A stretch of DNA of 64,000 bases. It comes from Pseudomonadaceae bacterium. Lineage in GTDB: Bacteria > Pseudomonadota > Gammaproteobacteria > Pseudomonadales > Pseudomonadaceae. Under the pieces are notes generated by a model. It was not told the origin of the DNA. It was given only the letters and a program-made list of their open reading frames with translations, and ran no database searches. Position 1 is the first letter of the stretch, and every line of letters starts with the position of its first letter. Made by a program: the position numbers and the translations under genes. Positions 1 to 64,000 of this stretch are shown piece after piece. The stretch lies in contig JAUVZY010000001.1 in the NCBI GenBank assembly GCA_030602315.1, positions 1-64,000 on the forward strand, given 5' to 3'.

Positions 1-864
1 CTGCGCCTGTGCCCCGATCTGTTGATCGTTCGGCCGCGGATGGACGCCTACCGCGAAGCCTCCCGCCAGATCCACGACATTTTCACCACCTACACCGAGC
101 TCATCGAACCGCTGTCACTGGATGAGGCGTACCTCGATGTCAGCGCCTGCGAGCACTTCGCCGGCAGCGCCACCCGCATCGCCGAAGACATCCGCCGCCG
201 GGTCTGGAAGCAGCTGGGCATAACCGTTTCGGCCGGTGTCGCGCCCAACAAGTTCCTCGCCAAGATCGCCAGCGAGTGGAACAAGCCCAACGGTCTGTAC
301 GTCATCCCCCCCGACCAGGTGCAGGACTTCGTCCGTCAGCTTCCGGTGCGGCGACTGCATGGCGTGGGCAAGGTCACCGCCGAGCGGCTCGAACGCCTGG
401 GTGTACGCCTGTGCGCGGACCTGCTCCATTGGAGCCGGCCTGAGCTGACCCGTGAGTTCGGTGCCTTTGGCGAGCGGCTGTACAGCCTGGCGCGGGGCGT
501 GGATGAGCGCGCGGTGCAGACCGAAAGCCGGCGGCAGTCGCTGAGTGTCGAGCACACCTTCGAGCGCGACCTGCCCAATCTTTCCAGCTGCCTGGATTAT
601 CTGCCGGCACTTCTGGGTGAGCTCAAGGCGCGTCTGCAACGCTTCGACGGGCGGTATCGGCCGCTCAAACCGTTCGTCAAGGTGAAGTTCCACGACTTCA
701 CCCAGACCACGCTGGAGCAGGCCGGGGCGGGGTTGGCGATGGACGATTACGCGGCGCTGTTGGGCAAGGCCTTCGCCCGCGGGGACAAGCCGGTGCGGCT
801 GATCGGGGTCGGTGTGCGACTGACCGATCAGCCCGGCGATTTCGAACAGCTGCGGCTGTTCTGA
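1..864 (+). CDS. dinB: DNA polymerase IV (5' end cut by window)
   Basis: Y-family translesion DNA polymerase that copies damaged templates and contributes to stress-induced mutagenesis. The reading frame is open from base 1, so the true start lies outside the window; about 287 codons are visible, and family members are about 350 residues, so the N-terminal catalytic aspartate region is missing. The second catalytic carboxylate motif SLDEAYLDV is present near nucleotide 115, followed by the helix-hairpin-helix thumb (RRLHGVGKVTAERL) and the little-finger domain. The protein ends in QLRLF, a good match to the C-terminal beta-clamp binding motif of Pol IV. No LexA box can be judged because the promoter is absent. 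Confidence 0.95.
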   Translation: MRLCPDLLIVRPRMDAYREASRQIHDIFTTYTELIEPLSLDEAYLDVSACEHFAGSATRIAEDIRRRVWKQLGITVSAGVAPNKFLAKIASEWNKPNGLYVIPPDQVQDFVRQLPVRRLHGVGKVTAERLERLGVRLCADLLHWSRPELTREFGAFGERLYSLARGVDERAVQTESRRQSLSVEHTFERDLPNLSSCLDYLPALLGELKARLQRFDGRYRPLKPFVKVKFHDFTQTTLEQAGAGLAMDDYAALLGKAFARGDKPVRLIGVGVRLTDQPGDFEQLRLF

Positions 865-870
865 GGCAAT

Positions 871-1046
871 AAAAGGGGGAGCTCCCTGGCCTGCCTGTAC
901 CAGGGGTCCCGGAACTGGAGTTACCTGAGCTTTTGCATGGCGCGTGCCAGTTTGCCCTGGCAGGCGGCAGGTCGCGTGGCACAAGGCGCGCGGGCGCTTT
1001 GGCCGATCCTGGAAACGCAAACGGCACGCCTGGGCGTGCCGTTTTG
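871..1046 (+). ncRNA. candidate structured RNA between dinB and META gene
   Basis: This 200-base gap has no plausible ORF but holds successive inverted repeats: CCCTGG/CCAGGG around 882-907, TGCCAG/CTGGCA around 945-963, and a strong terminator hairpin at 1019-1046. The order hairpin, hairpin, intrinsic terminator resembles a small RNA or a long structured 3' UTR of dinB. I did not recognise a named RNA family, and no clear promoter was identified, so this is an inference from structure only. Confidence 0.3.
1019..1046 (+). terminator. intrinsic terminator downstream of dinB
   Basis: Stem ACGGCACGCC / GGCGTGCCGT (1021-1042) with a tiny loop, flanked by A's on the left and TTTT on the right. 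It can end transcripts from dinB or a small RNA. The A's on the other side offer a weak T-tract to the convergent META gene. Confidence 0.75.
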
Positions 1047-1073
1047 GTGCGGGTTGCGCCGCTTTGAGGCGTG

Positions 1074-1472
1074 TCAGTCCAGGGCGGGCCAGAAGCGCAG
1101 CGGTTCGCCACGGGCGGGCCACAGCCGCAGCTGATCGATGTTCGACACATCCCAGCGCTGGACCTCGCCGAGCAGGGCGAGAAAGCGCCGCTCCTGCTCG
1201 GCGATGCCCTCGGGGCAGGGTCTGCTGGTGCTGCCGATCTCGGCGAAGCGGATCGACGGGCCGTTGAGCTGGTAGCTGGCGTACCAGTGGTTGCAGCCAG
1301 TGCTGCCATAGGCGCGGCCTTCGTTCAGCGTCAGCGAGACCTTGCGTCGGCCGATCACCGCGTCTGCGCCGATCCATTCGGCGATGTAGGTGGTGTCTTC
1401 CTGCAGGGCCAGCGGTTGCACCGCGCAGCCGCTCAAGCTCAACGCCAGCAGGGTAAGGGCGGCAGGCTTCAT
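1074..1472 (-). CDS. META/HslJ-domain lipoprotein
   Basis: A 132-residue small lipoprotein. The N-terminus MKPAALTLLALSLSGCAV is a lipoprotein signal with lipobox LSGC, so the mature protein is probably membrane anchored. The rest fits the META domain (HslJ-like), including the STGCNHWYASY segment typical of that fold. HslJ relatives are linked to heat shock and novobiocin resistance, but no biochemical activity is established. The start at 1472 is preferred over an upstream in-frame codon because it gives a clean signal peptide and overlaps the upstream gene's stop codon by 4 bases (ATGA), indicating translational coupling. Confidence 0.8.
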   Translation of the reverse strand: MKPAALTLLALSLSGCAVQPLALQEDTTYIAEWIGADAVIGRRKVSLTLNEGRAYGSTGCNHWYASYQLNGPSIRFAEIGSTSRPCPEGIAEQERRFLALLGEVQRWDVSNIDQLRLWPARGEPLRFWPALD

Positions 1473-1906
1473 GGCTGGCTGCCCTGACAGGCCGGGCACA
1501 GGTGGCGGCCGTCCTGGCTACTCCAGCCCAGTTCGCTCAGCCGCGCCTCGGCGGCCGGTGCGCGGGCGGCTTCGCCCTTGGCCGCATCCACGGCGAATTC
1601 CAGATCGATGCGCTTGCCGCAGGCATCGCAATCGACCTGCCAGTTGAGGATCGCCAGCTCGCGGAAGGCCGGCCCGCTGGCCACGGCGGTCCACTGTCCG
1701 GGCGGGTTGATCAGGTAGCGGATCTTCTCCACCTGCAGGCGCTGGGTCAGGCTGCGGCTGCCCTTGAGGGTGACCAGCAGGGTATCGCCGACGCGTACCG
1801 AGCCACCGGTGCCGGTGACCTGATAGCGGCCCGGCACCAGGGCACGGCATTCGGTGAGGGTATGGGTGGGTTCAAGCAGGGCGTAGCGGAAATCGTGTTC
1901 GGGCAT
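1469..1906 (-). CDS. conserved hypothetical protein with two CxxC pairs
   Basis: Cytoplasmic protein of 145 residues without a signal peptide. I do not recognise a named family. The middle contains CDACGKRIDLEF and the C-terminus ends LCPACQGSQP; these two CxxC pairs could bind one zinc ion. The N-terminal half (EPTHTLTECRALVPGRYQV) looks like a small beta-rich domain. It sits upstream of the META lipoprotein gene with a 4-base overlap, so both are probably one transcript. The function is unknown. Confidence 0.7.
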   Translation of the reverse strand: MPEHDFRYALLEPTHTLTECRALVPGRYQVTGTGGSVRVGDTLLVTLKGSRSLTQRLQVEKIRYLINPPGQWTAVASGPAFRELAILNWQVDCDACGKRIDLEFAVDAAKGEAARAPAAEARLSELGWSSQDGRHLCPACQGSQP

Positions 1907-1990
1907 GACGGCAGGGCAGGGCGGCGGGAAAGCGCAATGCTAGCACGCCGCATTCGCCGGCGCGTGGGCCGGCGAGGGTCGCTTGGCGGC

Positions 1991-2779
1991 TTAGCGCGGG
2001 GTGAAGGTTTCGCCGAGAAAGCGCTTCATGTTTTCCCAGGAGCGCCGGTCCGCCTCTTTCTGATAACCGACGTCCAGGCCCTGCTTGGCGAACTCGTCGG
2101 CGCCGGGGTTAGTGAAGCCGTGCTTGGCGCCGGGGTGGCTGACGAACTGGAAGTCGACCCCGGCGGCGACCATCTCCTGGGTCAGCGCGGCCGCCTGTTC
2201 GGCGCTGACCATGCTGTCGGCCGCGCCGTGCTCGACCAGCACGCGCGCCTTGACCACGCCCGGCTGTGCCGGGTTCTGCGTGCCCAGCGCGCCGTGGAAG
2301 CTTACCACCCCATCGAGCGGGACGCCCTGGCGGGCCATTTCCAGGACGACGCGGCCGCCGAAGCAGTAGCCCACGGCGGCCAGCCGTTCGCTGTCGGTCT
2401 GTGGCTGGGCCTTGAGCAGCTCGACCCCGGCGAGAAAGCGCGCCCTGGCCGCGTCGGCGCTGGCCGTCGCTTCCTGCATGAAGCCCATGGCGTCCTTGGG
2501 ATGGGCGGTGTGCTTGCCCTCGCCATACATGTCGATGGCCAGCGCACTGTAGCCGAGCTCGGCCAGGTCGCGGGCACGGCGCTTGGCGTAATCGTTCAGG
2601 CCCCACCATTCATGCACCACCACCACGCCAGGGCGTGGCTGGGCGATGGCGTCGTCGTAGGCGAAATAACCCACCAGACGGGTGCCGTCCGGCGCCTGAT
2701 AGGACAGCTCACGGGTCTGGACCTCGGCATGGGCCAGGGCGCTGCAGGTCAGCAGCAGGCCGAGCAGGGGATAGCGCAT
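1991..2779 (-). CDS. secreted dienelactone hydrolase family protein
   Basis: Alpha/beta hydrolase of 262 residues. An N-terminal signal sequence (MRYPLLGLLLTCSALAHA) predicts export to the periplasm, unlike classical cytoplasmic dienelactone hydrolases. The family's Cys nucleophile is in VGYCFGG, with the acid in GAADSM and the histidine in AKHGFTNP. The ATG at 2779 is chosen over GTG at 2782 because GGAG lies about 7 bases upstream of it. The natural substrate is unknown, and no aromatic-degradation genes are adjacent. Divergent from the MFS transporter gene. Confidence 0.85.
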   Translation of the reverse strand: MRYPLLGLLLTCSALAHAEVQTRELSYQAPDGTRLVGYFAYDDAIAQPRPGVVVVHEWWGLNDYAKRRARDLAELGYSALAIDMYGEGKHTAHPKDAMGFMQEATASADAARARFLAGVELLKAQPQTDSERLAAVGYCFGGRVVLEMARQGVPLDGVVSFHGALGTQNPAQPGVVKARVLVEHGAADSMVSAEQAAALTQEMVAAGVDFQFVSHPGAKHGFTNPGADEFAKQGLDVGYQKEADRRSWENMKRFLGETFTPR

Positions 2780-2973
2780 CACATCACTCCTTTTCCGAAA
2801 TGCGGGGGGAACGCCAACAGTAGAAGCTTGAACTTCATCTGACGAGCCCGGCCGAGGCTTCGTTCAGCGCCGGCGGTGCGGTGGCGGGATAGGTGACTTT
2901 CCCGGTCGGGATTGCCCTGGGCGGCTGTGCTAGGCTGCCGCCTGCCCAAGATCGGCCTTTTCGAGGCGTGCGG

Positions 2974-4155
2974 ATGCACACTGACACCCTGACCCACCTC
3001 ACCCGGGGCAGCGCCGGCTATCGGCGGGCGACGCTGGCGCTGTTCTGCGCCGGATTCGCCACCTTCGCCCTGCTCTATTGCGTGCAGCCCTTGCTGCCGC
3101 TGCTGGCCAAGACCTTCGCCGTGTCGGCGGCGACCAGCGCGCTGGCGCTGTCGCTGACCACGCTGAGTCTGGCGGTCTGTCTGCTGGTGTCCGGGGCGCT
3201 GGCGGAAAGCTGGGGGCGCAAGGCGGTGATGGCAATCGCCCTGGCGCTGGCCAGTGCGCTGGGCATCGCCTGTGCGCTGGTGACTTCCTGGGAGTGGCTG
3301 CTGGTGCTGCGCAGCTTGCTGGGCCTGGCCCTGAGCGGGCTGCCGGCATTGGCGATGGCCTATGTCGGCGAGGAGTTCGACCCCGGTTCGCTGCCGGCGG
3401 CCATGGGCCTGTACATTGGCGGCACGGCACTGGGCGGTCTGCTCGGCCGGCTCTTGGCCGGCGCGCTCAGCGACCTGGGTGGCTGGCCGCTGGCGCTGGC
3501 CGGAATCGGCGCGCTGGGCCTGCTCGGGCTGGCGCTGTTTCTCTGGCTGCTGCCGCCGTCCCGGCATTTCCGCGCGCAGCCGCTGTCGCTGGGCAATCTG
3601 CTGGGCAACTTCGCCGCCCATCTGCGCAACCCGGTGCTGCGCGGGCTGTTCTTGCAGGGCTTCCTGCTGATGGGCGGCTTCGTCGCGTTGTTCAACTATG
3701 TCGGTTTCCGCCTGGCCGGCGCGCCGTTTCATCTGTCGGCGACGGTGATCGGTCTGTTGTTTCTGGTCTATCTGGGCGGCATTGTCAGCGCCGGCTGGGC
3801 TGGCCGGCTGGTGCCGCGCTTTGGCGCCCGTCGGGTGCTCCTGGGTAGCCTGGGGCTGATGCTGGTGGGGGTGGGGTTGTGCGCCACGCCCTGGCTGAGT
3901 CTGACGGTGCTGGGCCTGGGGCTGTTCGCCCTGGGCTTTTTCGCCGCTCACGCGGTGGCCAGCGGGCAGGTCGGTGTGCATGCCCAGGGCGCCAAGGCAC
4001 AGGCGTCGGCGCTGTACCTGTGCGCCTATTACCTGGGCTCGAGCGTGGTCGGCTACGGTTCCGGCTGGGTCTGGGAGCACCTGGGCTGGCTGGCGCTGTT
4101 GACGGTGCTGGCCGTGCTGTTTGCTGTGGCGGGCTGGCGCGCCCTTCGCCTGTAG
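2974..4155 (+). CDS. MFS transporter (YnfM-like drug/metabolite exporter)
   Basis: Inner-membrane major facilitator superfamily protein of 393 residues with about 12 hydrophobic helices. The sequence RRATLALFCAGFATFALLYCVQPLLP at the start of helix 1 resembles the YnfM group of putative efflux permeases. The central loop between helices 6 and 7 is short and Arg-rich. The ATG at 2974 is preferred because it precedes the first helix by a normal-length cytoplasmic tail; an upstream start would add an unlikely leader. The substrate cannot be told. Its stop is one base from the end of the convergent sprT gene. Confidence 0.85.
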   Translation: MHTDTLTHLTRGSAGYRRATLALFCAGFATFALLYCVQPLLPLLAKTFAVSAATSALALSLTTLSLAVCLLVSGALAESWGRKAVMAIALALASALGIACALVTSWEWLLVLRSLLGLALSGLPALAMAYVGEEFDPGSLPAAMGLYIGGTALGGLLGRLLAGALSDLGGWPLALAGIGALGLLGLALFLWLLPPSRHFRAQPLSLGNLLGNFAAHLRNPVLRGLFLQGFLLMGGFVALFNYVGFRLAGAPFHLSATVIGLLFLVYLGGIVSAGWAGRLVPRFGARRVLLGSLGLMLVGVGLCATPWLSLTVLGLGLFALGFFAAHAVASGQVGVHAQGAKAQASALYLCAYYLGSSVVGYGSGWVWEHLGWLALLTVLAVLFAVAGWRALRL

Positions 4156-4156
4156 C

Positions 4157-4651
4157 TCACTCGAAGCGCTGCTGGCCGTCGTGGGTCAGGGTGGCGCGGC
4201 AGCATCGGCACAGGTAGCGCCGCCCTTTCAACACCAGCGCGTGACGCTGGGCGCTGAAGGGAAATTCCTGTCCCGGGCACTGGCAGCGGTAGATGTAATG
4301 ACGGCGTTGGCGGCGGCTGATCGCGTAGTGATGGCAGCGCTCGGGCGGCAGCGCGTAGACCCCGCGCATGATCAGCTGCCATTCCTCGCCGTGCGGGCGG
4401 ATGCGCGGGCCGAACACCTGGTGCGCGATCAGGTGGGCCACCTCGTGAGCGACGGTCTGGGTGAGAAAGTGCTCGGTATTCTCGCGGTACAGCTGCAGGT
4501 TGAAGCGCAGCAGGTTCTGCTCCAGGTGGGCCACGCCGGCCTTGCTCCCACGCAGCTTGAAGCTCACCTCCGGACGCGGAAAGCGGCGGCCGAAGAAGGT
4601 CTCGGCCTGCAGGTAGCAGGCCTCGACGCGGGCGATCAGTCTCTCGGGCAT
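4157..4651 (-). CDS. sprT: SprT-family zinc metalloprotease-like protein
   Basis: 164 residues. The zinc-binding motif HEVAH is at residues 69-73, followed by another His at 77, as in SprT/Spartan family proteins. The C-terminal zinc ribbon is also visible (YRCQCPG near residue 123 and LCRCC near 147). In E. coli SprT is poorly understood; the family relationship to Spartan suggests a role at DNA-protein crosslinks, but that is inference. It is convergent with the MFS gene and only 38 bases downstream of the Yip1-family gene, probably in one transcription unit. Confidence 0.9.
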   Translation of the reverse strand: MPERLIARVEACYLQAETFFGRRFPRPEVSFKLRGSKAGVAHLEQNLLRFNLQLYRENTEHFLTQTVAHEVAHLIAHQVFGPRIRPHGEEWQLIMRGVYALPPERCHHYAISRRQRRHYIYRCQCPGQEFPFSAQRHALVLKGRRYLCRCCRATLTHDGQQRFE

Positions 4652-4689
4652 CGGGGGTCTCCAGTGACCACCGAATTATGCCACGCGCG

Positions 4690-5352
4690 TCAGCGCCCTC
4701 CGGGGCTCTCCTGCGGCCGCTCGTCCGCGGTGGGGTAAGTCTGGTCCTGCAGGGTTTCGCGTTGGTAATGCGGCTGCAGGGTCAGGTTCCAGAACAGGAT
4801 CATGCCCACCAGTGCGGTCACGATCACCAGCAGGCCGACCGCCCAGGTGGAGATGGCGTAGAGCATGCTCTGCGAGTTGCGCTCGCGCATGAAGGTCGGC
4901 AGGCCGACGAACAGCAGGTAGGTCGAGTAGACGCTCGCCAGCAGGATCACGATGGCGGCGAACCAGCGATTGGGATACAGCCCGCTGATGCCGGCGAGCA
5001 GGAATGGCGTGATGGTGTAGGAAATGAAGCCGATGCATTGGTTGAGCGTTGGCTTCGCCTCGAAGGTGCGCGCCATCCACTTGACGAAGGCGCCCATGAC
5101 CACGGTGCCGGCGAGGATCGTCAGGTACAGCAGCAGGCACAGCTGGAAGGCGCTGCCGGCGGTCAGGCGCACGCGCTCGCCGACCAGGCTCCAGCCCACC
5201 AGGGTGGTACCGATGAACAGGCTGACGCAGGGAATCAGCGCGAGCAGCAGCAGGTGCTTGATGTAGTGGCGATCGTCGGCTTCCTCTTCGCGGCGAATGC
5301 CTTCCCAGGCTCGGTCCGGTCGGGTGAAAAGGGTCAGGAAGTGGGGGGTCAT
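4690..5352 (-). CDS. Yip1-family inner-membrane protein
   Basis: 220 residues with about five hydrophobic segments, starting after an N-terminal cytoplasmic stretch (FTRPDRAWEGIRREEE) characteristic of bacterial Yip1-domain proteins. The C-terminal 25 residues are polar. Function in bacteria is unknown. The start is supported by a GAGGAGG-like ribosome site just upstream on the minus strand. Lies upstream of sprT in the same orientation. Confidence 0.8.
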   Translation of the reverse strand: MTPHFLTLFTRPDRAWEGIRREEEADDRHYIKHLLLLALIPCVSLFIGTTLVGWSLVGERVRLTAGSAFQLCLLLYLTILAGTVVMGAFVKWMARTFEAKPTLNQCIGFISYTITPFLLAGISGLYPNRWFAAIVILLASVYSTYLLFVGLPTFMRERNSQSMLYAISTWAVGLLVIVTALVGMILFWNLTLQPHYQRETLQDQTYPTADERPQESPGGR

Positions 5353-5480
5353 GACAGCCTCCTCGGGTAGTGGGCGTGTCCACGCATCGCTTGAATTGTG
5401 ACGCCGCCAGGCAGCGCTGAATTCCCTCGGACGGACCGGAGGCGTGCCGGGCAGGGCGCGTTGGCCGCCGTGCGCCGTGC

Positions 5481-6068
5481 TCAGGCGAAGTGGCGCAGCA
5501 GCACCTTCAGTGCCGCGTTGATCGCCTGCATCTGTGCGGTGCTGCCGCCGCGGTCGGGGTGATGTCGGCTGGCCAGTTGCCGGTAGCGGTGACGGATCGT
5601 GCGCTCGTCCAGCGCGGGGTCGTCGGGCAGGGCGAACAGCCGCAGGGCATCGCGCTTCTCGCTGCTGTTGAGGCCGTCCCAGAAGTTCTGCAACAGCTGG
5701 CGGACCTCGTCCTCGCCGGTCTGGAACAGGTGGCGCAGGTCGAGGTAGTAGTCACGCAGCGGATCGAACACCAGGCCGTCGCTGCCGGCGCGATAGGGCA
5801 ACAGGCCGATGTGCAGCGGGCCGATGGCCAGGTAGGCGCGCTGCTCGCCGTGCAGGCGGTCGCGCAGGCGGTAGAGGCTGTGAAACAGCAGAAAGTGGGT
5901 GCGAAACAGCGACAACGGATTGCCGAACGCCGACTCCGGCAGCCACGGACAACCCTCGGCGCGCAGGCGCTGGATCAGCTGGTATTCGCCAAACCCCGGC
6001 GGGTGCTCGTTAAGCAGTTCGAGCACCCGTTGCATCAGGCTGGCGATGGCGCGTTCGGAATCGATCAT
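5481..6068 (-). CDS. DnaJ-related co-chaperone with C-terminal J domain
   Basis: 195 residues. The N-terminal two thirds matches the DnaJ-related N-terminal domain ([17 protein letters not shown]...[14 protein letters not shown]), while the final 60 residues form a J domain with the HPD tripeptide in RHHPDRGG. The J domain would stimulate the ATPase of a DnaK-type Hsp70. This architecture is the reverse of DnaJ itself, and it lacks the Gly/Phe and zinc-finger regions, so it probably serves a specialised client. The ATG at 6068 (MIDSERAIA) is chosen because longer reading frames upstream run antisense into ttcA. Confidence 0.85.
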
Positions 6069-6197
6069 CGTCAGCAGCCTGTCACAGGCTCGCCGTGCGT
6101 GCCAGCGATGCGGCGCACGCCTGCTGATCGGCGGATTGGGGGCCGGCTGAGTTTGCGCGTAAAATGCGCGCCTTTCGTTATCCGGACGCATCGCACC

Positions 6198-7022
6198 ATG
6201 GGCACCCTGTCGGTCAACCAGAACAAACTGCAGAAACGCATTCGCCGTCTGGCCGGGGAGGCCATCACCGACTTCAACATGATCGAGGACGGCGACAAGG
6301 TGATGGTCTGCCTGTCCGGTGGTAAGGACAGCTACACCATGCTCGACGTTCTGCTGTACCTGCAGAAGGTCGCGCCGATCAAGTTCGACGTGGTGGCGGT
6401 GAACATGGACCAGAAGCAGCCGGGCTTTCCCGAGCACGTGCTGCCCGAGTACCTCAAATCCATCGGGGTCGAGTACCACATCATCGAGAAGGACACCTAC
6501 TCGGTGGTGAAGGAGAAGGTGCCCGAAGGCAAGACCACCTGCTCGCTGTGCTCGCGCCTGCGCCGCGGCACCCTGTACACCTTCGCCGACGAGATCGGCG
6601 CGACCAAGATGGCGCTGGGGCACCACCGCGACGACATCCTGGAAACCTTCTTTCTCAACATGTTCTACGGCGGCACGCTCAAGGCCATGCCGCCCAAGCT
6701 GCTCTCCGACGACGGGCGCAATGTGGTGATCCGCCCGCTGGCCTATTGCAGCGAGGTGGACATCGAGGCCTACGCGAAGATCAAGGAATTCCCGATCATC
6801 CCGTGCAACCTCTGCGGCTCGCAGGAGAACCTGCAGCGCCAGGCGATGAAGGACATGCTGCGCGAATGGGAGCGCCAGTCACCCGGCCGCACCGAAATCA
6901 TGTTCCGCGCCCTGCAGAACGTGCACCCCTCGCAGCTGGCCGACCGCAACCTGTTCGACTTCAAGAGCCTGCGCATCGACGACAACGCCACGCCGCGCTT
7001 CGTCGATGTGATGAACCTGTAA
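6198..7022 (+). CDS. ttcA: tRNA 2-thiocytidine(32) synthetase TtcA
   Basis: 274 residues. TtcA thiolates cytidine 32 in a subset of tRNAs, using ATP and a [4Fe-4S] cluster. The PP-loop motif SGGKDS is at residues 40-45. Two CxxC pairs (CSLC 115-118; CNLC 203-206) supply the cluster ligands. The start ATGGGCACC matches the family N-terminus, and a likely -10 element (TAAAAT) is about 25 bases upstream near 6157. A thiolated C32 also affects decoding, which links it in theme to CmoA/CmoB elsewhere in this window. Confidence 0.96.
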
Positions 7023-7066
7023 GGCCCTGGCAGAAGCGCTGGCCGATGCTTCGCGGCCGGCGTGTC

Positions 7067-7099
7067 GGTGGACCAGGCTGCGCCGTTGTCCACCCTACG
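7067..7099. repeat. REP-like palindrome
   Basis: Arms GGTGGAC (7067-7073) and GTCCACC (7088-7094) surround a GC-rich centre and are followed by CTACG. This sequence type resembles the dispersed extragenic palindromes common in P. stutzeri-like genomes. A single copy lies in this window, just downstream of ttcA, where it could stabilise the transcript 3' end. Confidence 0.55.
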
Positions 7100-7188
7100 T
7101 TTGCCAGCTCGCGGACCGGCGGTCGCATCCACCCCTTGCCAGCGCGCCCGGCGCTGGCCTAAGGTTGGGCCATTGCTTGGAGAACCAC

Positions 7189-7317
7189 ATGCCCCTGACC
7201 ACTTCCCACGTTTCGCTGACCGACCGCCTCGCTGCGGCGCTGCGGCGTGCGTGCCCGGTCGTGGCTGGCGTCTCCTATTTCTACGGGTATTGGTTTAGCC
7301 AGCATAGGCGCGCCTGA
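7189..7317 (+). CDS. aromatic-rich leader peptide of DAHP synthase gene
   Basis: A 42-codon ORF with a good ribosome site (GGAGA 6 bases upstream) whose residues 30-36 read YFYGYWF, encoded at 7276-7296: three Tyr, two Phe and one Trp codon within seven. A strong intrinsic terminator begins 47 bases after its stop, and the next full gene is a class I DAHP synthase, the first enzyme of aromatic amino acid synthesis. This is the classic layout of ribosome-mediated transcription attenuation: stalling at aromatic codons would prevent the terminator from forming. The N-terminal 29 residues are less informative. The attenuator function is an inference from the arrangement. Confidence 0.75.
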   Translation: MPLTTSHVSLTDRLAAALRRACPVVAGVSYFYGYWFSQHRRA

Positions 7318-7363
7318 TGCCCGCAGGCGGCCTTGTAGACAGGGTCGCCGCCAGAGAGTCATC

Positions 7364-7403
7364 AAACCCCCGGTCGGCCACCCGACCGGGGGTTTTGTTT
7401 TTT
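7364..7403 (+). terminator. attenuator terminator upstream of DAHP synthase
   Basis: An 11-bp GC-rich stem (CCCCCGGTCGG / CCGACCGGGGG) with a 3-base loop, preceded by AAA and followed by TTTTGTTTTTT. It lies between the aromatic leader peptide and the enzyme gene, so it must be read through for enzyme expression. The position and strength support conditional termination. Confidence 0.85.
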
Positions 7404-7433
7404 CGGCCCGAAAAGGGCGTTCACACCGAGGAA

Positions 7434-7526
7434 ATGCACATGTACGACTACCGCCGCTACCGCGACACCTGGCGATTTACCGGCCGCATCCGCGCCTCGA
7501 CAACCCGACACCGAACACAAGACTGA
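7434..7526 (+). CDS. second small Tyr/Arg-rich ORF before DAHP synthase
   Basis: A 30-codon ORF beginning MHMYDYRRYRDTWRF, located after the attenuator terminator and ending 37 bases before the DAHP synthase start. A GAGG-like ribosome site precedes it. Its first 15 codons include three Tyr, one Trp and one Phe, as well as many Arg. It may be a second-level leader that couples translation of the downstream gene to aromatic or arginine charging, or a chance ORF. An alternative start is the ATG two codons later at 7440. Confidence 0.45.
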   Translation: MHMYDYRRYRDTWRFTGRIRASTTRHRTQD

Positions 7527-7563
7527 TGCTGCGCGGCGCTGCCGCCGGCCAAGGAACGCCACG

Positions 7564-8628
7564 ATGACCACCGTATCTGCTTGTCCCCAATCCGTTTCGC
7601 GCCCTGTGCCGGCCCGGCGCAGTGCCGAGCCGTTGCCCAGCCCGGCCGTGCTGCGCCAGCGGCTGCCGCTTGACGAGTCGCTTTCGGAAAAAGTCCACGC
7701 GGACCGCGCGGCGATCCGCGCCGTGCTCGATGGGCAGGACGACCGCCTCTTGGTGGTGGTCGGGCCCTGCTCGCTGCACGAGGCCGACTCCGCCCTCGAA
7801 TATGCCGCGCGATTGGCCGAGCTGGCGCCACAGGTGGACGACCAGCTGCTGCTGGTGATGCGCGCCTACGTGGAAAAGCCGCGCACCACCGTCGGCTGGA
7901 AGGGGCTGGTCTACGATCCGCACCTGGACGGCTCGGGCGACATGGCCGAGGGCCTGCGCGTTTCGCGGCGGCTGATGCTGCAGATGCTCGAGCTGGGGCT
8001 GCCACTGGCCACGGAGCTCCTGCAGCCGATGGCCGCCGGTTACTTCGACGACCTGCTCGGCTGGGCGGCGATCGGCGCGCGTACCAGCGAATCGCAGATT
8101 CACCGCGAACTGGTCAGCGGCCTCGGCTTGCCGGTGGGCTTCAAGAACGGCACCGATGGCAGCTTCGGTATCGCCTGCGACGCGATGCGCTCGGCGGCCC
8201 ATGGGCACCGGCATTTCGGCATGGACGAACTGGGCCACCCGGCGCTGGTGGAAACCCGCGGCAACGCCGACACGCATCTGGTGCTGCGCGGTGGCCACGC
8301 TGGGCCGAACCATGACCCGGCCAGCGTCGCCGCCGCGCGTGCCGCGCTGCACAAGCAGGGCCTCGCCGCGCGGATCATGGTCGACTGCAGCCACGCCAAC
8401 AGCGGCAAGGACCCGCATCGTCAGCCCGAGGTGCTCGCCAGCGTGCTCGATCAGCGCCTGGCCGGCGAGGCCAGCCTGCGTGGCGTGATGCTCGAAAGCT
8501 ACCTGTTCGATGGCAGTCAGCCGCTGTCGGGCAAGCTGCAATACGGCGTGTCGATCACCGACGGCTGCCTGGGCTGGGCTTCTACCGAGCGTCTGCTGCG
8601 CGAGGCCGCCGACCGCCTGCGCGGGTAA
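7564..8628 (+). CDS. class I 3-deoxy-7-phosphoheptulonate (DAHP) synthase
   Basis: 354 residues. Condenses phosphoenolpyruvate and erythrose 4-phosphate, the first committed step of the shikimate pathway. Family motifs are clear: VVVGPCSLHE, MRAYVEKPRTTVGWKG, LPVGFKNGTDG, LRGG and the metal/substrate region MVDCSHANSGKD. The length and sequence match the AroF/AroG/AroH type, but the feedback-sensitive isozyme cannot be assigned by eye. The upstream leader with clustered Tyr/Phe/Trp codons and terminator implies attenuation by aromatic amino acid supply. No other aromatic genes are adjacent. Confidence 0.95.
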   Translation: MTTVSACPQSVSRPVPARRSAEPLPSPAVLRQRLPLDESLSEKVHADRAAIRAVLDGQDDRLLVVVGPCSLHEADSALEYAARLAELAPQVDDQLLLVMRAYVEKPRTTVGWKGLVYDPHLDGSGDMAEGLRVSRRLMLQMLELGLPLATELLQPMAAGYFDDLLGWAAIGARTSESQIHRELVSGLGLPVGFKNGTDGSFGIACDAMRSAAHGHRHFGMDELGHPALVETRGNADTHLVLRGGHAGPNHDPASVAAARAALHKQGLAARIMVDCSHANSGKDPHRQPEVLASVLDQRLAGEASLRGVMLESYLFDGSQPLSGKLQYGVSITDGCLGWASTERLLREAADRLRG

Positions 8629-8691
8629 GGCGTGGGTTGCCGGGACCAGGCGGACCCGGCAACCTTGCCCGATCTGCGCGCGGAGACTCCC

Positions 8692-9363
8692 ATGCACGAC
8701 TACGCCTGGCTCTACCAACATTGCCTGAACCGCTTCGGCTCGGCCGAGGCGCTGGAGGGGCGCCTGCCGGTGCCGCGCTCGCCCGAGGAGCTGCTGGCCA
8801 CGCCGGATGACCGCTATCTGTCGTGGATGAGCCTGCGCATCTTCCGCGCCGGCATGACCCACGCGGTGGTGGATGCCCGCTGGCCGGCGTTCGAGGAGGT
8901 GTTCTTCGGCTTCGATCCGCAGAAGCTGGTGCTCATCGGCGGCGAGCACCTGGAGCGGCTGATGCAGGACGAGCGCCTGATCCGCCATCTGGGCAAGCTG
9001 AAAAGCGTGCCGCAGAACGCCCAGTTCATCCTCGATGTGGCCCGTGAGCATGGCAGATTCGCCGCGCTGATCAGCCAGTGGCCGGTGGAGGACATCGTCG
9101 GCCTGTGGCGCCTGCTGGCCAAGCGTGCCACCCAGCTCGGCGGGCTCTCGGCGCCGCGCTTTCTGCGCATGGTGGGCAAGGACACCTTCATTCCCACCGA
9201 GGATGTGGTGGCCGCGCTCAAGGCCCAAGGGGTGATCGACAAGGCGCCGACCAGCCAGCGCGAGCAGGCAGCGATGCAGGCGGCGTTCAATCAATGGCGG
9301 GCCGAAAGCGGGCGGCCGCTGTGCCAGCTGTCGGTGATGCTGGCGCATACCGTGAACCACTGA
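8692..9363 (+). CDS. DNA-3-methyladenine glycosylase I family protein
   Basis: 223 residues of the Tag-type HhH-GPD superfamily that removes alkylated adenine from DNA. Alignment by eye to Tag is visible across FEEVFFGFDPQKLVLIGGEHLERLMQDERLIRHLGKL, including the IRH.GK segment. The known E. coli Tag zinc knuckle is not obviously conserved at the ends, so this is a divergent subgroup whose substrate range may differ. Start ATG at 8692 has GGAG upstream and gives the family-like N-terminus; the spacing to the DAHP synthase gene is 63 bases, so the two may be co-transcribed. Confidence 0.8.
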   Translation: MHDYAWLYQHCLNRFGSAEALEGRLPVPRSPEELLATPDDRYLSWMSLRIFRAGMTHAVVDARWPAFEEVFFGFDPQKLVLIGGEHLERLMQDERLIRHLGKLKSVPQNAQFILDVAREHGRFAALISQWPVEDIVGLWRLLAKRATQLGGLSAPRFLRMVGKDTFIPTEDVVAALKAQGVIDKAPTSQREQAAMQAAFNQWRAESGRPLCQLSVMLAHTVNH

Positions 9364-9453
9364 GCGTAACGCGGACCTGGATGCTGGCCAGGGGCTTGCA
9401 GGGCTTCAAGCGTGGCGGCAGAGTAGGCGGTCAAACGCTCTGGAATCGCCCGC

Positions 9454-9981
9454 ATGCTCGCCAAGGCCCGCCTTCTGCTGCTTCTGACCGTCGCCTCGCT
9501 GCTGGGCGCTTGCGCCAGCCACACGCCACCGCCGCCGCCCGAGCCGGTGCCCGAGGTGCAGCAGGTGCAGCCGCGGGTCAGCCATGACGTGTTGTTTCGC
9601 GCTCTCGGCCTGGTTGGCACGCCCTATCGCTACGGCGGCAACACCCCTGACAGCGGTTTCGACTGCAGTGGCCTGATCGGTTACGTCTACCGCGACGTGG
9701 CGGGCATCAGCCTGCCGCGCACCACGCTGGAAATGAAAAGCTCGGTGGGGCGCTCGGTTGCCCGCCAGTCGCTCAAGGCCGGCGATCTGGTGTTCTTCGC
9801 CACCAACGGTCGCGGTCGGGTGAGCCACGCCGGCATTTATGTCGGCGAGGGGCGCTTCGTCCATGCGCCGTCTACTGGTGGCACCGTGCGCCTGGACGAC
9901 CTGGCCGACGGCTACTGGCAGAAGACCTACCTCGGCGCCCGCCGTGTGCTGGAAAGCGACACCCTGGCGCGCCATCCCTGA
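9454..9981 (+). CDS. NlpC/P60 (C40) lipoprotein peptidase
   Basis: 175 residues. Lipoprotein signal MLAKARLLLLLTVASLLGAC with lipobox LGAC, then a Pro-rich linker (PPPPPEPVPEV) and an NlpC/P60 domain. The catalytic Cys is in FDCSGLIGYVYR and the His in VSHAGIYVGEGRFVHAP. Such enzymes cleave peptide crosslinks in peptidoglycan during cell growth; E. coli Spr/MepS is the best-known relative. Its end abuts the convergent phosphoesterase gene (1 base apart). Confidence 0.92.
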   Translation: MLAKARLLLLLTVASLLGACASHTPPPPPEPVPEVQQVQPRVSHDVLFRALGLVGTPYRYGGNTPDSGFDCSGLIGYVYRDVAGISLPRTTLEMKSSVGRSVARQSLKAGDLVFFATNGRGRVSHAGIYVGEGRFVHAPSTGGTVRLDDLADGYWQKTYLGARRVLESDTLARHP

Positions 9982-9982
9982 C

Positions 9983-10816
9983 TCAGCCTTTCCGATGCAG
10001 CTTGCCGGCGCTCGGCCAGTCGAGCTGAAAGCGCGCGCCAAGCAGGAAGGCATCGCCCTGGAAATCCCAGCGCTCTACCGCCACATGCTTGTGACCGGTC
10101 AGGTTCACTTTCAGCCGGTTGAACGAGTTCGGCGACGTGCCACGCACCCGCGAGGACAGCGCTGTTCCTGATTGCACCATCCAGATCTCCCGGGCCAGGG
10201 TCGGGTATTGCCGCGACAGCGGCAGCACGTAGGGCAGGTGGATGTGCCCGCCCATGACCATGTCCAGCCCGGCCTCGGCCCAGGCGCCGAGCGCCGCCTC
10301 CGCACCGTGCTGCAGGTTGCGCAAGTCGCACATCACCATCGCGCCGAAGGGCTGGTGCGCCACCACGATGCTGAGCTTGGCCGGGTCGCTGGCGCGCAGG
10401 CGCTCCACCACCCGCGCGATCTGCTGCGAGCTGACCTTGCCGTCCTTGTGGCGCCGCGGATGGGTGGTGTTGAGGCCGATCACCAGCAGCTCGTCGCTCT
10501 CGAAACAGGGCTCGAGTTCCTCGCCAAAATGCCGGCGGTAATTGCGGTAGGGCGTCAGAAAGCGCGCGAAGAGGTTGTACAGCGGGATGTCGTGATTGCC
10601 GGGGATCACCAGCGAGGCGCAGCCGGTGTGACGTTTGAGGGCGTCGACGAAGCGCTGGGCGGCATCGAACTGTCCGCGTCGGGCACGCTGGGTGATGTCG
10701 CCGGAGAGCACCAGAAGGTCGGCGCCGTACTCGGCCACGTGCGCCTCCAGCGCCCTGACCACGGCCGGGACTTCGGTGCCGAAGTGGGTGTCGGAAATCT
10801 GCAGGATGCTGGTCAT
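9983..10816 (-). CDS. calcineurin-like metallophosphoesterase
   Basis: 277 residues. All metal-ligand motifs of the superfamily are present in order: ISDTHFG near the N-terminus, LVLSGDIT, VIPGNHD, VVAHQP and GGHIHLP. The order and spacing resemble the Icc/CpdA-like phosphodiesterase group, but the substrate (cyclic nucleotide or other phosphodiester) is not determinable from sequence. No signal peptide, so cytoplasmic. Convergent with the NlpC/P60 gene. Confidence 0.88.
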   Translation of the reverse strand: MTSILQISDTHFGTEVPAVVRALEAHVAEYGADLLVLSGDITQRARRGQFDAAQRFVDALKRHTGCASLVIPGNHDIPLYNLFARFLTPYRNYRRHFGEELEPCFESDELLVIGLNTTHPRRHKDGKVSSQQIARVVERLRASDPAKLSIVVAHQPFGAMVMCDLRNLQHGAEAALGAWAEAGLDMVMGGHIHLPYVLPLSRQYPTLAREIWMVQSGTALSSRVRGTSPNSFNRLKVNLTGHKHVAVERWDFQGDAFLLGARFQLDWPSAGKLHRKG

Positions 10817-10887
10817 GCCGAAAGTATAGGCGGGCGTCGCTGTGGGCTTACTGCTTCTGGCAGCGACGCCCGCCCATGGTTCGGGCC

Positions 10888-12180
10888 TCAGAAGCGCCAG
10901 GTGAGCTGGGTCGCTACCACGTGGAACCGGTTGCGGTAGTCGGCGTAGAAGCCCGGCTGGATCGGCAGGGGGCCGTCTGGCGTGGGAATCACCTGGGCGA
11001 TCTGGTTCACCTCGGCCTTTTTTTCGTGGGCGTAGAGGTAGGCCAGATCCAGTGTCATCGCCGGATGCGGCGAGTAGGCGGCGCCCAGGCCGAGCAGGTA
11101 GCGATCGCCCACCGGGATGCGGCTGGTGCGCACGCGGTCGCTGGCCGGCGAGGCATCGATGCCCACGCCGCTGCGCAGCAGCCAGTGCCGATCGAGCTGG
11201 TAGGACGCGCCAACCGAAAAGGCCCAGGTGTTGTGCCAGTCGGCGGACTCCTCGACGGTGGAGAAGCTCGCCAGCGGCACGTTGCGGTTTTCCACCACCA
11301 GCTTCTCGAGGCGACTCCAGCGCGTCCAGGTGGCACTGGCGTGCAGCGTCCAGCGCTCGTCGGCACGCCAGCTGGTAGCCAGCTCCGCCGATTCGGGCGT
11401 GGTGAAGTCCATGCCGGTGGGATAACGCCCGTTCAGGGCGTCGAGGCCGGGCAGCAGGGCGGGTACGTTGCTCAGTCGCGCCTGGCCTTCGAGGCGGTAG
11501 TCCACCCGCGAGCGGTAGGTCAGCCCGCCGCTGAGCGAAGGGCTGAGCTGGGCCAGCAGGCCGACGACATAGCCGTAGCCGACGTCGTCCCCCTCGACCT
11601 GGAACAGGGCATCCTGGCCGAAATAGAGGTTGTTGCTCAGCTCGCCCTCGATGCGGTTGAGCGTCGGGCCGAAGCCGATGGCCAGTCGCTCGTTCAGCCG
11701 GTAGCTCAGGGTCGGCTGCAGGGTGAGCACGCTCAGCGAGCTGCGTTGCGCCCAGTAGCGGCCGAGAAACCGGCTCTCATAGTCGTCGAGCAGGGCGAAC
11801 GGCACGTACAGGCCGAGGCCCGCGTGCCAGTGTTCGTTCAGCGGCGTGGTCGTGAACAGGAAGGGCACCACCGAATCCGGCACCATGTCGCCGCGGCTGC
11901 TGCCGCTGATGCCGGGCGTGTCCGTGCGGGCATGCTCGATCTCGTTGCGCACGGTGATCCACGCCACGCCACCGCTGATTTCCGGCCGTGCCAGCCGGCT
12001 CATGCCGGCGGGATTGCCGAGAACCGTGGTGGCGTCCTGCGCCGCCGAGGCGCGGCCGGCGAAGGCCATGGCCATCGAGCTTGCGCTTTGTTCGTTGAGT
12101 GCCAGTCCATTGGCGAGCGCCTGACCCGTGAGGCCGGTGGCCAGGGTCAGAGCCAGGGGTTGCCAGATCCGCTCGCGCAT
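10888..12180 (-). CDS. FadL-family outer-membrane transport porin
   Basis: 430 residues. Signal peptide of about 23 residues ending LTGQALANG. The motif VLGNPAGMSRL shortly after the signal is the NPA hallmark of FadL proteins, whose N-terminal hatch plugs a 14-strand barrel. The protein ends in a terminal aromatic residue (LTWRF), as expected for Bam-dependent barrel insertion. FadL relatives take up long-chain fatty acids or other hydrophobic compounds; which one is not told by this sequence. It stands alone between phosphoesterase and sulfurtransferase genes. Confidence 0.92.
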   Translation of the reverse strand: MRERIWQPLALTLATGLTGQALANGLALNEQSASSMAMAFAGRASAAQDATTVLGNPAGMSRLARPEISGGVAWITVRNEIEHARTDTPGISGSSRGDMVPDSVVPFLFTTTPLNEHWHAGLGLYVPFALLDDYESRFLGRYWAQRSSLSVLTLQPTLSYRLNERLAIGFGPTLNRIEGELSNNLYFGQDALFQVEGDDVGYGYVVGLLAQLSPSLSGGLTYRSRVDYRLEGQARLSNVPALLPGLDALNGRYPTGMDFTTPESAELATSWRADERWTLHASATWTRWSRLEKLVVENRNVPLASFSTVEESADWHNTWAFSVGASYQLDRHWLLRSGVGIDASPASDRVRTSRIPVGDRYLLGLGAAYSPHPAMTLDLAYLYAHEKKAEVNQIAQVIPTPDGPLPIQPGFYADYRNRFHVVATQLTWRF

Positions 12181-12243
12181 CGTTTGTTGTTCTCGTTGTT
12201 GTGGTTGTTGCAGGCGAGCGCCTGTCCTGCGCCCGCCGATGAA

Positions 12244-13098
12244 TCAGTCGCGCGCCAGCGGACGCGCCGGTTGGGTGATCCATTCGCTCCACGACCCCGG
12301 GTACAGGCGGGCCAGCGGGTAGCCGGCCAGGCACAGGGCGAACAGGTTGTGGCAGGCGGTGACGCCGGAGCCGCAGTAGGCCACCAGTGCCTCGACCGGG
12401 CGCCCGGCGAGCAGGGTGGCGAAGCGCTGACGCAGCTGCTCGGGCGGCAGGAAGCGTCCGTCCGCGCCCAGGTTGTCGGTAAAGGCGGCGCACTGCGCGC
12501 CGGGGATATGCCCGGCCACCGGATCGATCGGCTCGACTTCGCCGCGAAAGCGCGGCAAGGCGCGGGCGTCGATCAGGGTCAGCTCGGCGGCGTGCAGGCG
12601 GGCGGCGAGGGCGTCGGCGTCGATGGTCAGCGTCGGGTCGATCTGGCCCTGGAATTGGCCGGCGCAGCTGCCCGGCAGCGCCTGGGTCAGTGGCAGGCCG
12701 GCCTCGCGCCAGGCTTTCAGTCCGCCGTCGAGCAGGTACACGCCATCGCGCTTGCCGAGCCACATCAGCAGCCACCAGGCGCGCGCGGCGAAGGCGCCGG
12801 GGCCGTCGTCGTACAGCACCACCTCACGCTCGGCATCAAGCCCCCAGCTGCGCAGGCGCGCCTGCAGTTCGGCAGGGTCCGGCAGCGGGTGGCGGCCGGT
12901 GACGCCCTTTTGCACCGGGCCGGAGAGATCCTGCTCGAGGTCGGCATAGTGGGCGCCGTCGATATGGCCCTCGCGGTAGCTGCGCTGTCCGTAGGTCGGA
13001 TCTTCCAGGGCGAAACGGCAGTCGAGCAGCAGCGGCGGATTGTGCTGTTGCAGGCGGGCATGCAGTTGTTCGGCAGTGAGCAGACGAGCGAGCGACAT
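12244..13098 (-). CDS. sseA: thiosulfate / 3-mercaptopyruvate sulfurtransferase
   Basis: 284 residues with two rhodanese domains; the C-terminal one is catalytic. The active-site loop reads YCGSGVTACHN; CGSGVT is characteristic of 3-mercaptopyruvate sulfurtransferases rather than thiosulfate-specific rhodanese. It transfers sulfur from mercaptopyruvate to cyanide or thiols in the cytoplasm. The N-terminal MSLARLLTAEQLHARL looks native and needs no upstream start. Divergent from rnd, with 142 bases between the two starts. Confidence 0.92.
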   Translation of the reverse strand: MSLARLLTAEQLHARLQQHNPPLLLDCRFALEDPTYGQRSYREGHIDGAHYADLEQDLSGPVQKGVTGRHPLPDPAELQARLRSWGLDAEREVVLYDDGPGAFAARAWWLLMWLGKRDGVYLLDGGLKAWREAGLPLTQALPGSCAGQFQGQIDPTLTIDADALAARLHAAELTLIDARALPRFRGEVEPIDPVAGHIPGAQCAAFTDNLGADGRFLPPEQLRQRFATLLAGRPVEALVAYCGSGVTACHNLFALCLAGYPLARLYPGSWSEWITQPARPLARD

Positions 13099-13240
13099 GG
13101 GCGGGCTCCGTGCGGGGAAAAAGCTGGCACATTAGCACGCCATGTTCCGGGCGTTGAGGCACGGCAACCGGATATACTCGCGCTCCACGCCCGGCACCAA
13201 GCCGCCCGCGCTCCAAGCAAAGCTGAAGGATTTCTGGCTC

Positions 13241-14365
13241 GTGAGCATCGACATCCACTGGGTCCGTGAGGACTCGCAACTGGCTGCCCTCTGTGCCGAA
13301 TGGAGTCGGCTGCCATTTATTGCCCTCGACACCGAGTTCATGCGGGTCGACACCTTCTACCCGATCGCCGGGCTGGTTCAGGTGAGCGACGGGCACGGCG
13401 CCTGGCTGATCGATCCCCTGACCATCGGCAACTGGCAGCCGTTTGCCGCGCTGCTCGCCGCGCCCGCGGTGATGAAGGTGCTGCACTCGTGCTCCGAGGA
13501 CCTGGAAGTGCTGCAGCGGCTGACCGGCAGTGTGCCGCAGCCGCTGTTCGATACCCAGCTGGCGGCGGCCTACCTCAACCTCGGTTTTTCCATGGGCTAT
13601 TCGCGGCTGGTGGAGCAGGTGCTGGGCGTCGAGCTGCCCAAGGGTGAGACGCGCTCCGACTGGCTGCAGCGCCCCTTGAGCGAGATGCAGGTACGCTACG
13701 CTGCCGAAGACGTGCAGCACCTGGCGGAGTTGTACCTGGCGCTCGAGCCGAAACTGTCGGCCGACAAGCGCGCCTGGTTGCTCGAAGACACCGCCGAGCT
13801 GGTCAACAACCTGTGCCGGGCGATCGATCCGGACGAGCTCTACCGCGAAGCCAAGCTTGCCTGGAAGCTCAATCGCCAGCAGCTTGGCGTGCTGCGCGTG
13901 ATCACCGCCTGGCGCGAGCGCGAGGCGCGTCGGCGCAATGTGCCGCGCAACCGCATCCTGCGGGAAAACACCCTGTGGCCGATTGCGCGCTTTCAGCCCA
14001 AGGATCTGGTGGCGCTGGCACGCATCGAAGACATGCACCCACGCACCGTACGCCAGGACGGCGAGACGCTTTTGGCGATGATTCGCCAGGCGGCCGAGGC
14101 ACCGGTCGAAAGCTGGCCGGAGTCCGTGCCGGCGCCACTGCCGCTGGAGGCCGGAACACTGTTGAAGAAGCTGCGCGCAGTCGGCCAGCGCGAGGCCGAG
14201 CGCCTTGAGCTCGCGCCCGAACTGCTCCTGCGCCGCAAGACGCTCGAAGGCCTGGTGAAGACCGGCTTTCCCCAAGGCCCCTACCATCTGCCGGAGTCGC
14301 TACGCGGCTGGCGGCGGGAGCAACTGGGCCAGGCATTGCTAGACGTTCTGGAGTCTGCCGAATGA
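13241..14365 (+). CDS. rnd: ribonuclease D
   Basis: 374 residues. 3'-5' exoribonuclease involved in tRNA 3'-end trimming. The DEDD catalytic core begins with [20 protein letters not shown] and continues with [10 protein letters not shown] and the [11 protein letters not shown] motif; two HRDC-like RNA-binding regions follow. A GTG at 13241 (VSIDIHWV) is selected as the start since it yields the standard length; the upstream reading frame lacks similarity. Its stop overlaps the next gene by 4 bases (ATGA). Confidence 0.94.
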
Positions 14366-14655
14366 AACGTATCTGCTCGATCTACAAGAGTCCGCGCAAG
14401 CGGGAAATGTACCTGTACGTGGACAAGCGCGAGGCCCTGTCGCGCGTTCCCGAGGCGCTGCTCGCGGCTTTCGGCCCGCCGCAGCACGCCTTCGATCTGC
14501 TGCTCACCCCCGAGCGCAAGCTGGCCCGCGAAGACATCGACAAGGTGCTGGCGAACATCGAGCAGCAGGGCTTCCACTTGCAGATGCCGCCGGCCGAAGA
14601 GGAATACATCGAGCATCTGCCCGAAGAGCTGTTGCGGATGAACGATCCGCTCTGA
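14362..14655 (+). CDS. YcgL domain protein
   Basis: 97 residues, a full-length YcgL-family protein ([24 protein letters not shown] at the start). The function is not established. Start codon overlaps the rnd stop codon, so the two are translationally coupled, an arrangement conserved in Pseudomonas. Confidence 0.92.
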
Positions 14656-14756
14656 TCCGGACGGCGCGTTCCGCCGATCGGCCACCGGCGGGCGTGCTTG
14701 GCCGGTGTCGCCGCGCCGGCTAGACTGCGCGCATTTTTTGACCAGGCGGGCCGTTC

Positions 14757-15206
14757 ATGGCAGCGAAAGTGCAACCCTTCTGGCAGCGCAAGACGCTGGC
14801 CGAACTCGACGCCCAGGAATGGGAGTCGCTCTGCGACGGCTGCGGGCTGTGCTGTCTGCAGAAGCTCGAGGACGAGGAAGACGGGGCGGTGTACTACACC
14901 CGGATCGCCTGCAAGTTGCTGGACCTCGATACCTGCCGCTGTACCGATTACGCCAACCGCCGTGCCAGCGTGCCCGACTGCATCCAGCTCACCGCCGATG
15001 CCGCCGCCCAGTTCGCCTGGCTGCCGCCCACCTGCGCCTACCGACTGGTGTCCGAGGGCAAGGATCTGCCGCTCTGGCACCACCTGGTCTGTGGCGATCC
15101 GCAGCAGGTGCACAAGCAGCGCATTTCGCAGGCGGGCCGTATGCTTTCAGAGAGCGCCGTGGCTGATGAGGACTGGGAAGCGCACCTGATCTTTCGCGCC
15201 GGCTAA
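14757..15206 (+). CDS. YcgN-family cysteine-cluster protein
   Basis: 149 residues. Cys pattern CDGCGLCC near residue 26, then ACK, CRC, DC, and CAY downstream is the signature of the UPF0260/YcgN family (zinc- or iron-chelating cluster). The function is unknown. It lies 101 bases after ycgL in the same direction. Cytoplasmic; no signal. Confidence 0.9.
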
Positions 15207-15244
15207 GCTCTCGTCATCACCCTTTGTCTCGATCCGGAGTTGCC

Positions 15245-16462
15245 ATGGCTGCCCGAATGCTTGCTGTGCTCGCTGTTGTGCTGATGTCTGGTGTCGGTGC
15301 CGCTCAGGCGGCCAAGCGCATCGACCTCGATTACCGCGTTCAGCTGGTGCCGGAGCTGGATCAGGCCAGGGTCGAGATGGTGCTGGAGAAGGGCGAGGCG
15401 GTGCGCGGCATCGTCGTTCTGCATGACGATCCGCGCTACACCGATTTCGAGGCGGACGGCGAGTGGGTCCCTGAAGAGGGGCGCAGCATCTGGCGGCCCT
15501 CACCGGGCAAGGCGCGCCTGCGCTGGAACGTGCAGGTCACCGAGGCGCGCGCCAACGGCGCGCTCGAAGCGCGCATGACCGAGGACTGGGCGCTGTTTCG
15601 TGGCGAGGATCTGCTGCCGACCATGGAGCTGACCCAGGCCGAGGGCGTCGAGCTGGTCACCCGTCTGCAATTTGCGCTACCCAAGGGCTGGCGTGGTGTC
15701 GAGACCGGCTGGCCGCGCATCGGCGAAAACCGTTTCCGCATCGACGATCCGTCACGCCTGTTCGATCGGCCGTCGGGCTGGATGCTGGCCGGGCGCATCG
15801 GCAGTCGGCGGGCCAAGCTTGGCGAGACCAACGTCACGGTTGCCGCACCGATCGGCGAGAAGGTCCGGCGCATGGATATCCTCACCTTGCTCACGTTCGT
15901 CTGGCCGGAGGCGCAAAATGCCTTTCACCGTTCGCCGAAGAAGCTGTTGATCGTCGGTGCCGGCGACCCCATGTGGCGCGGCGGGCTGTCCGGTCCCAAC
16001 TCGCTGTACATGCATGCCGAGCGGCCGCTGGTCAGCGAAAATGGCACCAGCTCGCTCGTCCACGAACTGGTGCACGTGTTTACCCGCATCCGCGATACCG
16101 ATCAGAGCGACTGGATCACCGAGGGGCTGGCCGAGTACTACGCCATCGAGCTGTTGCGTCGTGCCGGCGGCATGACCGAGGAGCGCTACCAGCAGGTGCG
16201 TAAGCATCTGATCGGCTGGAGCCGCGACGTGAAAAGCCTGCGCACGGACAATGCGACCGGCCCGATCACCGCGCGCGCGGTGCTCTATCTGCAGGATCTT
16301 GACCGGGAAATCCGCCAGGCCAGCAAGAACCGCCATTCGCTGGACGACCTGACTCGCGCGCTGATGCGTCTGGACCGAGTCACCACCGATGACTTCATCG
16401 CCCTGAGCGAGGCGCTGCTTGGTGGTCCGGCGCCGATTCTCAAAAGCCGCCTGTTGCGTTAG
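15245..16462 (+). CDS. secreted M61-like metallopeptidase domain protein
   Basis: 405 residues with a signal peptide (MAARMLAVLAVVLMSGVGAAQA), so periplasmic or secreted. A zinc-peptidase motif HELVH is at residues 273-277, followed by WITEGLAEYYAIELL, providing a third glutamate ligand. This arrangement is that of M61/M1-type gluzincins, but the whole-protein match to glycyl aminopeptidase is partial. The N-terminal half is beta-rich and resembles a substrate-positioning domain. The ATG at 15245 has CGGAG upstream. It has no operon partner. Confidence 0.75.
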   Translation: MAARMLAVLAVVLMSGVGAAQAAKRIDLDYRVQLVPELDQARVEMVLEKGEAVRGIVVLHDDPRYTDFEADGEWVPEEGRSIWRPSPGKARLRWNVQVTEARANGALEARMTEDWALFRGEDLLPTMELTQAEGVELVTRLQFALPKGWRGVETGWPRIGENRFRIDDPSRLFDRPSGWMLAGRIGSRRAKLGETNVTVAAPIGEKVRRMDILTLLTFVWPEAQNAFHRSPKKLLIVGAGDPMWRGGLSGPNSLYMHAERPLVSENGTSSLVHELVHVFTRIRDTDQSDWITEGLAEYYAIELLRRAGGMTEERYQQVRKHLIGWSRDVKSLRTDNATGPITARAVLYLQDLDREIRQASKNRHSLDDLTRALMRLDRVTTDDFIALSEALLGGPAPILKSRLLR

Positions 16463-16471
16463 CAGGCGGTC

Positions 16472-16503
16472 AAGGCCCTGGCACAGCGCTGCACCAGGGC
16501 CTT
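16472..16503 (+). terminator. inverted repeat after M61-like gene
   Basis: Perfect 10-bp arms AAGGCCCTGG (16472-16481) and CCAGGGCCTT (16494-16503) with a 12-base loop, 10 bases after the stop codon. There is no T-tract, so it is probably a weak or Rho-assisted terminator or a mRNA-stabilising hairpin. Confidence 0.5.
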
Positions 16504-16570
16504 GCCGGCTCTGCTGTGCGGCTCTCGAAGCCCGGTTATTTCGATTACATTTATCGCCTGCAGACGGCGC

Positions 16571-16586
16571 ATATCGCCGATATAAT
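16571..16586 (+). promoter_or_regulatory. alaS promoter with palindrome at the -10
   Basis: A consensus -10 TATAAT lies at 16581-16586, about 95 bases upstream of alaS. It overlaps a perfect palindrome ATATCG-C-CGATAT (16571-16583). No strong -35 hexamer was seen at the expected distance. E. coli AlaRS is known to repress its own gene through a palindrome at the promoter; whether this one has that role is inference. Confidence 0.55.
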
Positions 16587-16683
16587 GCGGCCCTTTGCCG
16601 GCAACCCGTGGCCACGGCCCAGCGGCTGAAACCGTCTCGCCGCGCGGACTGGCAGTCGCCCAGCCGTACGTCCTGGAAGAACT

Positions 16684-19311
<2,628 letters not shown>

Positions 19312-19406
19312 GTCACCGAGCTTGTTGCGCAGGGTGCCTAGGGCGCCCTGTCTGGCGGAATTTTTCTCTTGATGAGCGCCCGAGCTGGGCGTGAGGCGGC
19401 AATGAG

Positions 19407-20639
19407 ATGGCGTTGATCGTACAGAAATTCGGCGGAACCTCGGTCGGATCGGTCGAGCGGATCGAGCAGGTCGCCGAGAAGGTCAAGAAGTTTCGCGACA
19501 AAGGCGACGAGATCGTCGTCGTGGTTTCGGCGATGAGTGGTGAAACCAATCGCCTGATCGATCTGGCCAAGCAGGTCAATCCTCAGCCCGATCCGCGGGA
19601 GCTGGACGTCATGGTTTCCACCGGCGAGCAGGTCACCATCGGTCTGCTGGCCATGGCGCTGCTCAAGCGGGGCGTACCCGCGGTCTCCTACACCGGGGCG
19701 CAGGTGCGCATTCTGACCGATAGCGCCCACACCAAGGCGCGCATCATGCAGATCGATGGCCACAACATTCAGGCTGACCTGAAAGCCGGCAAGGTGGTCG
19801 TGGTGGCAGGTTTCCAGGGCGTGGATGATCAGGGAAATATCACTACCCTGGGGCGCGGTGGTTCCGATACGACAGGCGTTGCGCTGGCGGCGGCGCTGAA
19901 GGCTGACGAGTGCCAGATTTATACCGATGTCGACGGGGTCTATACCACCGATCCGCGCGTAGTCGCCAAGGCGCGTCGCCTCGAGAAGATCACCTTCGAG
20001 GAAATGCTGGAGATGGCCAGTCTCGGTTCGAAGGTTCTGCAGATCCGTTCCGTTGAATTCGCCGGCAAGTACAACGTCCCGCTGCGCGTGTTGCACAGCT
20101 TCCAGGAGGGTCCGGGAACCCTCATTACCCTTGATGAAGAGGACTCCATGGAACAGCCGATCATTTCCGGCATCGCCTTCAATCGCGACGAGGCCAAGCT
20201 GACCATCCGCGGTGTGCCGGATAACCCCGGCGTGGCTTTCGCCATCCTCGGCCCGATCAGCGCGGCGAACATCGAGGTGGACATGATCGTGCAGAACGTG
20301 GCGCACGATAAGACCACCGACTTTACTTTCACTGTGCATCGCAACGATTACGAAAAAGCATTGGCCGTGCTGCGGCAAACCGCCGAAGGTATGGGCGCGC
20401 GTGAGGTCTCCGGTGACACCGATATCGCCAAGGTGTCGATCGTCGGCGTCGGCATGCGTTCCCACGCGGGTGTCGCGAGTCGTATGTTCGAGGCGCTGGC
20501 CAAGGAAAGCATCAACATCCAGATGATCTCCACTTCCGAGATCAAGGTGTCTGTAGTGATCGAAGAGAAGTATCTCGAACTGGCCGTTCGAGCGCTGCAT
20601 ACGGCTTTCGAGCTGGATGCACCGAGCGGTAAGGCCTAA
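19407..20639 (+). CDS. lysC: aspartate kinase (monofunctional)
   Basis: 410 residues. Phosphorylates aspartate, the first step toward lysine, threonine, methionine and diaminopimelate. N-terminal kinase domain with KFGGTSVGS and GRGGSDTT; two C-terminal ACT domains (residues about 265-400) bind feedback effectors. This is the alpha/beta type: an in-frame ATG at 20148 (codon 248, MEQPIISGIAF) has a GAAGAGGA ribosome site and could produce the free ACT-domain beta subunit, as in Corynebacterium and Bacillus homologues. Confidence 0.96.
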   Translation: MALIVQKFGGTSVGSVERIEQVAEKVKKFRDKGDEIVVVVSAMSGETNRLIDLAKQVNPQPDPRELDVMVSTGEQVTIGLLAMALLKRGVPAVSYTGAQVRILTDSAHTKARIMQIDGHNIQADLKAGKVVVVAGFQGVDDQGNITTLGRGGSDTTGVALAAALKADECQIYTDVDGVYTTDPRVVAKARRLEKITFEEMLEMASLGSKVLQIRSVEFAGKYNVPLRVLHSFQEGPGTLITLDEEDSMEQPIISGIAFNRDEAKLTIRGVPDNPGVAFAILGPISAANIEVDMIVQNVAHDKTTDFTFTVHRNDYEKALAVLRQTAEGMGAREVSGDTDIAKVSIVGVGMRSHAGVASRMFEALAKESINIQMISTSEIKVSVVIEEKYLELAVRALHTAFELDAPSGKA

Positions 20640-20695
20640 GTCGCACCGCTCAAGACTGGGGTCTACCCGCCGTGGCCTTCTGTCGAATTCGGTGA

Positions 20696-20715
20696 AAACG
20701 AAAGGAATTTCGTTT
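20696..20715 (+). promoter_or_regulatory. hairpin with GGAA loop upstream of csrA
   Basis: Perfect 8-bp stem AAACGAAA/TTTCGTTT with loop GGAA, 110 bases upstream of the csrA start and 57 after lysC. CsrA-type proteins prefer GGA in hairpin loops, so this is a candidate autoregulatory site if it is in the csrA leader; otherwise it may be a lysC 3' hairpin. Confidence 0.4.
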
Positions 20716-20828
20716 CTTTCAGGCGGGTCATAGCTGGCGTTGGGCCAAATAGGCCGTGGTTTTTTTGGAAGTTTCTTCCCTTTTATTTTGCAGGCTGTTT
20801 TCTGACTGAATCCGTTAAGGAGAAAGGA

Positions 20829-21014
20829 ATGCTTATTCTGACTCGTCGGGTCGGAGAGACCCTGATGGTGGGCGACGAGGTCACCGTCACTGTGCTTGGC
20901 GTCAAGGGCAACCAGGTTCGTATCGGTGTTAACGCACCCAAAGAGGTTGCGGTTCATCGCGAGGAGATCTATCAGCGGATCCAAAAAGAGAAGGATCACG
21001 AATCAAGCCACTGA
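20829..21014 (+). CDS. csrA: carbon storage regulator CsrA/RsmA
   Basis: 61 residues ([20 protein letters not shown]), full length. Dimeric RNA-binding protein that blocks or modulates translation by binding GGA motifs near ribosome sites; in pseudomonads it is the Gac/Rsm effector controlling secondary metabolism, biofilm and virulence. Its own ribosome site region reads AAGGAGAAAGGAATG, two GGA motifs directly at the start codon, which suggests autoregulation. Followed by tRNA-Ser. Confidence 0.97.
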
Positions 21015-21074
21015 TTTTCCCAAATTTTTCCTTTGCAACCGGGGTAAACATGGGTATCATGCGCCCCGTGTTGC

Positions 21075-21167
<93 letters not shown>

Positions 21168-21219
21168 GCATTACAGGGTCGCCCGGCATCGGTTGGGCGA
21201 AGTGAAGTCAGGGGAATCC

Positions 21220-21247
21220 TTGACCGAACATCGAAGATCCCTATAAT
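21220..21247 (+). promoter_or_regulatory. promoter for tRNA-Arg pair
   Basis: TTGACC (21220-21225), 16-base spacer, TATAAT (21242-21247), ending 13 bases before the first tRNA-Arg. A near-consensus sigma-70 promoter. Confidence 0.75.
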
Positions 21248-21260
21248 GCGCACCCTCAGC

Positions 21261-21337
21261 GCACTCATAGCTCAGCTGGATAGAGTACCCGGCTACGAAC
21301 CGGGCGGTCGGAGGTTCGAATCCTCCTGAGTGCGCCA
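21261..21337 (+). tRNA. tRNA-Arg (anticodon ACG), copy 1
   Basis: 77 bases with CCA. Acceptor stem GCACTCA / TGAGTGC; anticodon loop CTACGAA gives ACG (decoded as ICG). Identical to the second copy 47 bases downstream, implying tandem duplication. Confidence 0.97.
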
Positions 21338-21344
21338 TCTGCTA

Positions 21345-21377
21345 ATACCCAAGCAGATGATAAAGATGCTTGGGTAT
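21345..21377 (+). repeat. inverted repeat between two tRNA-Arg genes
   Basis: Perfect 10-bp arms ATACCCAAGC (21345-21354) and GCTTGGGTAT (21368-21377), 13-base loop. Probably forms a spacer hairpin in the tRNA precursor, a possible RNase E or RNase III processing signal. No T-tract. Confidence 0.6.
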
Positions 21378-21384
21378 GCAACAC

Positions 21385-21461
21385 GCACTCATAGCTCAGC
21401 TGGATAGAGTACCCGGCTACGAACCGGGCGGTCGGAGGTTCGAATCCTCCTGAGTGCGCCA
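21385..21461 (+). tRNA. tRNA-Arg (anticodon ACG), copy 2
   Basis: 77 bases with CCA and the same sequence as the upstream copy. Ends 10 bases before a strong terminator. Confidence 0.97.
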
Positions 21462-21470
21462 TCTCGATAA

Positions 21471-21495
21471 GGCCTGCGGAAACGCAGGCCTTTTT
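21471..21495 (+). terminator. intrinsic terminator of tRNA cluster
   Basis: Stem GGCCTGCG/CGCAGGCC with GAAA tetraloop followed by TTTTT; closes the tRNA transcription unit and lies between it and the convergent DUF4124 gene. Confidence 0.88.
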
Positions 21496-21512
21496 CGTTT
21501 CTGGCTTTTCGG

Positions 21513-21977
21513 CTATTTGCGCGGTACGCAGCCGCGTTCATCGAAGCTCACCACGCGCTTGGGGTCTCGTTCGTAGTGATAGCGCAGCTTCGCGTTGAAG
21601 CCGCTTATCCGGTCCGGTTTGCCTAGCGCACTTTCTACGTCTGCCTGACTCATCCCGGGGCGCACCTGCCGGCGCAGCACGGCTGTTCGGCGTTCCCGGT
21701 CCGAGAGCAGATTCCCGCAGCTATCTTCTTTTGCGCCAACGATGGTGATGTCCGCAGCTCGGGCTGGTGTCGGCCGCTCGCGGCGAACGAGCGGTGTCGG
21801 TGAGTCGGTGCCGGGCAGTGGGCTGTGCGCGGTCTGGGGCTCGCCGCGCTGTTCGATGGGGCAGCCTTGCTGCGAGAAGGTGAGGTGGCCGGCCTGATCC
21901 TCGCAGCGAAATACAGTCGCCGCCTGGCAGGGCGGTGCAAAGGCGAGCAGCAGGGCAATGCAATGGTTTGACTTCAT
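21513..21977 (-). CDS. DUF4124-type exported protein with SmpA/OmlA-like tail
   Basis: 154 residues. Signal peptide MKSNHCIALLLAFAPPCQA, then a short DUF4124-like domain (ATVFRCEDQAGHLTFSQQGCP) with two Cys that may form a disulfide, a Pro/Thr-rich linker, and a C-terminal segment VRPGMSQADVESALGKPDRI resembling the BamE/SmpA-OmlA fold. Periplasmic location is predicted. The function is unknown. Convergent with the tRNA cluster. Confidence 0.75.
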   Translation of the reverse strand: MKSNHCIALLLAFAPPCQAATVFRCEDQAGHLTFSQQGCPIEQRGEPQTAHSPLPGTDSPTPLVRRERPTPARAADITIVGAKEDSCGNLLSDRERRTAVLRRQVRPGMSQADVESALGKPDRISGFNAKLRYHYERDPKRVVSFDERGCVPRK

Positions 21978-22274
21978 CTAGGTCCTCCTTGACATGGCTG
22001 GTGCGGGCCTGATGGCTCCAGCGCCGATTCGCTGCGAGTCACGCTGCTGCAATCTTCAACGATTAGCTTCGCTGGGCGCGCTAAGCCGTTGTTCTCCAGT
22101 GTGGTGACGCCAATTCGCGGTTGAGATGGTATCATTGCCGCTATCCGCCCGCCGGGCCCCTGGATCGACCCTCATGGACTTACCCAGTAGTCGCTCGATA
22201 TCTCTCTTTTCCGATCACACCTCTGACTGATTGACCCTCTGGCGCACCCTCTCGGCTGGAGGGTGGAGTGCGCC
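21978..22274. other. intergenic region between DUF4124 gene and mgtE
   Basis: About 300 bases between divergent genes, so it must carry two promoters. No ORF or clear riboswitch seen. A hairpin-forming stretch CTCTGGCGCACCCTCTCGGCTGGAGGGT near 22237-22264 lies immediately before mgtE. I could not recognise a magnesium-sensing M-box. Confidence 0.5.
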
Positions 22275-23708
22275 ATGACTGAAGCAGAAGCAAGAAAAAC
22301 GCAGGAAAGCCTGCAGGACCGCCTGGCGCAGGTGGTTGAGCTGCTTGAGCGCTACACGCTCGCAGGCGAAATCTCCCAGGCCCGCGAAGGGCAGCCGGAT
22401 ATCACGGAAGCCCCTCAGGATATCCTGGCCGATCTACAGCAGCGGCTAAACGCGCTGCACCCTGCCGATGTCGCCCATATTCTCGAGGCGCTTCCTCTGG
22501 AGCAGCGTCTTGCTGTTTGGCACCTGGTGCGTGCCGAGCGTGACGGCGACATCCTGCTCGAGGTTTCCGACGCTGTTCGCGAGACCCTGATCGCCGACAT
22601 GGACGATCAGGAGATTCTTGCTGCTGCCAAGGAGATGGATGCTGACGAGCTCGCCGACCTGGCGCCGGAGCTTCCGCGTGATGTCGTCCATGAGCTCATG
22701 GAAAGCCTCGATGCCCAGCAGCGCGAGCGCGTACGTTCGGCGCTTTCGTACGAAGAGGATCAGGTCGGTGCACTGATGGATTTCCAGATGGTTACCATCC
22801 GCGAGGATGTCAGCCTGGAAGTCGTGCTGCGGTACCTGCGGCGGCTGAAGGAATTGCCGGGACATACTGACAAGCTGTTCGTGGTTGATTATGACGGTGC
22901 GCTGAAGGGTGTTCTGCCAATCAAGCGCCTGCTGGTCAACGACCCGGAAAAACAGGTGGCCGAAGTGATGGCCAGCGATCCGGTAACCTTTCACCCTGAC
23001 GAGGATGCCTACGAAGCGGCTCAAGCATTCGAACGCTATGACCTCGTGTCATCGCCGGTGGTGGACAAAAACGGCAAGCTGATCGGACGCCTGACCATCG
23101 ACGAGATCGTTGACCTGATCCGCGAGGAGAGCGAGAGCGAAGTGCTGAATATGGCCGGTCTTCGGGAGGAGGAAGACATCTTCGCCTCCGTATGGAAGTC
23201 GGTGCACAACCGCTGGGCTTGGCTGGCAATCAATCTGGTCACGGCATTCGTCGCTTCGCGCGTGATCGGATTGTTCGATGGTGCGATCGAGAAGCTGGTG
23301 GCGCTGGCGGCGCTGATGCCGATTGTTGCCGGCATTGGCGGAAATTCGGGCAACCAGACCATCACCATGATCGTCCGCGCCATGGCGCTGGATCAGGTGT
23401 CCATTTCCAACACGGTGCGTCTGTTGCGCAAGGAACTCGGCGTTGCGCTCGTCAACGGCCTGGTGTGGGGTGGCGTAATCGGCCTGGTAGCCTGGGGGCT
23501 TTACGAAAACTGGGCCTTGGGCGTGGTCATGATGGCGGCAATGACGCTCAATCTGCTGTTGGCGGCGCTGATGGGGGTGTTGATCCCGATGACCCTGGCA
23601 AGACTGGGGCGCGATCCGGCCATGGGGGCAAGCGTGATGATAACGGCCATGACCGATAGTGGCGGTTTTTTCATCTTCCTTGGGCTCGCCACGATTTTCC
23701 TGATGTGA
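22275..23708 (+). CDS. mgtE: magnesium transporter MgtE
   Basis: 477 residues. N-terminal acidic MgtE-N domain (superhelical, about residues 40-140), paired CBS domains (about 145-275, including VVDYDGALKGVLPIKRLLV and VVDKNGKLIGRLTID), a connecting helix, then five transmembrane helices with PIVAGIGGNSGNQT, the pore-lining motif of the family. Dimeric inner-membrane Mg2+ channel gated by Mg2+ binding to the cytosolic domains. ATG at 22275 with GGAG upstream is chosen; a GTG four codons earlier is possible. Ends before a strong terminator. Confidence 0.96.
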   Translation: MTEAEARKTQESLQDRLAQVVELLERYTLAGEISQAREGQPDITEAPQDILADLQQRLNALHPADVAHILEALPLEQRLAVWHLVRAERDGDILLEVSDAVRETLIADMDDQEILAAAKEMDADELADLAPELPRDVVHELMESLDAQQRERVRSALSYEEDQVGALMDFQMVTIREDVSLEVVLRYLRRLKELPGHTDKLFVVDYDGALKGVLPIKRLLVNDPEKQVAEVMASDPVTFHPDEDAYEAAQAFERYDLVSSPVVDKNGKLIGRLTIDEIVDLIREESESEVLNMAGLREEEDIFASVWKSVHNRWAWLAINLVTAFVASRVIGLFDGAIEKLVALAALMPIVAGIGGNSGNQTITMIVRAMALDQVSISNTVRLLRKELGVALVNGLVWGGVIGLVAWGLYENWALGVVMMAAMTLNLLLAALMGVLIPMTLARLGRDPAMGASVMITAMTDSGGFFIFLGLATIFLM

Positions 23709-23722
23709 TGGACCCACACATG

Positions 23723-23749
23723 AAAAAGCCGGCGTTGAGCCGGCTTTTT
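23723..23749 (+). terminator. bidirectional terminator mgtE / amrZ
   Basis: AAAAAGCCGGC ... GCCGGCTTTTT, 11-bp stem and 5-base loop between two convergent genes. Symmetric A/T tails let it act on both strands. Confidence 0.9.
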
Positions 23750-23770
23750 CGTTTGCAGCGACGCATATGA

Positions 23771-24097
23771 TCAGTCGGCGTCAGTCGCGCTCTCGACATC
23801 CTGGGCGATCAGAGAGATCAGTGCGTTCTGCTGGCGCCTAGAGAGTTGTCGGAAGCGCTGCAGCAGCTCTCTTTCGTGCAGGCTCAGCTCGGGGCTGTCG
23901 AGCCGAAGAGCGACCTCCCCTTCGAGCGCGCCCTCCTGGAGGAGGCTTTGCTCGAGACGAGCGATGATCTCGGAATTCATGCTGCGATGATGGTTGCGAG
24001 CAACCTCGGCAATGCGATCGCGCATGCCATCGGGTAGCCGGACCACGAACTTGTCAGCCGTGCGGCTGGAATAAATTGCCTGTTTCATTGGGCGCAT
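23771..24097 (-). CDS. amrZ: AmrZ/AlgZ ribbon-helix-helix regulator
   Basis: 108 residues, same length as P. aeruginosa AmrZ. Start [21 protein letters not shown] is the flexible N-terminus plus the RHH beta strand; the helix-turn region [26 protein letters not shown] follows, then a tetramerisation tail ([25 protein letters not shown]). In P. aeruginosa AmrZ activates alginate genes downstream of AlgU, and represses flagella and Psl. Here AlgU lies about 11 kb away in the same window. Promoter control is not apparent from sequence alone. Confidence 0.95.
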
Positions 24098-24375
24098 AAT
24101 TAACCGGTTAGTCATTTGGATGATGGCATTGCGGGTGCAACTGTCACCGGTCTGACCATCAAGCCGACACACCGTTCCGTAGTCACGGACCCGATGGCGA
24201 TTTGATGCCTGTCCTGTTGAGAATTATGCGACTACAGGCCGCCCCATGAAAGCGTTTTGCCATGCCGTGCGTCGCCTAAATACCTGACCTGGGTCAAAGG
24301 TCACGTTTTGACCCCCGAGCTGCCCCTTCCCGAGAGGCGTCTAGCAACGCCTCATTCGCAAGTAGGGGCCACCGG
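24098..24375. other. amrZ upstream region with inverted repeat
   Basis: No ORF recognised. It contains a perfect inverted repeat GGGTCAAA (24291-24298) and TTTGACCC (24307-24314) with an 8-base spacer, possibly an operator. The repeat is 194 bases upstream of the amrZ start and downstream of the small membrane gene's stop. Confidence 0.5.
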
Positions 24376-24558
24376 TTAGCGCAGGATTGGGTCGAATTTG
24401 AAACGCCGTCCCGCCAGTAGGGCAAAAAATGACAGAACGGCAAAAACGATCAGCCCCGCCTTGCTGGCGGTAGCCCAGAGGCCTGTCATTGGAAACATGG
24501 CAACCAGGACAGCGCAGATCGCGGTAGCGCTAAGCAAGCAAATTGCAGTCTTGGACAT
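24376..24558 (-). CDS. small two-helix membrane protein (60 aa)
   Basis: 60 residues from MSKTAICLLS to FDPILR, too short for many annotations. Two hydrophobic segments (about residues 5-22 and 32-49) with a positive C-terminus (AGRRFKFDP) predict a small inner-membrane hairpin, loosely like DUF1328-type proteins. A GGAAG ribosome site precedes the ATG at 24558. Function unknown; low-level confidence that it is translated. Confidence 0.55.
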   Translation of the reverse strand: MSKTAICLLSATAICAVLVAMFPMTGLWATASKAGLIVFAVLSFFALLAGRRFKFDPILR

Positions 24559-24598
24559 GTTTGATCTTCCCGAGAAAGCGGCGTAGCGGATTTGTCCT

Positions 24599-24796
24599 TC
24601 AGAACACCCAGCGCTGTGCTGAAGCGGGTCTGACGATCGACGTTTCACCCGTGTTGTGAAATTCGGCGCGAGAGGTTTGCAAGATCCTGGGCGTGGGCTC
24701 CAGGTCCCTCGAGGTTGCGGATTCGCCGTGAGCCGAGATGTGACCGGCAGCGGTAGCCAAGAATGTTGCGCCGAGAAAAAGAACTGCGTGAGGCAT
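24599..24796 (-). CDS. putative small secreted protein (65 aa)
   Basis: 65 residues. The start MPHAVLFLGATFLATAAGHISA looks like a signal peptide, with a GGAGA ribosome site 6 bases upstream. The mature part (about 45 residues) is polar and has no recognisable domain. Located directly upstream of the 60-residue membrane protein in the same direction; both may be an orphan unit. Could also be spurious. Confidence 0.35.
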   Translation of the reverse strand: MPHAVLFLGATFLATAAGHISAHGESATSRDLEPTPRILQTSRAEFHNTGETSIVRPASAQRWVF

Positions 24797-25140
24797 GGGC
24801 GTCTCCGTCCGCTCAAATTGAAAAGGAACTATGGCGAACATTGCAGGCTCTGTGCCACGGGGCTTGCCTAAAAAAATACCTTAAAAATCAATGCGTTAAG
24901 GTATTAATCATGGGGGTGCGCATTGCGCCTTGCACGAAGGGGTGAATGGCGCGTTGCATTTTGCATGGCGCCTGAAAAGGCTGTTGTCTTGCCGCGTATG
25001 GCCTGCGCATCTAGACCGGCTCCCGTGGCAAAACGGTCCCCGAGGGTCGCCGCATTCTGCCCTTGCAAGCCGCTCTGCCTTGCATGACAAACGCCATCGA
25101 GCCCGCTAACATGCGCAGCCGTTTGATGGTCACGCCGTTT
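24797..25140. other. 344-base gap with AT-rich inverted repeat
   Basis: No gene supported. It holds a perfect AATACCTTAA / TTAAGGTATT inverted repeat at 24875-24905, right after a run of A's, and unusually AT-rich flanks for this genome. The later part contains the tRNA-Arg(CCU) promoter (possible -35 TGACAA near 25086 and -10 TAACAT near 25108). Confidence 0.6.
24875..24905. repeat. AT-rich perfect inverted repeat
   Basis: AATACCTTAA (24875-24884) and TTAAGGTATT (24896-24905) separated by 11 bases. Could be a regulator binding site or terminator-like hairpin. It has no T-tract on either strand, but A's precede it on the plus strand, giving a T-run for transcripts leaving on the minus strand. 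Confidence 0.6.
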
Positions 25141-25217
25141 GTCCCAGTAGCTCAATTGGATAGAGCGTCCCCCTCCTAAGGGGAAGGTTGCAGGTTCAAT
25201 TCCTGCCTGGGACACCA
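25141..25217 (+). tRNA. tRNA-Arg (anticodon CCU)
   Basis: 77 bases with CCA. Acceptor stem GTCCCAG/CTGGGAC, discriminator A, anticodon loop CTCCTAA gives CCU for the rare AGG codon. tRNA genes of this type are frequent integration sites for mobile elements, but no integrase is present here. Confidence 0.97.
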
Positions 25218-25226
25218 GATATATCC

Positions 25227-25261
25227 AGCACCTGGAGCCTTTGGTTCCAGGTGCTTTTTTA
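25227..25261 (+). terminator. intrinsic terminator after tRNA-Arg(CCU)
   Basis: Stem AGCACCTGGA/TCCAGGTGCT (10 bp) followed by a T-run, 10 bases after the tRNA end. Confidence 0.9.
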
Positions 25262-25595
25262 TTGTGCGTAGTGCTGTCGCCTCGAAGACCAAGAGAGTGC
25301 CGCCGCCGAGCGCTGAGTTGCATGAGCGCTGCTTGCTCCTTGAGGTGATCTGAGAGGGCCCCTGAGGACCTGGTCTTGCGAGATCAGTATGCGATGTCGG
25401 CAAAGTCGCCGATGAAATCGTCAGCAGGTGCAGAAAATGCGGAGGTGCTTGCGGCGGTTGTCTGGCTCGACTGAGCGAATGCAGGGGTTGGCACGGTCTT
25501 TCGACTAAGGGTAGGTCCCGAAAAAATTCGGATTACCCCGCGGCAGGCGGGCACTTCCTCGCCGAGACGGCGATTGGCGAAGCGCGCAGGAGAGA
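25262..25595. other. gap between tRNA-Arg(CCU) and tRNA-Gly(CCC)
   Basis: No confident gene. On the minus strand, an open frame of about 60 codons (ending ...SAPADDFIGDFADIAY at about 25387) begins within or near the tRNA-Gly; it has no good start and no recognised homologue, so it may be a gene remnant or chance. Confidence 0.5.
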
Positions 25596-25669
25596 TGGAG
25601 CGGGCGAAGGGAATCGAACCCTCGTCATGAGCTTGGGAAGCTCAGGTAATGCCATTATACGACGCCCGC
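25596..25669 (-). tRNA. tRNA-Gly (anticodon CCC)
   Basis: 74 bases with CCA on the minus strand. Acceptor stem GCGGGCG / CGCCCGC, discriminator T, anticodon loop TTCCCAA gives anticodon CCC for GGG codons. Confidence 0.96.
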
Positions 25670-25797
25670 GCGGCTGCTCTTTTTACCAGAAGCGGTTGCG
25701 GATGAGAAGGGTGGTGCTGCTCTTTCAGGCGACGGAGGGTTTAGCCGGGCAGTGATGGGCGACCTATGCTCTGCAATAGGAACCCTGGAGGTGCCTT

Positions 25798-26172
25798 ATG
25801 AAAAGTCCGGTAGGCTTATTCTCGCTGCTCTTGTTAGCTGCTGCCGCCGCTCATGCAGGGGATCGTTTCGATCGTTTGGCGCCGTACGGGGAGCCTCGCG
25901 AGCGGCATTTTTCTTACGAGTATGATCCGCGCAGCCCCTATTCCCAGCACCCCCTGTATCGACCTGAATACCGCCAGCCGATGCCTCCCCCGCAGCGGTT
26001 GCCCCGCGAACCGGCGTTCGATCGTCATCCCCGCGGGCTCGGTCGAGGACACTACTGGCACTATCCGCCTCCTGCGCCAAGACAGCCTCCGCACTATCAC
26101 CAACAGATGCCGCCGCAGCAGTTTTATTACGGCCCCTATCCGTCATACCCGACCTATCGCTATTACCGATAG
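25798..26172 (+). CDS. secreted Pro/His/Tyr/Arg-rich protein
   Basis: 124 residues. Signal peptide MKSPVGLFSLLLLAAAAAHAG, then a mature part made almost wholly of Pro, His, Tyr, Arg and Gln (e.g. RQPPHYHQQMPPQQFYYGPY) with no recognisable fold, so probably disordered. A GGAGG ribosome site precedes the ATG. Histidine-rich exported peptides can bind metals, but this is inference. Located alone between tRNA-Gly and the enoyl-CoA hydratase gene. Confidence 0.65.
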   Translation: MKSPVGLFSLLLLAAAAAHAGDRFDRLAPYGEPRERHFSYEYDPRSPYSQHPLYRPEYRQPMPPPQRLPREPAFDRHPRGLGRGHYWHYPPPAPRQPPHYHQQMPPQQFYYGPYPSYPTYRYYR

Positions 26173-26209
26173 CGATCTAAGCATCTTGCGATCGCTTCCC
26201 CGACAAGTG

Positions 26210-27028
26210 CTAGTTTCGGGGGCCGTCCGCAGCTTGCTGTGCGAGTAGGTTGCGAATGCCTGCTTGCGCTTGTCCGCTATCGAAGAGGCGGACGAACGCT
26301 TCGCGTTCGATCGCTCCCTGCTCGTGAACGTCTACGCGAGGGGCGCTGTGGATGAGGGGCTTGAGCGTGCGCATGGCCATCGGGCTCTGGGAGCTGATTC
26401 GGCTGGCCATGAGCAGCGCCCGGCCCCGGGACTCTCCGGGCTCGACCAGCTGTTCGATCAGGCCGATCCGCTCTGCGGTCTGTGCGTCGATTCGCTCACC
26501 AAGCAGCAGCAGGCGTTTGCTCCAGCCTTCGCCAGTCAGCCGTGCCAGCGCCTGAGCGCCTCCGCCGCAGGGCAGTAGGCCGATCGGCGCTTCGGGTAGC
26601 CCCAGCTGGGCATGCCGCTCGGCGATTCGGATGTCACAAGCCAGGGCGCACTCCAGTCCGCTACCCAAGGCGTCACCGTTGATTGCAGCGATCGATACAC
26701 CGCGAAATTCACGAAGTGCGGTGAAGGCCTCACCTGTGCGGGCCGCGATCTCCCAGGCAAAGCTGCGATCAGCCTCGGCAAGCATGTTGAGCTCAAGGCC
26801 GGCGCTGAAATAACGCACGCCTTGTCCGGTCAGGATCAGCGCAAGGATGTCGTCGTCGGCGTTGAGATGCTGGATAACCTGACGCAGCCCTATGAGTGCG
26901 TCGCGGTCCCAGGTGTTAGCGGGAGGGTGGTTGATGGTGATGAGAGCCGTGGAGCCGAGTTTCTCCACGGTTAACTTATGAGTCAGATCGAAAGCGCCGG
27001 GGCGGTACGGTTCGATAGCGTGGCTCAT
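26210..27028 (-). CDS. enoyl-CoA hydratase/isomerase family protein
   Basis: 272 residues of the crotonase fold. It shows the two oxyanion-hole segments: YFSAGLELNMLAEA and INGDALGSGLECALACD, but the second Glu expected in classical enoyl-CoA hydratase is in an atypical context, so the exact reaction is uncertain. The ATG at 27028 is chosen because GAGGAC lies just upstream; an upstream in-frame codon at 27049 is less likely. It precedes the convergent-free substrate-binding protein on the same strand by 67 bases (in reverse order). Confidence 0.85.
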   Translation of the reverse strand: MSHAIEPYRPGAFDLTHKLTVEKLGSTALITINHPPANTWDRDALIGLRQVIQHLNADDDILALILTGQGVRYFSAGLELNMLAEADRSFAWEIAARTGEAFTALREFRGVSIAAINGDALGSGLECALACDIRIAERHAQLGLPEAPIGLLPCGGGAQALARLTGEGWSKRLLLLGERIDAQTAERIGLIEQLVEPGESRGRALLMASRISSQSPMAMRTLKPLIHSAPRVDVHEQGAIEREAFVRLFDSGQAQAGIRNLLAQQAADGPRN

Positions 27029-27095
27029 CGGTTGTCCTCTTCGTAGCAACTGCCGTGGGGGCTTGCCACTACGGCGCAGCCCCCCTGGTCAGACA

Positions 27096-28343
27096 CTAGC
27101 GAAGGGTGGTGGGCTGGCCCGCCAGCTTGCGTTCGGCCTGCCATTCGGCGTGGGTTTGCGCCGCTTGTTCGCCTGGCAGCTTGTGAACGATCTCGAAGTA
27201 GTCTTGCTTGAAGGCGTCCTGAAGGATCTCGGCGCGAGGCTTCACTTTCACAGCATAGACCGTTTGCACGTTTTGATGATCGAATGCACGCCAGACCTGT
27301 TCATCCTTGAGCAGCTTGTAGCTGTGGTTTTCCAGGGCGTCGATGACCGCTTCGCTCTTGAGCGACTTGGTGCGAGTCACGGCCTCGGCCCACTGGTGGA
27401 CGATGCTATACGCCGAGGCGGCCGAGCTGGACGGGCGGACCTTGTAGCGCTCGCTGTAGCTCTGTACGAAGGCCTGGCCGCGCGTGGAGTTCTCGATCTC
27501 CGGCACGCGCCAGGTCCAGGGTTCGGTTCCCAGAACGCCCTGCATGATCACTGGGCCGGCCTGTTCAACCATCGCTTGCGTGAGGTTCGGCACGGCGATC
27601 TGCATGCGCCGGTTCAGGCCCATCTGGTCTACCAGGTGCATGGCGCGGACGAGATCGTTGCCGAACAGTACGAGTACGAGCACCTTGGCGTCGCTGGCCG
27701 CCGCTTTTTCCAGGGCGGCGCGGTAGTCGCTCATGCGGGCATCCGGGAATGGTGTGAGCACGCCCGGGTGGCGGGAGCTGTCTTCAGTACGGGTGGCTTT
27801 TCGCAGGGAGCTTTCGCTGGTGTGACCCCAGGTGTAGTCGGCGGTCACGTAGAAGTAGTCCGCAGCAGGAAACTCTTTGTTCAGGTATTCGCCCAGGACT
27901 TTGGCGCTCATCCAGGCGTTGTTGCATTCGCGGAATATATAGCGGTGGCCGTCCTTGCCCGTGGTGTCGTTGGAGTAGGTCAGGGTTCCGAAATAGAGAA
28001 TGCCATGATCCTTGGCGCGCTTGCTGCTTGCGATGGCAACGGCGCTGGAGGCGCCGCCGAAGATCATCGCGGCGCCCTCGGCGGCAAGGCGGTCGACGTT
28101 GGCGATGCCCTTTTCCGGGCGGGAGGCCGTATTGTGGCTCGAGATCCGCAACGGACGGCCAAGAACGCCGCCCTTGGCGTTGATCTCGTCGACGGCGAGC
28201 AGCGCGCCGCGCATCTGGTCCAGCCCCTCTTCCTTGTAAAGCCCCGTGCGGGGGTAGTTCAGGCCCAGGGTGATCGGCTCAGCGGCCTGGGCGCAGAGCT
28301 GAATACCGGCGCAGAGCGCAAGCAGGGTCACGATCCTTTTCAT
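27096..28343 (-). CDS. periplasmic branched-chain-amino-acid-type binding protein (orphan)
   Basis: 415 residues. Signal peptide MKRIVTLLALCAGIQLCAQA, then a type I periplasmic binding fold (PLRISSHNTASRPEKGIANVDRLAAEGAAMIFGG ... ) like those serving Liv/Urt/amide ABC importers. No permease or ATPase gene is adjacent, so it may recruit a distant transporter or be a sensor-type binding protein. The ligand is not determinable. It lies upstream of the hydratase gene in the same orientation. Confidence 0.85.
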   Translation of the reverse strand: MKRIVTLLALCAGIQLCAQAAEPITLGLNYPRTGLYKEEGLDQMRGALLAVDEINAKGGVLGRPLRISSHNTASRPEKGIANVDRLAAEGAAMIFGGASSAVAIASSKRAKDHGILYFGTLTYSNDTTGKDGHRYIFRECNNAWMSAKVLGEYLNKEFPAADYFYVTADYTWGHTSESSLRKATRTEDSSRHPGVLTPFPDARMSDYRAALEKAAASDAKVLVLVLFGNDLVRAMHLVDQMGLNRRMQIAVPNLTQAMVEQAGPVIMQGVLGTEPWTWRVPEIENSTRGQAFVQSYSERYKVRPSSSAASAYSIVHQWAEAVTRTKSLKSEAVIDALENHSYKLLKDEQVWRAFDHQNVQTVYAVKVKPRAEILQDAFKQDYFEIVHKLPGEQAAQTHAEWQAERKLAGQPTTLR

Positions 28344-28564
28344 GGCAGATCCTTTCGGACGCCTACGCGCCTAGCGTCAGCCGCCGTGAGCGTGACATTC
28401 GGCTGCAGCGCGCCCGTATTGTTGTTGTCGAAGCCTTCTTCTACTACAGGGGCAGGGTGCCCCGTACTGGCTTTTGGTCTAAAAGTGACATTTCCAACAG
28501 ATTTAATTGACAGGGTGTGACGTGCTTCTTAGGGTGCGCTCGCCTTGTTCTGCAAAAGCAAATC

Positions 28565-29266
28565 ATGAGCCAAGCTGATCGCATCAAACTCGAGCCGGGC
28601 TGGAAGGCGGCACTTGCTGACGAGTTCGCCAAGCCCTACATGCAGGAGCTTTCCGAGTTCCTTCGGCGGGAGAAGGCCGCCGGCAAGACCATCTACCCGC
28701 CGGGGCCGGAAATCTTCAACGCTTTGAACAGCACGCCGCTGGACAGGGTGAAGGTCGTCGTCATCGGACAAGACCCCTATCACGGTGACGGGCAGGCGCA
28801 CGGTCTGTGCTTTTCGGTGCGGCCTGGGGTGGCGATACCGCCCTCGCTGGTAAACATCTTCAAGGAGCTCAAGCGCGACTTGAACATCGATCCCCCGGGC
28901 CACGGTTGCTTGCAGGCTTGGGCGGATCAGGGTGTGCTACTGCTCAATACCTCGCTCACCGTCCAGAGCGGCTTGGCGGGTTCGCACGCGAAAGTCGGGT
29001 GGCAGCGTTTCACTGATCGAATTATCGAAGTCGTGTCGGCCAATCGACCTCATGTGGTGTTTCTGCTGTGGGGTGCCCATGCGCAAGCCAAGCAATCGCT
29101 GATCGATCCGACCAAGCACCTGTTGCTGAAATCGCCACATCCGTCGCCGTTGTCGGCGCATCGTGGATTTATCGGCAATGGCCATTTCAGCTTGGCCAAC
29201 CGATTTCTGCAGCAGAACGGCCTCGAGCCGATCGATTGGAGTTTGTCCGAAGCGGATCTGGCGTGA
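28565..29266 (+). CDS. ung: uracil-DNA glycosylase (family 1)
   Basis: 233 residues. Removes uracil from DNA to start base-excision repair. The catalytic water-activating motif GQDPYHG contains Asp70, and the minor-groove/His motif [10 protein letters not shown] is near residue 193. ATG at 28565 gives the correct length; an upstream in-frame start would prepend 16 residues with no homology. Monocistronic; an AT-rich promoter region lies upstream in 28480-28560. Confidence 0.97.
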
Positions 29267-29291
29267 GCCAGACCCGCTTGTTTGGTGCCGC

Positions 29292-29969
29292 TTAGCGCTG
29301 CGGTTGACGCTCCTCACGCTGGATCTGGTCCTGGCGCTGGCGTTCGGTTTGCTGCTCTTCGCGCTGTTGCAGTCCTTGCTGATTGCGCTCGTTCTGCTGA
29401 GTGCGCTCCTGGCCACGTTCCTGGGTGCGGGTCTCTTGAGCGCGATCGCTGCGTTGGCCTTGCTCACCGCCGAAGCGCTGGGCCAGCTGCTCGGCCTGCT
29501 TCAGGTGTTCCTCGAGCATCGGCAGACTCTTCTCGGCGTACTGCCTGAGATTTTCGTCCTGGCCTTCTTCGATGTAGTCCTGATAGATGTCGATGGTCTG
29601 CTGGTGGGCGTTTACCTGGTTGTTGGCATAGGCTTCGTCGAAGTTTTCTCCTTCACGCCACTGCAGGATCCAGGCCTTGGCGCGGTCCATAAGCCTGGCG
29701 TCGTCCGACACTTCGAGGTTGTTCTGCTGAGCCAGCTGTGCCAGTTCATCGCGGTTGCGGGTGTGGTCATCGATCATCTTCTGCGCGAAGGAACGAACCT
29801 CAGGGTTCTGGCTTTGTTCCAGGGCCAGTCGCGCTGTTTCGATTTCCGCGATGGCTTTGGCAGAGGCTTCGTCGACGAAATTGTCGGCCTGGGCGTGCGC
29901 CAGCTGCGCAAACATCGTTGCCAGGATGAGCGCCATGAAGGCGGCGACCGATTTGGACAGTCGGGTCAT
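29292..29969 (-). CDS. DUF4142 protein with Gln/Arg-rich tail
   Basis: 225 residues. Signal peptide MTRLSKSVAAFMALILATMFAQLAHA, then a DUF4142 helical domain (about residues 30-165, with NFVDEASAKAIAEIETARLAL), then a 55-residue low-complexity tail rich in Gln, Arg and Glu (RTQERGQERTQQNERNQQ...). Exported. DUF4142 proteins are of unknown function and often stress-linked in other bacteria. Convergent with ung, 25 bases apart. Confidence 0.85.
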   Translation of the reverse strand: MTRLSKSVAAFMALILATMFAQLAHAQADNFVDEASAKAIAEIETARLALEQSQNPEVRSFAQKMIDDHTRNRDELAQLAQQNNLEVSDDARLMDRAKAWILQWREGENFDEAYANNQVNAHQQTIDIYQDYIEEGQDENLRQYAEKSLPMLEEHLKQAEQLAQRFGGEQGQRSDRAQETRTQERGQERTQQNERNQQGLQQREEQQTERQRQDQIQREERQPQR

Positions 29970-30114
29970 AACAGTTCTCCTCTGGTGTAGGAATCGCCGT
30001 GGTGATGTGCGGGAAAGGCAGGCGATACGGCAGGGGCCGTAACTGTCCGACTGGATCGGCTTTTTAAGGGTTCCTGACCGCCGTCGAGCGGTCAGGACAA
30101 GCGGCAGGGGAAGC

Positions 30115-30951
30115 TTACTGCAGCATGCTCATGGCGGCATCCATGGCCGCTGAGAGGTCTTCGTCCTCTTCGGTCAGCGAGCGCGGGTCGAGGCCGAGCT
30201 TGGCAAAGGAGGGGATGCTGGTCCAGTCGAGCTGGGTGTAGGGGTGGTCTGTGCCCAGGTAGCTCTGAAGCGTCGCGACCTGAACGATGTCCACGTAATC
30301 GGCCTTGGGTGAATCGCGGGTGAAGTCGGTGTAATGCCCGGGAACCAAGGCGATCGGCTCGGGGAACTGCCAGGTACGCAGGATTTTTTCGCCGATCCGC
30401 GGGTGGATCATTTCGATAACGTGGTCGAGGCTGACAGGGTCGCCCAGTAGCGCACCCGACTCTTCGACATAGGTGAGGATCGGCAGCACGCCGATCAGGT
30501 GGACCAGCCCGGCCAATGTCGCCTGATCGGGCATCAGGCGGGTGTAATGGCGGCAGAGCACGTGGCTGATGGCGGCGACTTCGGTGCTGCGCGTCCATAC
30601 TTCGCGCATCTTGCGGTCGATCACGTCGGTGGTCGCCTGGAACATTTGCTCCATCGCCAAGCCGGTCGCCAGGTTGGCCGTGTAATTGATTCCCAGCCGG
30701 CTCACGGCCATCTGCAGGTCGTTGATCTCGCGGCTGGTGCGCAGCAGCGGGCTGTTGACCACCTTGATGATACGAGCCGCCAGCGCGGCGTCTTCACCGA
30801 TCACCTTGCTCAGCACGGGAATGCTGATGTTGGGGTCTTCTGCAGCCTCGCGTACGCGCAGTGCGACTTCCGGCAAGGTTGGTAGCACGAGCTCATCGTT
30901 GTCGATGGCGCTGATCAATTCCTGTTGTATCTGTTCTGCGAGAGAGCCCAT
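30115..30951 (-). CDS. HDOD-domain signalling protein
   Basis: 278 residues. One HDOD domain covering about residues 15-215 (LPTLPEVALRVREAAEDPNISIPVLSKVI, then ALAARIIKVVNSPLLRT). HDOD proteins are relatives of HD-GYP phosphodiesterases without the metal site; here only the fold is visible, so no enzyme activity is predicted. No GGDEF/EAL neighbour. The protein begins MGSLAEQIQQELI and is complete. Confidence 0.9.
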   Translation of the reverse strand: MGSLAEQIQQELISAIDNDELVLPTLPEVALRVREAAEDPNISIPVLSKVIGEDAALAARIIKVVNSPLLRTSREINDLQMAVSRLGINYTANLATGLAMEQMFQATTDVIDRKMREVWTRSTEVAAISHVLCRHYTRLMPDQATLAGLVHLIGVLPILTYVEESGALLGDPVSLDHVIEMIHPRIGEKILRTWQFPEPIALVPGHYTDFTRDSPKADYVDIVQVATLQSYLGTDHPYTQLDWTSIPSFAKLGLDPRSLTEEDEDLSAAMDAAMSMLQ

Positions 30952-30978
30952 GGTCGTTCCTTAAGGCAGAGCGTCGGC

Positions 30979-31920
30979 CTAGCGTTGAATTTCGCGCTGG
31001 TGATCCGGGGTGTAAGGCAGGTCCAGTCGGGTGAGCGGCTGGCCTTCTGGGGCAGCCAGGTACAGGCGGCCGTCGGCGACGGCATCTTCCTGAAGCACGG
31101 CGAGCAATTCTGTGCGCGACCCTACAGTTGCAGCGAGAACTACCTCACCCACGCTGGTGGGATGAACGGGTGAGAAGATTTCGGTGCCGGGCGCTGGAGG
31201 CTGGTCCGTGGCGCCTTCCAGACGATGCAGATGGCGCTTGAGCTTGCCCAGGTACTGCATCCTGGCGACGATCTCCTGGCCGGTATAACAGCCTTTCTTG
31301 AAGCTCACCCCGTCGAACGCCTGCAGGTTGATCATTTGCGGGATGAACAGCTCGCGGGTCTGGCCGAATACCTGGCCGATGCCTGCGCGTACCTGCGCCA
31401 GCAGCCAGGTGCTGAGTTCTGTCCGAGTCGCGTGTTCGGCCAGCAGAGCTTCGGTTGCGGCGGCATCGCCGGTCGCAACCCACAGCTCGGCGCGCCCATC
31501 CGGCAGGCGGATGGCGATGCGCCCATCCTGGCAAACCATACGGTTGGTTTCGGCAGGCAACGCAAGCCCCAGCGCCGACAACACGCCGTCTGGATCGAGC
31601 AGACCAAAGCGCGTCCACTCGGCAGAGGCGTCGGCCAGCGTCGATTTGGAAAACACGGCGTATTTTTTCAGGTCGGCCAGCTGCGCCTCGACGAGTTCAC
31701 TGGCCATGGCCAGCAGGTACTCGTCGCCATGCGGCACGATTCGAAAGCTCGACAACATGCGGCCCTTGGGCGTGCAGCGCGCGCCGTAGCCAGCGTTGTC
31801 TGCGTCCAGGTACTTCAGATTGCAGGTCAGTTGGCCTTGCAGAAAGGTGGCGGCGTCGGCGCCGCGAACGGCCAGCACGCCCTCGTGGGCGAGGACGCAG
31901 AAGGAGGCATTGTCGGTCAT
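30979..31920 (-). CDS. ygfZ: YgfZ-type folate-binding Fe-S biogenesis protein
   Basis: 313 residues of the GcvT-like family. The signature KKGCYTGQEIVARMQYLGKLKR is present with the conserved Cys. YgfZ assists maturation of some Fe-S enzymes, including the tRNA methylthiotransferase MiaB in E. coli. Divergent from sdhE with about 120 bases between starts, an arrangement conserved in Pseudomonas and E. coli. Confidence 0.93.
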   Translation of the reverse strand: MTDNASFCVLAHEGVLAVRGADAATFLQGQLTCNLKYLDADNAGYGARCTPKGRMLSSFRIVPHGDEYLLAMASELVEAQLADLKKYAVFSKSTLADASAEWTRFGLLDPDGVLSALGLALPAETNRMVCQDGRIAIRLPDGRAELWVATGDAAATEALLAEHATRTELSTWLLAQVRAGIGQVFGQTRELFIPQMINLQAFDGVSFKKGCYTGQEIVARMQYLGKLKRHLHRLEGATDQPPAPGTEIFSPVHPTSVGEVVLAATVGSRTELLAVLQEDAVADGRLYLAAPEGQPLTRLDLPYTPDHQREIQR

Positions 31921-32042
31921 GGTTCAAAGGCCCGCGCTGAGCGATAGACGCGCCATCATAGCAAGGCACAAATGCAAATCGAGTGAAAGTGCCGTATCAG
32001 CGCGGCATCGCTATAATGGTCGCCTCTTGCAAGGAGTTCCGC

Positions 32043-32297
32043 ATGACCGATCAAATCGAGCTCAACCGTCTCTTCTGGCACAGCCGCCGCGGCATGTTGG
32101 AGCTGGACGTTCTCCTGGTGCCGTTCGTGAAGGAGGTTTACCCCTCGCTCGATCCCGAGGATCAGCGCCGCTACCAGAAGCTTTTGGCATGTGAGGATCA
32201 GGACCTGTTCGGCTGGTTCATGGAGCGCGAAGAGGCCCAGGACCCGGACATTCACCGTATGGTTCGCATGATTCTGGATCGTGTCCAACCCAAGTGA
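32043..32297 (+). CDS. sdhE: succinate dehydrogenase flavinylation factor SdhE
   Basis: 84 residues ([22 protein letters not shown]), the typical length. Contains the RGMLELD motif needed for covalent FAD attachment to SdhA. ATG at 32043 has AGGAG upstream. Overlaps the downstream ygfX start by 17 bases (GTG at 32281), implying coupling. Older literature calls this gene an antitoxin (CptB), but the flavinylation role is now better supported. Confidence 0.95.
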
Positions 32298-32736
32298 GCC
32301 GTTCGAATGTCAGTGGCAGGCCTCGCGCCTGTCGCTGGTGTCTTATCTGGTAGTGCTGGGCAGTGCGCTGCTGACACTGCTCGCGACCTCCGAGGCTCCG
32401 GGTTGGCTCCGCGTTCTGTTGGGGGCGGGGTGTGCGCTGCATGCGGCCTGGGTGTTGCCGCGCCACGTACTCTGGTGCCATCCGACGAGCTGGACGCGCC
32501 TGCGTCATGACCAGCATGGCTGGCATCTGTGGAGCCAGCAAGCCGGCTGGCAGCCTGTGCAGCTGCGCCGGGACAGCATGGCGCTGCCTCTGGCGATCAT
32601 CCTGCGTTTTCGCCTTGCTGGCAGCCGCCTGACCCGCTCGGTGTGCTTGCCGGGCGATGCCCTGCCGGCAGAGCAACACCGCCGGCTGCGGGTCAGGCTG
32701 AAATTCAGTCGCCAGCGGTGGAAGGCACCAGAATAG
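32281..32736 (+). CDS. YgfX-like membrane protein
   Basis: 151 residues starting at GTG inside the sdhE coding region. Two transmembrane helices (about residues 18-36 and 42-60), then a cytosolic Arg-rich domain. The family includes CptA/YgfX, reported as an inner-membrane cytoskeleton-associated protein in E. coli. Its 3' end overlaps the end of nadB on the opposite strand by 32 bases (32705-32736). Confidence 0.85.
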
Positions 32737-34321
32737 TGTCGAAGGCGACCGGCAGCTGGCGTGGATAATCCAGCGTGTAATGCAGGCCGCGACTCTCCTT
32801 GCGTTGCATGGCCGAGCGGATCATCAGCTCCGCCACCGTGGCCAGGTTGCGCAGCTCGATCAAGTCGCGTGACACCCGGTAGTTGCTGTAGAACTCATCG
32901 ATCTCACTGAGCAACAGGCGTACGCGGTGCTTGGCACGCATCAGCCGTTTGCTGGTGCGCACGATCCCTACGTAGTCCCACATGAAGCGCCGCAACTCAT
33001 CCCAGTTGTGCGCGATGATCACATCCTCGTCGGAGTCGGTCACCTGGCTGGCGTCCCAGCTCGGCAGATCGCTCGGCAGGTCCGTGCTGGCGAATTTTTG
33101 CACGATGTCCTGCGCCGCCGAGCGACCATAGACGATGCATTCAAGCAGGGAGTTGCTGGCCATCCGGTTGGCGCCGTGCAGGCCGGTGAAGCTTGTCTCG
33201 CCGATGGCGTACAGGCCGGGGACATCGGTCTGGCCGGCCTTGTCCACTACAACGCCGCCACAGGTGTAGTGCGCCGCGGGTACCACCGGGATGGGCTCGC
33301 GGGTGATATCGATGCCAAAGTCAAGGCAGCGCTCATGCACGGTGGGAAAGTGGCTGCGGATGAATTCTGCCGGCTTGTGGCTGATGTCCAGGTAAACGCA
33401 GTCGATGCCCAGGCGCTTCATTTCGTGGTCGATAGCGCGGGCAACGATGTCGCGTGGGGCCAACTCCTCGCGCGGGTCGAAGCGGTGCATGAAGCGTTCG
33501 CCGTTGGGCAGCTTGAGCAGGCCACCCTCGCCGCGAATGGCTTCGGTGATGAGGAAGCTCTTGGCCAGGGGGTGATACAGGCAGGTCGGGTGAAACTGAT
33601 TGAATTCCAGGTTGCCGACGCGGCAGCCGGCGCGCCAGGCCATGGCGATGCCATCGCCACAGGCACCGTCGGGGTTGCTGGTATACAGGTAGACCTTGGC
33701 CGCGCCGCCGGTCGCCAACACAACGAAGCGGGCCTGGAAGGTATCGACCTCGCCGGTGTTGCGGTCCAGTACATAGGCGCCCAGGCAGCGATCTCCTGCC
33801 CGGCCGAGCTTGCGCTCGGTGATCAGATCCACCGCTACCCGTTGCTCGAGCAGCTCGATGTTTGGATGCTGTCGCGCCTGCAGCAGCAGGGTATTGAAGA
33901 TCGCCGCGCCGGTGGCGTCAGCGGCATGAATGATGCGGCGATGACTATGACCACCTTCGCGGGTGAGGTGGAACTCGAAGCTGCCGCTTTCGCGGTCTGG
34001 CTGCTCGTCGCGGGTGAACGGCACGCCCTGGGCGATCAGCCACTCGATGGCTTCACGGCTGTGCTCGACGGTGAAGCGTACCGCTTCGTCGCGGCACAGC
34101 CCGCCGCCGGCAGCCAGCGTGTCGGCGACATGAGACTCGACCGTGTCGGTGTCGTCCAATACCGCAGCGACGCCCCCCTGTGCCCAGTAGGTCGATCCAT
34201 TGGCTAGCTCGCCCTTGCTGATGACGGCGATGCGCAGGGACTTCGGCAGGTTGAGGGCCAGGGTAAGACCGGCCGCTCCGCTGCCGATGACCAGAACGTC
34301 GTGGCTAAAGTGTTGGCTCAT
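32705..34321 (-). CDS. nadB: L-aspartate oxidase
   Basis: 538 residues. Oxidises L-aspartate to iminoaspartate in de novo NAD synthesis; FAD-dependent. FAD motif [15 protein letters not shown] near the N-terminus, then the substrate-binding segment QGGVAAV, HTCGGVVV and [19 protein letters not shown]. Start ATG at 34321 is chosen because it directly precedes the FAD fold, with the longer GTG start at 34363 rejected. Divergent from algU with a 440-base gap, as in Pseudomonas generally. Confidence 0.96.
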
Positions 34322-34761
34322 TCGCGATCCATGGAAAATCCGGTTGTCCGCTGGTGCGGGCACTTTTCCGGCGCAGTGCCATCAAAGACCAGTGGCTGCG
34401 CACGCAGCCGGCGCTCGGTGTAAGAGCGTGATCTTAACAACGCTCGCCGCTTTGCGCAGTGCGCCATACCGGCCGGCTTGCGCTGTGCACCAATTTTTCA
34501 CTCGAGACGGAACTCGCCATTGCTTGCCGGGTCTACAGACGGCTGCATGGCCTGATGAGGCCGGTTCTCAGGACGAGGGTAGGGCGCTAGGGATACGAGT
34601 TCTTGTTAGATGATCTGATCTCGATAAGCGGCAGACCATCTGTCGCTGTTTCCGGGAGGCGTGCAGTTGGGGGAGAACTTTTGCGCGAGGCGCCTGTCTA
34701 CGTAAGCAGGCTGGCTCATCTGGCGAAAGCGATACCCCCTGGGGTTTTACGAGGAGTGTTC
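34322..34761. other. nadB-algU divergent regulatory region
   Basis: 440 bases with no gene. It carries the nadB promoter and the algU promoters. One AlgU-type promoter is clear at 34675-34701. Other elements were not resolved. A small inframe GTG/ATG extension toward algU lacks coding character. Confidence 0.6.
34675..34701 (+). promoter_or_regulatory. AlgU-dependent (sigma-22) promoter of algU
   Basis: GAACTT at 34675-34680, a 16-base spacer, and TCTAC at 34697-34701. It matches the AlgU/RpoE consensus GAACTT-N16/17-TCTGA well and lies 62 bases upstream of the algU start, so it is the expected autoregulatory promoter. Confidence 0.85.
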
Positions 34762-35343
34762 ATGCTAACCCAGGAGCAGGACCAGCAGCTGGTCGAACGA
34801 GTGCAGCAGGGAGACAAGCGGGCTTTCGATCTGCTGGTCATGAAATACCAGCACAAGATTCTCGGGCTGATCGTGCGCTTCGTTCACGACTCCCACGAAG
34901 CCCAGGATGTGGCGCAGGAAGCGTTCATCAAGGCATACCGGGCACTTGGAAATTTCCGCGGTGATAGCGCTTTCTACACCTGGCTATACCGCATCGCCAT
35001 CAATACGGCGAAGAACCATCTGGTAGCCCGTGGCAGGCGGCCGCCGGATAACGACGTGAGTTCCGAGGACGCCGAGTTTTACGAAGGCGATCATGCACTC
35101 AAGGATATCGAGTCGCCGGAGCGCTCGTTGCTGCGGGATGAAATCGAAGGCACCGTCCATCGCACCATCCAGCAATTGCCGGAGGATTTGCGCACGGCTC
35201 TGACCCTGCGCGAGTTCGATGGTCTTAGCTACGAAGACATTGCGACGGTGATGCAGTGTCCTGTGGGAACGGTTCGCTCCCGAATATTCCGGGCGCGGGA
35301 AGCCATAGATAAAGCTCTGCAACCCTTGTTGCACGAATCCTGA
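34762..35343 (+). CDS. algU: ECF sigma factor AlgU (AlgT/RpoE)
   Basis: 193 residues, same length as P. aeruginosa AlgU. Sigma-70 region 2 (EAQDVAQEAFIKAYRAL) and region 4 (LREFDGLSYEDIATVMQCPVGTVRSR) are obvious. Directs transcription of alginate, envelope-stress and osmotic genes and is held inactive by MucA. The ATG at 34762 is preceded by GAGGAG; a GTG-like extension upstream is not used. First gene of algU-mucABCD. Confidence 0.98.
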   Translation: MLTQEQDQQLVERVQQGDKRAFDLLVMKYQHKILGLIVRFVHDSHEAQDVAQEAFIKAYRALGNFRGDSAFYTWLYRIAINTAKNHLVARGRRPPDNDVSSEDAEFYEGDHALKDIESPERSLLRDEIEGTVHRTIQQLPEDLRTALTLREFDGLSYEDIATVMQCPVGTVRSRIFRAREAIDKALQPLLHES

Positions 35344-35375
35344 GACAGCGGCGTACGTAATAGAGAGGAATCGCC

Positions 35376-35996
35376 ATGAGTCGTGAAGCCCTGCATGAAT
35401 CGCTGTCCGCAGTGATGGATAACGAAGCGGACGAATTGGAACTTCGGCGGGTGCTCGCAGCAAGCGAGGACGCTGAGGTACGTGCTGTCTGGTCGCGTCT
35501 CCAGGTCGCTCGCGCTGCGATGCACAAGGAGTTGCTCGAGCCACGGCTGGATCTGGCTGGCGCGGTGGCCGCTGCCATCGCCAAGGATGAAGCGCCCGCA
35601 CCTGCGGTAGCGGCGGCCAGCGAGTCGCAGGCTCCCCAGCGTTCCCGTTGGACCGGGTTCTATCGTGTTGCTGTGGCGGCTTCGGTGACCGTGGCAGTGC
35701 TCGCTGGTGTGCGGGTTTACAACCAGAGCGACGTAGCCGGGCCGCAGATGGCCGCCCAGCCGCCTGTGCAGCACGCGCCGCAGCCGCTTCTGGCGCCGCA
35801 GGCCAAGAGCCCGGCGGTGCTGGCTGGTTATCAGGATCGTCCTGCGGAGTCGCAGAACGCTGCAGCGGAGGCCGGTGCCGTGCCGAGTTGGCATGAGCAG
35901 CACCTGCAGGAGTATGTCCGTCAGCACTCGCAACAGGCGGCGTTTAGCGAGCAGGTGGAATCGGCGAAGTCCACTGCAGGTGCCGAGGCGCGCTAG
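35376..35996 (+). CDS. mucA: anti-sigma factor MucA
   Basis: 206 residues, somewhat longer than the 194 of P. aeruginosa. Cytosolic N-terminal AlgU-binding domain (MSREALHESLSAVMDNEADELELRRVL), one transmembrane helix around residues 96-112, and a periplasmic C-terminal region with Pro/Ala/Gln-rich segments that binds MucB. Envelope stress triggers stepwise proteolysis (AlgW, MucP, ClpXP) to release AlgU. The frame is intact, so there is no sign of the mucoidy-type truncations seen in clinical isolates. Confidence 0.97.
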   Translation: MSREALHESLSAVMDNEADELELRRVLAASEDAEVRAVWSRLQVARAAMHKELLEPRLDLAGAVAAAIAKDEAPAPAVAAASESQAPQRSRWTGFYRVAVAASVTVAVLAGVRVYNQSDVAGPQMAAQPPVQHAPQPLLAPQAKSPAVLAGYQDRPAESQNAAAEAGAVPSWHEQHLQEYVRQHSQQAAFSEQVESAKSTAGAEAR

Positions 35997-36004
35997 GGAG
36001 AAAC

Positions 36005-36943
36005 ATGCGACGAGCACTACCACTGGCGGTTGTGTGTTGGGGCTGGCTCTCGATGCCAGCCCTTGCCGTTGATGCGGGTCAGCTTTTGCACAAGCTCGGG
36101 GATGCCGAGCAGCAGACCAGTTTCAGCGGCACCTTTGTCTATGGCGTGGCGGGCGGGTTGTCCGCCTATCAGCTGTGGCAACAGGCCGGCGGGCCGCAAG
36201 TGCTGCAACGCCTGGTGCGCCTGGATGGAAAACCGGCGGAAGCGGCCTTGGCCAATGGCGTGCTGCGCTGCCTGAGCGACGATGCGTTGCGTGATGTGGC
36301 TCGCGACGGCAACTGGCCACGCCTGGATCCTGATCGTCTTGGCGAGGGTTACGAGATTCGTTCGCTGGGTGAGTCGCGCGTCGCGGGGCGTGCAGTGGAT
36401 GCGGTGGCCCTGGTGCCGCGCGATCAGCATCGCTATGGGCTGGAGCTGTACCTCGACAGGCAGACTACTGTGCCGTTGAAGGCATTGCTGTTCAGTGAGA
36501 ATGGGCAGCTGCTCAAGCGCTATCAGTTCACGCACTTTTCCGCCGAATCGGTCAGCAGCGAGGCGATCGAGCCTGGTGCCGACTGCCAGACGGCGCCCGA
36601 GGTAAGCGAGCCGGCAGCTTCCGCAGTGGCTTGGACCGCTGACTGGGCGCCGCCAGGGTTCCGCTTGCTCAATGCCGGGCTTCGCCAGCGTAACAATCGC
36701 GCCACGCCGCTCTATTGGTTGACCTATGGCGATGGTCTTGCCACATTCACCGCCTTTGTCGAGCCGGCGACCGGCCAGGCTCCGGCCGACGAGCGAACTC
36801 AGCTTGGTCCGACCTCGGCCGTCTCCAAGCGTATGATGGCCGGTGGGCAGGATGTGATGGTCACGGTCGTTGGGGAAATCCCGCTGGGCACGGCCGAGCG
36901 CATTGCCCTTTCGGTGCGGCCACAAGCAGAGCAGAGTCGATGA
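36005..36943 (+). CDS. mucB: sigma factor regulatory protein MucB
   Basis: 312 residues. Signal peptide MRRALPLAVVCWGWLSMPALA, then a lipoprotein-fold-like N-terminal domain and a C-terminal domain (MucB/RseB). In the periplasm it binds MucA and shields it from AlgW. It starts 8 bases after mucA and overlaps mucC by 4 bases (ATGA). Confidence 0.96.
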   Translation: MRRALPLAVVCWGWLSMPALAVDAGQLLHKLGDAEQQTSFSGTFVYGVAGGLSAYQLWQQAGGPQVLQRLVRLDGKPAEAALANGVLRCLSDDALRDVARDGNWPRLDPDRLGEGYEIRSLGESRVAGRAVDAVALVPRDQHRYGLELYLDRQTTVPLKALLFSENGQLLKRYQFTHFSAESVSSEAIEPGADCQTAPEVSEPAASAVAWTADWAPPGFRLLNAGLRQRNNRATPLYWLTYGDGLATFTAFVEPATGQAPADERTQLGPTSAVSKRMMAGGQDVMVTVVGEIPLGTAERIALSVRPQAEQSR

Positions 36944-37398
36944 TTGAAGAGCAGGGGCGTGTCGTCGCCGTGGAGCGTGGTGCTGTATGGGTGGAAACCG
37001 TCCGCCGCAGCGCCTGTTCCGGTTGCGCGGCGCGTAGCGGTTGTGGTCAGGGCCTTATGGACCGCCTCGGCGTGCGGGAGCGGCGCGGTCTCGTGCTGGC
37101 CAGTTGTGAGCTCCCGACAGCCGTTGGTGACAGCGTGATCGTTGGCGTTCATGAGGACACGCTGCTGCGTGGATCTTTGCTGGTCTATCTGTTCCCGCTG
37201 CTGGCGTTGTTCGCGGCGGCGCTGGCGGTCCAGGCTCTGGGACTGGCCGAGCCGGCGGTGATCGGGAGCGGGCTGGCGGGCTTCGCGCTTTCATGGCTGG
37301 TGATTCGGCGCCTGTCTGCCCGCAGCGCTGGCGATCCGCGGTCTCAGCCGGTTGTGTTGCGCCACGAGGCGGGCAACGCTCAGCCGGGGCTCAGCTAG
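36940..37398 (+). CDS. mucC: MucC, RseC-family membrane protein
   Basis: 152 residues. N-terminal part with four Cys in CSGCAARSGCG that may bind a metal or Fe-S cluster, then two transmembrane helices (about 78-98 and 104-122). RseC relatives belong to the SoxR-reducing system. The start ATG overlaps the mucB stop, so translation is coupled. In P. aeruginosa MucC is a modest regulator of alginate. Confidence 0.92.
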   Translation: MIEEQGRVVAVERGAVWVETVRRSACSGCAARSGCGQGLMDRLGVRERRGLVLASCELPTAVGDSVIVGVHEDTLLRGSLLVYLFPLLALFAAALAVQALGLAEPAVIGSGLAGFALSWLVIRRLSARSAGDPRSQPVVLRHEAGNAQPGLS

Positions 37399-37422
37399 AA
37401 CCGTCTGCAGCGAGGAGATTCC

Positions 37423-38838
37423 ATGGTGAGCAAGCACACCTGTGTGGCCCTGATCATGGGGATGGCGCTCTTCGGGCAGGTTGCCGCGGTGCAGGCGCAA
37501 CTGCCCGACTTCACGCCGCTGGTCCGCGAGGCTTCGCCCGCCGTCGTCAATATCAGCACCAAGCAAAAGGCCCCAGAGCGCGCTGCACTGGCCATCCCGG
37601 ATCTCGAAGGATTGCCGCCGATCTTCCGCGAATTCTTCGAGCGTGGCTTTCCCATGGTGCCGGGCGAGCCTGGTGGTGGTGCGCCGCGCGAGGCTCAGTC
37701 GCTCGGCTCGGGCTTCATCATTTCTGCCGATGGCTATGTGCTGACCAACAACCACGTGGTGGCCGATGCTGCCGAAATCATCGTGCGTCTGCCTGATCGC
37801 AGCGAGCTGCAAGCGCGCCTGGTCGGAGCTGACCCGCGCAGCGATGTGGCGTTGTTAAAGGTCGACGGGACGCAGTTGCCAACCGTACGGGTAGGCAAGT
37901 CCGGCGCGCTTCAGGCCGGTGAGTGGGTGGTGGCGATCGGCTCGCCGTTCGGCTTCGACCACACTGTCACCGCCGGCATCGTCAGCGCCACGGGGCGCAG
38001 TCTGCCGAGTGAAAGCTATGTGCCGTTCATCCAGACCGACGTGGCGATCAATCCAGGCAACTCCGGTGGCCCATTGTTCAACCTCCGCGGCGAAGTGGTG
38101 GGCATCAACTCGCAGATCTTCACCCGCTCGGGCGGTTTCATGGGATTGTCATTTGCCATCCCCATCGATGTGGCGATGGATGTCGCCGACCAGCTGCGTG
38201 CCGAGGGCCGTGTCAGTCGAGGCTGGCTCGGGGTGGTGATCCAGGAAGTGAACCGGGATTTGGCCGAGTCATTCGGGCTCGAGCGTCCGGCCGGAGCCCT
38301 GGTGGCGCAGGTAATCGAAGGTGGGCCGGCTGCCGCAGCAGGCCTGCAGGTTGGCGATGTGATTCTTGGCGTCAATGGCGATCCGGTCGATCTTTCGGCC
38401 GACTTGCCACGACTGGTCGGTGCGCTCAAGCCTGGCAGCAAGGCCGAGCTGAACGTGGTTCGCGAAGGGCGCAGAAGGCAGCTGGCGGTGACTGTGGGCA
38501 GCCTGCCCGATGAGCGCGAGCTGGCGGCAGCGGGTCGTGGTGCCGGGACCGAGCAGACCAGCAGTCGCCTGGGCGTGCGGGTCGGCGACCTTTCGGTCGA
38601 GCAGCGTCGTGCGCTCGATGTGCAGGGTGGGGCGGTGGTTGCGCAGGTCATCAACGGCCCGGCTGTGGCCATCGGGCTGCGTCCAGGCGACGTCATCACT
38701 CACCTGAACAACGAGCAGATCGAGTCGGCCGCGCGCTTCGTTGCCGTGGCAGAGAAGCTGCCGGTCCATCGTTCGATTTCCATGCGCGTGCTGCGCCAGG
38801 GGCGGGCGAGCTTCATCACCTTCAAGCTCGCCAACTGA
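37423..38838 (+). CDS. mucD: periplasmic serine protease MucD (DegP-like)
   Basis: 471 residues. Signal peptide [26 protein letters not shown], trypsin-like protease domain with catalytic triad His111, Asp141 and Ser214 (in GNSGGPL), and two PDZ domains. Degrades misfolded envelope proteins and limits AlgU activation; loss of it induces mucoidy in P. aeruginosa. 24 bases after mucC, thus the last operon gene; a terminator follows at 38859. Confidence 0.97.
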
Positions 38839-38858
38839 GTCGGAGTTTGCGCTGGGCG

Positions 38859-38890
38859 AGGGGTGGCGAAAGCCGCCCCTTTTCGTTTTT
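38859..38890 (+). terminator. terminator after mucD
   Basis: Imperfect stem AGGGGTGGC/GCCGCCCCT with GAAA-type loop followed by a T-rich tail (TTTTCGTTTTT). Ends the algU operon before lepA. Confidence 0.75.
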
Positions 38891-39011
38891 GCCCGCGTCT
38901 TGCCAGTGTCGGACAGGCGAGCGCGTCGTGACGCTGGTGCCGCGCTTCGGGTACAATCCGCCGCTATTTTCGGCAGGCGCCCCTGTCTGCGTATCACCTG
39001 GTGTAAGAGCT

Positions 39012-40811
39012 GTGAGTGACCTGAGTCATATCCGTAATTTCTCCATCATCGCCCACATCGATCATGGCAAGTCGACCCTGGCGGATCGTTTCATCCAGAT
39101 CTGCGGCGGACTGTCCGATCGCGAGATGGAGGCTCAGGTACTTGACTCGATGGACCTCGAGCGCGAGCGCGGCATTACCATCAAGGCACACAGCGTGACC
39201 CTGCATTACCCGGCGCAGGACGGCAAGACCTACCAGCTCAACTTCATCGACACCCCCGGCCACGTTGACTTCACCTACGAGGTGAGCCGCTCCCTGGCCG
39301 CCTGCGAAGGGGCGATTCTGGTGGTGGATGCCGGCCAGGGCGTCGAGGCGCAATCGGTAGCCAACTGCTACACCGCCATCGAGCAGGGTCTCGAGGTGAT
39401 GCCGGTGCTGAACAAGATGGACCTGCCGCAGGCCGAGCCGGAGCGCGTCAAGGACGAGATCGAACACATCATCGGCATCGATGCCACTGATGCGGTGCCC
39501 TGCAGCGCCAAGAGCGGCATGGGCGTGATCGACGTGCTGGAGCACCTGGTCAAGGTGATTCCGCCGCCGGAAGGCGAGATCGAGGCGCCGCTGCAGGCAC
39601 TGATCATCGACTCGTGGTTCGACAACTACCTGGGTGTGGTGTCGCTGGTGCGCGTGCGCCACGGCCGCATCAAGAAGGGCGACAAGGTACTGGTCAAGTC
39701 GACCGGCAAGATCCATCAGGTCGACAGTGTCGGCGTGTTCACCCCCAAACACACCGAAACGGCCGATCTGAAGGCTGGCGAAGTGGGCTTCATCATTGCT
39801 GGCATCAAGGACATCCATGGTGCGCCGGTGGGCGACACCCTGACGCTCTCCAGCACGCCGGACGTGGAGATGCTGCCGGGGTTCAAGCGGGTCAAGCCGC
39901 AGGTCTACGCCGGCCTGTTCCCGGTCAGCTCCGACGATTTCGAAGACTTTCGCGAGGCTCTGCAGAAGCTGACGCTCAACGACGCGGCGCTGCAGTACGA
40001 GCCGGAGAGTTCCGACGCGCTGGGCTTTGGTTTCCGCATTGGCTTCCTCGGCATGCTGCACATGGAGATCATCCAGGAGCGTCTCGAGCGCGAGTATGAC
40101 CTGGATCTGATTACCACTGCGCCGACCGTGGTGTACGAGGTCGAGCTGAAGACCGGCGAGACGGTTTATGTCGACAACCCGTCCAAGCTGCCCGACCCGG
40201 CGAGCATCCTCGACATGCGCGAGCCGATCGTGCGGGCCAACATCCTGGTGCCGCAGGAGCATCTGGGCAACGTGATCACCCTGTGCATCGAAAAGCGCGG
40301 CGTGCAGCGTGACATGCAGTTCCTCAGCAGCCAGGTGCAGGTCTCCTATGACCTGCCGATGAACGAGGTGGTGCTGGACTTCTTCGATCGGCTGAAGTCG
40401 GTGAGCCGCGGTTATGCGTCGCTCGATTACAGCTTCGATCGCTTCCAGTCGGCCAACCTGGTGCGTCTCGATGTGCTGATCAACGGCGAGAAGGTCGATG
40501 CGCTGGCGCTGATCGTCCACCGTGACCGCGCCCACCATAAAGGCCGCGTGCTGACCGAGAAGATGAAGGAACTGATCCCCCGCCAGATGTTCGACGTGGC
40601 GATCCAGGCCGCGATCGGCGGTCAGATCATCGCTCGGACGACGGTCAAGGCCCTGCGCAAGAACGTTCTGGCCAAGTGCTACGGCGGCGACGTCAGCCGC
40701 AAGAAGAAGCTTCTGGAGAAGCAGAAGGCGGGCAAGAAGCGCATGAAGCAGGTCGGCAGCGTGGAAATTCCACAGGAGGCTTTCCTCGCCGTGCTGAAGG
40801 TGGACAGCTGA
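39012..40811 (+). CDS. lepA: elongation factor 4 (LepA)
   Basis: 599 residues. Translation GTPase that acts on stalled or ionic-stressed ribosomes. G1 motif [10 protein letters not shown] near the start, G3 DTPGHVD, G4 NKMD, and the LepA-specific C-terminal domain. Start is GTG at 39012 ([10 protein letters not shown]) by homology and length; the upstream frame extends through the intergenic region without similarity. Precedes lepB by one base. Confidence 0.97.
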
Positions 40812-40812
40812 G

Positions 40813-41667
40813 ATGTCGATCAACTTCCCCCTGCTGCTGGTCATCGCGGTCTTCGTCTCGGGCGCGCTGGCGCTCATCGATCTCGTGTTCCTGGCGCCGC
40901 GCAGGCGGGCAGCGATCGCCCACTACCAGGCGACCACCACGCACGCCGATCCGGCGGCAATCGACGCGCTGGCTCGGGAGCCGGTGCTGGTGGAGTACGG
41001 CAAGTCGTTTTTCCCGGTGCTGGCCATCGTGCTGGTGCTGCGCTCGTTCCTGGTCGAGCCGTTCCAGATTCCTTCGGGCTCGATGAAGCCTACGCTGGAA
41101 GTCGGTGACTTCATCCTGGTGAACAAGTTTGCCTATGGCATCCGCCTGCCGGTGATCGATACCAAGGTCATCGACATTGGCGAACCGCAGCGCGGCGACG
41201 TCATGGTGTTCCGCTACCCCAGCGACCCGAACGTGAATTACATCAAGCGCGTGATCGGTCTGCCGGGTGATGTGGTGCGTTACACCGGCGACAAGCGCCT
41301 GTACATCAATGGCGAGCCGGTTGCCGAGATCCTCGTGGGCGATGAGCCGGGCAGCCTGGGCAGCGCGCGTCTGTATCAGGAAACCATCGGCGAAGCCGAG
41401 CACCTGATCCGCAAGGAAATGCTGCGCAACGGCGTAGAGCCCGACCGCGAGTGGCACGTGCCGGAAGGCCATTACTTCATGGTCGGTGACAACCGCGACA
41501 ACTCCAACGACAGCCGCTACTGGACCGATTCCGACATCCCCGCACCGTTGCTTGGCATGGTTCCGGACCGCAATATCGTCGGCAAGGCGTTCGCAGTGTG
41601 GATGAGCTGGCCCGATCCGAAGTTCAGCAACCTGCCCAATTTCTCCCGCGTCGGTCTGATCAACTGA
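40813..41667 (+). CDS. lepB: signal peptidase I
   Basis: 284 residues. Two N-terminal transmembrane segments, catalytic Ser90 in PSGSMKPTLEVGD and Lys145 in NYIKRVIGLPGD. Cleaves signal peptides of exported proteins in the inner membrane. Starts 1 base after the lepA stop. Confidence 0.97.
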   Translation: MSINFPLLLVIAVFVSGALALIDLVFLAPRRRAAIAHYQATTTHADPAAIDALAREPVLVEYGKSFFPVLAIVLVLRSFLVEPFQIPSGSMKPTLEVGDFILVNKFAYGIRLPVIDTKVIDIGEPQRGDVMVFRYPSDPNVNYIKRVIGLPGDVVRYTGDKRLYINGEPVAEILVGDEPGSLGSARLYQETIGEAEHLIRKEMLRNGVEPDREWHVPEGHYFMVGDNRDNSNDSRYWTDSDIPAPLLGMVPDRNIVGKAFAVWMSWPDPKFSNLPNFSRVGLIN

Positions 41668-41751
41668 CCGATGTGATGGATTTCCGCCCGGGCCATCACG
41701 GGCGGCTATATTGTTCGCCCGCTCTGGGTGCCCACGGATGATGAGGTCGCA

Positions 41752-42129
41752 ATGATGAAGTTTTCGAAGTCGCAACAAGGGATGTCCATAATCGGCTGGC
41801 TGATGATCCTGGCGTTCGTCGCCTTCGTTGCCAGCACCGCTTTCAAGATGATGCCGCACTACTTCGACTACATGTCGCTGGACAAGGCGATCGCCTCGGT
41901 CGAAACCGACAAGGCCAGCGACGTCAGGACCATCGGTGACTTCTACGGACATGTCGACAAGGCCATGCAGGTCAACGGTATCCGCGACATCAAGCTGCGC
42001 GAGGTGCTGAAGGTCGAGCAGGTCAATGACGCGTTCCACGCCAAGCTCAGCTACGAGAAGCGCGAGAACATGATCAAGAACCTCGACCTGGTTGCCCGCT
42101 TCGAAAAAGAGTACCAGCTGAGGCCGTGA
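41752..42129 (+). CDS. DUF4845 single-pass membrane protein
   Basis: 125 residues: [31 protein letters not shown] gives one N-terminal helix with an N-in orientation, then a soluble DUF4845 domain. ATG at 41752 is used because GAGG lies upstream. Found between lepB and rnc in most pseudomonads, function unknown; the context suggests a role near protein export or ribosome processing. Overlaps the rnc start by 4 bases (GTGA). Confidence 0.88.
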
Positions 42130-42818
42130 GCACTTCTTCCCTTGAGCGCCTGCAGCGCAGGCTCGGCTATCAGTTCCGCGACCAGCAGCTGCTGCTGGTC
42201 GCGCTCACGCACCGCAGTTTCGCCGGCCGCAACAACGAGCGCCTGGAGTTTCTCGGTGACGCCATCCTGAATTTCATCGCCGGCGAGGCGTTGTTCAACC
42301 AGTTTCCCCAGGCTCGCGAAGGCCAGCTCTCGCGTCTGCGCGCGCGGCTGGTGAAGGGCCAGACGCTGGCGGTGCTGGCGCGTGGCTTCGACCTTGGTGA
42401 TTACCTGCGGCTGGGCTCCGGCGAGCTGAAAAGTGGCGGCTTTCGCCGCGAATCGATCCTTGCCGATGCCCTGGAAGCGGTAATCGGCGCCATCTATCTC
42501 GATGGCGGCATCGACGCGGCGCGCGAGCGGGTGCTCGCCTGGCTGGACAACGAACTGCAGGGACTGACCCTGGTCGACACCAACAAGGACCCCAAGACGC
42601 GCCTGCAGGAATTTCTTCAGTCGCGTGGCGCGCAGCTGCCGCACTATGAGGTGGTGGACATCCAGGGCGAGCCTCACTGCCGGACCTTTTACGTGGAGTG
42701 TCAGATCGCCTTGTTGAACGAACGAACCCAGGGGCAGGGCGCCAGTCGGCGCATCGCCGAGCAGGTGGCCGCTGCGGCCGCCTTGACCGCACTAGGCGTG
42801 GAGACCGCCCATGAGTGA
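42126..42818 (+). CDS. rnc: ribonuclease III
   Basis: 230 residues. Double-strand RNA endonuclease for rRNA processing. Catalytic domain with [13 protein letters not shown] signature, dsRNA-binding domain at the C-terminus ([25 protein letters not shown]...). Start is GTG at 42126, overlapping the DUF4845 stop. Overlaps the era start by 8 bases. Confidence 0.97.
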
Positions 42819-43722
42819 TTCTTTCGACGCACAGGCCAGCCGCTGCGGCTACGTGGCCATCGTCGGCCGACCCAACGTCGGCAAGTCGACCCTGCTCAAC
42901 CACATCCTCGGGCAGAAGCTCGCGATCACCTCGCGCAAGCCGCAAACCACCCGCCACAACATGCTCGGGATCAAGACCGAGGGAGCGGTGCAGGCGATCT
43001 ACGTCGATACCCCCGGTCTGCACAAGGCCGGCGAGACGGCGCTCAACCGCTACATGAACCGCAGCGCCTCGGCCGCCCTGAAGGATGTGGACGTGGTGAT
43101 TTTCGTGGTCGACCGCGACCGCTGGACCGACGAGGACGAAATGGTCCTGGAGCGGGTGAAGTTCGTGCAGGGGCCACTGATCGTCGCGGTCAACAAGACC
43201 GACCGGATCGAGGACAAGGCCGCGCTGCTGCCTCACCTGGAGTGGCTGTCGGCGCAATTGCCCAACGCCGAGATCGTGCCGATTTCGGCGCAACAGGCGA
43301 AGAACCTGGACGTGCTCGAGCAGCTGGTCGCCGAGCGCCTGCCCGAGTCCGAGCACTTCTTCCCTGAAGACCAGATCACCGACCGCAGCAGCCGCTTCCT
43401 TGCCGCTGAGCTGGTGCGCGAGAAGATCATGCGCCAGCTAGGCGCCGAATTGCCCTACCAGATCACCGTGGAGATCGAGGATTTCAAGCAGCAGGGCCAT
43501 GTGCTGCACATCCACGCGCTGATTCTGGTGGAGCGTGACGGGCAAAAGAAAATCCTCATCGGCGACAAGGGCGAGCGGATCAAGCGCATCGGCCAGGAGG
43601 CGCGCAAGGACATGGAAGTGCTGTTCGACTCCAAGGTCATGCTCAACCTGTGGGTCAAGGTGAAGGGTGGCTGGTCGGATGACGAGCGCGCGCTGCATTC
43701 GCTCGGTTACCGCGATCAATAA
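42811..43722 (+). CDS. era: GTPase Era
   Basis: 303 residues. Assembly factor for the 30S subunit. G1 [10 protein letters not shown]3 DTPGLH, G4 NKTD, then the KH domain. The order rnc-era-recO-pdxJ is conserved in Gammaproteobacteria. Starts within the end of rnc. Confidence 0.98.
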
Positions 43723-43796
43723 GCTCCTGCAAGGCGGGCACGCCCGCTCTGCCACCGGCGCTGCGCCGGTAAACCTCGCCGACAGCCGGTTGCCGC

Positions 43797-44483
43797 ATGT
43801 CGATCTGTTACGTTCTGCATAGCCGCCCGTACAAGGAAACCAGCGCGCTGGTGGATTTTTTTGCCGATGACGGCCGCTACCGCGCGGTGCTGCGCGGTGC
43901 GCTGGGGCGTGCGGGAGCGCTGGCGCGGCCGTTCGTACCCCTGGAAGTCGAGCTGCGCGGGCGGGGCGAATTGAAGAGCGCCGCGCGCCTGGAGCCTGCC
44001 GGCCAGCCGTTGTGGCTGGTTGGAGAGGCGCTGTTCAGCGGGCTCTACCTCAACGAGTTGCTGCTGCGTCTGTTGAGCCTTGATGACCCGCAGCCCGCGC
44101 TGTTCGAGCAGTATGCGCTCACCCTGCAGGCCCTCGCCCTGGGGCGACCGTTGCAGCCCTTGCTGCGGGCTTTCGAGTGGAGCCTGCTGTCTGCGCTGGG
44201 TTATGGTTTTTCCCTCGAGGTCGATCTGGCCGGGCAGCCGATCCGCCGCGAGGGGCTCTATCGTCTGTTGCCGGATGCCGGGCTGGAAGCGGTCGGGGTA
44301 TTCGAGCCGGGCGTCTTTTCCGGCGATCAATTGCTCGCCTTGGCCGAGGCCGACTGGGCGCATCCTGGCGCCTTGCCCGCGGCAAAAAGGCTGATGCGGC
44401 AGGCGCTCGCCCCGCATCTGGGCGGCCGGCCGCTGGCCAGCCGCGAGCTGTTCATCAATTTCAAGGAGACACCGCGTGACTGA
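43797..44483 (+). CDS. recO: DNA repair protein RecO
   Basis: 228 residues. N-terminal OB domain ([33 protein letters not shown]) and helical C-terminal region. RecFOR pathway: loads RecA at single-strand gaps with RecR. The zinc-binding Cys cluster of many RecO proteins is absent, as is common in Pseudomonas. Overlaps pdxJ by 8 bases. Confidence 0.95.
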
Positions 44484-45219
44484 ATCCAGGGCCATTCTGC
44501 TTGGGGTGAACATCGACCACGTCGCGACGCTGCGTCAGGCGCGCGGTACGCGCTATCCCGATCCGGTGAAGGCCGCGCTGGACGCCGAGGAAGCCGGCGC
44601 TGACGGCATCACCCTGCACCTGCGCGAGGATCGCCGGCACATCCAGGAGCGCGACGTGCGCCTGCTCAAGGAGCTGCTGCAGACGCGAATGAATTTCGAA
44701 ATGGGCGTCACCGAGGAGATGCTGGCGTTTGCCGAGAGCATTCGTCCCGAGCATGTCTGCCTGGTACCGGAAACGCGCCAGGAGCTGACCACCGAAGGTG
44801 GTCTGGACGTGCTGGGCCAGGAAGCGCGGATCGCGGCGGCGGTCGAGCGCCTGGCGCGCATCGGTTGTGAAGTGTCGCTGTTCATCGACGCCGAGCCCGC
44901 GCAGATCGAGGCCGCCGCACGTATCGGCGCACCGGCGATCGAACTGCACACCGGCCGCTACGCCGATGCCGCCCATGCCCCCGAGGCTCTGCAGGAGCTG
45001 GCGCGCATCCGCGAAGGCGTGGCCTGCGGTCTGGACCACGGGTTGATCGTCAATGCCGGCCACGGGCTGCACTACCACAATGTCGAGCCGGTGGCGGCGA
45101 TCCGCGGCATCAACGAACTGAACATCGGCCACGCCATCGTCGCTCACGCGCTGTTTGTGGGCTTCAAGCAGGCGGTCGTCGAGATGAAGGCGCTGATCGC
45201 CGCCGCCGCCCGCGGCTGA
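44476..45219 (+). CDS. pdxJ: pyridoxine 5'-phosphate synthase
   Basis: 247 residues. Condenses 1-deoxy-D-xylulose 5-phosphate with 3-amino-2-oxopropyl phosphate to form PNP in vitamin B6 synthesis. N-terminal [22 protein letters not shown] is the family signature, with catalytic Glu and His in later TIM-barrel segments ([20 protein letters not shown] with substitution [11 protein letters not shown]). Last gene of the lepA-pdxJ run. Confidence 0.97.
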
Positions 45220-45231
45220 AATCGGCAGGGC

Positions 45232-45271
45232 GTTCAGCGTCGGTTCAGCGAGGGTTCAGCAGACGTTCAGC
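45232..45271 (+). promoter_or_regulatory. PhoP box array upstream of oprH
   Basis: Four copies of GTTCAGC start at 45232, 45243, 45254 and 45265, exactly 11 bases apart (one helical turn each). This direct-repeat architecture fits OmpR-family response regulators, and PhoP boxes in pseudomonads use GTTCAG-type half-sites. Four half-sites would accept two PhoP dimers. It sits 55-94 bases before the oprH start. Confidence 0.8.
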
Positions 45272-45325
45272 GGTCGGGTGGCACGCTTGAGTCGGGTCCA
45301 ACATCACTCAAGCAAGGAGGTCGCC

Positions 45326-45931
45326 ATGCGTCCTACTATCACCCAAATCGCACTGCTCGGCGCCCTGTCCCTCGGCGTCGCTTCCGCCCACGCGGCTGAC
45401 AACTTCGTTGGCCTGACCTGGGGTCAGACCAACAACAACATCCAGAAGTCCAGCGCGCTGAATGCCAACCTGGGCAATCCCAAGCTGGACAAGGTGATCG
45501 ACAACAGCGGCACCTGGGGCGTTCGCGTTGGCCAGCAGCATGAGCAGGGCCGTTACTACGTGACCTACGAGAACGTGTCCGACAGCCACACCGGCTACAA
45601 GCTGCGCCAGCAGAACCTGCTCGGCAGCTACGACATGTTCGTGCCGTTCGGCGACTTCGGTACCCGTGCCTTCGCCGGCGCCACCCTGGGTCTGGTCAAG
45701 CTGGAGCAGGAAAGCCGTGGCTTCAAGCGCGACAGCGATATCGGCTACGCTGCCGGTATCCAGGTCGGCCTGCAGCAGCCGCTGACCAAGGCACTGACCG
45801 TGGAAACCGGTTACCGTTACCTGCAGACCAACGCCAGCACCGAGATGGCACCGCACGGCGGCGCCAAGGTAGGCTCGCTGGATCTGCACAGCAGCCGCCT
45901 GCCTTACCTGGGGGTCAACTACGCCTTCTAA
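45326..45931 (+). CDS. oprH: outer-membrane protein OprH
   Basis: 201 residues. Signal peptide MRPTITQIALLGALSLGVASAHA; the mature protein starts ADNFVGLTWGQTNNNIQKS, and later RQQNLLGSYDMF and GFKRDSDIGYAAGIQ are close to P. aeruginosa OprH. An 8-stranded barrel ending in NYAF; it binds LPS and stabilises the outer membrane at low Mg2+, giving resistance to polymyxin and aminoglycosides. First gene of oprH-phoP-phoQ under PhoP control. Confidence 0.95.
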   Translation: MRPTITQIALLGALSLGVASAHAADNFVGLTWGQTNNNIQKSSALNANLGNPKLDKVIDNSGTWGVRVGQQHEQGRYYVTYENVSDSHTGYKLRQQNLLGSYDMFVPFGDFGTRAFAGATLGLVKLEQESRGFKRDSDIGYAAGIQVGLQQPLTKALTVETGYRYLQTNASTEMAPHGGAKVGSLDLHSSRLPYLGVNYAF

Positions 45932-45944
45932 GGGCTGCAGCACA

Positions 45945-45971
45945 ACGCTACCGGGCGCCGCCCGGTAGCGT
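45945..45971 (+). other. stable intercistronic hairpin oprH-phoP
   Basis: Perfect 12-bp stem ACGCTACCGGGC / GCCCGGTAGCGT with a 3-base loop, lying between oprH and phoP and followed by CATTTACGGG, without a T-run. It would protect the abundant oprH message 3' end or weaken the downstream reading, giving more OprH than PhoPQ. Confidence 0.7.
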
Positions 45972-45988
45972 CATTTACGGGAGCGCCG

Positions 45989-46666
45989 ATGAAACTGCTG
46001 ATCGTCGAGGACGAGGCGCTGCTGCGCCACCACCTCTACAGCCGGCTTAGCGAGCTGGGCCACGTGGTTGACGCTCAGGGCGATGCGGAAGAGGCGCTGT
46101 ACCGCATCGGTGAATACCATCACGATCTGGCCATCATCGACCTGGGCCTGCCCGGCATGAGCGGACTGGATCTGATCCGCCAATTACGCAGCATCGGGCA
46201 TACCCTGCCGGTGCTGATCCTTACCGCCCGCGGCAACTGGCAGGACAAGGTCGAGGGCCTGGCCGCCGGTGCCGACGATTATCTGGTCAAGCCGTTCCAG
46301 TTCGAGGAACTCGAAGCGCGTCTGAACGCCCTGCTGCGCCGCGCCAGCGGTTTCACCCAGGCGAGCGTTTCGGCCGGAGCGCTGCGGCTGGACCTCAATC
46401 GCAAGCAGGCGCTGGTCGACGAACAGTCGCTGGGCTTGACCGCCTACGAGTACCGCATCCTCGAATACCTGATGCTGCATCACCAGCAGGTGGTCTCCAA
46501 GGAGCGCCTGATGGAGCAGCTGTACGCCGATGACGAGGAGCGCGATGCCAACGTCATCGAAGTGCTGGTCGGTCGGCTGCGCCGCAAGCTTGAGAGCGCC
46601 GCCGGGATGCGCCCGATCGAAACGGTGCGTGGGCAGGGCTACCTGTTCACCGAGCGCTGCCGATGA
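45989..46666 (+). CDS. phoP: response regulator PhoP
   Basis: 225 residues. Receiver domain with phosphoacceptor Asp51 in IIDLGLPGMSG, and winged-helix OmpR-type DNA-binding domain at the C-terminus ending VRGQGYLFTERCR. Very close to P. aeruginosa PhoP. Activates oprH and its own operon at low Mg2+. Overlaps phoQ by 4 bases (ATGA). Confidence 0.97.
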   Translation: MKLLIVEDEALLRHHLYSRLSELGHVVDAQGDAEEALYRIGEYHHDLAIIDLGLPGMSGLDLIRQLRSIGHTLPVLILTARGNWQDKVEGLAAGADDYLVKPFQFEELEARLNALLRRASGFTQASVSAGALRLDLNRKQALVDEQSLGLTAYEYRILEYLMLHHQQVVSKERLMEQLYADDEERDANVIEVLVGRLRRKLESAAGMRPIETVRGQGYLFTERCR

Positions 46667-48006
46667 TCCGCTCGTTGCGTCTGCGCTTCATGCTCGGGGC
46701 CACGGTGCTGGCCGTGCTGTTCATGCTGATTCTGCTGCCGCTGTTGCAGAGCGCCTTCCACCTTGCCCAGGAGGATGTGATCGAGCAGCGCCTGGCGGCC
46801 GACGCGGCCGCGCTGATTTCCGCCGCCGAGCTGGTCGACGGCAGCCTGAGGATGCCCGAGTCGATGCCGGCGATGGAGCTCAACCTGCTCGAAGCCAGGC
46901 AGCTGGGTTTCATCTATGACCGCCACGGCCGGCTGGTCTGGCGCTCTCCTTCCAGCCTGGACGAACAGATCGACTACCGCCCGCGCTATGACGGGCGGGG
47001 CCGTGAGTTCGCCAGCCTGCAAGACCCGCGCGGTGAACGCTACTTCGTCTACGACCTGGAGGTGGATCGCCTGCGGGGCGAGGAGGCCGGCTACAGCATC
47101 GTTACCATGCAGCCGAGCCGAGACTACGACGCGCTGGTCGACGGTATGCGCCGCCAGCTTTATTGGTGGCTCGGCGGTGCCTGGCTGGTGCTGCTGGTGC
47201 TGCTCTGGCTGGGGCTGACCTGGGGCTTTGCCAGCCTGCGCGGGCTTGGCCGCGAGCTGGACGAGGTGGAAAACGGCGCGCGCGAGCGCCTGAGCGACGG
47301 CCACCCGCGCGAGTTGCTGCGCCTGACCCGCTCGCTCAACCGCCTGCTCGATGGCGAGCGCCGCCAGCGCGAGCGCTACCGCGATTCGCTGGGCGATCTG
47401 GCGCACAGCCTGAAGACGCCGTTGGCGGTGCTACAGGGCGTGGCCGACACCCTGGCCAGCGAGCGGCAGCATCGCGAGCAGGTCGAGGTGCTGCGCACCC
47501 AGATCGAGCGCATGAGCCAGCAGGTCGACTATCAGCTGCAACGTGCCAGCCTGCGGCGCAGCGGCCTACGGCGCCACCGCGAGGCGCTCGGTCCGGTGCT
47601 GGATGTGCTCACCCAGGCGCTGGACAAGGTGTACCGGGAAAAGCGCGTGGTCTTGAGCCGCGACTTTCCGCCCGCGCTGCACCTGCCGGTCGAGCGGGGC
47701 GCACTGCTGGAGCTGCTCGGTAACCTGCTGGAGAACGCCTACCGCCTGTGTCTTGGACAGATCCGCGTGCGTGCGCGCAGCAATGCCGAAGGTTGCGAGC
47801 TGTGGGTCGAGGACGATGGACCCGGCATCCCCGCCGAGCGCCGCGAGCAGATTCTGCAGCGTGGCGAACGCCTCGACACCCGCCATCCGGGCCAAGGGAT
47901 CGGTACCGCGGTGGCCAAGGACATCATCGAAAGCTACGGTGGCAGCCTGCAGCTCGAGGAGTCACCGCTCGGCGGCGCCTGTTTCCGCATTCGCCTGCCG
48001 TACTGA
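46663..48006 (+). CDS. phoQ: sensor histidine kinase PhoQ
   Basis: 447 residues. Two transmembrane helices (about 9-29 and 168-188) flank a periplasmic acidic sensor domain with low-conservation MPESMPAMELN. A HAMP-like linker, phospho-acceptor His248 in GDLAHSLKTPLA, and HATPase motifs DDGPGIP and GQGIGTAV follow. Senses Mg2+ and antimicrobial peptides and phosphorylates PhoP. Confidence 0.95.
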   Translation: MIRSLRLRFMLGATVLAVLFMLILLPLLQSAFHLAQEDVIEQRLAADAAALISAAELVDGSLRMPESMPAMELNLLEARQLGFIYDRHGRLVWRSPSSLDEQIDYRPRYDGRGREFASLQDPRGERYFVYDLEVDRLRGEEAGYSIVTMQPSRDYDALVDGMRRQLYWWLGGAWLVLLVLLWLGLTWGFASLRGLGRELDEVENGARERLSDGHPRELLRLTRSLNRLLDGERRQRERYRDSLGDLAHSLKTPLAVLQGVADTLASERQHREQVEVLRTQIERMSQQVDYQLQRASLRRSGLRRHREALGPVLDVLTQALDKVYREKRVVLSRDFPPALHLPVERGALLELLGNLLENAYRLCLGQIRVRARSNAEGCELWVEDDGPGIPAERREQILQRGERLDTRHPGQGIGTAVAKDIIESYGGSLQLEESPLGGACFRIRLPY

Positions 48007-48060
48007 ACGCTGCATGCACGACCGGCGGCGCTGCAAACACACCGTTCACAGCGAGGAGCC

Positions 48061-48660
48061 ATGCCGATGGAAAAACCTTTCTCCCAGGCTTGCGAGAACA
48101 ACAAGGCGCCGATCCTGGCGGTGCTGCGCGAGGTCATGGCCGGCGCGCGCAGTGTGCTGGAGATCGGCAGCGGCACCGGCCAGCATGCGGTGTACTTTGC
48201 CGGGCAGATGCCCTGGCTGGTCTGGCAGCCCAGCGACCGGCGGGAGAACCTGCCCGGCATTCGCGCCTGGATGGCCGAGGCCGCGCCGGGCAATCTGCGC
48301 GAGCCACTCGAGCTCGACGTGGATCAGCCCGACTGGCCGGCGCTTGCGGTGGATGCGGCGTTCTCCGCCAATACCGCGCACATCATGAGCTGGCCGCAGG
48401 TCGAGCGGTGTTTCGCTGGCGTGGCGGCGCGGCTGCCGGCCGGTGGAGTGTTCTGCCTGTACGGCCCGTTCAACTACGCCGGTCAGTTCACCAGCGAAAG
48501 CAATGCCCGTTTCGATGCGATGCTGCGAGCCCGTGATCCGGCCAGTGGCCTGCGCGACTGTGAGGCACTGCAGGCGCTGGGCGCCCGGGTTGGCCTGGCG
48601 TTGGTCGCCGACCACCCGATGCCGGCCAACAATCGCCTGCTGGTCTGGCGCAAGGCCTAG
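48061..48660 (+). CDS. DUF938 SAM-dependent methyltransferase-like protein
   Basis: 199 residues. The start EKPFSQACENNKAPILAVLREVM and motif I VLEIGSGTGQHAVYFA mark it as a DUF938-type class I methyltransferase. Target not known. ATG 48061 has GAGGAG just upstream; ATG two codons later is an alternative. It follows phoQ by 54 bases and could be co-transcribed. Confidence 0.85.
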   Translation: MPMEKPFSQACENNKAPILAVLREVMAGARSVLEIGSGTGQHAVYFAGQMPWLVWQPSDRRENLPGIRAWMAEAAPGNLREPLELDVDQPDWPALAVDAAFSANTAHIMSWPQVERCFAGVAARLPAGGVFCLYGPFNYAGQFTSESNARFDAMLRARDPASGLRDCEALQALGARVGLALVADHPMPANNRLLVWRKA

Positions 48661-48668
48661 CGCGGCGC

Positions 48669-48875
48669 TTACCGGCGCAGCAGGTTGACCAGCACCGTCA
48701 CCAGCACACTCAGAAGGATCATCGAGGTGATCGGGATGAACACCCGGCTGCGTTCATTCTCGATGCGGATGTCGCCGGGCAGGCGGCCGAACCAGTTGAG
48801 CAACCAGGGGGCGTAATGCAGCGCGATGCCGGCCAACAGCAGCAGCGCGCCGATCAGCATCAGCCAGCGGGCCAT
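48669..48875 (-). CDS. DUF2905 small membrane protein
   Basis: 68 residues with two transmembrane helices (about 3-19 and 50-65) separated by GRLPGDIRIE, the hallmark of DUF2905. Function unknown. Its end is 8 bases after the convergent methyltransferase stop. Confidence 0.88.
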   Translation of the reverse strand: MARWLMLIGALLLLAGIALHYAPWLLNWFGRLPGDIRIENERSRVFIPITSMILLSVLVTVLVNLLRR

Positions 48876-48936
48876 GGGCAGTACCTCCTGCCTGGAGGCT
48901 GGTCCGCCGTGGGAGCGCCGTCAAGCGCAGCGCGGC

Positions 48937-49899
48937 TCAGGGCTTGCGGGCGATCAGCACCGCGCGGGTCGGTGCCGGCAGGCCTTCGACGGTCTTGCCG
49001 TGGTCCTGCGGATCGAGGAACTCGGGCAGTGACTGAAAGCGCATCCAGTCGGTGCTGCGTTGTTCGGCGACCGAGGTGACGTTGACGTCCACGCAGCGCA
49101 CATCGACAAACCCCGCACGGCGCAGCCACAGCGCCAGCGCCGGTACCGACGGCAGGAACCACACGTTGCGCATCTGCGCGTAGCGGTCTTCCGGCACCAG
49201 CGCGGTGGTTTCGTCGCCCTCCACCACCAGCGTTTCCAGCACCAGCTCGCCGCCACGCACCAGGCAGTCCTTCAGCTCCAGCAAATGGTCGATGGGCGAG
49301 CGGCGGTGGTAGAGCACGCCCATGGAGAACACCGTGTCGAAGCCTTCGAGCTTCTCCGGCAGCTCTTCCAGGGCGAACGGCAGGTGCCAGGCGCGGGCGG
49401 CCGGCAGGTAGCGTTTGACCGCATGGAACTGGCAGAAGAACAGCCAGTTGGGGTCGACGCCGAGCACCAGGTCCGCGCCGGCACCGAGCATCCGCCACAT
49501 GTAGTAGCCATTGCCGCAGCCGACATCCAGCACGCGCTTGCCGGAGAGGTCGAGGTACGGGGCGACCCGCGACCACTTCCAGTCCGAGCGCCATTCGGTG
49601 TCGATATGCACGCCGAACAGCTCGAACGGCCCCTTGCGCCAGGGGATCAGGCCGCGCAGCGCCTGCTCCAGGCGGGCACGGGTGTCCTCGCCCAGCGGGC
49701 CGTCCAGCACCAGGGCCTCGGCCAGCTCGACCTGCTCGGGGACGAGCTCCGGCAGTGCGTCCACCGCCGCCATCCAGCGCGGCAGGTCGCCGTGGCTCTT
49801 GTCCAGCTTGGCGCCGAACTGCGCGGGCAGGCCGTCGGCCCAGGCGGCCAGTGGGGTGCGGGCGAGCTGGCGGACCAGCGGCGTCAGGTCGAGATTCAT
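48937..49899 (-). CDS. cmoB: tRNA U34 carboxymethyltransferase CmoB
   Basis: 320 residues. Uses carboxy-SAM made by CmoA to convert ho5U34 to cmo5U34 in tRNAs, expanding wobble decoding. Features: [17 protein letters not shown] (motif I), [14 protein letters not shown] at the end. ATG at 49899 ([11 protein letters not shown]) is chosen by length; overlaps the cmoA end by 4 bases. Confidence 0.95.
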
Positions 49900-50639
49900 G
49901 GCAGGGCGATCAGCGAGGCGAAGTTCAGGCACTGGAACCACGGCACCACACGGCTGAAGCCGGCTTCCTGCAGGCGGGCGCGATGGCTGTCGAGGCTATC
50001 GGGGATCAGCACGTTCTCGATGGCGCTGCGCTTTTGCGCGATCTCCAGGTCGCTGTAGCCGTTGGCGCGCTTGAACGCCAGGTGCAGCTCGGTGAGCAGC
50101 GCCTGCTCGGCCGGGTCATCGAAGCACAGCTTTTCCGAGAGGATCAGTGCGCCGCCCGGCACCAGGCTCTGGCGGATGCGCGCCAGCAGGTCGGTGCGGC
50201 ATTCGGGGGCGATGAATTGCAGGGTGAAATTCAGCGCCACCACCGAGGCCGGCTGGAACTGCAGCGCGAGGATGTCCGCCTCGCGCACCTCCACCGGCAG
50301 CAGTTCCTGGAACATCGCGTCCTGGGCGTGCAGGTACTCGCGGCAGCGCTCGACCATCGCCGCCGAGTTGTCCACCGCCAGCACCTGGCAGCGTTCGCTC
50401 TTCACGTGGCGGCGCAGCGCCTGGGTCACGGCGCCGAGCGAGCAGCCGAGGTCGTAGAGCACGGTGCCCGGTTGGGCGAACTGCCCGGCCAGCACACCGA
50501 TGTTTTCCACGATGGTCGGGTAACCGGGCACCGAGCGCTTGATCATGTCGGGGAACACCCGCGCGACATCCTCGTTGAACACGAAGTCGGGCACCGCGGC
50601 CAAGGGCGCGGCGAACAAGCGGTCGGGGTCGTGGGTCAC
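49896..50639 (-). CDS. cmoA: carboxy-S-adenosyl-L-methionine synthase CmoA
   Basis: 247 residues. Makes carboxy-SAM from SAM and prephenate. Motif [15 protein letters not shown] (SAM-binding) and [13 protein letters not shown] are typical. GTG at 50639 with GGGAG upstream and the standard length support the start. Upstream of cmoB in the same operon. Consumption of prephenate links this gene to aromatic metabolism. Confidence 0.95.
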
Positions 50640-50719
50640 GGTCGGCTCCCGGGAAAAGGGGCCGCATTCTAACCAAGCCGGCCGGGCGCCGGAACCGCCG
50701 CCGGCGCCGGTGGGGTGCT

Positions 50720-51118
50720 TCAGTCGGCGATGATGCGGCAGTCGAACTCGGCCGCCGGCTCGGCGCCCGGTTCCCACGGCTGGCGGTAGGTCAGGCGCAG
50801 GCGGTCTTCGCCGGCGCGGGCGGCCTGGAAGCGCCAGGACGACACGCCTTCGCCACCGACCACGCCGTTGGCAGCGGAGCGAAAGACTTCCGGGCCGAGG
50901 CTGTCGAGCACGGTGGCGGCGCTCTGTTCGACCTGCCAGCGAAAGCCGGTGGTCGGGTCGCTGGGCAGGTTGACGATCAGCGTCTGCCCGCCTTGCAGGC
51001 GTACCGGGCAGGCGCGGTCGTGCTCCACCAGCACGGTCGTCGCCGCTGGCGGGCTGGCGCAGGCGGTGAGCAGGGAAAGGGCAGTGCCGAGCAGGGCAGG
51101 GGGCAGCAGACGGTTCAT
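50720..51118 (-). CDS. chagasin-type (I42) protease-inhibitor lipoprotein
   Basis: 132 residues. Signal peptide with lipobox LLTAC, then an immunoglobulin-like I42 domain. The family loop DPTTGFRW (NPTTG-type) and the later C-terminal loops of chagasin are visible. Such proteins inhibit papain-like cysteine proteases; in bacteria their targets are usually unknown. ATG at 51118 chosen for the clean signal peptide. Confidence 0.8.
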
Positions 51119-51192
51119 GGTGTTGATTGGTTCACAATGGACGGCGGGCACAGCATAGCCGGCCGGGCCAGACGGCCCAAGCCGGCGCTGGA

Positions 51193-53586
51193 TCAGAACA
51201 GCACCTTGGCCACGTCGGCGAAGCGCCGGGCGAAATGCACGGTAAGCCCTTCCTTGAGGTAGTCGGGCAACTCGTCGAAGTGGCTGCGGTTGGCTTCGGG
51301 CAGGATCAGCTCGTGGATCTTCTGCCGGCGTGCGGCGATCACTTTCTCGCGCACCCCGCCGATCGGCAGCACCTGGCCGGTCAGGGTCAGCTCACCGGTC
51401 ATCGCCACGCCCTTCTTCGGCGCCTGGTCGCGGGCCAGCGACAGCAGCGCGCTGGCCATGGTGATGCCGGCGCTGGGGCCGTCCTTGGGCGTGGCGCCTT
51501 CGGGCACGTGCAGGTGGACGAAGGCCTCGTCGAAGAACGTCGGGTCGGCCTTGAAGTCCTTGAGGTGCGAGCTGACATAGCTGTAGGCGATCTCGGCCGA
51601 TTCCTTCATCACCTCGCCGAGCTTGCCGGTGAGCTTGAAGCCGCGGTTCAGGGTGTGGATGCGCGTCGCTTCGATCGGCAGGGTGGCGCCGCCCAGGCTG
51701 GTCCAGGCGAGGCCCGTGATCACGCCGACGCCGGAGAGCACCTGCTCGGGGCGGAACAGCGGGCTGCCCAGATACCCTTCGAGATCCTTCTGGCCGATGC
51801 GCACGCTGGCCTCGGGCTCTTCCAGCAGCCGGACCACCGTCTTGCGCACCAGCTTGCCGAGCTGTTTTTCCAGCTGGCGCACCCCGGCCTCGCGGGCATA
51901 GCCGTCGATCAGCGCCTTGAGCGCGCTGTCGCTGATCGACAGCCGATCCTTGGGCACGCCGGCTTTGGCCAGCTGCTTGGGCCACAGGTGGCGCTTGGCG
52001 ATCGCCTGCTTCTCCTCGGTGATGTAGCCGGAGAGGCGGATCACCTCCATGCGGTCGAGCAAGGGGCCGGGGATCGAGTCCAGCGTGTTGGCGGTGCAGA
52101 CGAACAGCACCTTGGACAGGTCCAGGCGCAGGTCCAGGTAATGGTCGAGAAACTCGACGTTCTGCTCCGGATCGAGGGTTTCCAGCAGCGCCGAGGCCGG
52201 GTCGCCCTGGAAGCTCTGGCCGAGCTTGTCGATCTCGTCGAGCATGATCACCGGGTTCATCACCTCGACTTCCTTGAGCGCCTGCACCAGCTTGCCGGGC
52301 AGGGCGCCGATGTAGGTGCGCCGGTGGCCCTTGATCTCCGCCTCGTCGCGCATGCCGCCGACCGAGAAGCGATAGAACGGCCGGCCGAGGGATTCGGCGA
52401 TGGATTTGCCGATGCTGGTCTTGCCCACACCAGGCGGGCCGACCAGGAGGATGATCGAGCCGGCGATCTCGCCCTTGAAGGCGCCCACGGCGAGAAACTC
52501 GACGATGCGGCTCTTGATGTCCTCGAGGCCGGCGTGGTGCTTGTCCAGCACCTTGCGTGCGCGCTTGAGCTCGAGTTTGTCCTTGCCCATCACGCCCCAG
52601 GGGATGCTGGTCGCCCAGTCCAGGTAGTTGCGGGTGACGGCGTATTCCGGCGAGCCGGTTTCGAGGATCGACAGCTTGTTGAGTTCCTCGTCGATGCGTT
52701 TCTGCGCCGCCGGCGGTACGTGCTTGCCCGCCAGCCGGGCGCGGAACTCGTCGGCGTCGGCGCTCTTGTCGTCTTTGGTGATGCCCAGCTCGCGCTGGAT
52801 GATCTTGAGCTGCTCCTTGAGGAAGAACTCGCGCTGGCGCTCGCCGATCTTGCGGTTGACCTCGGCCGACAGCTCCTTCTGCAGGCGCGCGACCTCCACC
52901 TCCTTGCGCAACAGCGGCAGCACCTTTTCCATGCGCTTCAAGATCGGCACGCAGTCGAGTACCTCCTGGAGCTCGGCACCCGGCGCGGTGGTCAGCGCGG
53001 CGGCGAAGTCGGCCAACGGCGAAGGGTCGTGCGGGCTGAAGCGGTTGAGGTAGTTCTTCAGCTCCTCGGAGTACAGCGGGTTGAGCGGCAAGAGCTCCTT
53101 GATCGCGTTGATCAGCGCCATGCCGTAGGCCTTCACCTCGTCGCGCGGGTCGTCCTCGGCCTGCGGGTAGTCGACCTCCACCAGGTACGGCGGGCGACGG
53201 CGCAGCCAGCCGCGGATGCGCACCCGCGCCATGCCCTGGGCGACGAACTGCAGCTTGCCGCCCTCGCGGCTGGCATGGTGGATGCGCACCATGGTGCCGT
53301 GCGCCGGCAGCGCGTCGGGATCGAACACGCTCGGATCGTCACCGGGGTTGTCCACGTAGAACAGCGCGACGCGCTGGTGCGGCGTCTTGGCCACGCGCTC
53401 GAGGGTTTCCGCCCACGGATCCTCGTCGACGATCACCGGCAGCACCTGCGCGGGGAAGAACGGGCGGCTGTGGATGGGGATGATGTACAGCTTGTCCGGG
53501 CGGGTCTGATCCGGCAGCACCAGGCTGCCGGTGTCCGGCGCGGTGTCGGCTTCGACCACTTCGGGCGTGGATTCCTGTTCGCTCAT
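51193..53586 (-). CDS. lon: Lon-family ATP-dependent protease (AsrA-type second Lon)
   Basis: 797 residues. N-terminal LON substrate-binding domain, AAA+ module with Walker A GPPGVGKT and Walker [10 protein letters not shown], and C-terminal Ser-Lys protease domain ([16 protein letters not shown]). In P. aeruginosa the paralogue next to this region is AsrA, induced by aminoglycosides and controlling heat-shock genes; the adjacency to pdxJ-to-znuD genes suggests the same identity. ATG at 53586 is preferred over a longer reading frame. Confidence 0.9.
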
Positions 53587-53652
53587 GTCACACCTTTGGC
53601 AACGGCTTGCCGTGTAGATGGGTCGGTGGCGAACGGATTTCAAGGCGCCGCA

Positions 53653-53681
53653 CCGGCCACACCCCGGGCGGGGGTGGCCGG
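53653..53681. repeat. GC-rich hairpin between PBP and lon genes
   Basis: Arms CCGGCCAC and GTGGCCGG with an additional CCCC/GGGG pairing inside. Located after the penicillin-binding protein gene and before lon; may limit read-through into lon, though no T-tract is present. Confidence 0.6.
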
Positions 53682-53689
53682 CGCTGCGG

Positions 53690-56600
53690 TCAGTGGCGGG
53701 TGGCGGTGAGGGTGGGGCTGCTCGGAGCCTGCGGCGCGCAGAGTCCGCCTTCGGCCTGCAGGTGCGCCTGCAGCAGCGGGGCCATGCCCTTGAGCGCCTG
53801 CACCGGCAGGGCCGAGGTGAAGCGGAAGGTGTCGGCCTTGCGCCCCGGCACGTAGGCGGTGAGGGTGCCGAAGTGGTTGGGGCCCAGGTAGAACACGAAG
53901 GTCGCGGTGCGGTTCATCGCCGTGCCGCGGCTGGTGCTGGAGGACTGGATGCGGTTGTCGCCGGTGCCGGTCTTGCCGCCGACCTGCATGGGCGTGCCGT
54001 CGGCCAGCAGGAAGCTGCCCTTGAGGCGCCGCGCGGTGCCGTTTTCCACCACCTGGCCGAGCGCGTTGCGCAGCGCCGTGGCCACCTCCGAGGGCAGCAC
54101 CCGCTGGCCGACGCCCGGGTTGACCGCCAGGTGCGTCTCGTAGGGCGTCGCCTTGGCGAACTGCAGGCTGTCGATGCGCACGCTGGGCAGGCGCACCCCG
54201 TCGTTGAGGATGATGCCCATCAGCTCGGCCAGCGCCGCCGGACGGTCGCCGGAGCTGCCCAGCGAGGTGGCCAGCGACGGCACCAGGTGCTCGAACGGAT
54301 AGCCCAGGCGCTGCCAGCGGCGGTGGATGTCGGTGAAGGCTTCCACCTCCAGCATGATGCGGATGCGGCTGTCGCGGGCGCTCTTGTGCCGGCTGCGGAA
54401 CAGCCAGCCGTAGACCTCCTGGCGCTCGTCGCGGCTGGCCTGGACCACTTCGCTGAGCCCGGCCTGCGGGTGCTCGAGCAGATAGCCCAGCAGCCACAGG
54501 TCCAGCGGGTGCACGCGGGCGATGTAGCCCTGATCCGGCAGGCTGTAGGCACCGGGTTTGTAGCGCTCGTACATCGCGGCCAGCTGCTTGTCGCTGACAT
54601 CGGCGTCGGGCAGGCGGCTCTTGATGAAGCGGCCGAAGGTGTCCAGGTCGGCGTCCGGGCGCAGATAGCGGTGCACCGCCGCCAGACGCACCGGCGTCGG
54701 CCGCAGGCCATCGAGGAACACGTCGATGCGCTCCTCGTCGGTCTTGCCGCGGTACTTCTTCCAGAAACGCTGCAGGAACACGGTGCCTTCGCGGTCGGCG
54801 AAGCGCACCAGGTACTCCTGACGATTGGGGTTCTTGTCGTCGCTGAGCAGTTCGGCGCTGTTGGTCGTCTGGTAGGTGCTGTATTGCACCAGGTCACGCA
54901 TCAGCCGCACGAACGGCAGGTTGATCGACTCCTGCAGGGCTTCGCGCATGGTCGGCAGACGGTTGTCGTCCTCCTTGCGGAAGTTGCCGAAGCGGTGCAT
55001 GCCCGAGCCTGTGAAGAAGCTCTCGCCGGGGCTGGCCGAGTAGCGCCGGTCCAGCGCCGCTTCGAGCATCGGCGCCAGGCTGCGGTCCTGCTGGCTGGCC
55101 AGGTAGCCGAGCGCCCAGCGGGTGAGGTTGTCGTTGGCCTGTACCTTGCGCAGCTCGGCCGGCGACAGCAGCCCATAGCGCTCGTGCAGCTCGGCGATGA
55201 CCTCGAGGTAGGTGGTCAGCACGCGCAGCTTGGCGGTGGAGCCGAGCTCGAGCTTGCTGCCCTCGTTGATGTCGAACGGCTGGTTGGTGTTGTCGGTCTG
55301 CACCCGCACCTGGAAGCCGTCCGGCCCGCGCTCGAACAGGGTGAAGCTGTAGCGCACCTCGGCGGTCTTCTCCGGCGACAGCATGCGCTCGCCGAACAGG
55401 CCCACCTCGCCGGCGAAGGTCGGGTCGGCCAGGCGCGTCAGGTAGTCGCTGATCTGGTCCTGCAGGTCGCCCTGCAGGGTGGTGGTGGCCGACAGGTCGA
55501 GGCGGTCCAGGTCATAGAGCGGCACGTTGAGCAGTTGCGCCAGGCGCATCCGCGCGACGCTCACGCCCTTGGTGGTTTCCACGCTGCGTACCACCGGGTT
55601 GCTGCGCAGATCACGAAATTGCAGGGTCTGGGCCAGGGCGGCGTCGCGCAGTTCGCGATCGATCACCCCGCCCTGGGCCAGCAGGCGCAGGTGACTGTCG
55701 GTCAGGCTGGCCAGCTCCTTGCGGCCCTCGTCGAGGTAGTAGGAGGGGCGGCGCTGAGCGATCAGCAACGACAGCACCTGGCGCAGCGCCAGGCCGCGCG
55801 CCTCGAGCGGCGTCTCAGCGTTGCGCGCTGGATCGAGCAGGCGGTTGATCTGTTCGAAGTCGGCGCCGAACCAGACCCGCAGGCCGTCGGCGATGCCGTG
55901 CACCTCGCCGTGCCCGGGAACGGCCGAGAGCGGCACGCTGTTGAGGTAGTCACGCACGATGCGCTGGCGGGTGGCCAGGGTTTCCGGCCCCTCGCGGTAG
56001 GCGCGCACGCTGGCCGAGGCCATCTGCCGCAGCTTTTCCGAGGCGTTGCCGGTGCGCCCTTCCGGCGAGTGGCGGTATTTCTCGACCTGGGTCGCCAGGG
56101 TGCTGCCACCGGAGGCCTGACCGGGCAAGCCCAGGTACTTTTCGACCTGGCTGATCGCCGCGAGGGTGAAGCGCGGCCAGTCCACCGCGGGGTTGACCCG
56201 CGGATGCTCGGTATTGAGCAGTCCGCGGTCCTCGATGAACAGCAGCGACTGGGCGATCACCGGCGGTACGTCGCTGAACTCGGGGTAGAACTGGTGCGGG
56301 TAGCTGGTGGCGTACAGCGGCAGGCCGCGGCAGTCGTCCACGCTGAGCCCGGCCTGGGGCTTCTCCGGGTAGGGGATGAACAGCCCGCGACTGGCGTAGT
56401 CCTGCAGCTCCGGCGAAAAACGCACCTGCTGCAACACCGCGAAGTTGCGCTGGCTGAGCCGGGCGAGAAAGTCCGGCAGGCGCGCGTAACCGAAGCGCTC
56501 GTCGAACGGGCCCTTGTCCGGGAACAGGATGCTGTCGCTGGCTCCCGGCTGCAGGTCGTAGTTCAGCGTCGCAGCGTAGCGGCTGAGCCATTTCGACTGC

Positions 56601-56791
56601 AGGTGCGAGCCTTGCAGTTCCTGCCAGGCAAGCAGGCCCGCACCCGCGGCGGCTACCGAGAAGGCGAGAAATTTGATCAGCCGGCGTTTGCCAGCGGATT
56701 TGCGATTAGCCGGAGAAGGTGCAGCAGAAGGAGAGCGGACTCGCTTGGAGCCAGCGGTCCGCTTCTTGTCAGATTGCCATACGGCGCCCAT
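53690..56791 (-). CDS. bifunctional transglycosylase/transpeptidase (class A PBP-like)
   Basis: 1033 residues, longer than usual PBP1. Short cytosolic N-terminus (rich in Lys/Arg/Ser), one transmembrane helix around residues 39-56, GT51 domain with putative catalytic Glu187 in LLFIEDRGLL and GGSTLATQ, then a transpeptidase domain with Ser518 in GSTAKL (SxxK), Ser622 in ESINLPF (SxN) and Lys940 in GGKTGTGDN (KTG). The order and long spacing from SxN to KTG differ from standard PBP1a/b. The GT51 motif has an unusual insertion before the conserved His region. Cell-wall synthesis is the likely role. Confidence 0.8.
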   Translation of the reverse strand: MGAVWQSDKKRTAGSKRVRSPSAAPSPANRKSAGKRRLIKFLAFSVAAAGAGLLAWQELQGSHLQSKWLSRYAATLNYDLQPGASDSILFPDKGPFDERFGYARLPDFLARLSQRNFAVLQQVRFSPELQDYASRGLFIPYPEKPQAGLSVDDCRGLPLYATSYPHQFYPEFSDVPPVIAQSLLFIEDRGLLNTEHPRVNPAVDWPRFTLAAISQVEKYLGLPGQASGGSTLATQVEKYRHSPEGRTGNASEKLRQMASASVRAYREGPETLATRQRIVRDYLNSVPLSAVPGHGEVHGIADGLRVWFGADFEQINRLLDPARNAETPLEARGLALRQVLSLLIAQRRPSYYLDEGRKELASLTDSHLRLLAQGGVIDRELRDAALAQTLQFRDLRSNPVVRSVETTKGVSVARMRLAQLLNVPLYDLDRLDLSATTTLQGDLQDQISDYLTRLADPTFAGEVGLFGERMLSPEKTAEVRYSFTLFERGPDGFQVRVQTDNTNQPFDINEGSKLELGSTAKLRVLTTYLEVIAELHERYGLLSPAELRKVQANDNLTRWALGYLASQQDRSLAPMLEAALDRRYSASPGESFFTGSGMHRFGNFRKEDDNRLPTMREALQESINLPFVRLMRDLVQYSTYQTTNSAELLSDDKNPNRQEYLVRFADREGTVFLQRFWKKYRGKTDEERIDVFLDGLRPTPVRLAAVHRYLRPDADLDTFGRFIKSRLPDADVSDKQLAAMYERYKPGAYSLPDQGYIARVHPLDLWLLGYLLEHPQAGLSEVVQASRDERQEVYGWLFRSRHKSARDSRIRIMLEVEAFTDIHRRWQRLGYPFEHLVPSLATSLGSSGDRPAALAELMGIILNDGVRLPSVRIDSLQFAKATPYETHLAVNPGVGQRVLPSEVATALRNALGQVVENGTARRLKGSFLLADGTPMQVGGKTGTGDNRIQSSSTSRGTAMNRTATFVFYLGPNHFGTLTAYVPGRKADTFRFTSALPVQALKGMAPLLQAHLQAEGGLCAPQAPSSPTLTATRH

Positions 56792-56943
56792 GTTTACCGG
56801 CCCTGGCTGGTTGATATCTATGTCACAAAGCTTAGCGGTTGCCGCGGCTGGCGGGGAGACGAAGACAGACGAACGGGAACTTCGGGAGCCCCGTTCCAGC
56901 GCGGCGGCGACGGGCTGTCAGATTTGCCCGACCGGCAGCGCTT

Positions 56944-57168
56944 TCAGTCGTCGACGATCAGGTTCGAGCGGTCGTCGCGGGCACCATGGACGAGCAGCTC
57001 CTCCGCCTGGGCTTCGCTGATATGCAGACTCGCGCCGTCGATCTGTAGCTCGGACATGCGGGTCGCAGGGTCGGTGATGATGCGCGCGTCCATCAAGGCA
57101 CTGCGAAAGACCTGGCCATTCTTGGTAATGGTGCAGGTGCCGGTCGCCTTGTCGATCTGCAAGCTCAT
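56944..57168 (-). CDS. DUF3203-type small protein
   Basis: 74 residues (MSLQIDKATGTCTITKNGQVFRSAL). Ribosome site AGGAGG is 7 bases upstream of the ATG at 57168. Resembles the short DUF3203 family found mainly in pseudomonads; no function is known. Stands alone between the PBP and hybrid-kinase genes. Confidence 0.75.
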   Translation of the reverse strand: MSLQIDKATGTCTITKNGQVFRSALMDARIITDPATRMSELQIDGASLHISEAQAEELLVHGARDDRSNLIVDD

Positions 57169-57324
57169 GGTCGTCCTCCTCCTGAAGAGCATCTTTGGAT
57201 GTGACCACCGACAAGCCATTTCGCTCCCGAGAAACAAATTTACCGCTGCGCTTGCTGCGCGCCGAGGAACCGCGCTGCGGTCAGACCGCCTAACGCCTAG
57301 GCGCAGAACTCACAGGAGGCGCGC

Positions 57325-59694
57325 GTGGTGCAGCAGGGCACCGACGACTTGCCGGGCTTTCTTTCCGCTGGCGGAGAGATGGGGCGCAGGATCGGCGAAA
57401 TGAGCTCGAGGTGGGCGGCGCTGGGGCCGTGCGCCCGTTGGCCGCCTGCCCTGCGCACGGTGACCGGGCTGCTGCTGGCCGCCGAGCAGCCGATGTGCCT
57501 GGTATGGGGGGCGGCTCGCAGCCTGCTGTTCAACCAGGCCTTTGCCAGGCTGCTCGGCGAGCGCTACGCCGATGCGTTGGGACGCCCGGTCGGCGAGGTC
57601 TGGCCGGCGGCCTGGGAGCCCATCGGCGCGGCGCTCAACGAAGCCTACGCCGGGCGCAGCGCCGCGCTGCATTCGCTGCATTCGCTGCATCGTGGCGAGC
57701 CGAGCTGTCACCGGCTGGCGCTCACCCCGGTGCGTGACGAGCACGGCGTGGTCGTCGGTGTTCTGGGCGTGTGCAGCGAGCAGGTGCCGGCCGACCGTGC
57801 GCTGCTGGCCAGCGAGCAGCGCTTCCAGCAGCTGGCCAATCTGGGGCCGTCACTGGTCTGGTTCGGCAACCCGGATGGCTCGCTGAGTTTCTTCAACGAG
57901 CGCTGGTACGCCTACACCGGCCTTACGCCCGAGCAGGCGCTGCCATTCGGCTGGGTGGAGGTGGTGCACCCGCAGGACATCGAGCGTCTGCTGCAGGCCT
58001 GGGCGCACGCCCGTCACACCGGCGCGCTGTACGAGATCGAAGTGCAGCTGCGCCGGCATGACGGCGTGTACCGCTGGTTCCTGATCCGCGCGCTGCCGGT
58101 GCGTGACGAGCAGGGCCGGATCACCGCCTGGCTGGGCAGCAACACCGACATCGACGAGCGCAAGCGCATGGAAACGGCGCTGCGCAGCGAGCGCGAGCGA
58201 ATCTGGACCTATTCCACCGATCTGATGCTGATTGCCCACTTCGATGGCCGTATCCAGGCGCTCAACCCGGCCTGGGAGGCGTTGCTCGATTACTCGCTGG
58301 ACGAGCTGATGCGCGCCACGGTGCTGGAGCTGGTGCATCCGGACGACCGCCCGCGCACCCTCGCCGAGCTGGGCCGGCTCAGCCAGGGCTACCGCACCCT
58401 GCATTTCGAGGTCCGGGTGCGCCACCGTGACGGCAGCTACCGCGACGTCTCCTGGACCGCGGTGCCCGAAGGCGGGCTGGTCCACGCCATCGGCCGCGAC
58501 ATCACCGCCGGCAACGTCGCCGCCGAACGCCTGCGCCAAGCCGAAGACGCGCTGCGCCAGGCGCAGAAGATGGAGGCGGTCGGCCAGCTCACCGGCGGCA
58601 TCGCGCATGACTTCAACAACCTGCTGCAGGGCATCACCGGCTCGCTGGAGCTGCTGCGGGTGCGACTCGGCCAGGGCCGGCTCGGCGATGCCGAACGCTT
58701 CGTTTCCAGCGCCATGGCCTCGGCCGAGCGCGCCGCCGCGCTGACCCATCGACTGCTGGCCTTTTCCAGGCGTCAGTCGCTGGTGCCCAAACCGGTGGCG
58801 GGAAACGTGCTGGTGCGCTCGATGCTGGATCTGCTGTGCCGCACCCTCGGCGAGCAGATCCGCCTGCGGCTGGATCTGGCCGAGGACCTGTGGCTCACCC
58901 GCTGCGACCCCAACCAGCTGGAGAGCGCGCTGCTGAACCTGGTGATCAACGCGCGCGATGCCATGCCCGGCGGCGGCGAGCTGTCGATCGCCACGCGCAA
59001 CGCCAGCCTCGACCAGGCCTGGGGCACGGCCAAGCACGAGATCCAGCCGGGCGACTACGTCTGCTTCACCGTGCGCGACAGCGGCAGCGGCATGACCCCC
59101 GAGGTGCTGGCGCATGCCTTCGAGCCGTTCTTCACCACCAAGCCGCTGGGGCAGGGCACGGGCCTGGGGCTGGCGATGATCTACGGCTTCACCCATCAGT
59201 CCGAAGGCTGCGTGGTGATCGACAGTGCGCCCGGCCGGGGCACCACGGTGCGTCTGTACCTGCCGCGCTACCAGGGCGTGCCGCCGCTGGCGCCGACGGC
59301 CGAGAAGCAGCCGCAGCCGGCCGAGCGCGCGCATGGACGAGTGCTGGTGGTGGAGGATCAGGCCGTGCTGCGAGCAGTGCTGATCGAGCAGCTCGAGGAG
59401 CTCGGCTATAGCACGCTGGAGGCGGTGGACGGCCCCAGCGGGCTGGCCATCCTGCAAAGCGCCGAGCCGCTGGATGTGCTAGTCACCGACATCGGCCTGC
59501 CGGGCTTCAACGGTCGGCAGATGGTCGACCAGGCGCGCCGGGTGCGCCCGGAACTGCCGGTGCTGTTCATGACCGGCTATGCCGAGCGGGCGGCACTTGC
59601 CGGGGCGGTGCTGGATGCGCGCATGGATCTGATCACCAAGCCCTTCGCGCTGGACGAGCTGATCGAGCGGTTGCGCAAGCTTCTGGAACGCTGA
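57325..59694 (+). CDS. PAS hybrid sensor histidine kinase
   Basis: 789 residues, no transmembrane segment, so cytosolic. At least three PAS-like regions (about residues 40-145, 160-285, 290-395), HisKA domain with His428 in [12 protein letters not shown], HATPase domain ([28 protein letters not shown]) and a C-terminal receiver with Asp722 in [14 protein letters not shown] at 57325 has AGGAGG nearby. A short in-frame repeat encodes [10 protein letters not shown] near residue 115. The output partner and signal are unknown. Confidence 0.9.
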
Positions 59695-59712
59695 CTGCGT
59701 CCTTTGGATCCG

Positions 59713-59735
59713 AAAGTGTTATGTTATAACGATTG
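59713..59735 (+). promoter_or_regulatory. Zur box upstream of znuD-like gene
   Basis: Perfect inverted repeat GTTAT-GTT-ATAAC (59718-59730), in an A/T-rich context 72 bases before the receptor start. Same architecture as the enterobacterial Zur operator (GTTAT-N3-ATAAC core). It supports zinc-repressed expression. Confidence 0.75.
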
Positions 59736-59806
59736 GCTTCAGGCTTTGGCCGATGAGTGTCGGCAGGCGCCGGCCTGCGTTTTCGTTTTTCAGGAGTTGC
59801 AATCAC

Positions 59807-61807
59807 ATGAAGTTCACCCCCTCTCCCCTGGCCCTTGCGCTGTCCTTGCTGTCGCCGGCGGTTCTCGCCGCGCAGCCGCTGGATCTGGATACCACGGTGA
59901 TCCGCGCCAGTGGTCTGGACAGTCAGCGCGAGCAGATGACCACCCCGGTCGAGGTGCTGGAAGGCGATGAGCTGGTCAGCCGTCGTGGCGCCACGCTCGG
60001 CGAGAGCCTGAACCATCTGCCGGGCGTGCGTTCGGCCAGTTTCGGCGCCGGGGTGGGCCAGCCGGTGATCCGCGGGCAGAGCGGGGCGCGGGTGAAGGTG
60101 CTCAGCGACGGGGTGAGCACGCTGGACGCCGCCAGCATCAGCCCGGACCACGCGCTGACCGTCGAGCCGTTGCTCGCCGAGCGCATCGAAGTGCTCAAGG
60201 GCCCGGCCACGCTGCTCTACGGCGGCGGGGCGATCGGCGGGGTGGTCAATGTGATCGACCGCCGGGTGCCGACCTACGTGCCCGAGCGTGGCGTCGAGCT
60301 GGAGGCCGAACTGCGCGGCAGCACGGTCGACAACGAGGGAGCCGGCGTTTTCGGGCTGACCGCCGGGGCGGGTAACTTCGCCGTGCGCGTCGAAGGCACC
60401 AAGCGCGACGGCGAGGCCTATCGCATCCCCGGTTCGGTCAGTCGCCAGGACGGCTCCTGGCGCGACGACGACAGCTTCAACCTCGGCGGCAGCTTCATTG
60501 GCGAGCGTGGCTATCTGGGCCTGGCCTACGGCGAGCAGAACCGCCAGTACGGCCTGCTCGGCCACGCCCATGCTGACTGCCATCTGGACGACGACGAGTG
60601 GCACTGCGGCGAGCACGACGACCATGACGACGAGCAGGACGAGCATGGCGTGCCTTACGTCGACATGCGCCAGAAGCGCTGGGACCTGCGCGGTGAGCTG
60701 AGCGACCCGCTGCCGGGCTTCGAGCGTGCACGGCTGCGCGTGGGCCACAACAATTACCAGCATCTGGAAATCGAAGAAGGCGAGGTCGGCACCCGTTTCG
60801 ATAACGACGCCACCGATGTCCGCCTCGAACTGACCCACGCCCCCCTCGCCGGCTGGCGCGGGGTGATGGGCGTGCAGAGCCTGCGTCGGGATTTCCAGGC
60901 CCTGGGCGAGGAGGCCTATGTGCCGCCGTCGCTGACGCGCAACCACGGCGTGTTCCTGCTCGAGGAATACACTGCCGGCGCCTGGCGCTATGAGGCCGGC
61001 CTGCGTCACGAGTGGCAGGACGTGGAGGCCGACGGCCAGCCGAGCACCGACCACCGCGGCACCTCGTTCTCGCTGGGCACGGTGTGGACTTTCACCCCCG
61101 GCCATTCGCTGGGCCTGTCGTTCTCCCGCTCGCAGCGCCTGCCCACCGCCGAGGAGCTCTACGCCAACGGCCCGCATGCCGCCACCCGCACCGTCGAGCT
61201 GGGCAACCCCGGGCTGGACGAGGAGACCTCGCACAACCTGGAGCTGACCCTGCGCCGGTTCCAGGGCCCGATCACCTACAGCCTCAGTGCCTACCGCAAT
61301 GAAGTGAAGGACTACATTCACGCCGCCGACACCGGCCACGACCTGGGCGAGGGCTACCGCGAGATCGAGTACCGCCAGGCCGACGCCGTCCTGCACGGGC
61401 TGGAGGGCGAACTGGGCTTCGCGCTGAGCGATGTGTCCACCGTCAGCCTGTTCGGCGACCGCGTGCGGGGCCGCCTCAAGGACGGCGGCGACCTGCCGCG
61501 CATGCCGGCCGACCGCCTCGGCGTGCGGCTGAACCAGCAGCTGAGCGCCGCGCTGGATGGCCGCCTGGAGCTGTACCGCGCCATGCGCCAGGACCGCCTG
61601 GCCGAGCATGAAAGCGAAACCGCCGGCTACAACATGCTGGCCGCCGGGCTCAACTACCGCGGCGCGCTGGGCGAGGGCGACTACCTGGTCTACCTCAAGG
61701 GCGACAACCTGCTGAATCAGAAGGCCCGCGAGCACACCTCGTTCATCAAGGACGACGTGCTGCTGCCGGGGCGCAACCTCACCCTCGGCGTGCGCCTGAC
61801 CTACTGA
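59807..61807 (+). CDS. znuD: TonB-dependent zinc receptor (ZnuD-like)
   Basis: 666 residues. Signal peptide MKFTPSPLALALSLLSPAVLAAQ, TonB-box/plug region (DTTVIRASG; PVIRGQSGARVKVLSDG), then a 22-strand barrel ending in VRLTY. A loop around residues 253-283 is packed with His and Asp (HADCHLDDDEWHCGEHDDHDD), as in neisserial ZnuD, and likely captures Zn2+. The upstream Zur box supports zinc uptake. Orientation away from the helicase gene. Confidence 0.92.
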   Translation: MKFTPSPLALALSLLSPAVLAAQPLDLDTTVIRASGLDSQREQMTTPVEVLEGDELVSRRGATLGESLNHLPGVRSASFGAGVGQPVIRGQSGARVKVLSDGVSTLDAASISPDHALTVEPLLAERIEVLKGPATLLYGGGAIGGVVNVIDRRVPTYVPERGVELEAELRGSTVDNEGAGVFGLTAGAGNFAVRVEGTKRDGEAYRIPGSVSRQDGSWRDDDSFNLGGSFIGERGYLGLAYGEQNRQYGLLGHAHADCHLDDDEWHCGEHDDHDDEQDEHGVPYVDMRQKRWDLRGELSDPLPGFERARLRVGHNNYQHLEIEEGEVGTRFDNDATDVRLELTHAPLAGWRGVMGVQSLRRDFQALGEEAYVPPSLTRNHGVFLLEEYTAGAWRYEAGLRHEWQDVEADGQPSTDHRGTSFSLGTVWTFTPGHSLGLSFSRSQRLPTAEELYANGPHAATRTVELGNPGLDEETSHNLELTLRRFQGPITYSLSAYRNEVKDYIHAADTGHDLGEGYREIEYRQADAVLHGLEGELGFALSDVSTVSLFGDRVRGRLKDGGDLPRMPADRLGVRLNQQLSAALDGRLELYRAMRQDRLAEHESETAGYNMLAAGLNYRGALGEGDYLVYLKGDNLLNQKAREHTSFIKDDVLLPGRNLTLGVRLTY

Positions 61808-61818
61808 TCCACGCCAGC

Positions 61819-64000
61819 TCAGCCCACCCGCCACCAGGCGGGCAGCAGCGCACGGATGCGTGGCTGGGCGAAACGGTCGTCGATCAGGTGCACCACCCCG
61901 CGATCCTCGCGGGTGCGGATCACCCGGCCGGCGGCCTGCACCACCTTCTGCAGGCCGGGGTACAGGTAGGCGTAGTCGTACCCCGCGCCGAACAGCGCCT
62001 GCATCCGCTTTCGCAGCTGTTCGTTCACCGGGTTCACCTGGGGCAACCCCAGGGTGGCGACGAACGCGCCGATCAGCCGTTCCCCGGGCAGGTCCACCCC
62101 CTCGCCGAACGCGCCGCCGAGCACGGCGAAACCGATGCCGCGGCCACCGTCCACGAAGCGTTCGAGAAACGCCTGCCGTGCGCTTTCCTCCATCCCGCGA
62201 ATCTGCCGCCAGCAGGGAATCTCGGCGTGCGCGCTGGCCAGCGCGGCGGCCACCTCTTCCAGGTATTCGAAGCTGCTGAAGAACGCCAGGTAGTTGCCCG
62301 GCCGGGCCGCGTACTGGTTCGCCATCAGCTCGACGATCGCCGCGAGCGAGGCGCGCCGGTCGGCGTAGCGGGTGGAGATGTGCCGGGCGATGCGTACCGC
62401 GAGCTGCTCGGTGGCGAACGGCGAGTCCACCTCCAGCCAGGCATGCGCCGGCAGGCCCAGGGTGTCGGCGTAGAAGCGCCGCGGGCTCAGGGTGGCGGAA
62501 AACAGCACGCAGCTCTGCGCACTGGCAAAGCGCGGGGCGAGAAACGGTGCCGGCACCAGGTTGCGCAGACACAGCCGTGAACGGCCCGCCGAGCGGCCGC
62601 TTTCCCGCGCCGCCAGCAGGGTGCGGTCGAACAGCGAGTGCTCGCCGAAGACCTCGGCCAGGCGGGTGAAGGCCATGGCGTCGAACCACAGGTTTTGCAG
62701 TTCGGCGCTGAGTCCGGCGGGCTCGTCGGTCAGGTAGTCGTTCACCGCGCCGACGAACTGGTTGAGCGCCCCGATCAGCGCCTCGGGCAGCGCGGCGTCC
62801 ACCTGATAGGCCTCGTGTTGCAGGCGGTTGAGGGCATTCCACGGGCGCAGCAGCCGCTCCAGCGCCTTTTTCAGCGCGGCCGGGGCGTTGCCGCGGGCGA
62901 CGGAAAAGCGCTGCTGATCCAGTTCGGCGCTGTACATGCCGCGGGCGCGGTCGAGCAGGTTGTGCGCCTCGTCCACCAGCACGCCGACGCGCCAGTCGTG
63001 GGCCTGGGTCAGACCATGCAGCAGGGCGCTGGCGTCGAAGTAGTAGTTGTAGTCACCGATCACCACGTCGGCCCAGCGCGCCAGTTCCTGGGCGAGAAAG
63101 TACGGGCAGACGGCATGGGCCAGCGCCACTTCGCGCAGCGCCGGCTGGCTGAGATCGCCCCGGCGCACGGCCGCCTCACGGGCGGCCGGCAGGCGGTCGT
63201 AGAAGCCGCGCGCCAACGGGCAGGACTCGCCATGACAGGCCTTGTCCGGGTGCTCGCAGCTCTTCTCGCGGGCGGTCAGCTCCAGTAGCCGCAGCGGCCC
63301 GGTGTTCAACCGCGCCAGCGCATCCAGCGCCAGCTGGCGGCCGGAGGTCTTGGCGGCGAGGTAGAACGCCTTGTCCAGCCGTTGCCCGGGCATCGCCTTG
63401 AGCAGTGGAAACAGGGTGGCGAGCGTCTTGCCGATGCCGGTGGGCGCCTGGGCCATCAGGTGGGTGCCGGTGCAGGCGGCCTTGTAGACGGCCTCGGCCA
63501 GCGGGCGCTGGCCGGCGCGAAACTCGGCGAAGGGAAAGGTCAGGGCGCTCAGCGCCGCGTCGCGCGCGGCGCGGTGGGCCAGCTCCTGTTCGGCCCAGGC
63601 GAGAAAGCGGCCGCACTGCTCCTCGAAAAAGGCCTTCAGCGCCGCCGCCTCATGCCGCTCGCAGAGCACCGTCTCGCGCTGGCTGCCGATGTCGAAGTAG
63701 ACCAGCGCCAGCTCGATCTCAGGCAACCCGCGGCTCTGGCAGAGCAACCAGCCATACAGCTTTGCCTGTGCCCAGTGCAGCGCGCGGTGGTTGGCCGGCT
63801 GGCGCGAAAGCTCGCCGCGGTAGGTCTTGATCTCCTCCAGGCGGTTGCCCGCCGGGTCGTAGCCGTCGGCCCGGCCGCGCACGGTCAGCGCGCCGAAGAC
63901 CCCTTCCAGCGCCACCTCGCGCTCGTAGCCCGCGCCGCGCCGGGCGGTGACCACGGCGTGCCCGGCGATCCCCTGTTCGGCGCTCGGCGAAGGGGTGAAG
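61819..64000 (-). CDS. DinG/XPD-family ATP-dependent DNA helicase (partial)
   Basis: At least 727 residues visible; the start lies beyond the window because the frame stays open to base 64000. Superfamily 2 helicase with Walker A in QAPTGIGKTLATLFP, DEAH box VLVDEAHNLLD and motif VI QAAGRVIRTREDRG. Four Cys between motifs Ia and II (CEHPDKACHGESC and AVCPYF) form the Fe-S domain of the XPD/DinG family. The N-terminal part resembles a PD-(D/E)XK nuclease-like region (GRADGYDPAGNRLEEIKTYRG). Likely DNA repair, with stop 11 bases from the convergent receptor gene. Confidence 0.9.
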   Translation of the reverse strand, partial: FTPSPSAEQGIAGHAVVTARRGAGYEREVALEGVFGALTVRGRADGYDPAGNRLEEIKTYRGELSRQPANHRALHWAQAKLYGWLLCQSRGLPEIELALVYFDIGSQRETVLCERHEAAALKAFFEEQCGRFLAWAEQELAHRAARDAALSALTFPFAEFRAGQRPLAEAVYKAACTGTHLMAQAPTGIGKTLATLFPLLKAMPGQRLDKAFYLAAKTSGRQLALDALARLNTGPLRLLELTAREKSCEHPDKACHGESCPLARGFYDRLPAAREAAVRRGDLSQPALREVALAHAVCPYFLAQELARWADVVIGDYNYYFDASALLHGLTQAHDWRVGVLVDEAHNLLDRARGMYSAELDQQRFSVARGNAPAALKKALERLLRPWNALNRLQHEAYQVDAALPEALIGALNQFVGAVNDYLTDEPAGLSAELQNLWFDAMAFTRLAEVFGEHSLFDRTLLAARESGRSAGRSRLCLRNLVPAPFLAPRFASAQSCVLFSATLSPRRFYADTLGLPAHAWLEVDSPFATEQLAVRIARHISTRYADRRASLAAIVELMANQYAARPGNYLAFFSSFEYLEEVAAALASAHAEIPCWRQIRGMEESARQAFLERFVDGGRGIGFAVLGGAFGEGVDLPGERLIGAFVATLGLPQVNPVNEQLRKRMQALFGAGYDYAYLYPGLQKVVQAAGRVIRTREDRGVVHLIDDRFAQPRIRALLPAWWRVG

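Follow-up and report, generated by a model that had tools for sequence, protein, structure and literature searches.

The segment at positions 7136-7402 of the window (the whole stretch of 64,000 nucleotides of Pseudomonadaceae DNA analysed here) is, judging from its sequence, very probably a ribosome-mediated transcription attenuator of the DAHP synthase gene encoded downstream, and the RNA known as the P15 'sRNA' would be its terminated product. The leader most likely lets the cell make DAHP synthase mainly when it is short of aromatic amino acids. With a confidence that stops short of even, we also propose that this gene is under double control by the same signal on one transcript: by a his-type attenuator with Tyr, Phe and Trp codons, and then by a second leader ORF whose Trp-Arg-Phe motif (WRF, with CGA as the Arg codon) precedes, in many relatives, a compensating pseudoknot or two-hairpin switch located within its own coding sequence. 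New, as far as our searches reach, are the identity of the DAHP synthase leader with P15, the occurrence of a Tyr/Phe/Trp leader in a his-type six-segment RNA, and the presence, in tandem, of a second leader that has a compensating structure of its own.

Organization of the DAHP synthase locus

The features of the locus, in which segments A to E are putative pairing segments of the leader RNA, are the following:

7136-7165, + strand, promoter-like site: TTGCCA at 7136-7141, an 18-base spacer and TAAGGT at 7160-7165
7179-7182, + strand, Shine-Dalgarno GGAG of leader ORF 1, six bases 5' of its ATG
7189-7317, + strand, leader ORF 1: 42 codons, ATG at 7189, stop codon at 7315-7317
7272-7392, + strand, match to Rfam RF00627, 'Pseudomonas sRNA P15': 92.9 bits, gathering score 70
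7285-7293, + strand, segment A, GGGUAUUGG: Gly-Tyr-Trp control codons
7310-7322, + strand, segment B, GCGCCUGAUGCCC: spans the stop codon; partner A or C
7324-7332, + strand, segment C, CAGGCGGCC: partner B or D
7342-7352, + strand, segment D, GGGUCGCCGCC: partner C or E
7364-7402, + strand, predicted intrinsic terminator: 14-pair stem at 7364-7395 and T-rich tail TGTTTTTT
7372-7383, + strand, segment E, GGUCGGCCACCC: end of the terminator 5' arm, loop and first two bases of the 3' arm
7428-7432, + strand, Shine-Dalgarno GAGGA of leader ORF 2
7440-7526, + strand, leader ORF 2: 28 codons, MYDYRRYRDTWRFTGRIRASTTRHRTQD
7470-7478, + strand, WRF codons of leader ORF 2, TGGCGATTT
7533-7545, + strand, hairpin GCGGC-GCT-GCCGC, 3' of leader ORF 2 and 5' of the DAHP synthase ribosome site
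7551-7555, + strand, Shine-Dalgarno AAGGA of DAHP synthase
7564-8628, + strand, DAHP synthase (3-deoxy-7-phosphoheptulonate synthase, AroFGH family), 354 aa

A preliminary description of this DNA had reported a 42-codon ORF with a good ribosome site, the aromatic stretch YFYGYWF (three Tyr, two Phe and one Trp), an 11-bp GC-rich stem with a T-run 47 bases after the ORF, and a DAHP synthase gene behind it. All of these elements are present. Leader ORF 1 reads MPLTTSHVSLTDRLAAALRRACPVVAGVSYFYGYWFSQHRRA and ends in SYFYGYWFSQHRRA, its aromatic stretch has the composition claimed, and the stem, which begins 47 bases past the last base of the stop codon, extends to 14 pairs, consisting of AAA:UUU and 11 further pairs. 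The downstream ORF matches NCBIfam PRK12755 and TIGR00034 and Pfam PF00793. The description had missed that the element is Rfam P15 and that leader ORF 2 lies behind the terminator.

The 3' arm of the terminator constitutes a further segment, F, and segment E has two alternative roles, pairing with D as an antiterminator or closing the terminator. Upstream, a gene on the same strand, which we read as encoding a putative TtcA-like protein, ends at 7022, about 340 bases before the terminator. GC-rich inverted repeats are found at the place of the 7533-7545 hairpin in most Pseudomonadaceae rows of the alignment, as judged by eye. Neither leader peptide has a match in Pfam or NCBIfam. Elsewhere in the window, Rfam identifies five ordinary tRNA genes at 21075-25669.

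Leader ORF 1 and the promoter-like site

The aromatic cluster of leader ORF 1 is far above chance: at least six aromatic residues in seven occur in 1 of the 596 window ORFs of 15-80 codons, and in no ORF of 40 order-1 Markov resamples of the window, each with a mean of 966 such ORFs. Conservation of the frame and of the aromatic codons in related genomes, which had been named in advance as a test of the reading, was borne out, since leader ORF 1 is present in 79 of 79 related loci having upstream sequence (the best 80 DAHP synthase matches minus L100, which lacks it; L, G and C numbers are our handles for loci, genomes and contigs), with its aromatic positions kept. GGAG or AGGAG precedes it in 70 of the 79 sequences parsed, the window included.

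A larger set of 111 leaders was obtained from 141 sequences tried, with 9 duplicates removed, by means of a search pattern that demands an aromatic core, so that the conservation of Gly-Tyr-Trp-Phe (GYWF) in this set is partly forced, whereas the codons and the preceding positions were free to vary. This pattern missed L094, L100, L103, L113 and L142-L145, and L132 was excluded from the leader set for a mis-parsed terminator. The three positions preceding GYWF, unfixed by the pattern, are aromatic in 89%, 99% and 99% of the 111 leaders; their codons vary among TTT, TTC, TAT and TAC, and Phe and Tyr interchange, both of which are a sign of selection on the residues. The codons of the core itself are GGG (108/111), TAT (107/111), TGG (111/111) and TTT (109/111), with TAT and TTT being minor codons that account for 0.22 of Tyr and 0.16 of Phe codons in the window's long ORFs. 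The Halomonadaceae leaders follow the same design, often ending in ...GYWF.xGVP. The hexamer TTTAGC is found at the end of the Trp-Phe-Ser core in leader ORF 1 and, for most relatives, at the end of the Trp-Arg-Phe-Ser core in leader ORF 2.

The families of several relatives were assigned from sequence. One locus, L098 (Halotalea, Halomonadaceae), was grouped with the Pseudomonadaceae in the pairing, accessibility, codon, swap and covariation counts, and with the Halomonadaceae in the folding of the read-through form and in the counts of ORF 2 stop-start spacing.

We infer that transcription starts at the promoter-like site before leader ORF 1. The best -35/-10 match 5' of this ORF scores 8 of 12 in the window and, over 79 sequences (the window and 78 loci), 7-9 in 77 and 6 in 2, compared with 5-6 in 191 and 7-8 in 49 of 240 control windows within DAHP synthase. 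The -35 element starts with TTG in 70 of the 79 sequences, and the distance from the end of the site to the ATG is 23 bases in the window and 23-26 bases in 58 of the 79. A separate promoter scan with a threshold of at least 9/12 gave no hit at this site in the window.

Predicted mutually exclusive helices in the leader RNA

Folding with different ribosome positions suggested the six segments, and the mechanism that we propose for them would work as follows. When aromatic tRNAs are charged, the ribosome would reach the stop codon and cover B, which would leave C to pair with D and the terminator E:F to form, ending transcription. A shortage of any one of the three aromatic tRNAs would instead make the ribosome stall at the aromatic cluster and cover A, so that B:C would form, D would pair with the 5' arm and loop of the terminator as an antiterminator, and DAHP synthase would be transcribed. 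It seems fair to infer a joint sensing of Tyr, Phe and Trp.

These helices were evaluated in an alignment (A1) in which the 111 leaders were reduced to 59 at less than 93% identity. The terminator is kept in it, and the consensus of segment C is CAGGCG(C/G)CC and that of D is GGGUCGCC(A/G)CC. Of the cells of this alignment of 59 leaders, 93.0% are paired in the termination form (A:B, C:D, E:F) and 88.0% in the read-through form (B:C, D:E); sliding the partners lowers these values to 35.2-56.0% and 29.5-50.6%, respectively, the structures having been drawn from one aligned sequence and being therefore favoured over their slid versions. Cells changed on both sides number 13 in each form, few because the sequences are nearly fixed, and both numbers lie above all 500 shuffles. 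The number of pair types was not above chance in 500 shuffles for either form, nor was the number of pairs with double changes in the read-through form (235 of 500 shuffles).

When the stretch occupied by the stalled ribosome was taken out and the RNA was made to end ahead of most of the terminator 3' arm, B:C and D:E were both predicted in 149 of 157 leaders (100 of 108 in Pseudomonadaceae and 49 of 49 in Halomonadaceae), a figure that stands without a shuffle control and to which 19 of 176 leaders, left unparsed, do not contribute. The other eight miss the read-through form at the thresholds used.

Several Halomonadaceae have GGCGUGCC:GGCACGCC as their B:C helix. The D:E helix of the family is mostly GGGUUGCC:GGCAACCC or else GGGCUGCC:GGCAGCCC. 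One D base covaries in this family with a base of the terminator loop (C-G 17, U-A 27, A-U 2, U-G 2, C-A 1 and U-U 2; Fisher p 1e-9 for a C/U by G/A table that ignores relatedness), which argues for their pairing, since the loop has otherwise little reason to track an upstream segment. The same positions show no covariation in Pseudomonadaceae, where a standard pair is present in only 32 of 106 sequences and the D:E helix depends on flanking triplets that hardly vary. Swapping partners among the distinct D:E types gave weak results, with the observed pairing reached in 367 of 5000 swaps overall, 142 of 5000 when counting Watson-Crick pairs only, and 397 of 5000 within Halomonadaceae. Helix A:B was not evident in the Halomonadaceae folded.

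The covariation check proposed in the preliminary description came out in part: the exclusive helices are kept and one antiterminator pair covaries in Halomonadaceae, but does not do so in Pseudomonadaceae. An antiterminator that excludes the terminator, and that could be selected by the position of the ribosome, is predicted and conserved. Together with the conserved leader ORF 1 and terminator, these predicted helices lend support to the attenuation before DAHP synthase that had been suggested at the outset.

Rfam P15 and its association with DAHP synthase

The match to RF00627 in the window runs over the whole model and comprises the last codons of leader ORF 1, its stop codon and the terminator stem. 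P15 was found in 246 of 298 genomes of the window's family, 239 of them above the cut-off, and in none of 14 control genomes. DAHP synthase lies downstream on the same strand in 59 of 60 P15 loci (the best 30 by match and 30 from genomes picked for variety), the exception being a sub-threshold match of 28 bits, so that P15 is most likely the prematurely terminated leader of DAHP synthase.

The window's genome encodes two DAHP synthases, the second of which (L159, at G000:C19:20394-21401) is 52% identical and has no leader; two genomes of the same genus, G001 and G002, have only the L159-type enzyme. Among 13 P15-less genomes searched for DAHP synthase, 12 contain only the paralogue, at 49-52% identity, and one gave no match. 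A GYWF leader was found upstream of the other paralogue in 0 of 13 regions, and 11 of these 13 have no ORF with four aromatic residues in eight. The two that passed this loose filter, L149 with one ORF and L158 with two in AT-rich sequence, lack the GYWF core; for one of the short ORFs of L158, MLLSISFNYYLMDFLCA, chance is a likely explanation in sequence so rich in AT. The leader and the P15-associated paralogue appear to go together.

The Rfam model of P15 is too narrow. Its scores stay below the cut-off in L141-L144, one genus plus L141, and in each of four Halomonadaceae loci (L105, L111, L160 and L198) that were scanned. The leaders of L141-L144, with cores AYFGYWF or YFYAYWF, look genuine, and each has a DAHP synthase downstream.

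P15 belongs to the sRNAs that Livny et al. detected in P. aeruginosa and was not found again in PMC2375449. Among the matches listed in our search of the open-licence literature, we found neither a link between P15 and DAHP synthase nor a description of these leaders. An alternative that must be weighed is that P15 is mainly the gene of a trans-acting sRNA, located before DAHP synthase by chance and with the terminator as its 3' end. Rfam does file it as a gene, and its level was raised in an hfq mutant of P. fluorescens (PMC5627042, a 2017 paper that calls its function unknown) and lowered on phage infection in one study (PMC10215021). However, the same-strand DAHP synthase behind all but one of the 60 loci, the overlap with a conserved aromatic ORF, and the covariation of the terminator loop with an upstream segment in Halomonadaceae make this alternative improbable. 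The terminated leader may in addition act in trans, by analogy with Sinorhizobium, where a trp attenuator RNA reportedly does so. The peptide of that leader is the topic of PMC7298713. Even less credible is that the terminator ends the transcription of the upstream TtcA-like gene and leader ORF 1 is incidental, since, even though that gene is on the same strand and ends nearby, leader ORF 1 and its ribosome site are conserved, a promoter-like site stands ahead of them and the alternative helices are kept. With P15 likely being the leader of an attenuator, it may be possible to interpret the P15 signals of Pseudomonas RNA-seq data as attenuation of DAHP synthase.

A second aromatic leader behind the terminator

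Leader ORF 2 would be present on the read-through transcript alone, provided that no promoter exists besides that ahead of leader ORF 1. It probably adds control at the level of translation. Leader ORF 2 is found in 75 of the 79 related loci, with a Shine-Dalgarno-like motif before all 75 parsed, and by pattern in 58 of 70 further Halomonadaceae loci, with misses that span more than one lineage. The four of the 79 without it belong to Salinicola (L099, L101, L102 and L106); these keep leader ORF 1 and the terminator, have the gene closer, and represent a natural one-leader version. Up to and including WRF, leader ORF 2 has a mean of 6.3 aromatic residues (3-9). Trp-Arg-Phe is nearly fixed, and 128 of 129 sequences have the rare CGA as the Arg codon between Trp and Phe (in the long ORFs of the window, CGA makes up 2.9% of Arg codons), a count not fully forced by the Halomonadaceae search pattern, which fixed CGN and mostly TTT in WRF.

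The distribution of leader ORF 2 seems to follow the same two families. A profile search of the order matched 61 of 293 genomes at E up to 0.05. All matches below 1e-4 belong to the window's family or to putative Halomonadaceae, and a further member of the former matched at 2.4e-4; the two borderline matches in other families (L247 and L248) have no DAHP synthase motif in the locus sequence examined. A pattern search of the class gave 2 of 369 genomes, of which L160 is genuine and L161 lies within apparently unrelated coding sequence, and this count is no measure of spread because the pattern does not fit the short type of ORF 2. Leader ORF 2 is without an Rfam match, both in the window, at E up to 5, and in the seven loci scanned, at the cut-off.

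Many of these ORFs have a structure of their own. In 101 of the 129 sequences, an eight-pair stem, X, starts five bases past the codon following WRF, and its loop (GCC-A/G-CC) is joined by a six-pair stem, Y, to GGUGGC behind X. The remaining 28 comprise 25 short types without X, namely the window, Stutzerimonas and other Pseudomonadaceae, plus L109, L206 and L210. The X stems differ widely, as in GCUGGCGG:CCGCCGGC and GGCAGCGG:CCGCUGCC, and their 29 distinct arm pairs are paired at 94.8% of positions versus 81.3% when swapped (0 of 2000 swaps reach the observed value), a percentage biased by the choice of the 101 for at least 5/7 pairs. For the 14 distinct arm pairs of Y, the corresponding values are 84.5% versus 74.2% (1 of 2000). 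Both stems show compensating changes and, since they cross, they would form a pseudoknot or exclude each other; the data fit both an H-type pseudoknot and two alternative hairpins. In ORF 2 of the long type (e.g., L110 and L114), the X loop contains CACCUCC or CGCCUCC, which we take to resemble the anti-Shine-Dalgarno end of 16S rRNA and which might mask a ribosome site. A fusion of leader ORF 2 to DAHP synthase by frameshifting was rejected, as the frame offset differs among loci.

Two mechanisms could account for the action of leader ORF 2, and we rate them about equal. The first one, which we regard as possible with some reserve, is coupling, where ribosomes finishing leader ORF 2 would start the enzyme, and the codons and helices would set the rate of this process or protect the transcript from Rho. 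The Shine-Dalgarno-like motif before every parsed ORF 2 fits this mechanism, and in 45 of 64 Halomonadaceae the stop codon overlaps the assigned DAHP synthase start or lies at most 7 bases before it. In the 65 Pseudomonadaceae, however, the gap amounts to 28-50 bases and in most of them contains a GC-rich hairpin, and starvation would lower the amount of enzyme, an odd sign for a biosynthetic gene.

The second one, which remains rather doubtful, is translational attenuation as in ermC, where a ribosome stalled at Trp-Arg-Phe would free the DAHP synthase ribosome site. It would agree with the near fixation of WRF and with the compensating X and Y directly downstream in many relatives. In foldings that ignore pseudoknots, done on 66 sequences (Pseudomonadaceae and L098), the ribosome site became more accessible on stalling, by over 0.1, in 15 and less accessible in 2, but the mean predicted access moved only from 0.45 to 0.49 in these 66 and from 0.41 to 0.42 in 63 Halomonadaceae, where access rose by more than 0.1 in 9 and fell in 7; there is no general effect. 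The tight stop-start spacing in Halomonadaceae also counts against this mechanism and suggests coupling instead. Whichever of them applies, leader ORF 2 raises the question of why there are two tandem sensors of the same amino acids, one on each side of the terminator.

Comparison with known attenuators

The closest architecture is that of the his operon leader (RF00514), which has six segments, A-F, with A:B, C:D and E:F in the termination form and B:C and D:E in the read-through form. The DAHP synthase leader shares with it the six segments and a leader peptide with control codons, and differs from it in that those codons are for His there, and for Tyr, Phe and Trp, before DAHP synthase, here. 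The window scores 25.6 bits with the Rfam His_leader model, below its cut-off of 49.

The trp, pheA and ilvGMEDA attenuators likewise have a leader peptide with codons for the end products of the pathway. The ilvGMEDA leader is multivalent and senses several branched-chain amino acids, for which reason mixed codons as such are not new; the trp and pheA attenuators use fewer helices. We know of no attenuator of the trp, pheA or ilvGMEDA type in which the terminator is followed by another leader carrying the same codons.

Before DAHP synthase genes, attenuation of E. coli aroF was hypothesized earlier, as cited in the available part of PMC8632094, which also presents the uORFC-13-1 motif before Acholeplasma aroF, a leader ORF beside a terminator proposed to sense Phe. 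This motif resembles the leader described here in having a leader ORF and a terminator before a DAHP synthase gene, and differs from it in phylum and sequence, in sensing Phe only and, as far as that part of the source goes, in having no second leader described.

The last comparison is with RF00627 itself. P15, filed as an sRNA gene, is the same element as the leader in the window, read here as a cis-acting leader. This reading provides a likely function for a family called of unknown function in PMC5627042, and suggests a mode of control for the entry step of aromatic synthesis in Pseudomonadaceae and Halomonadaceae.
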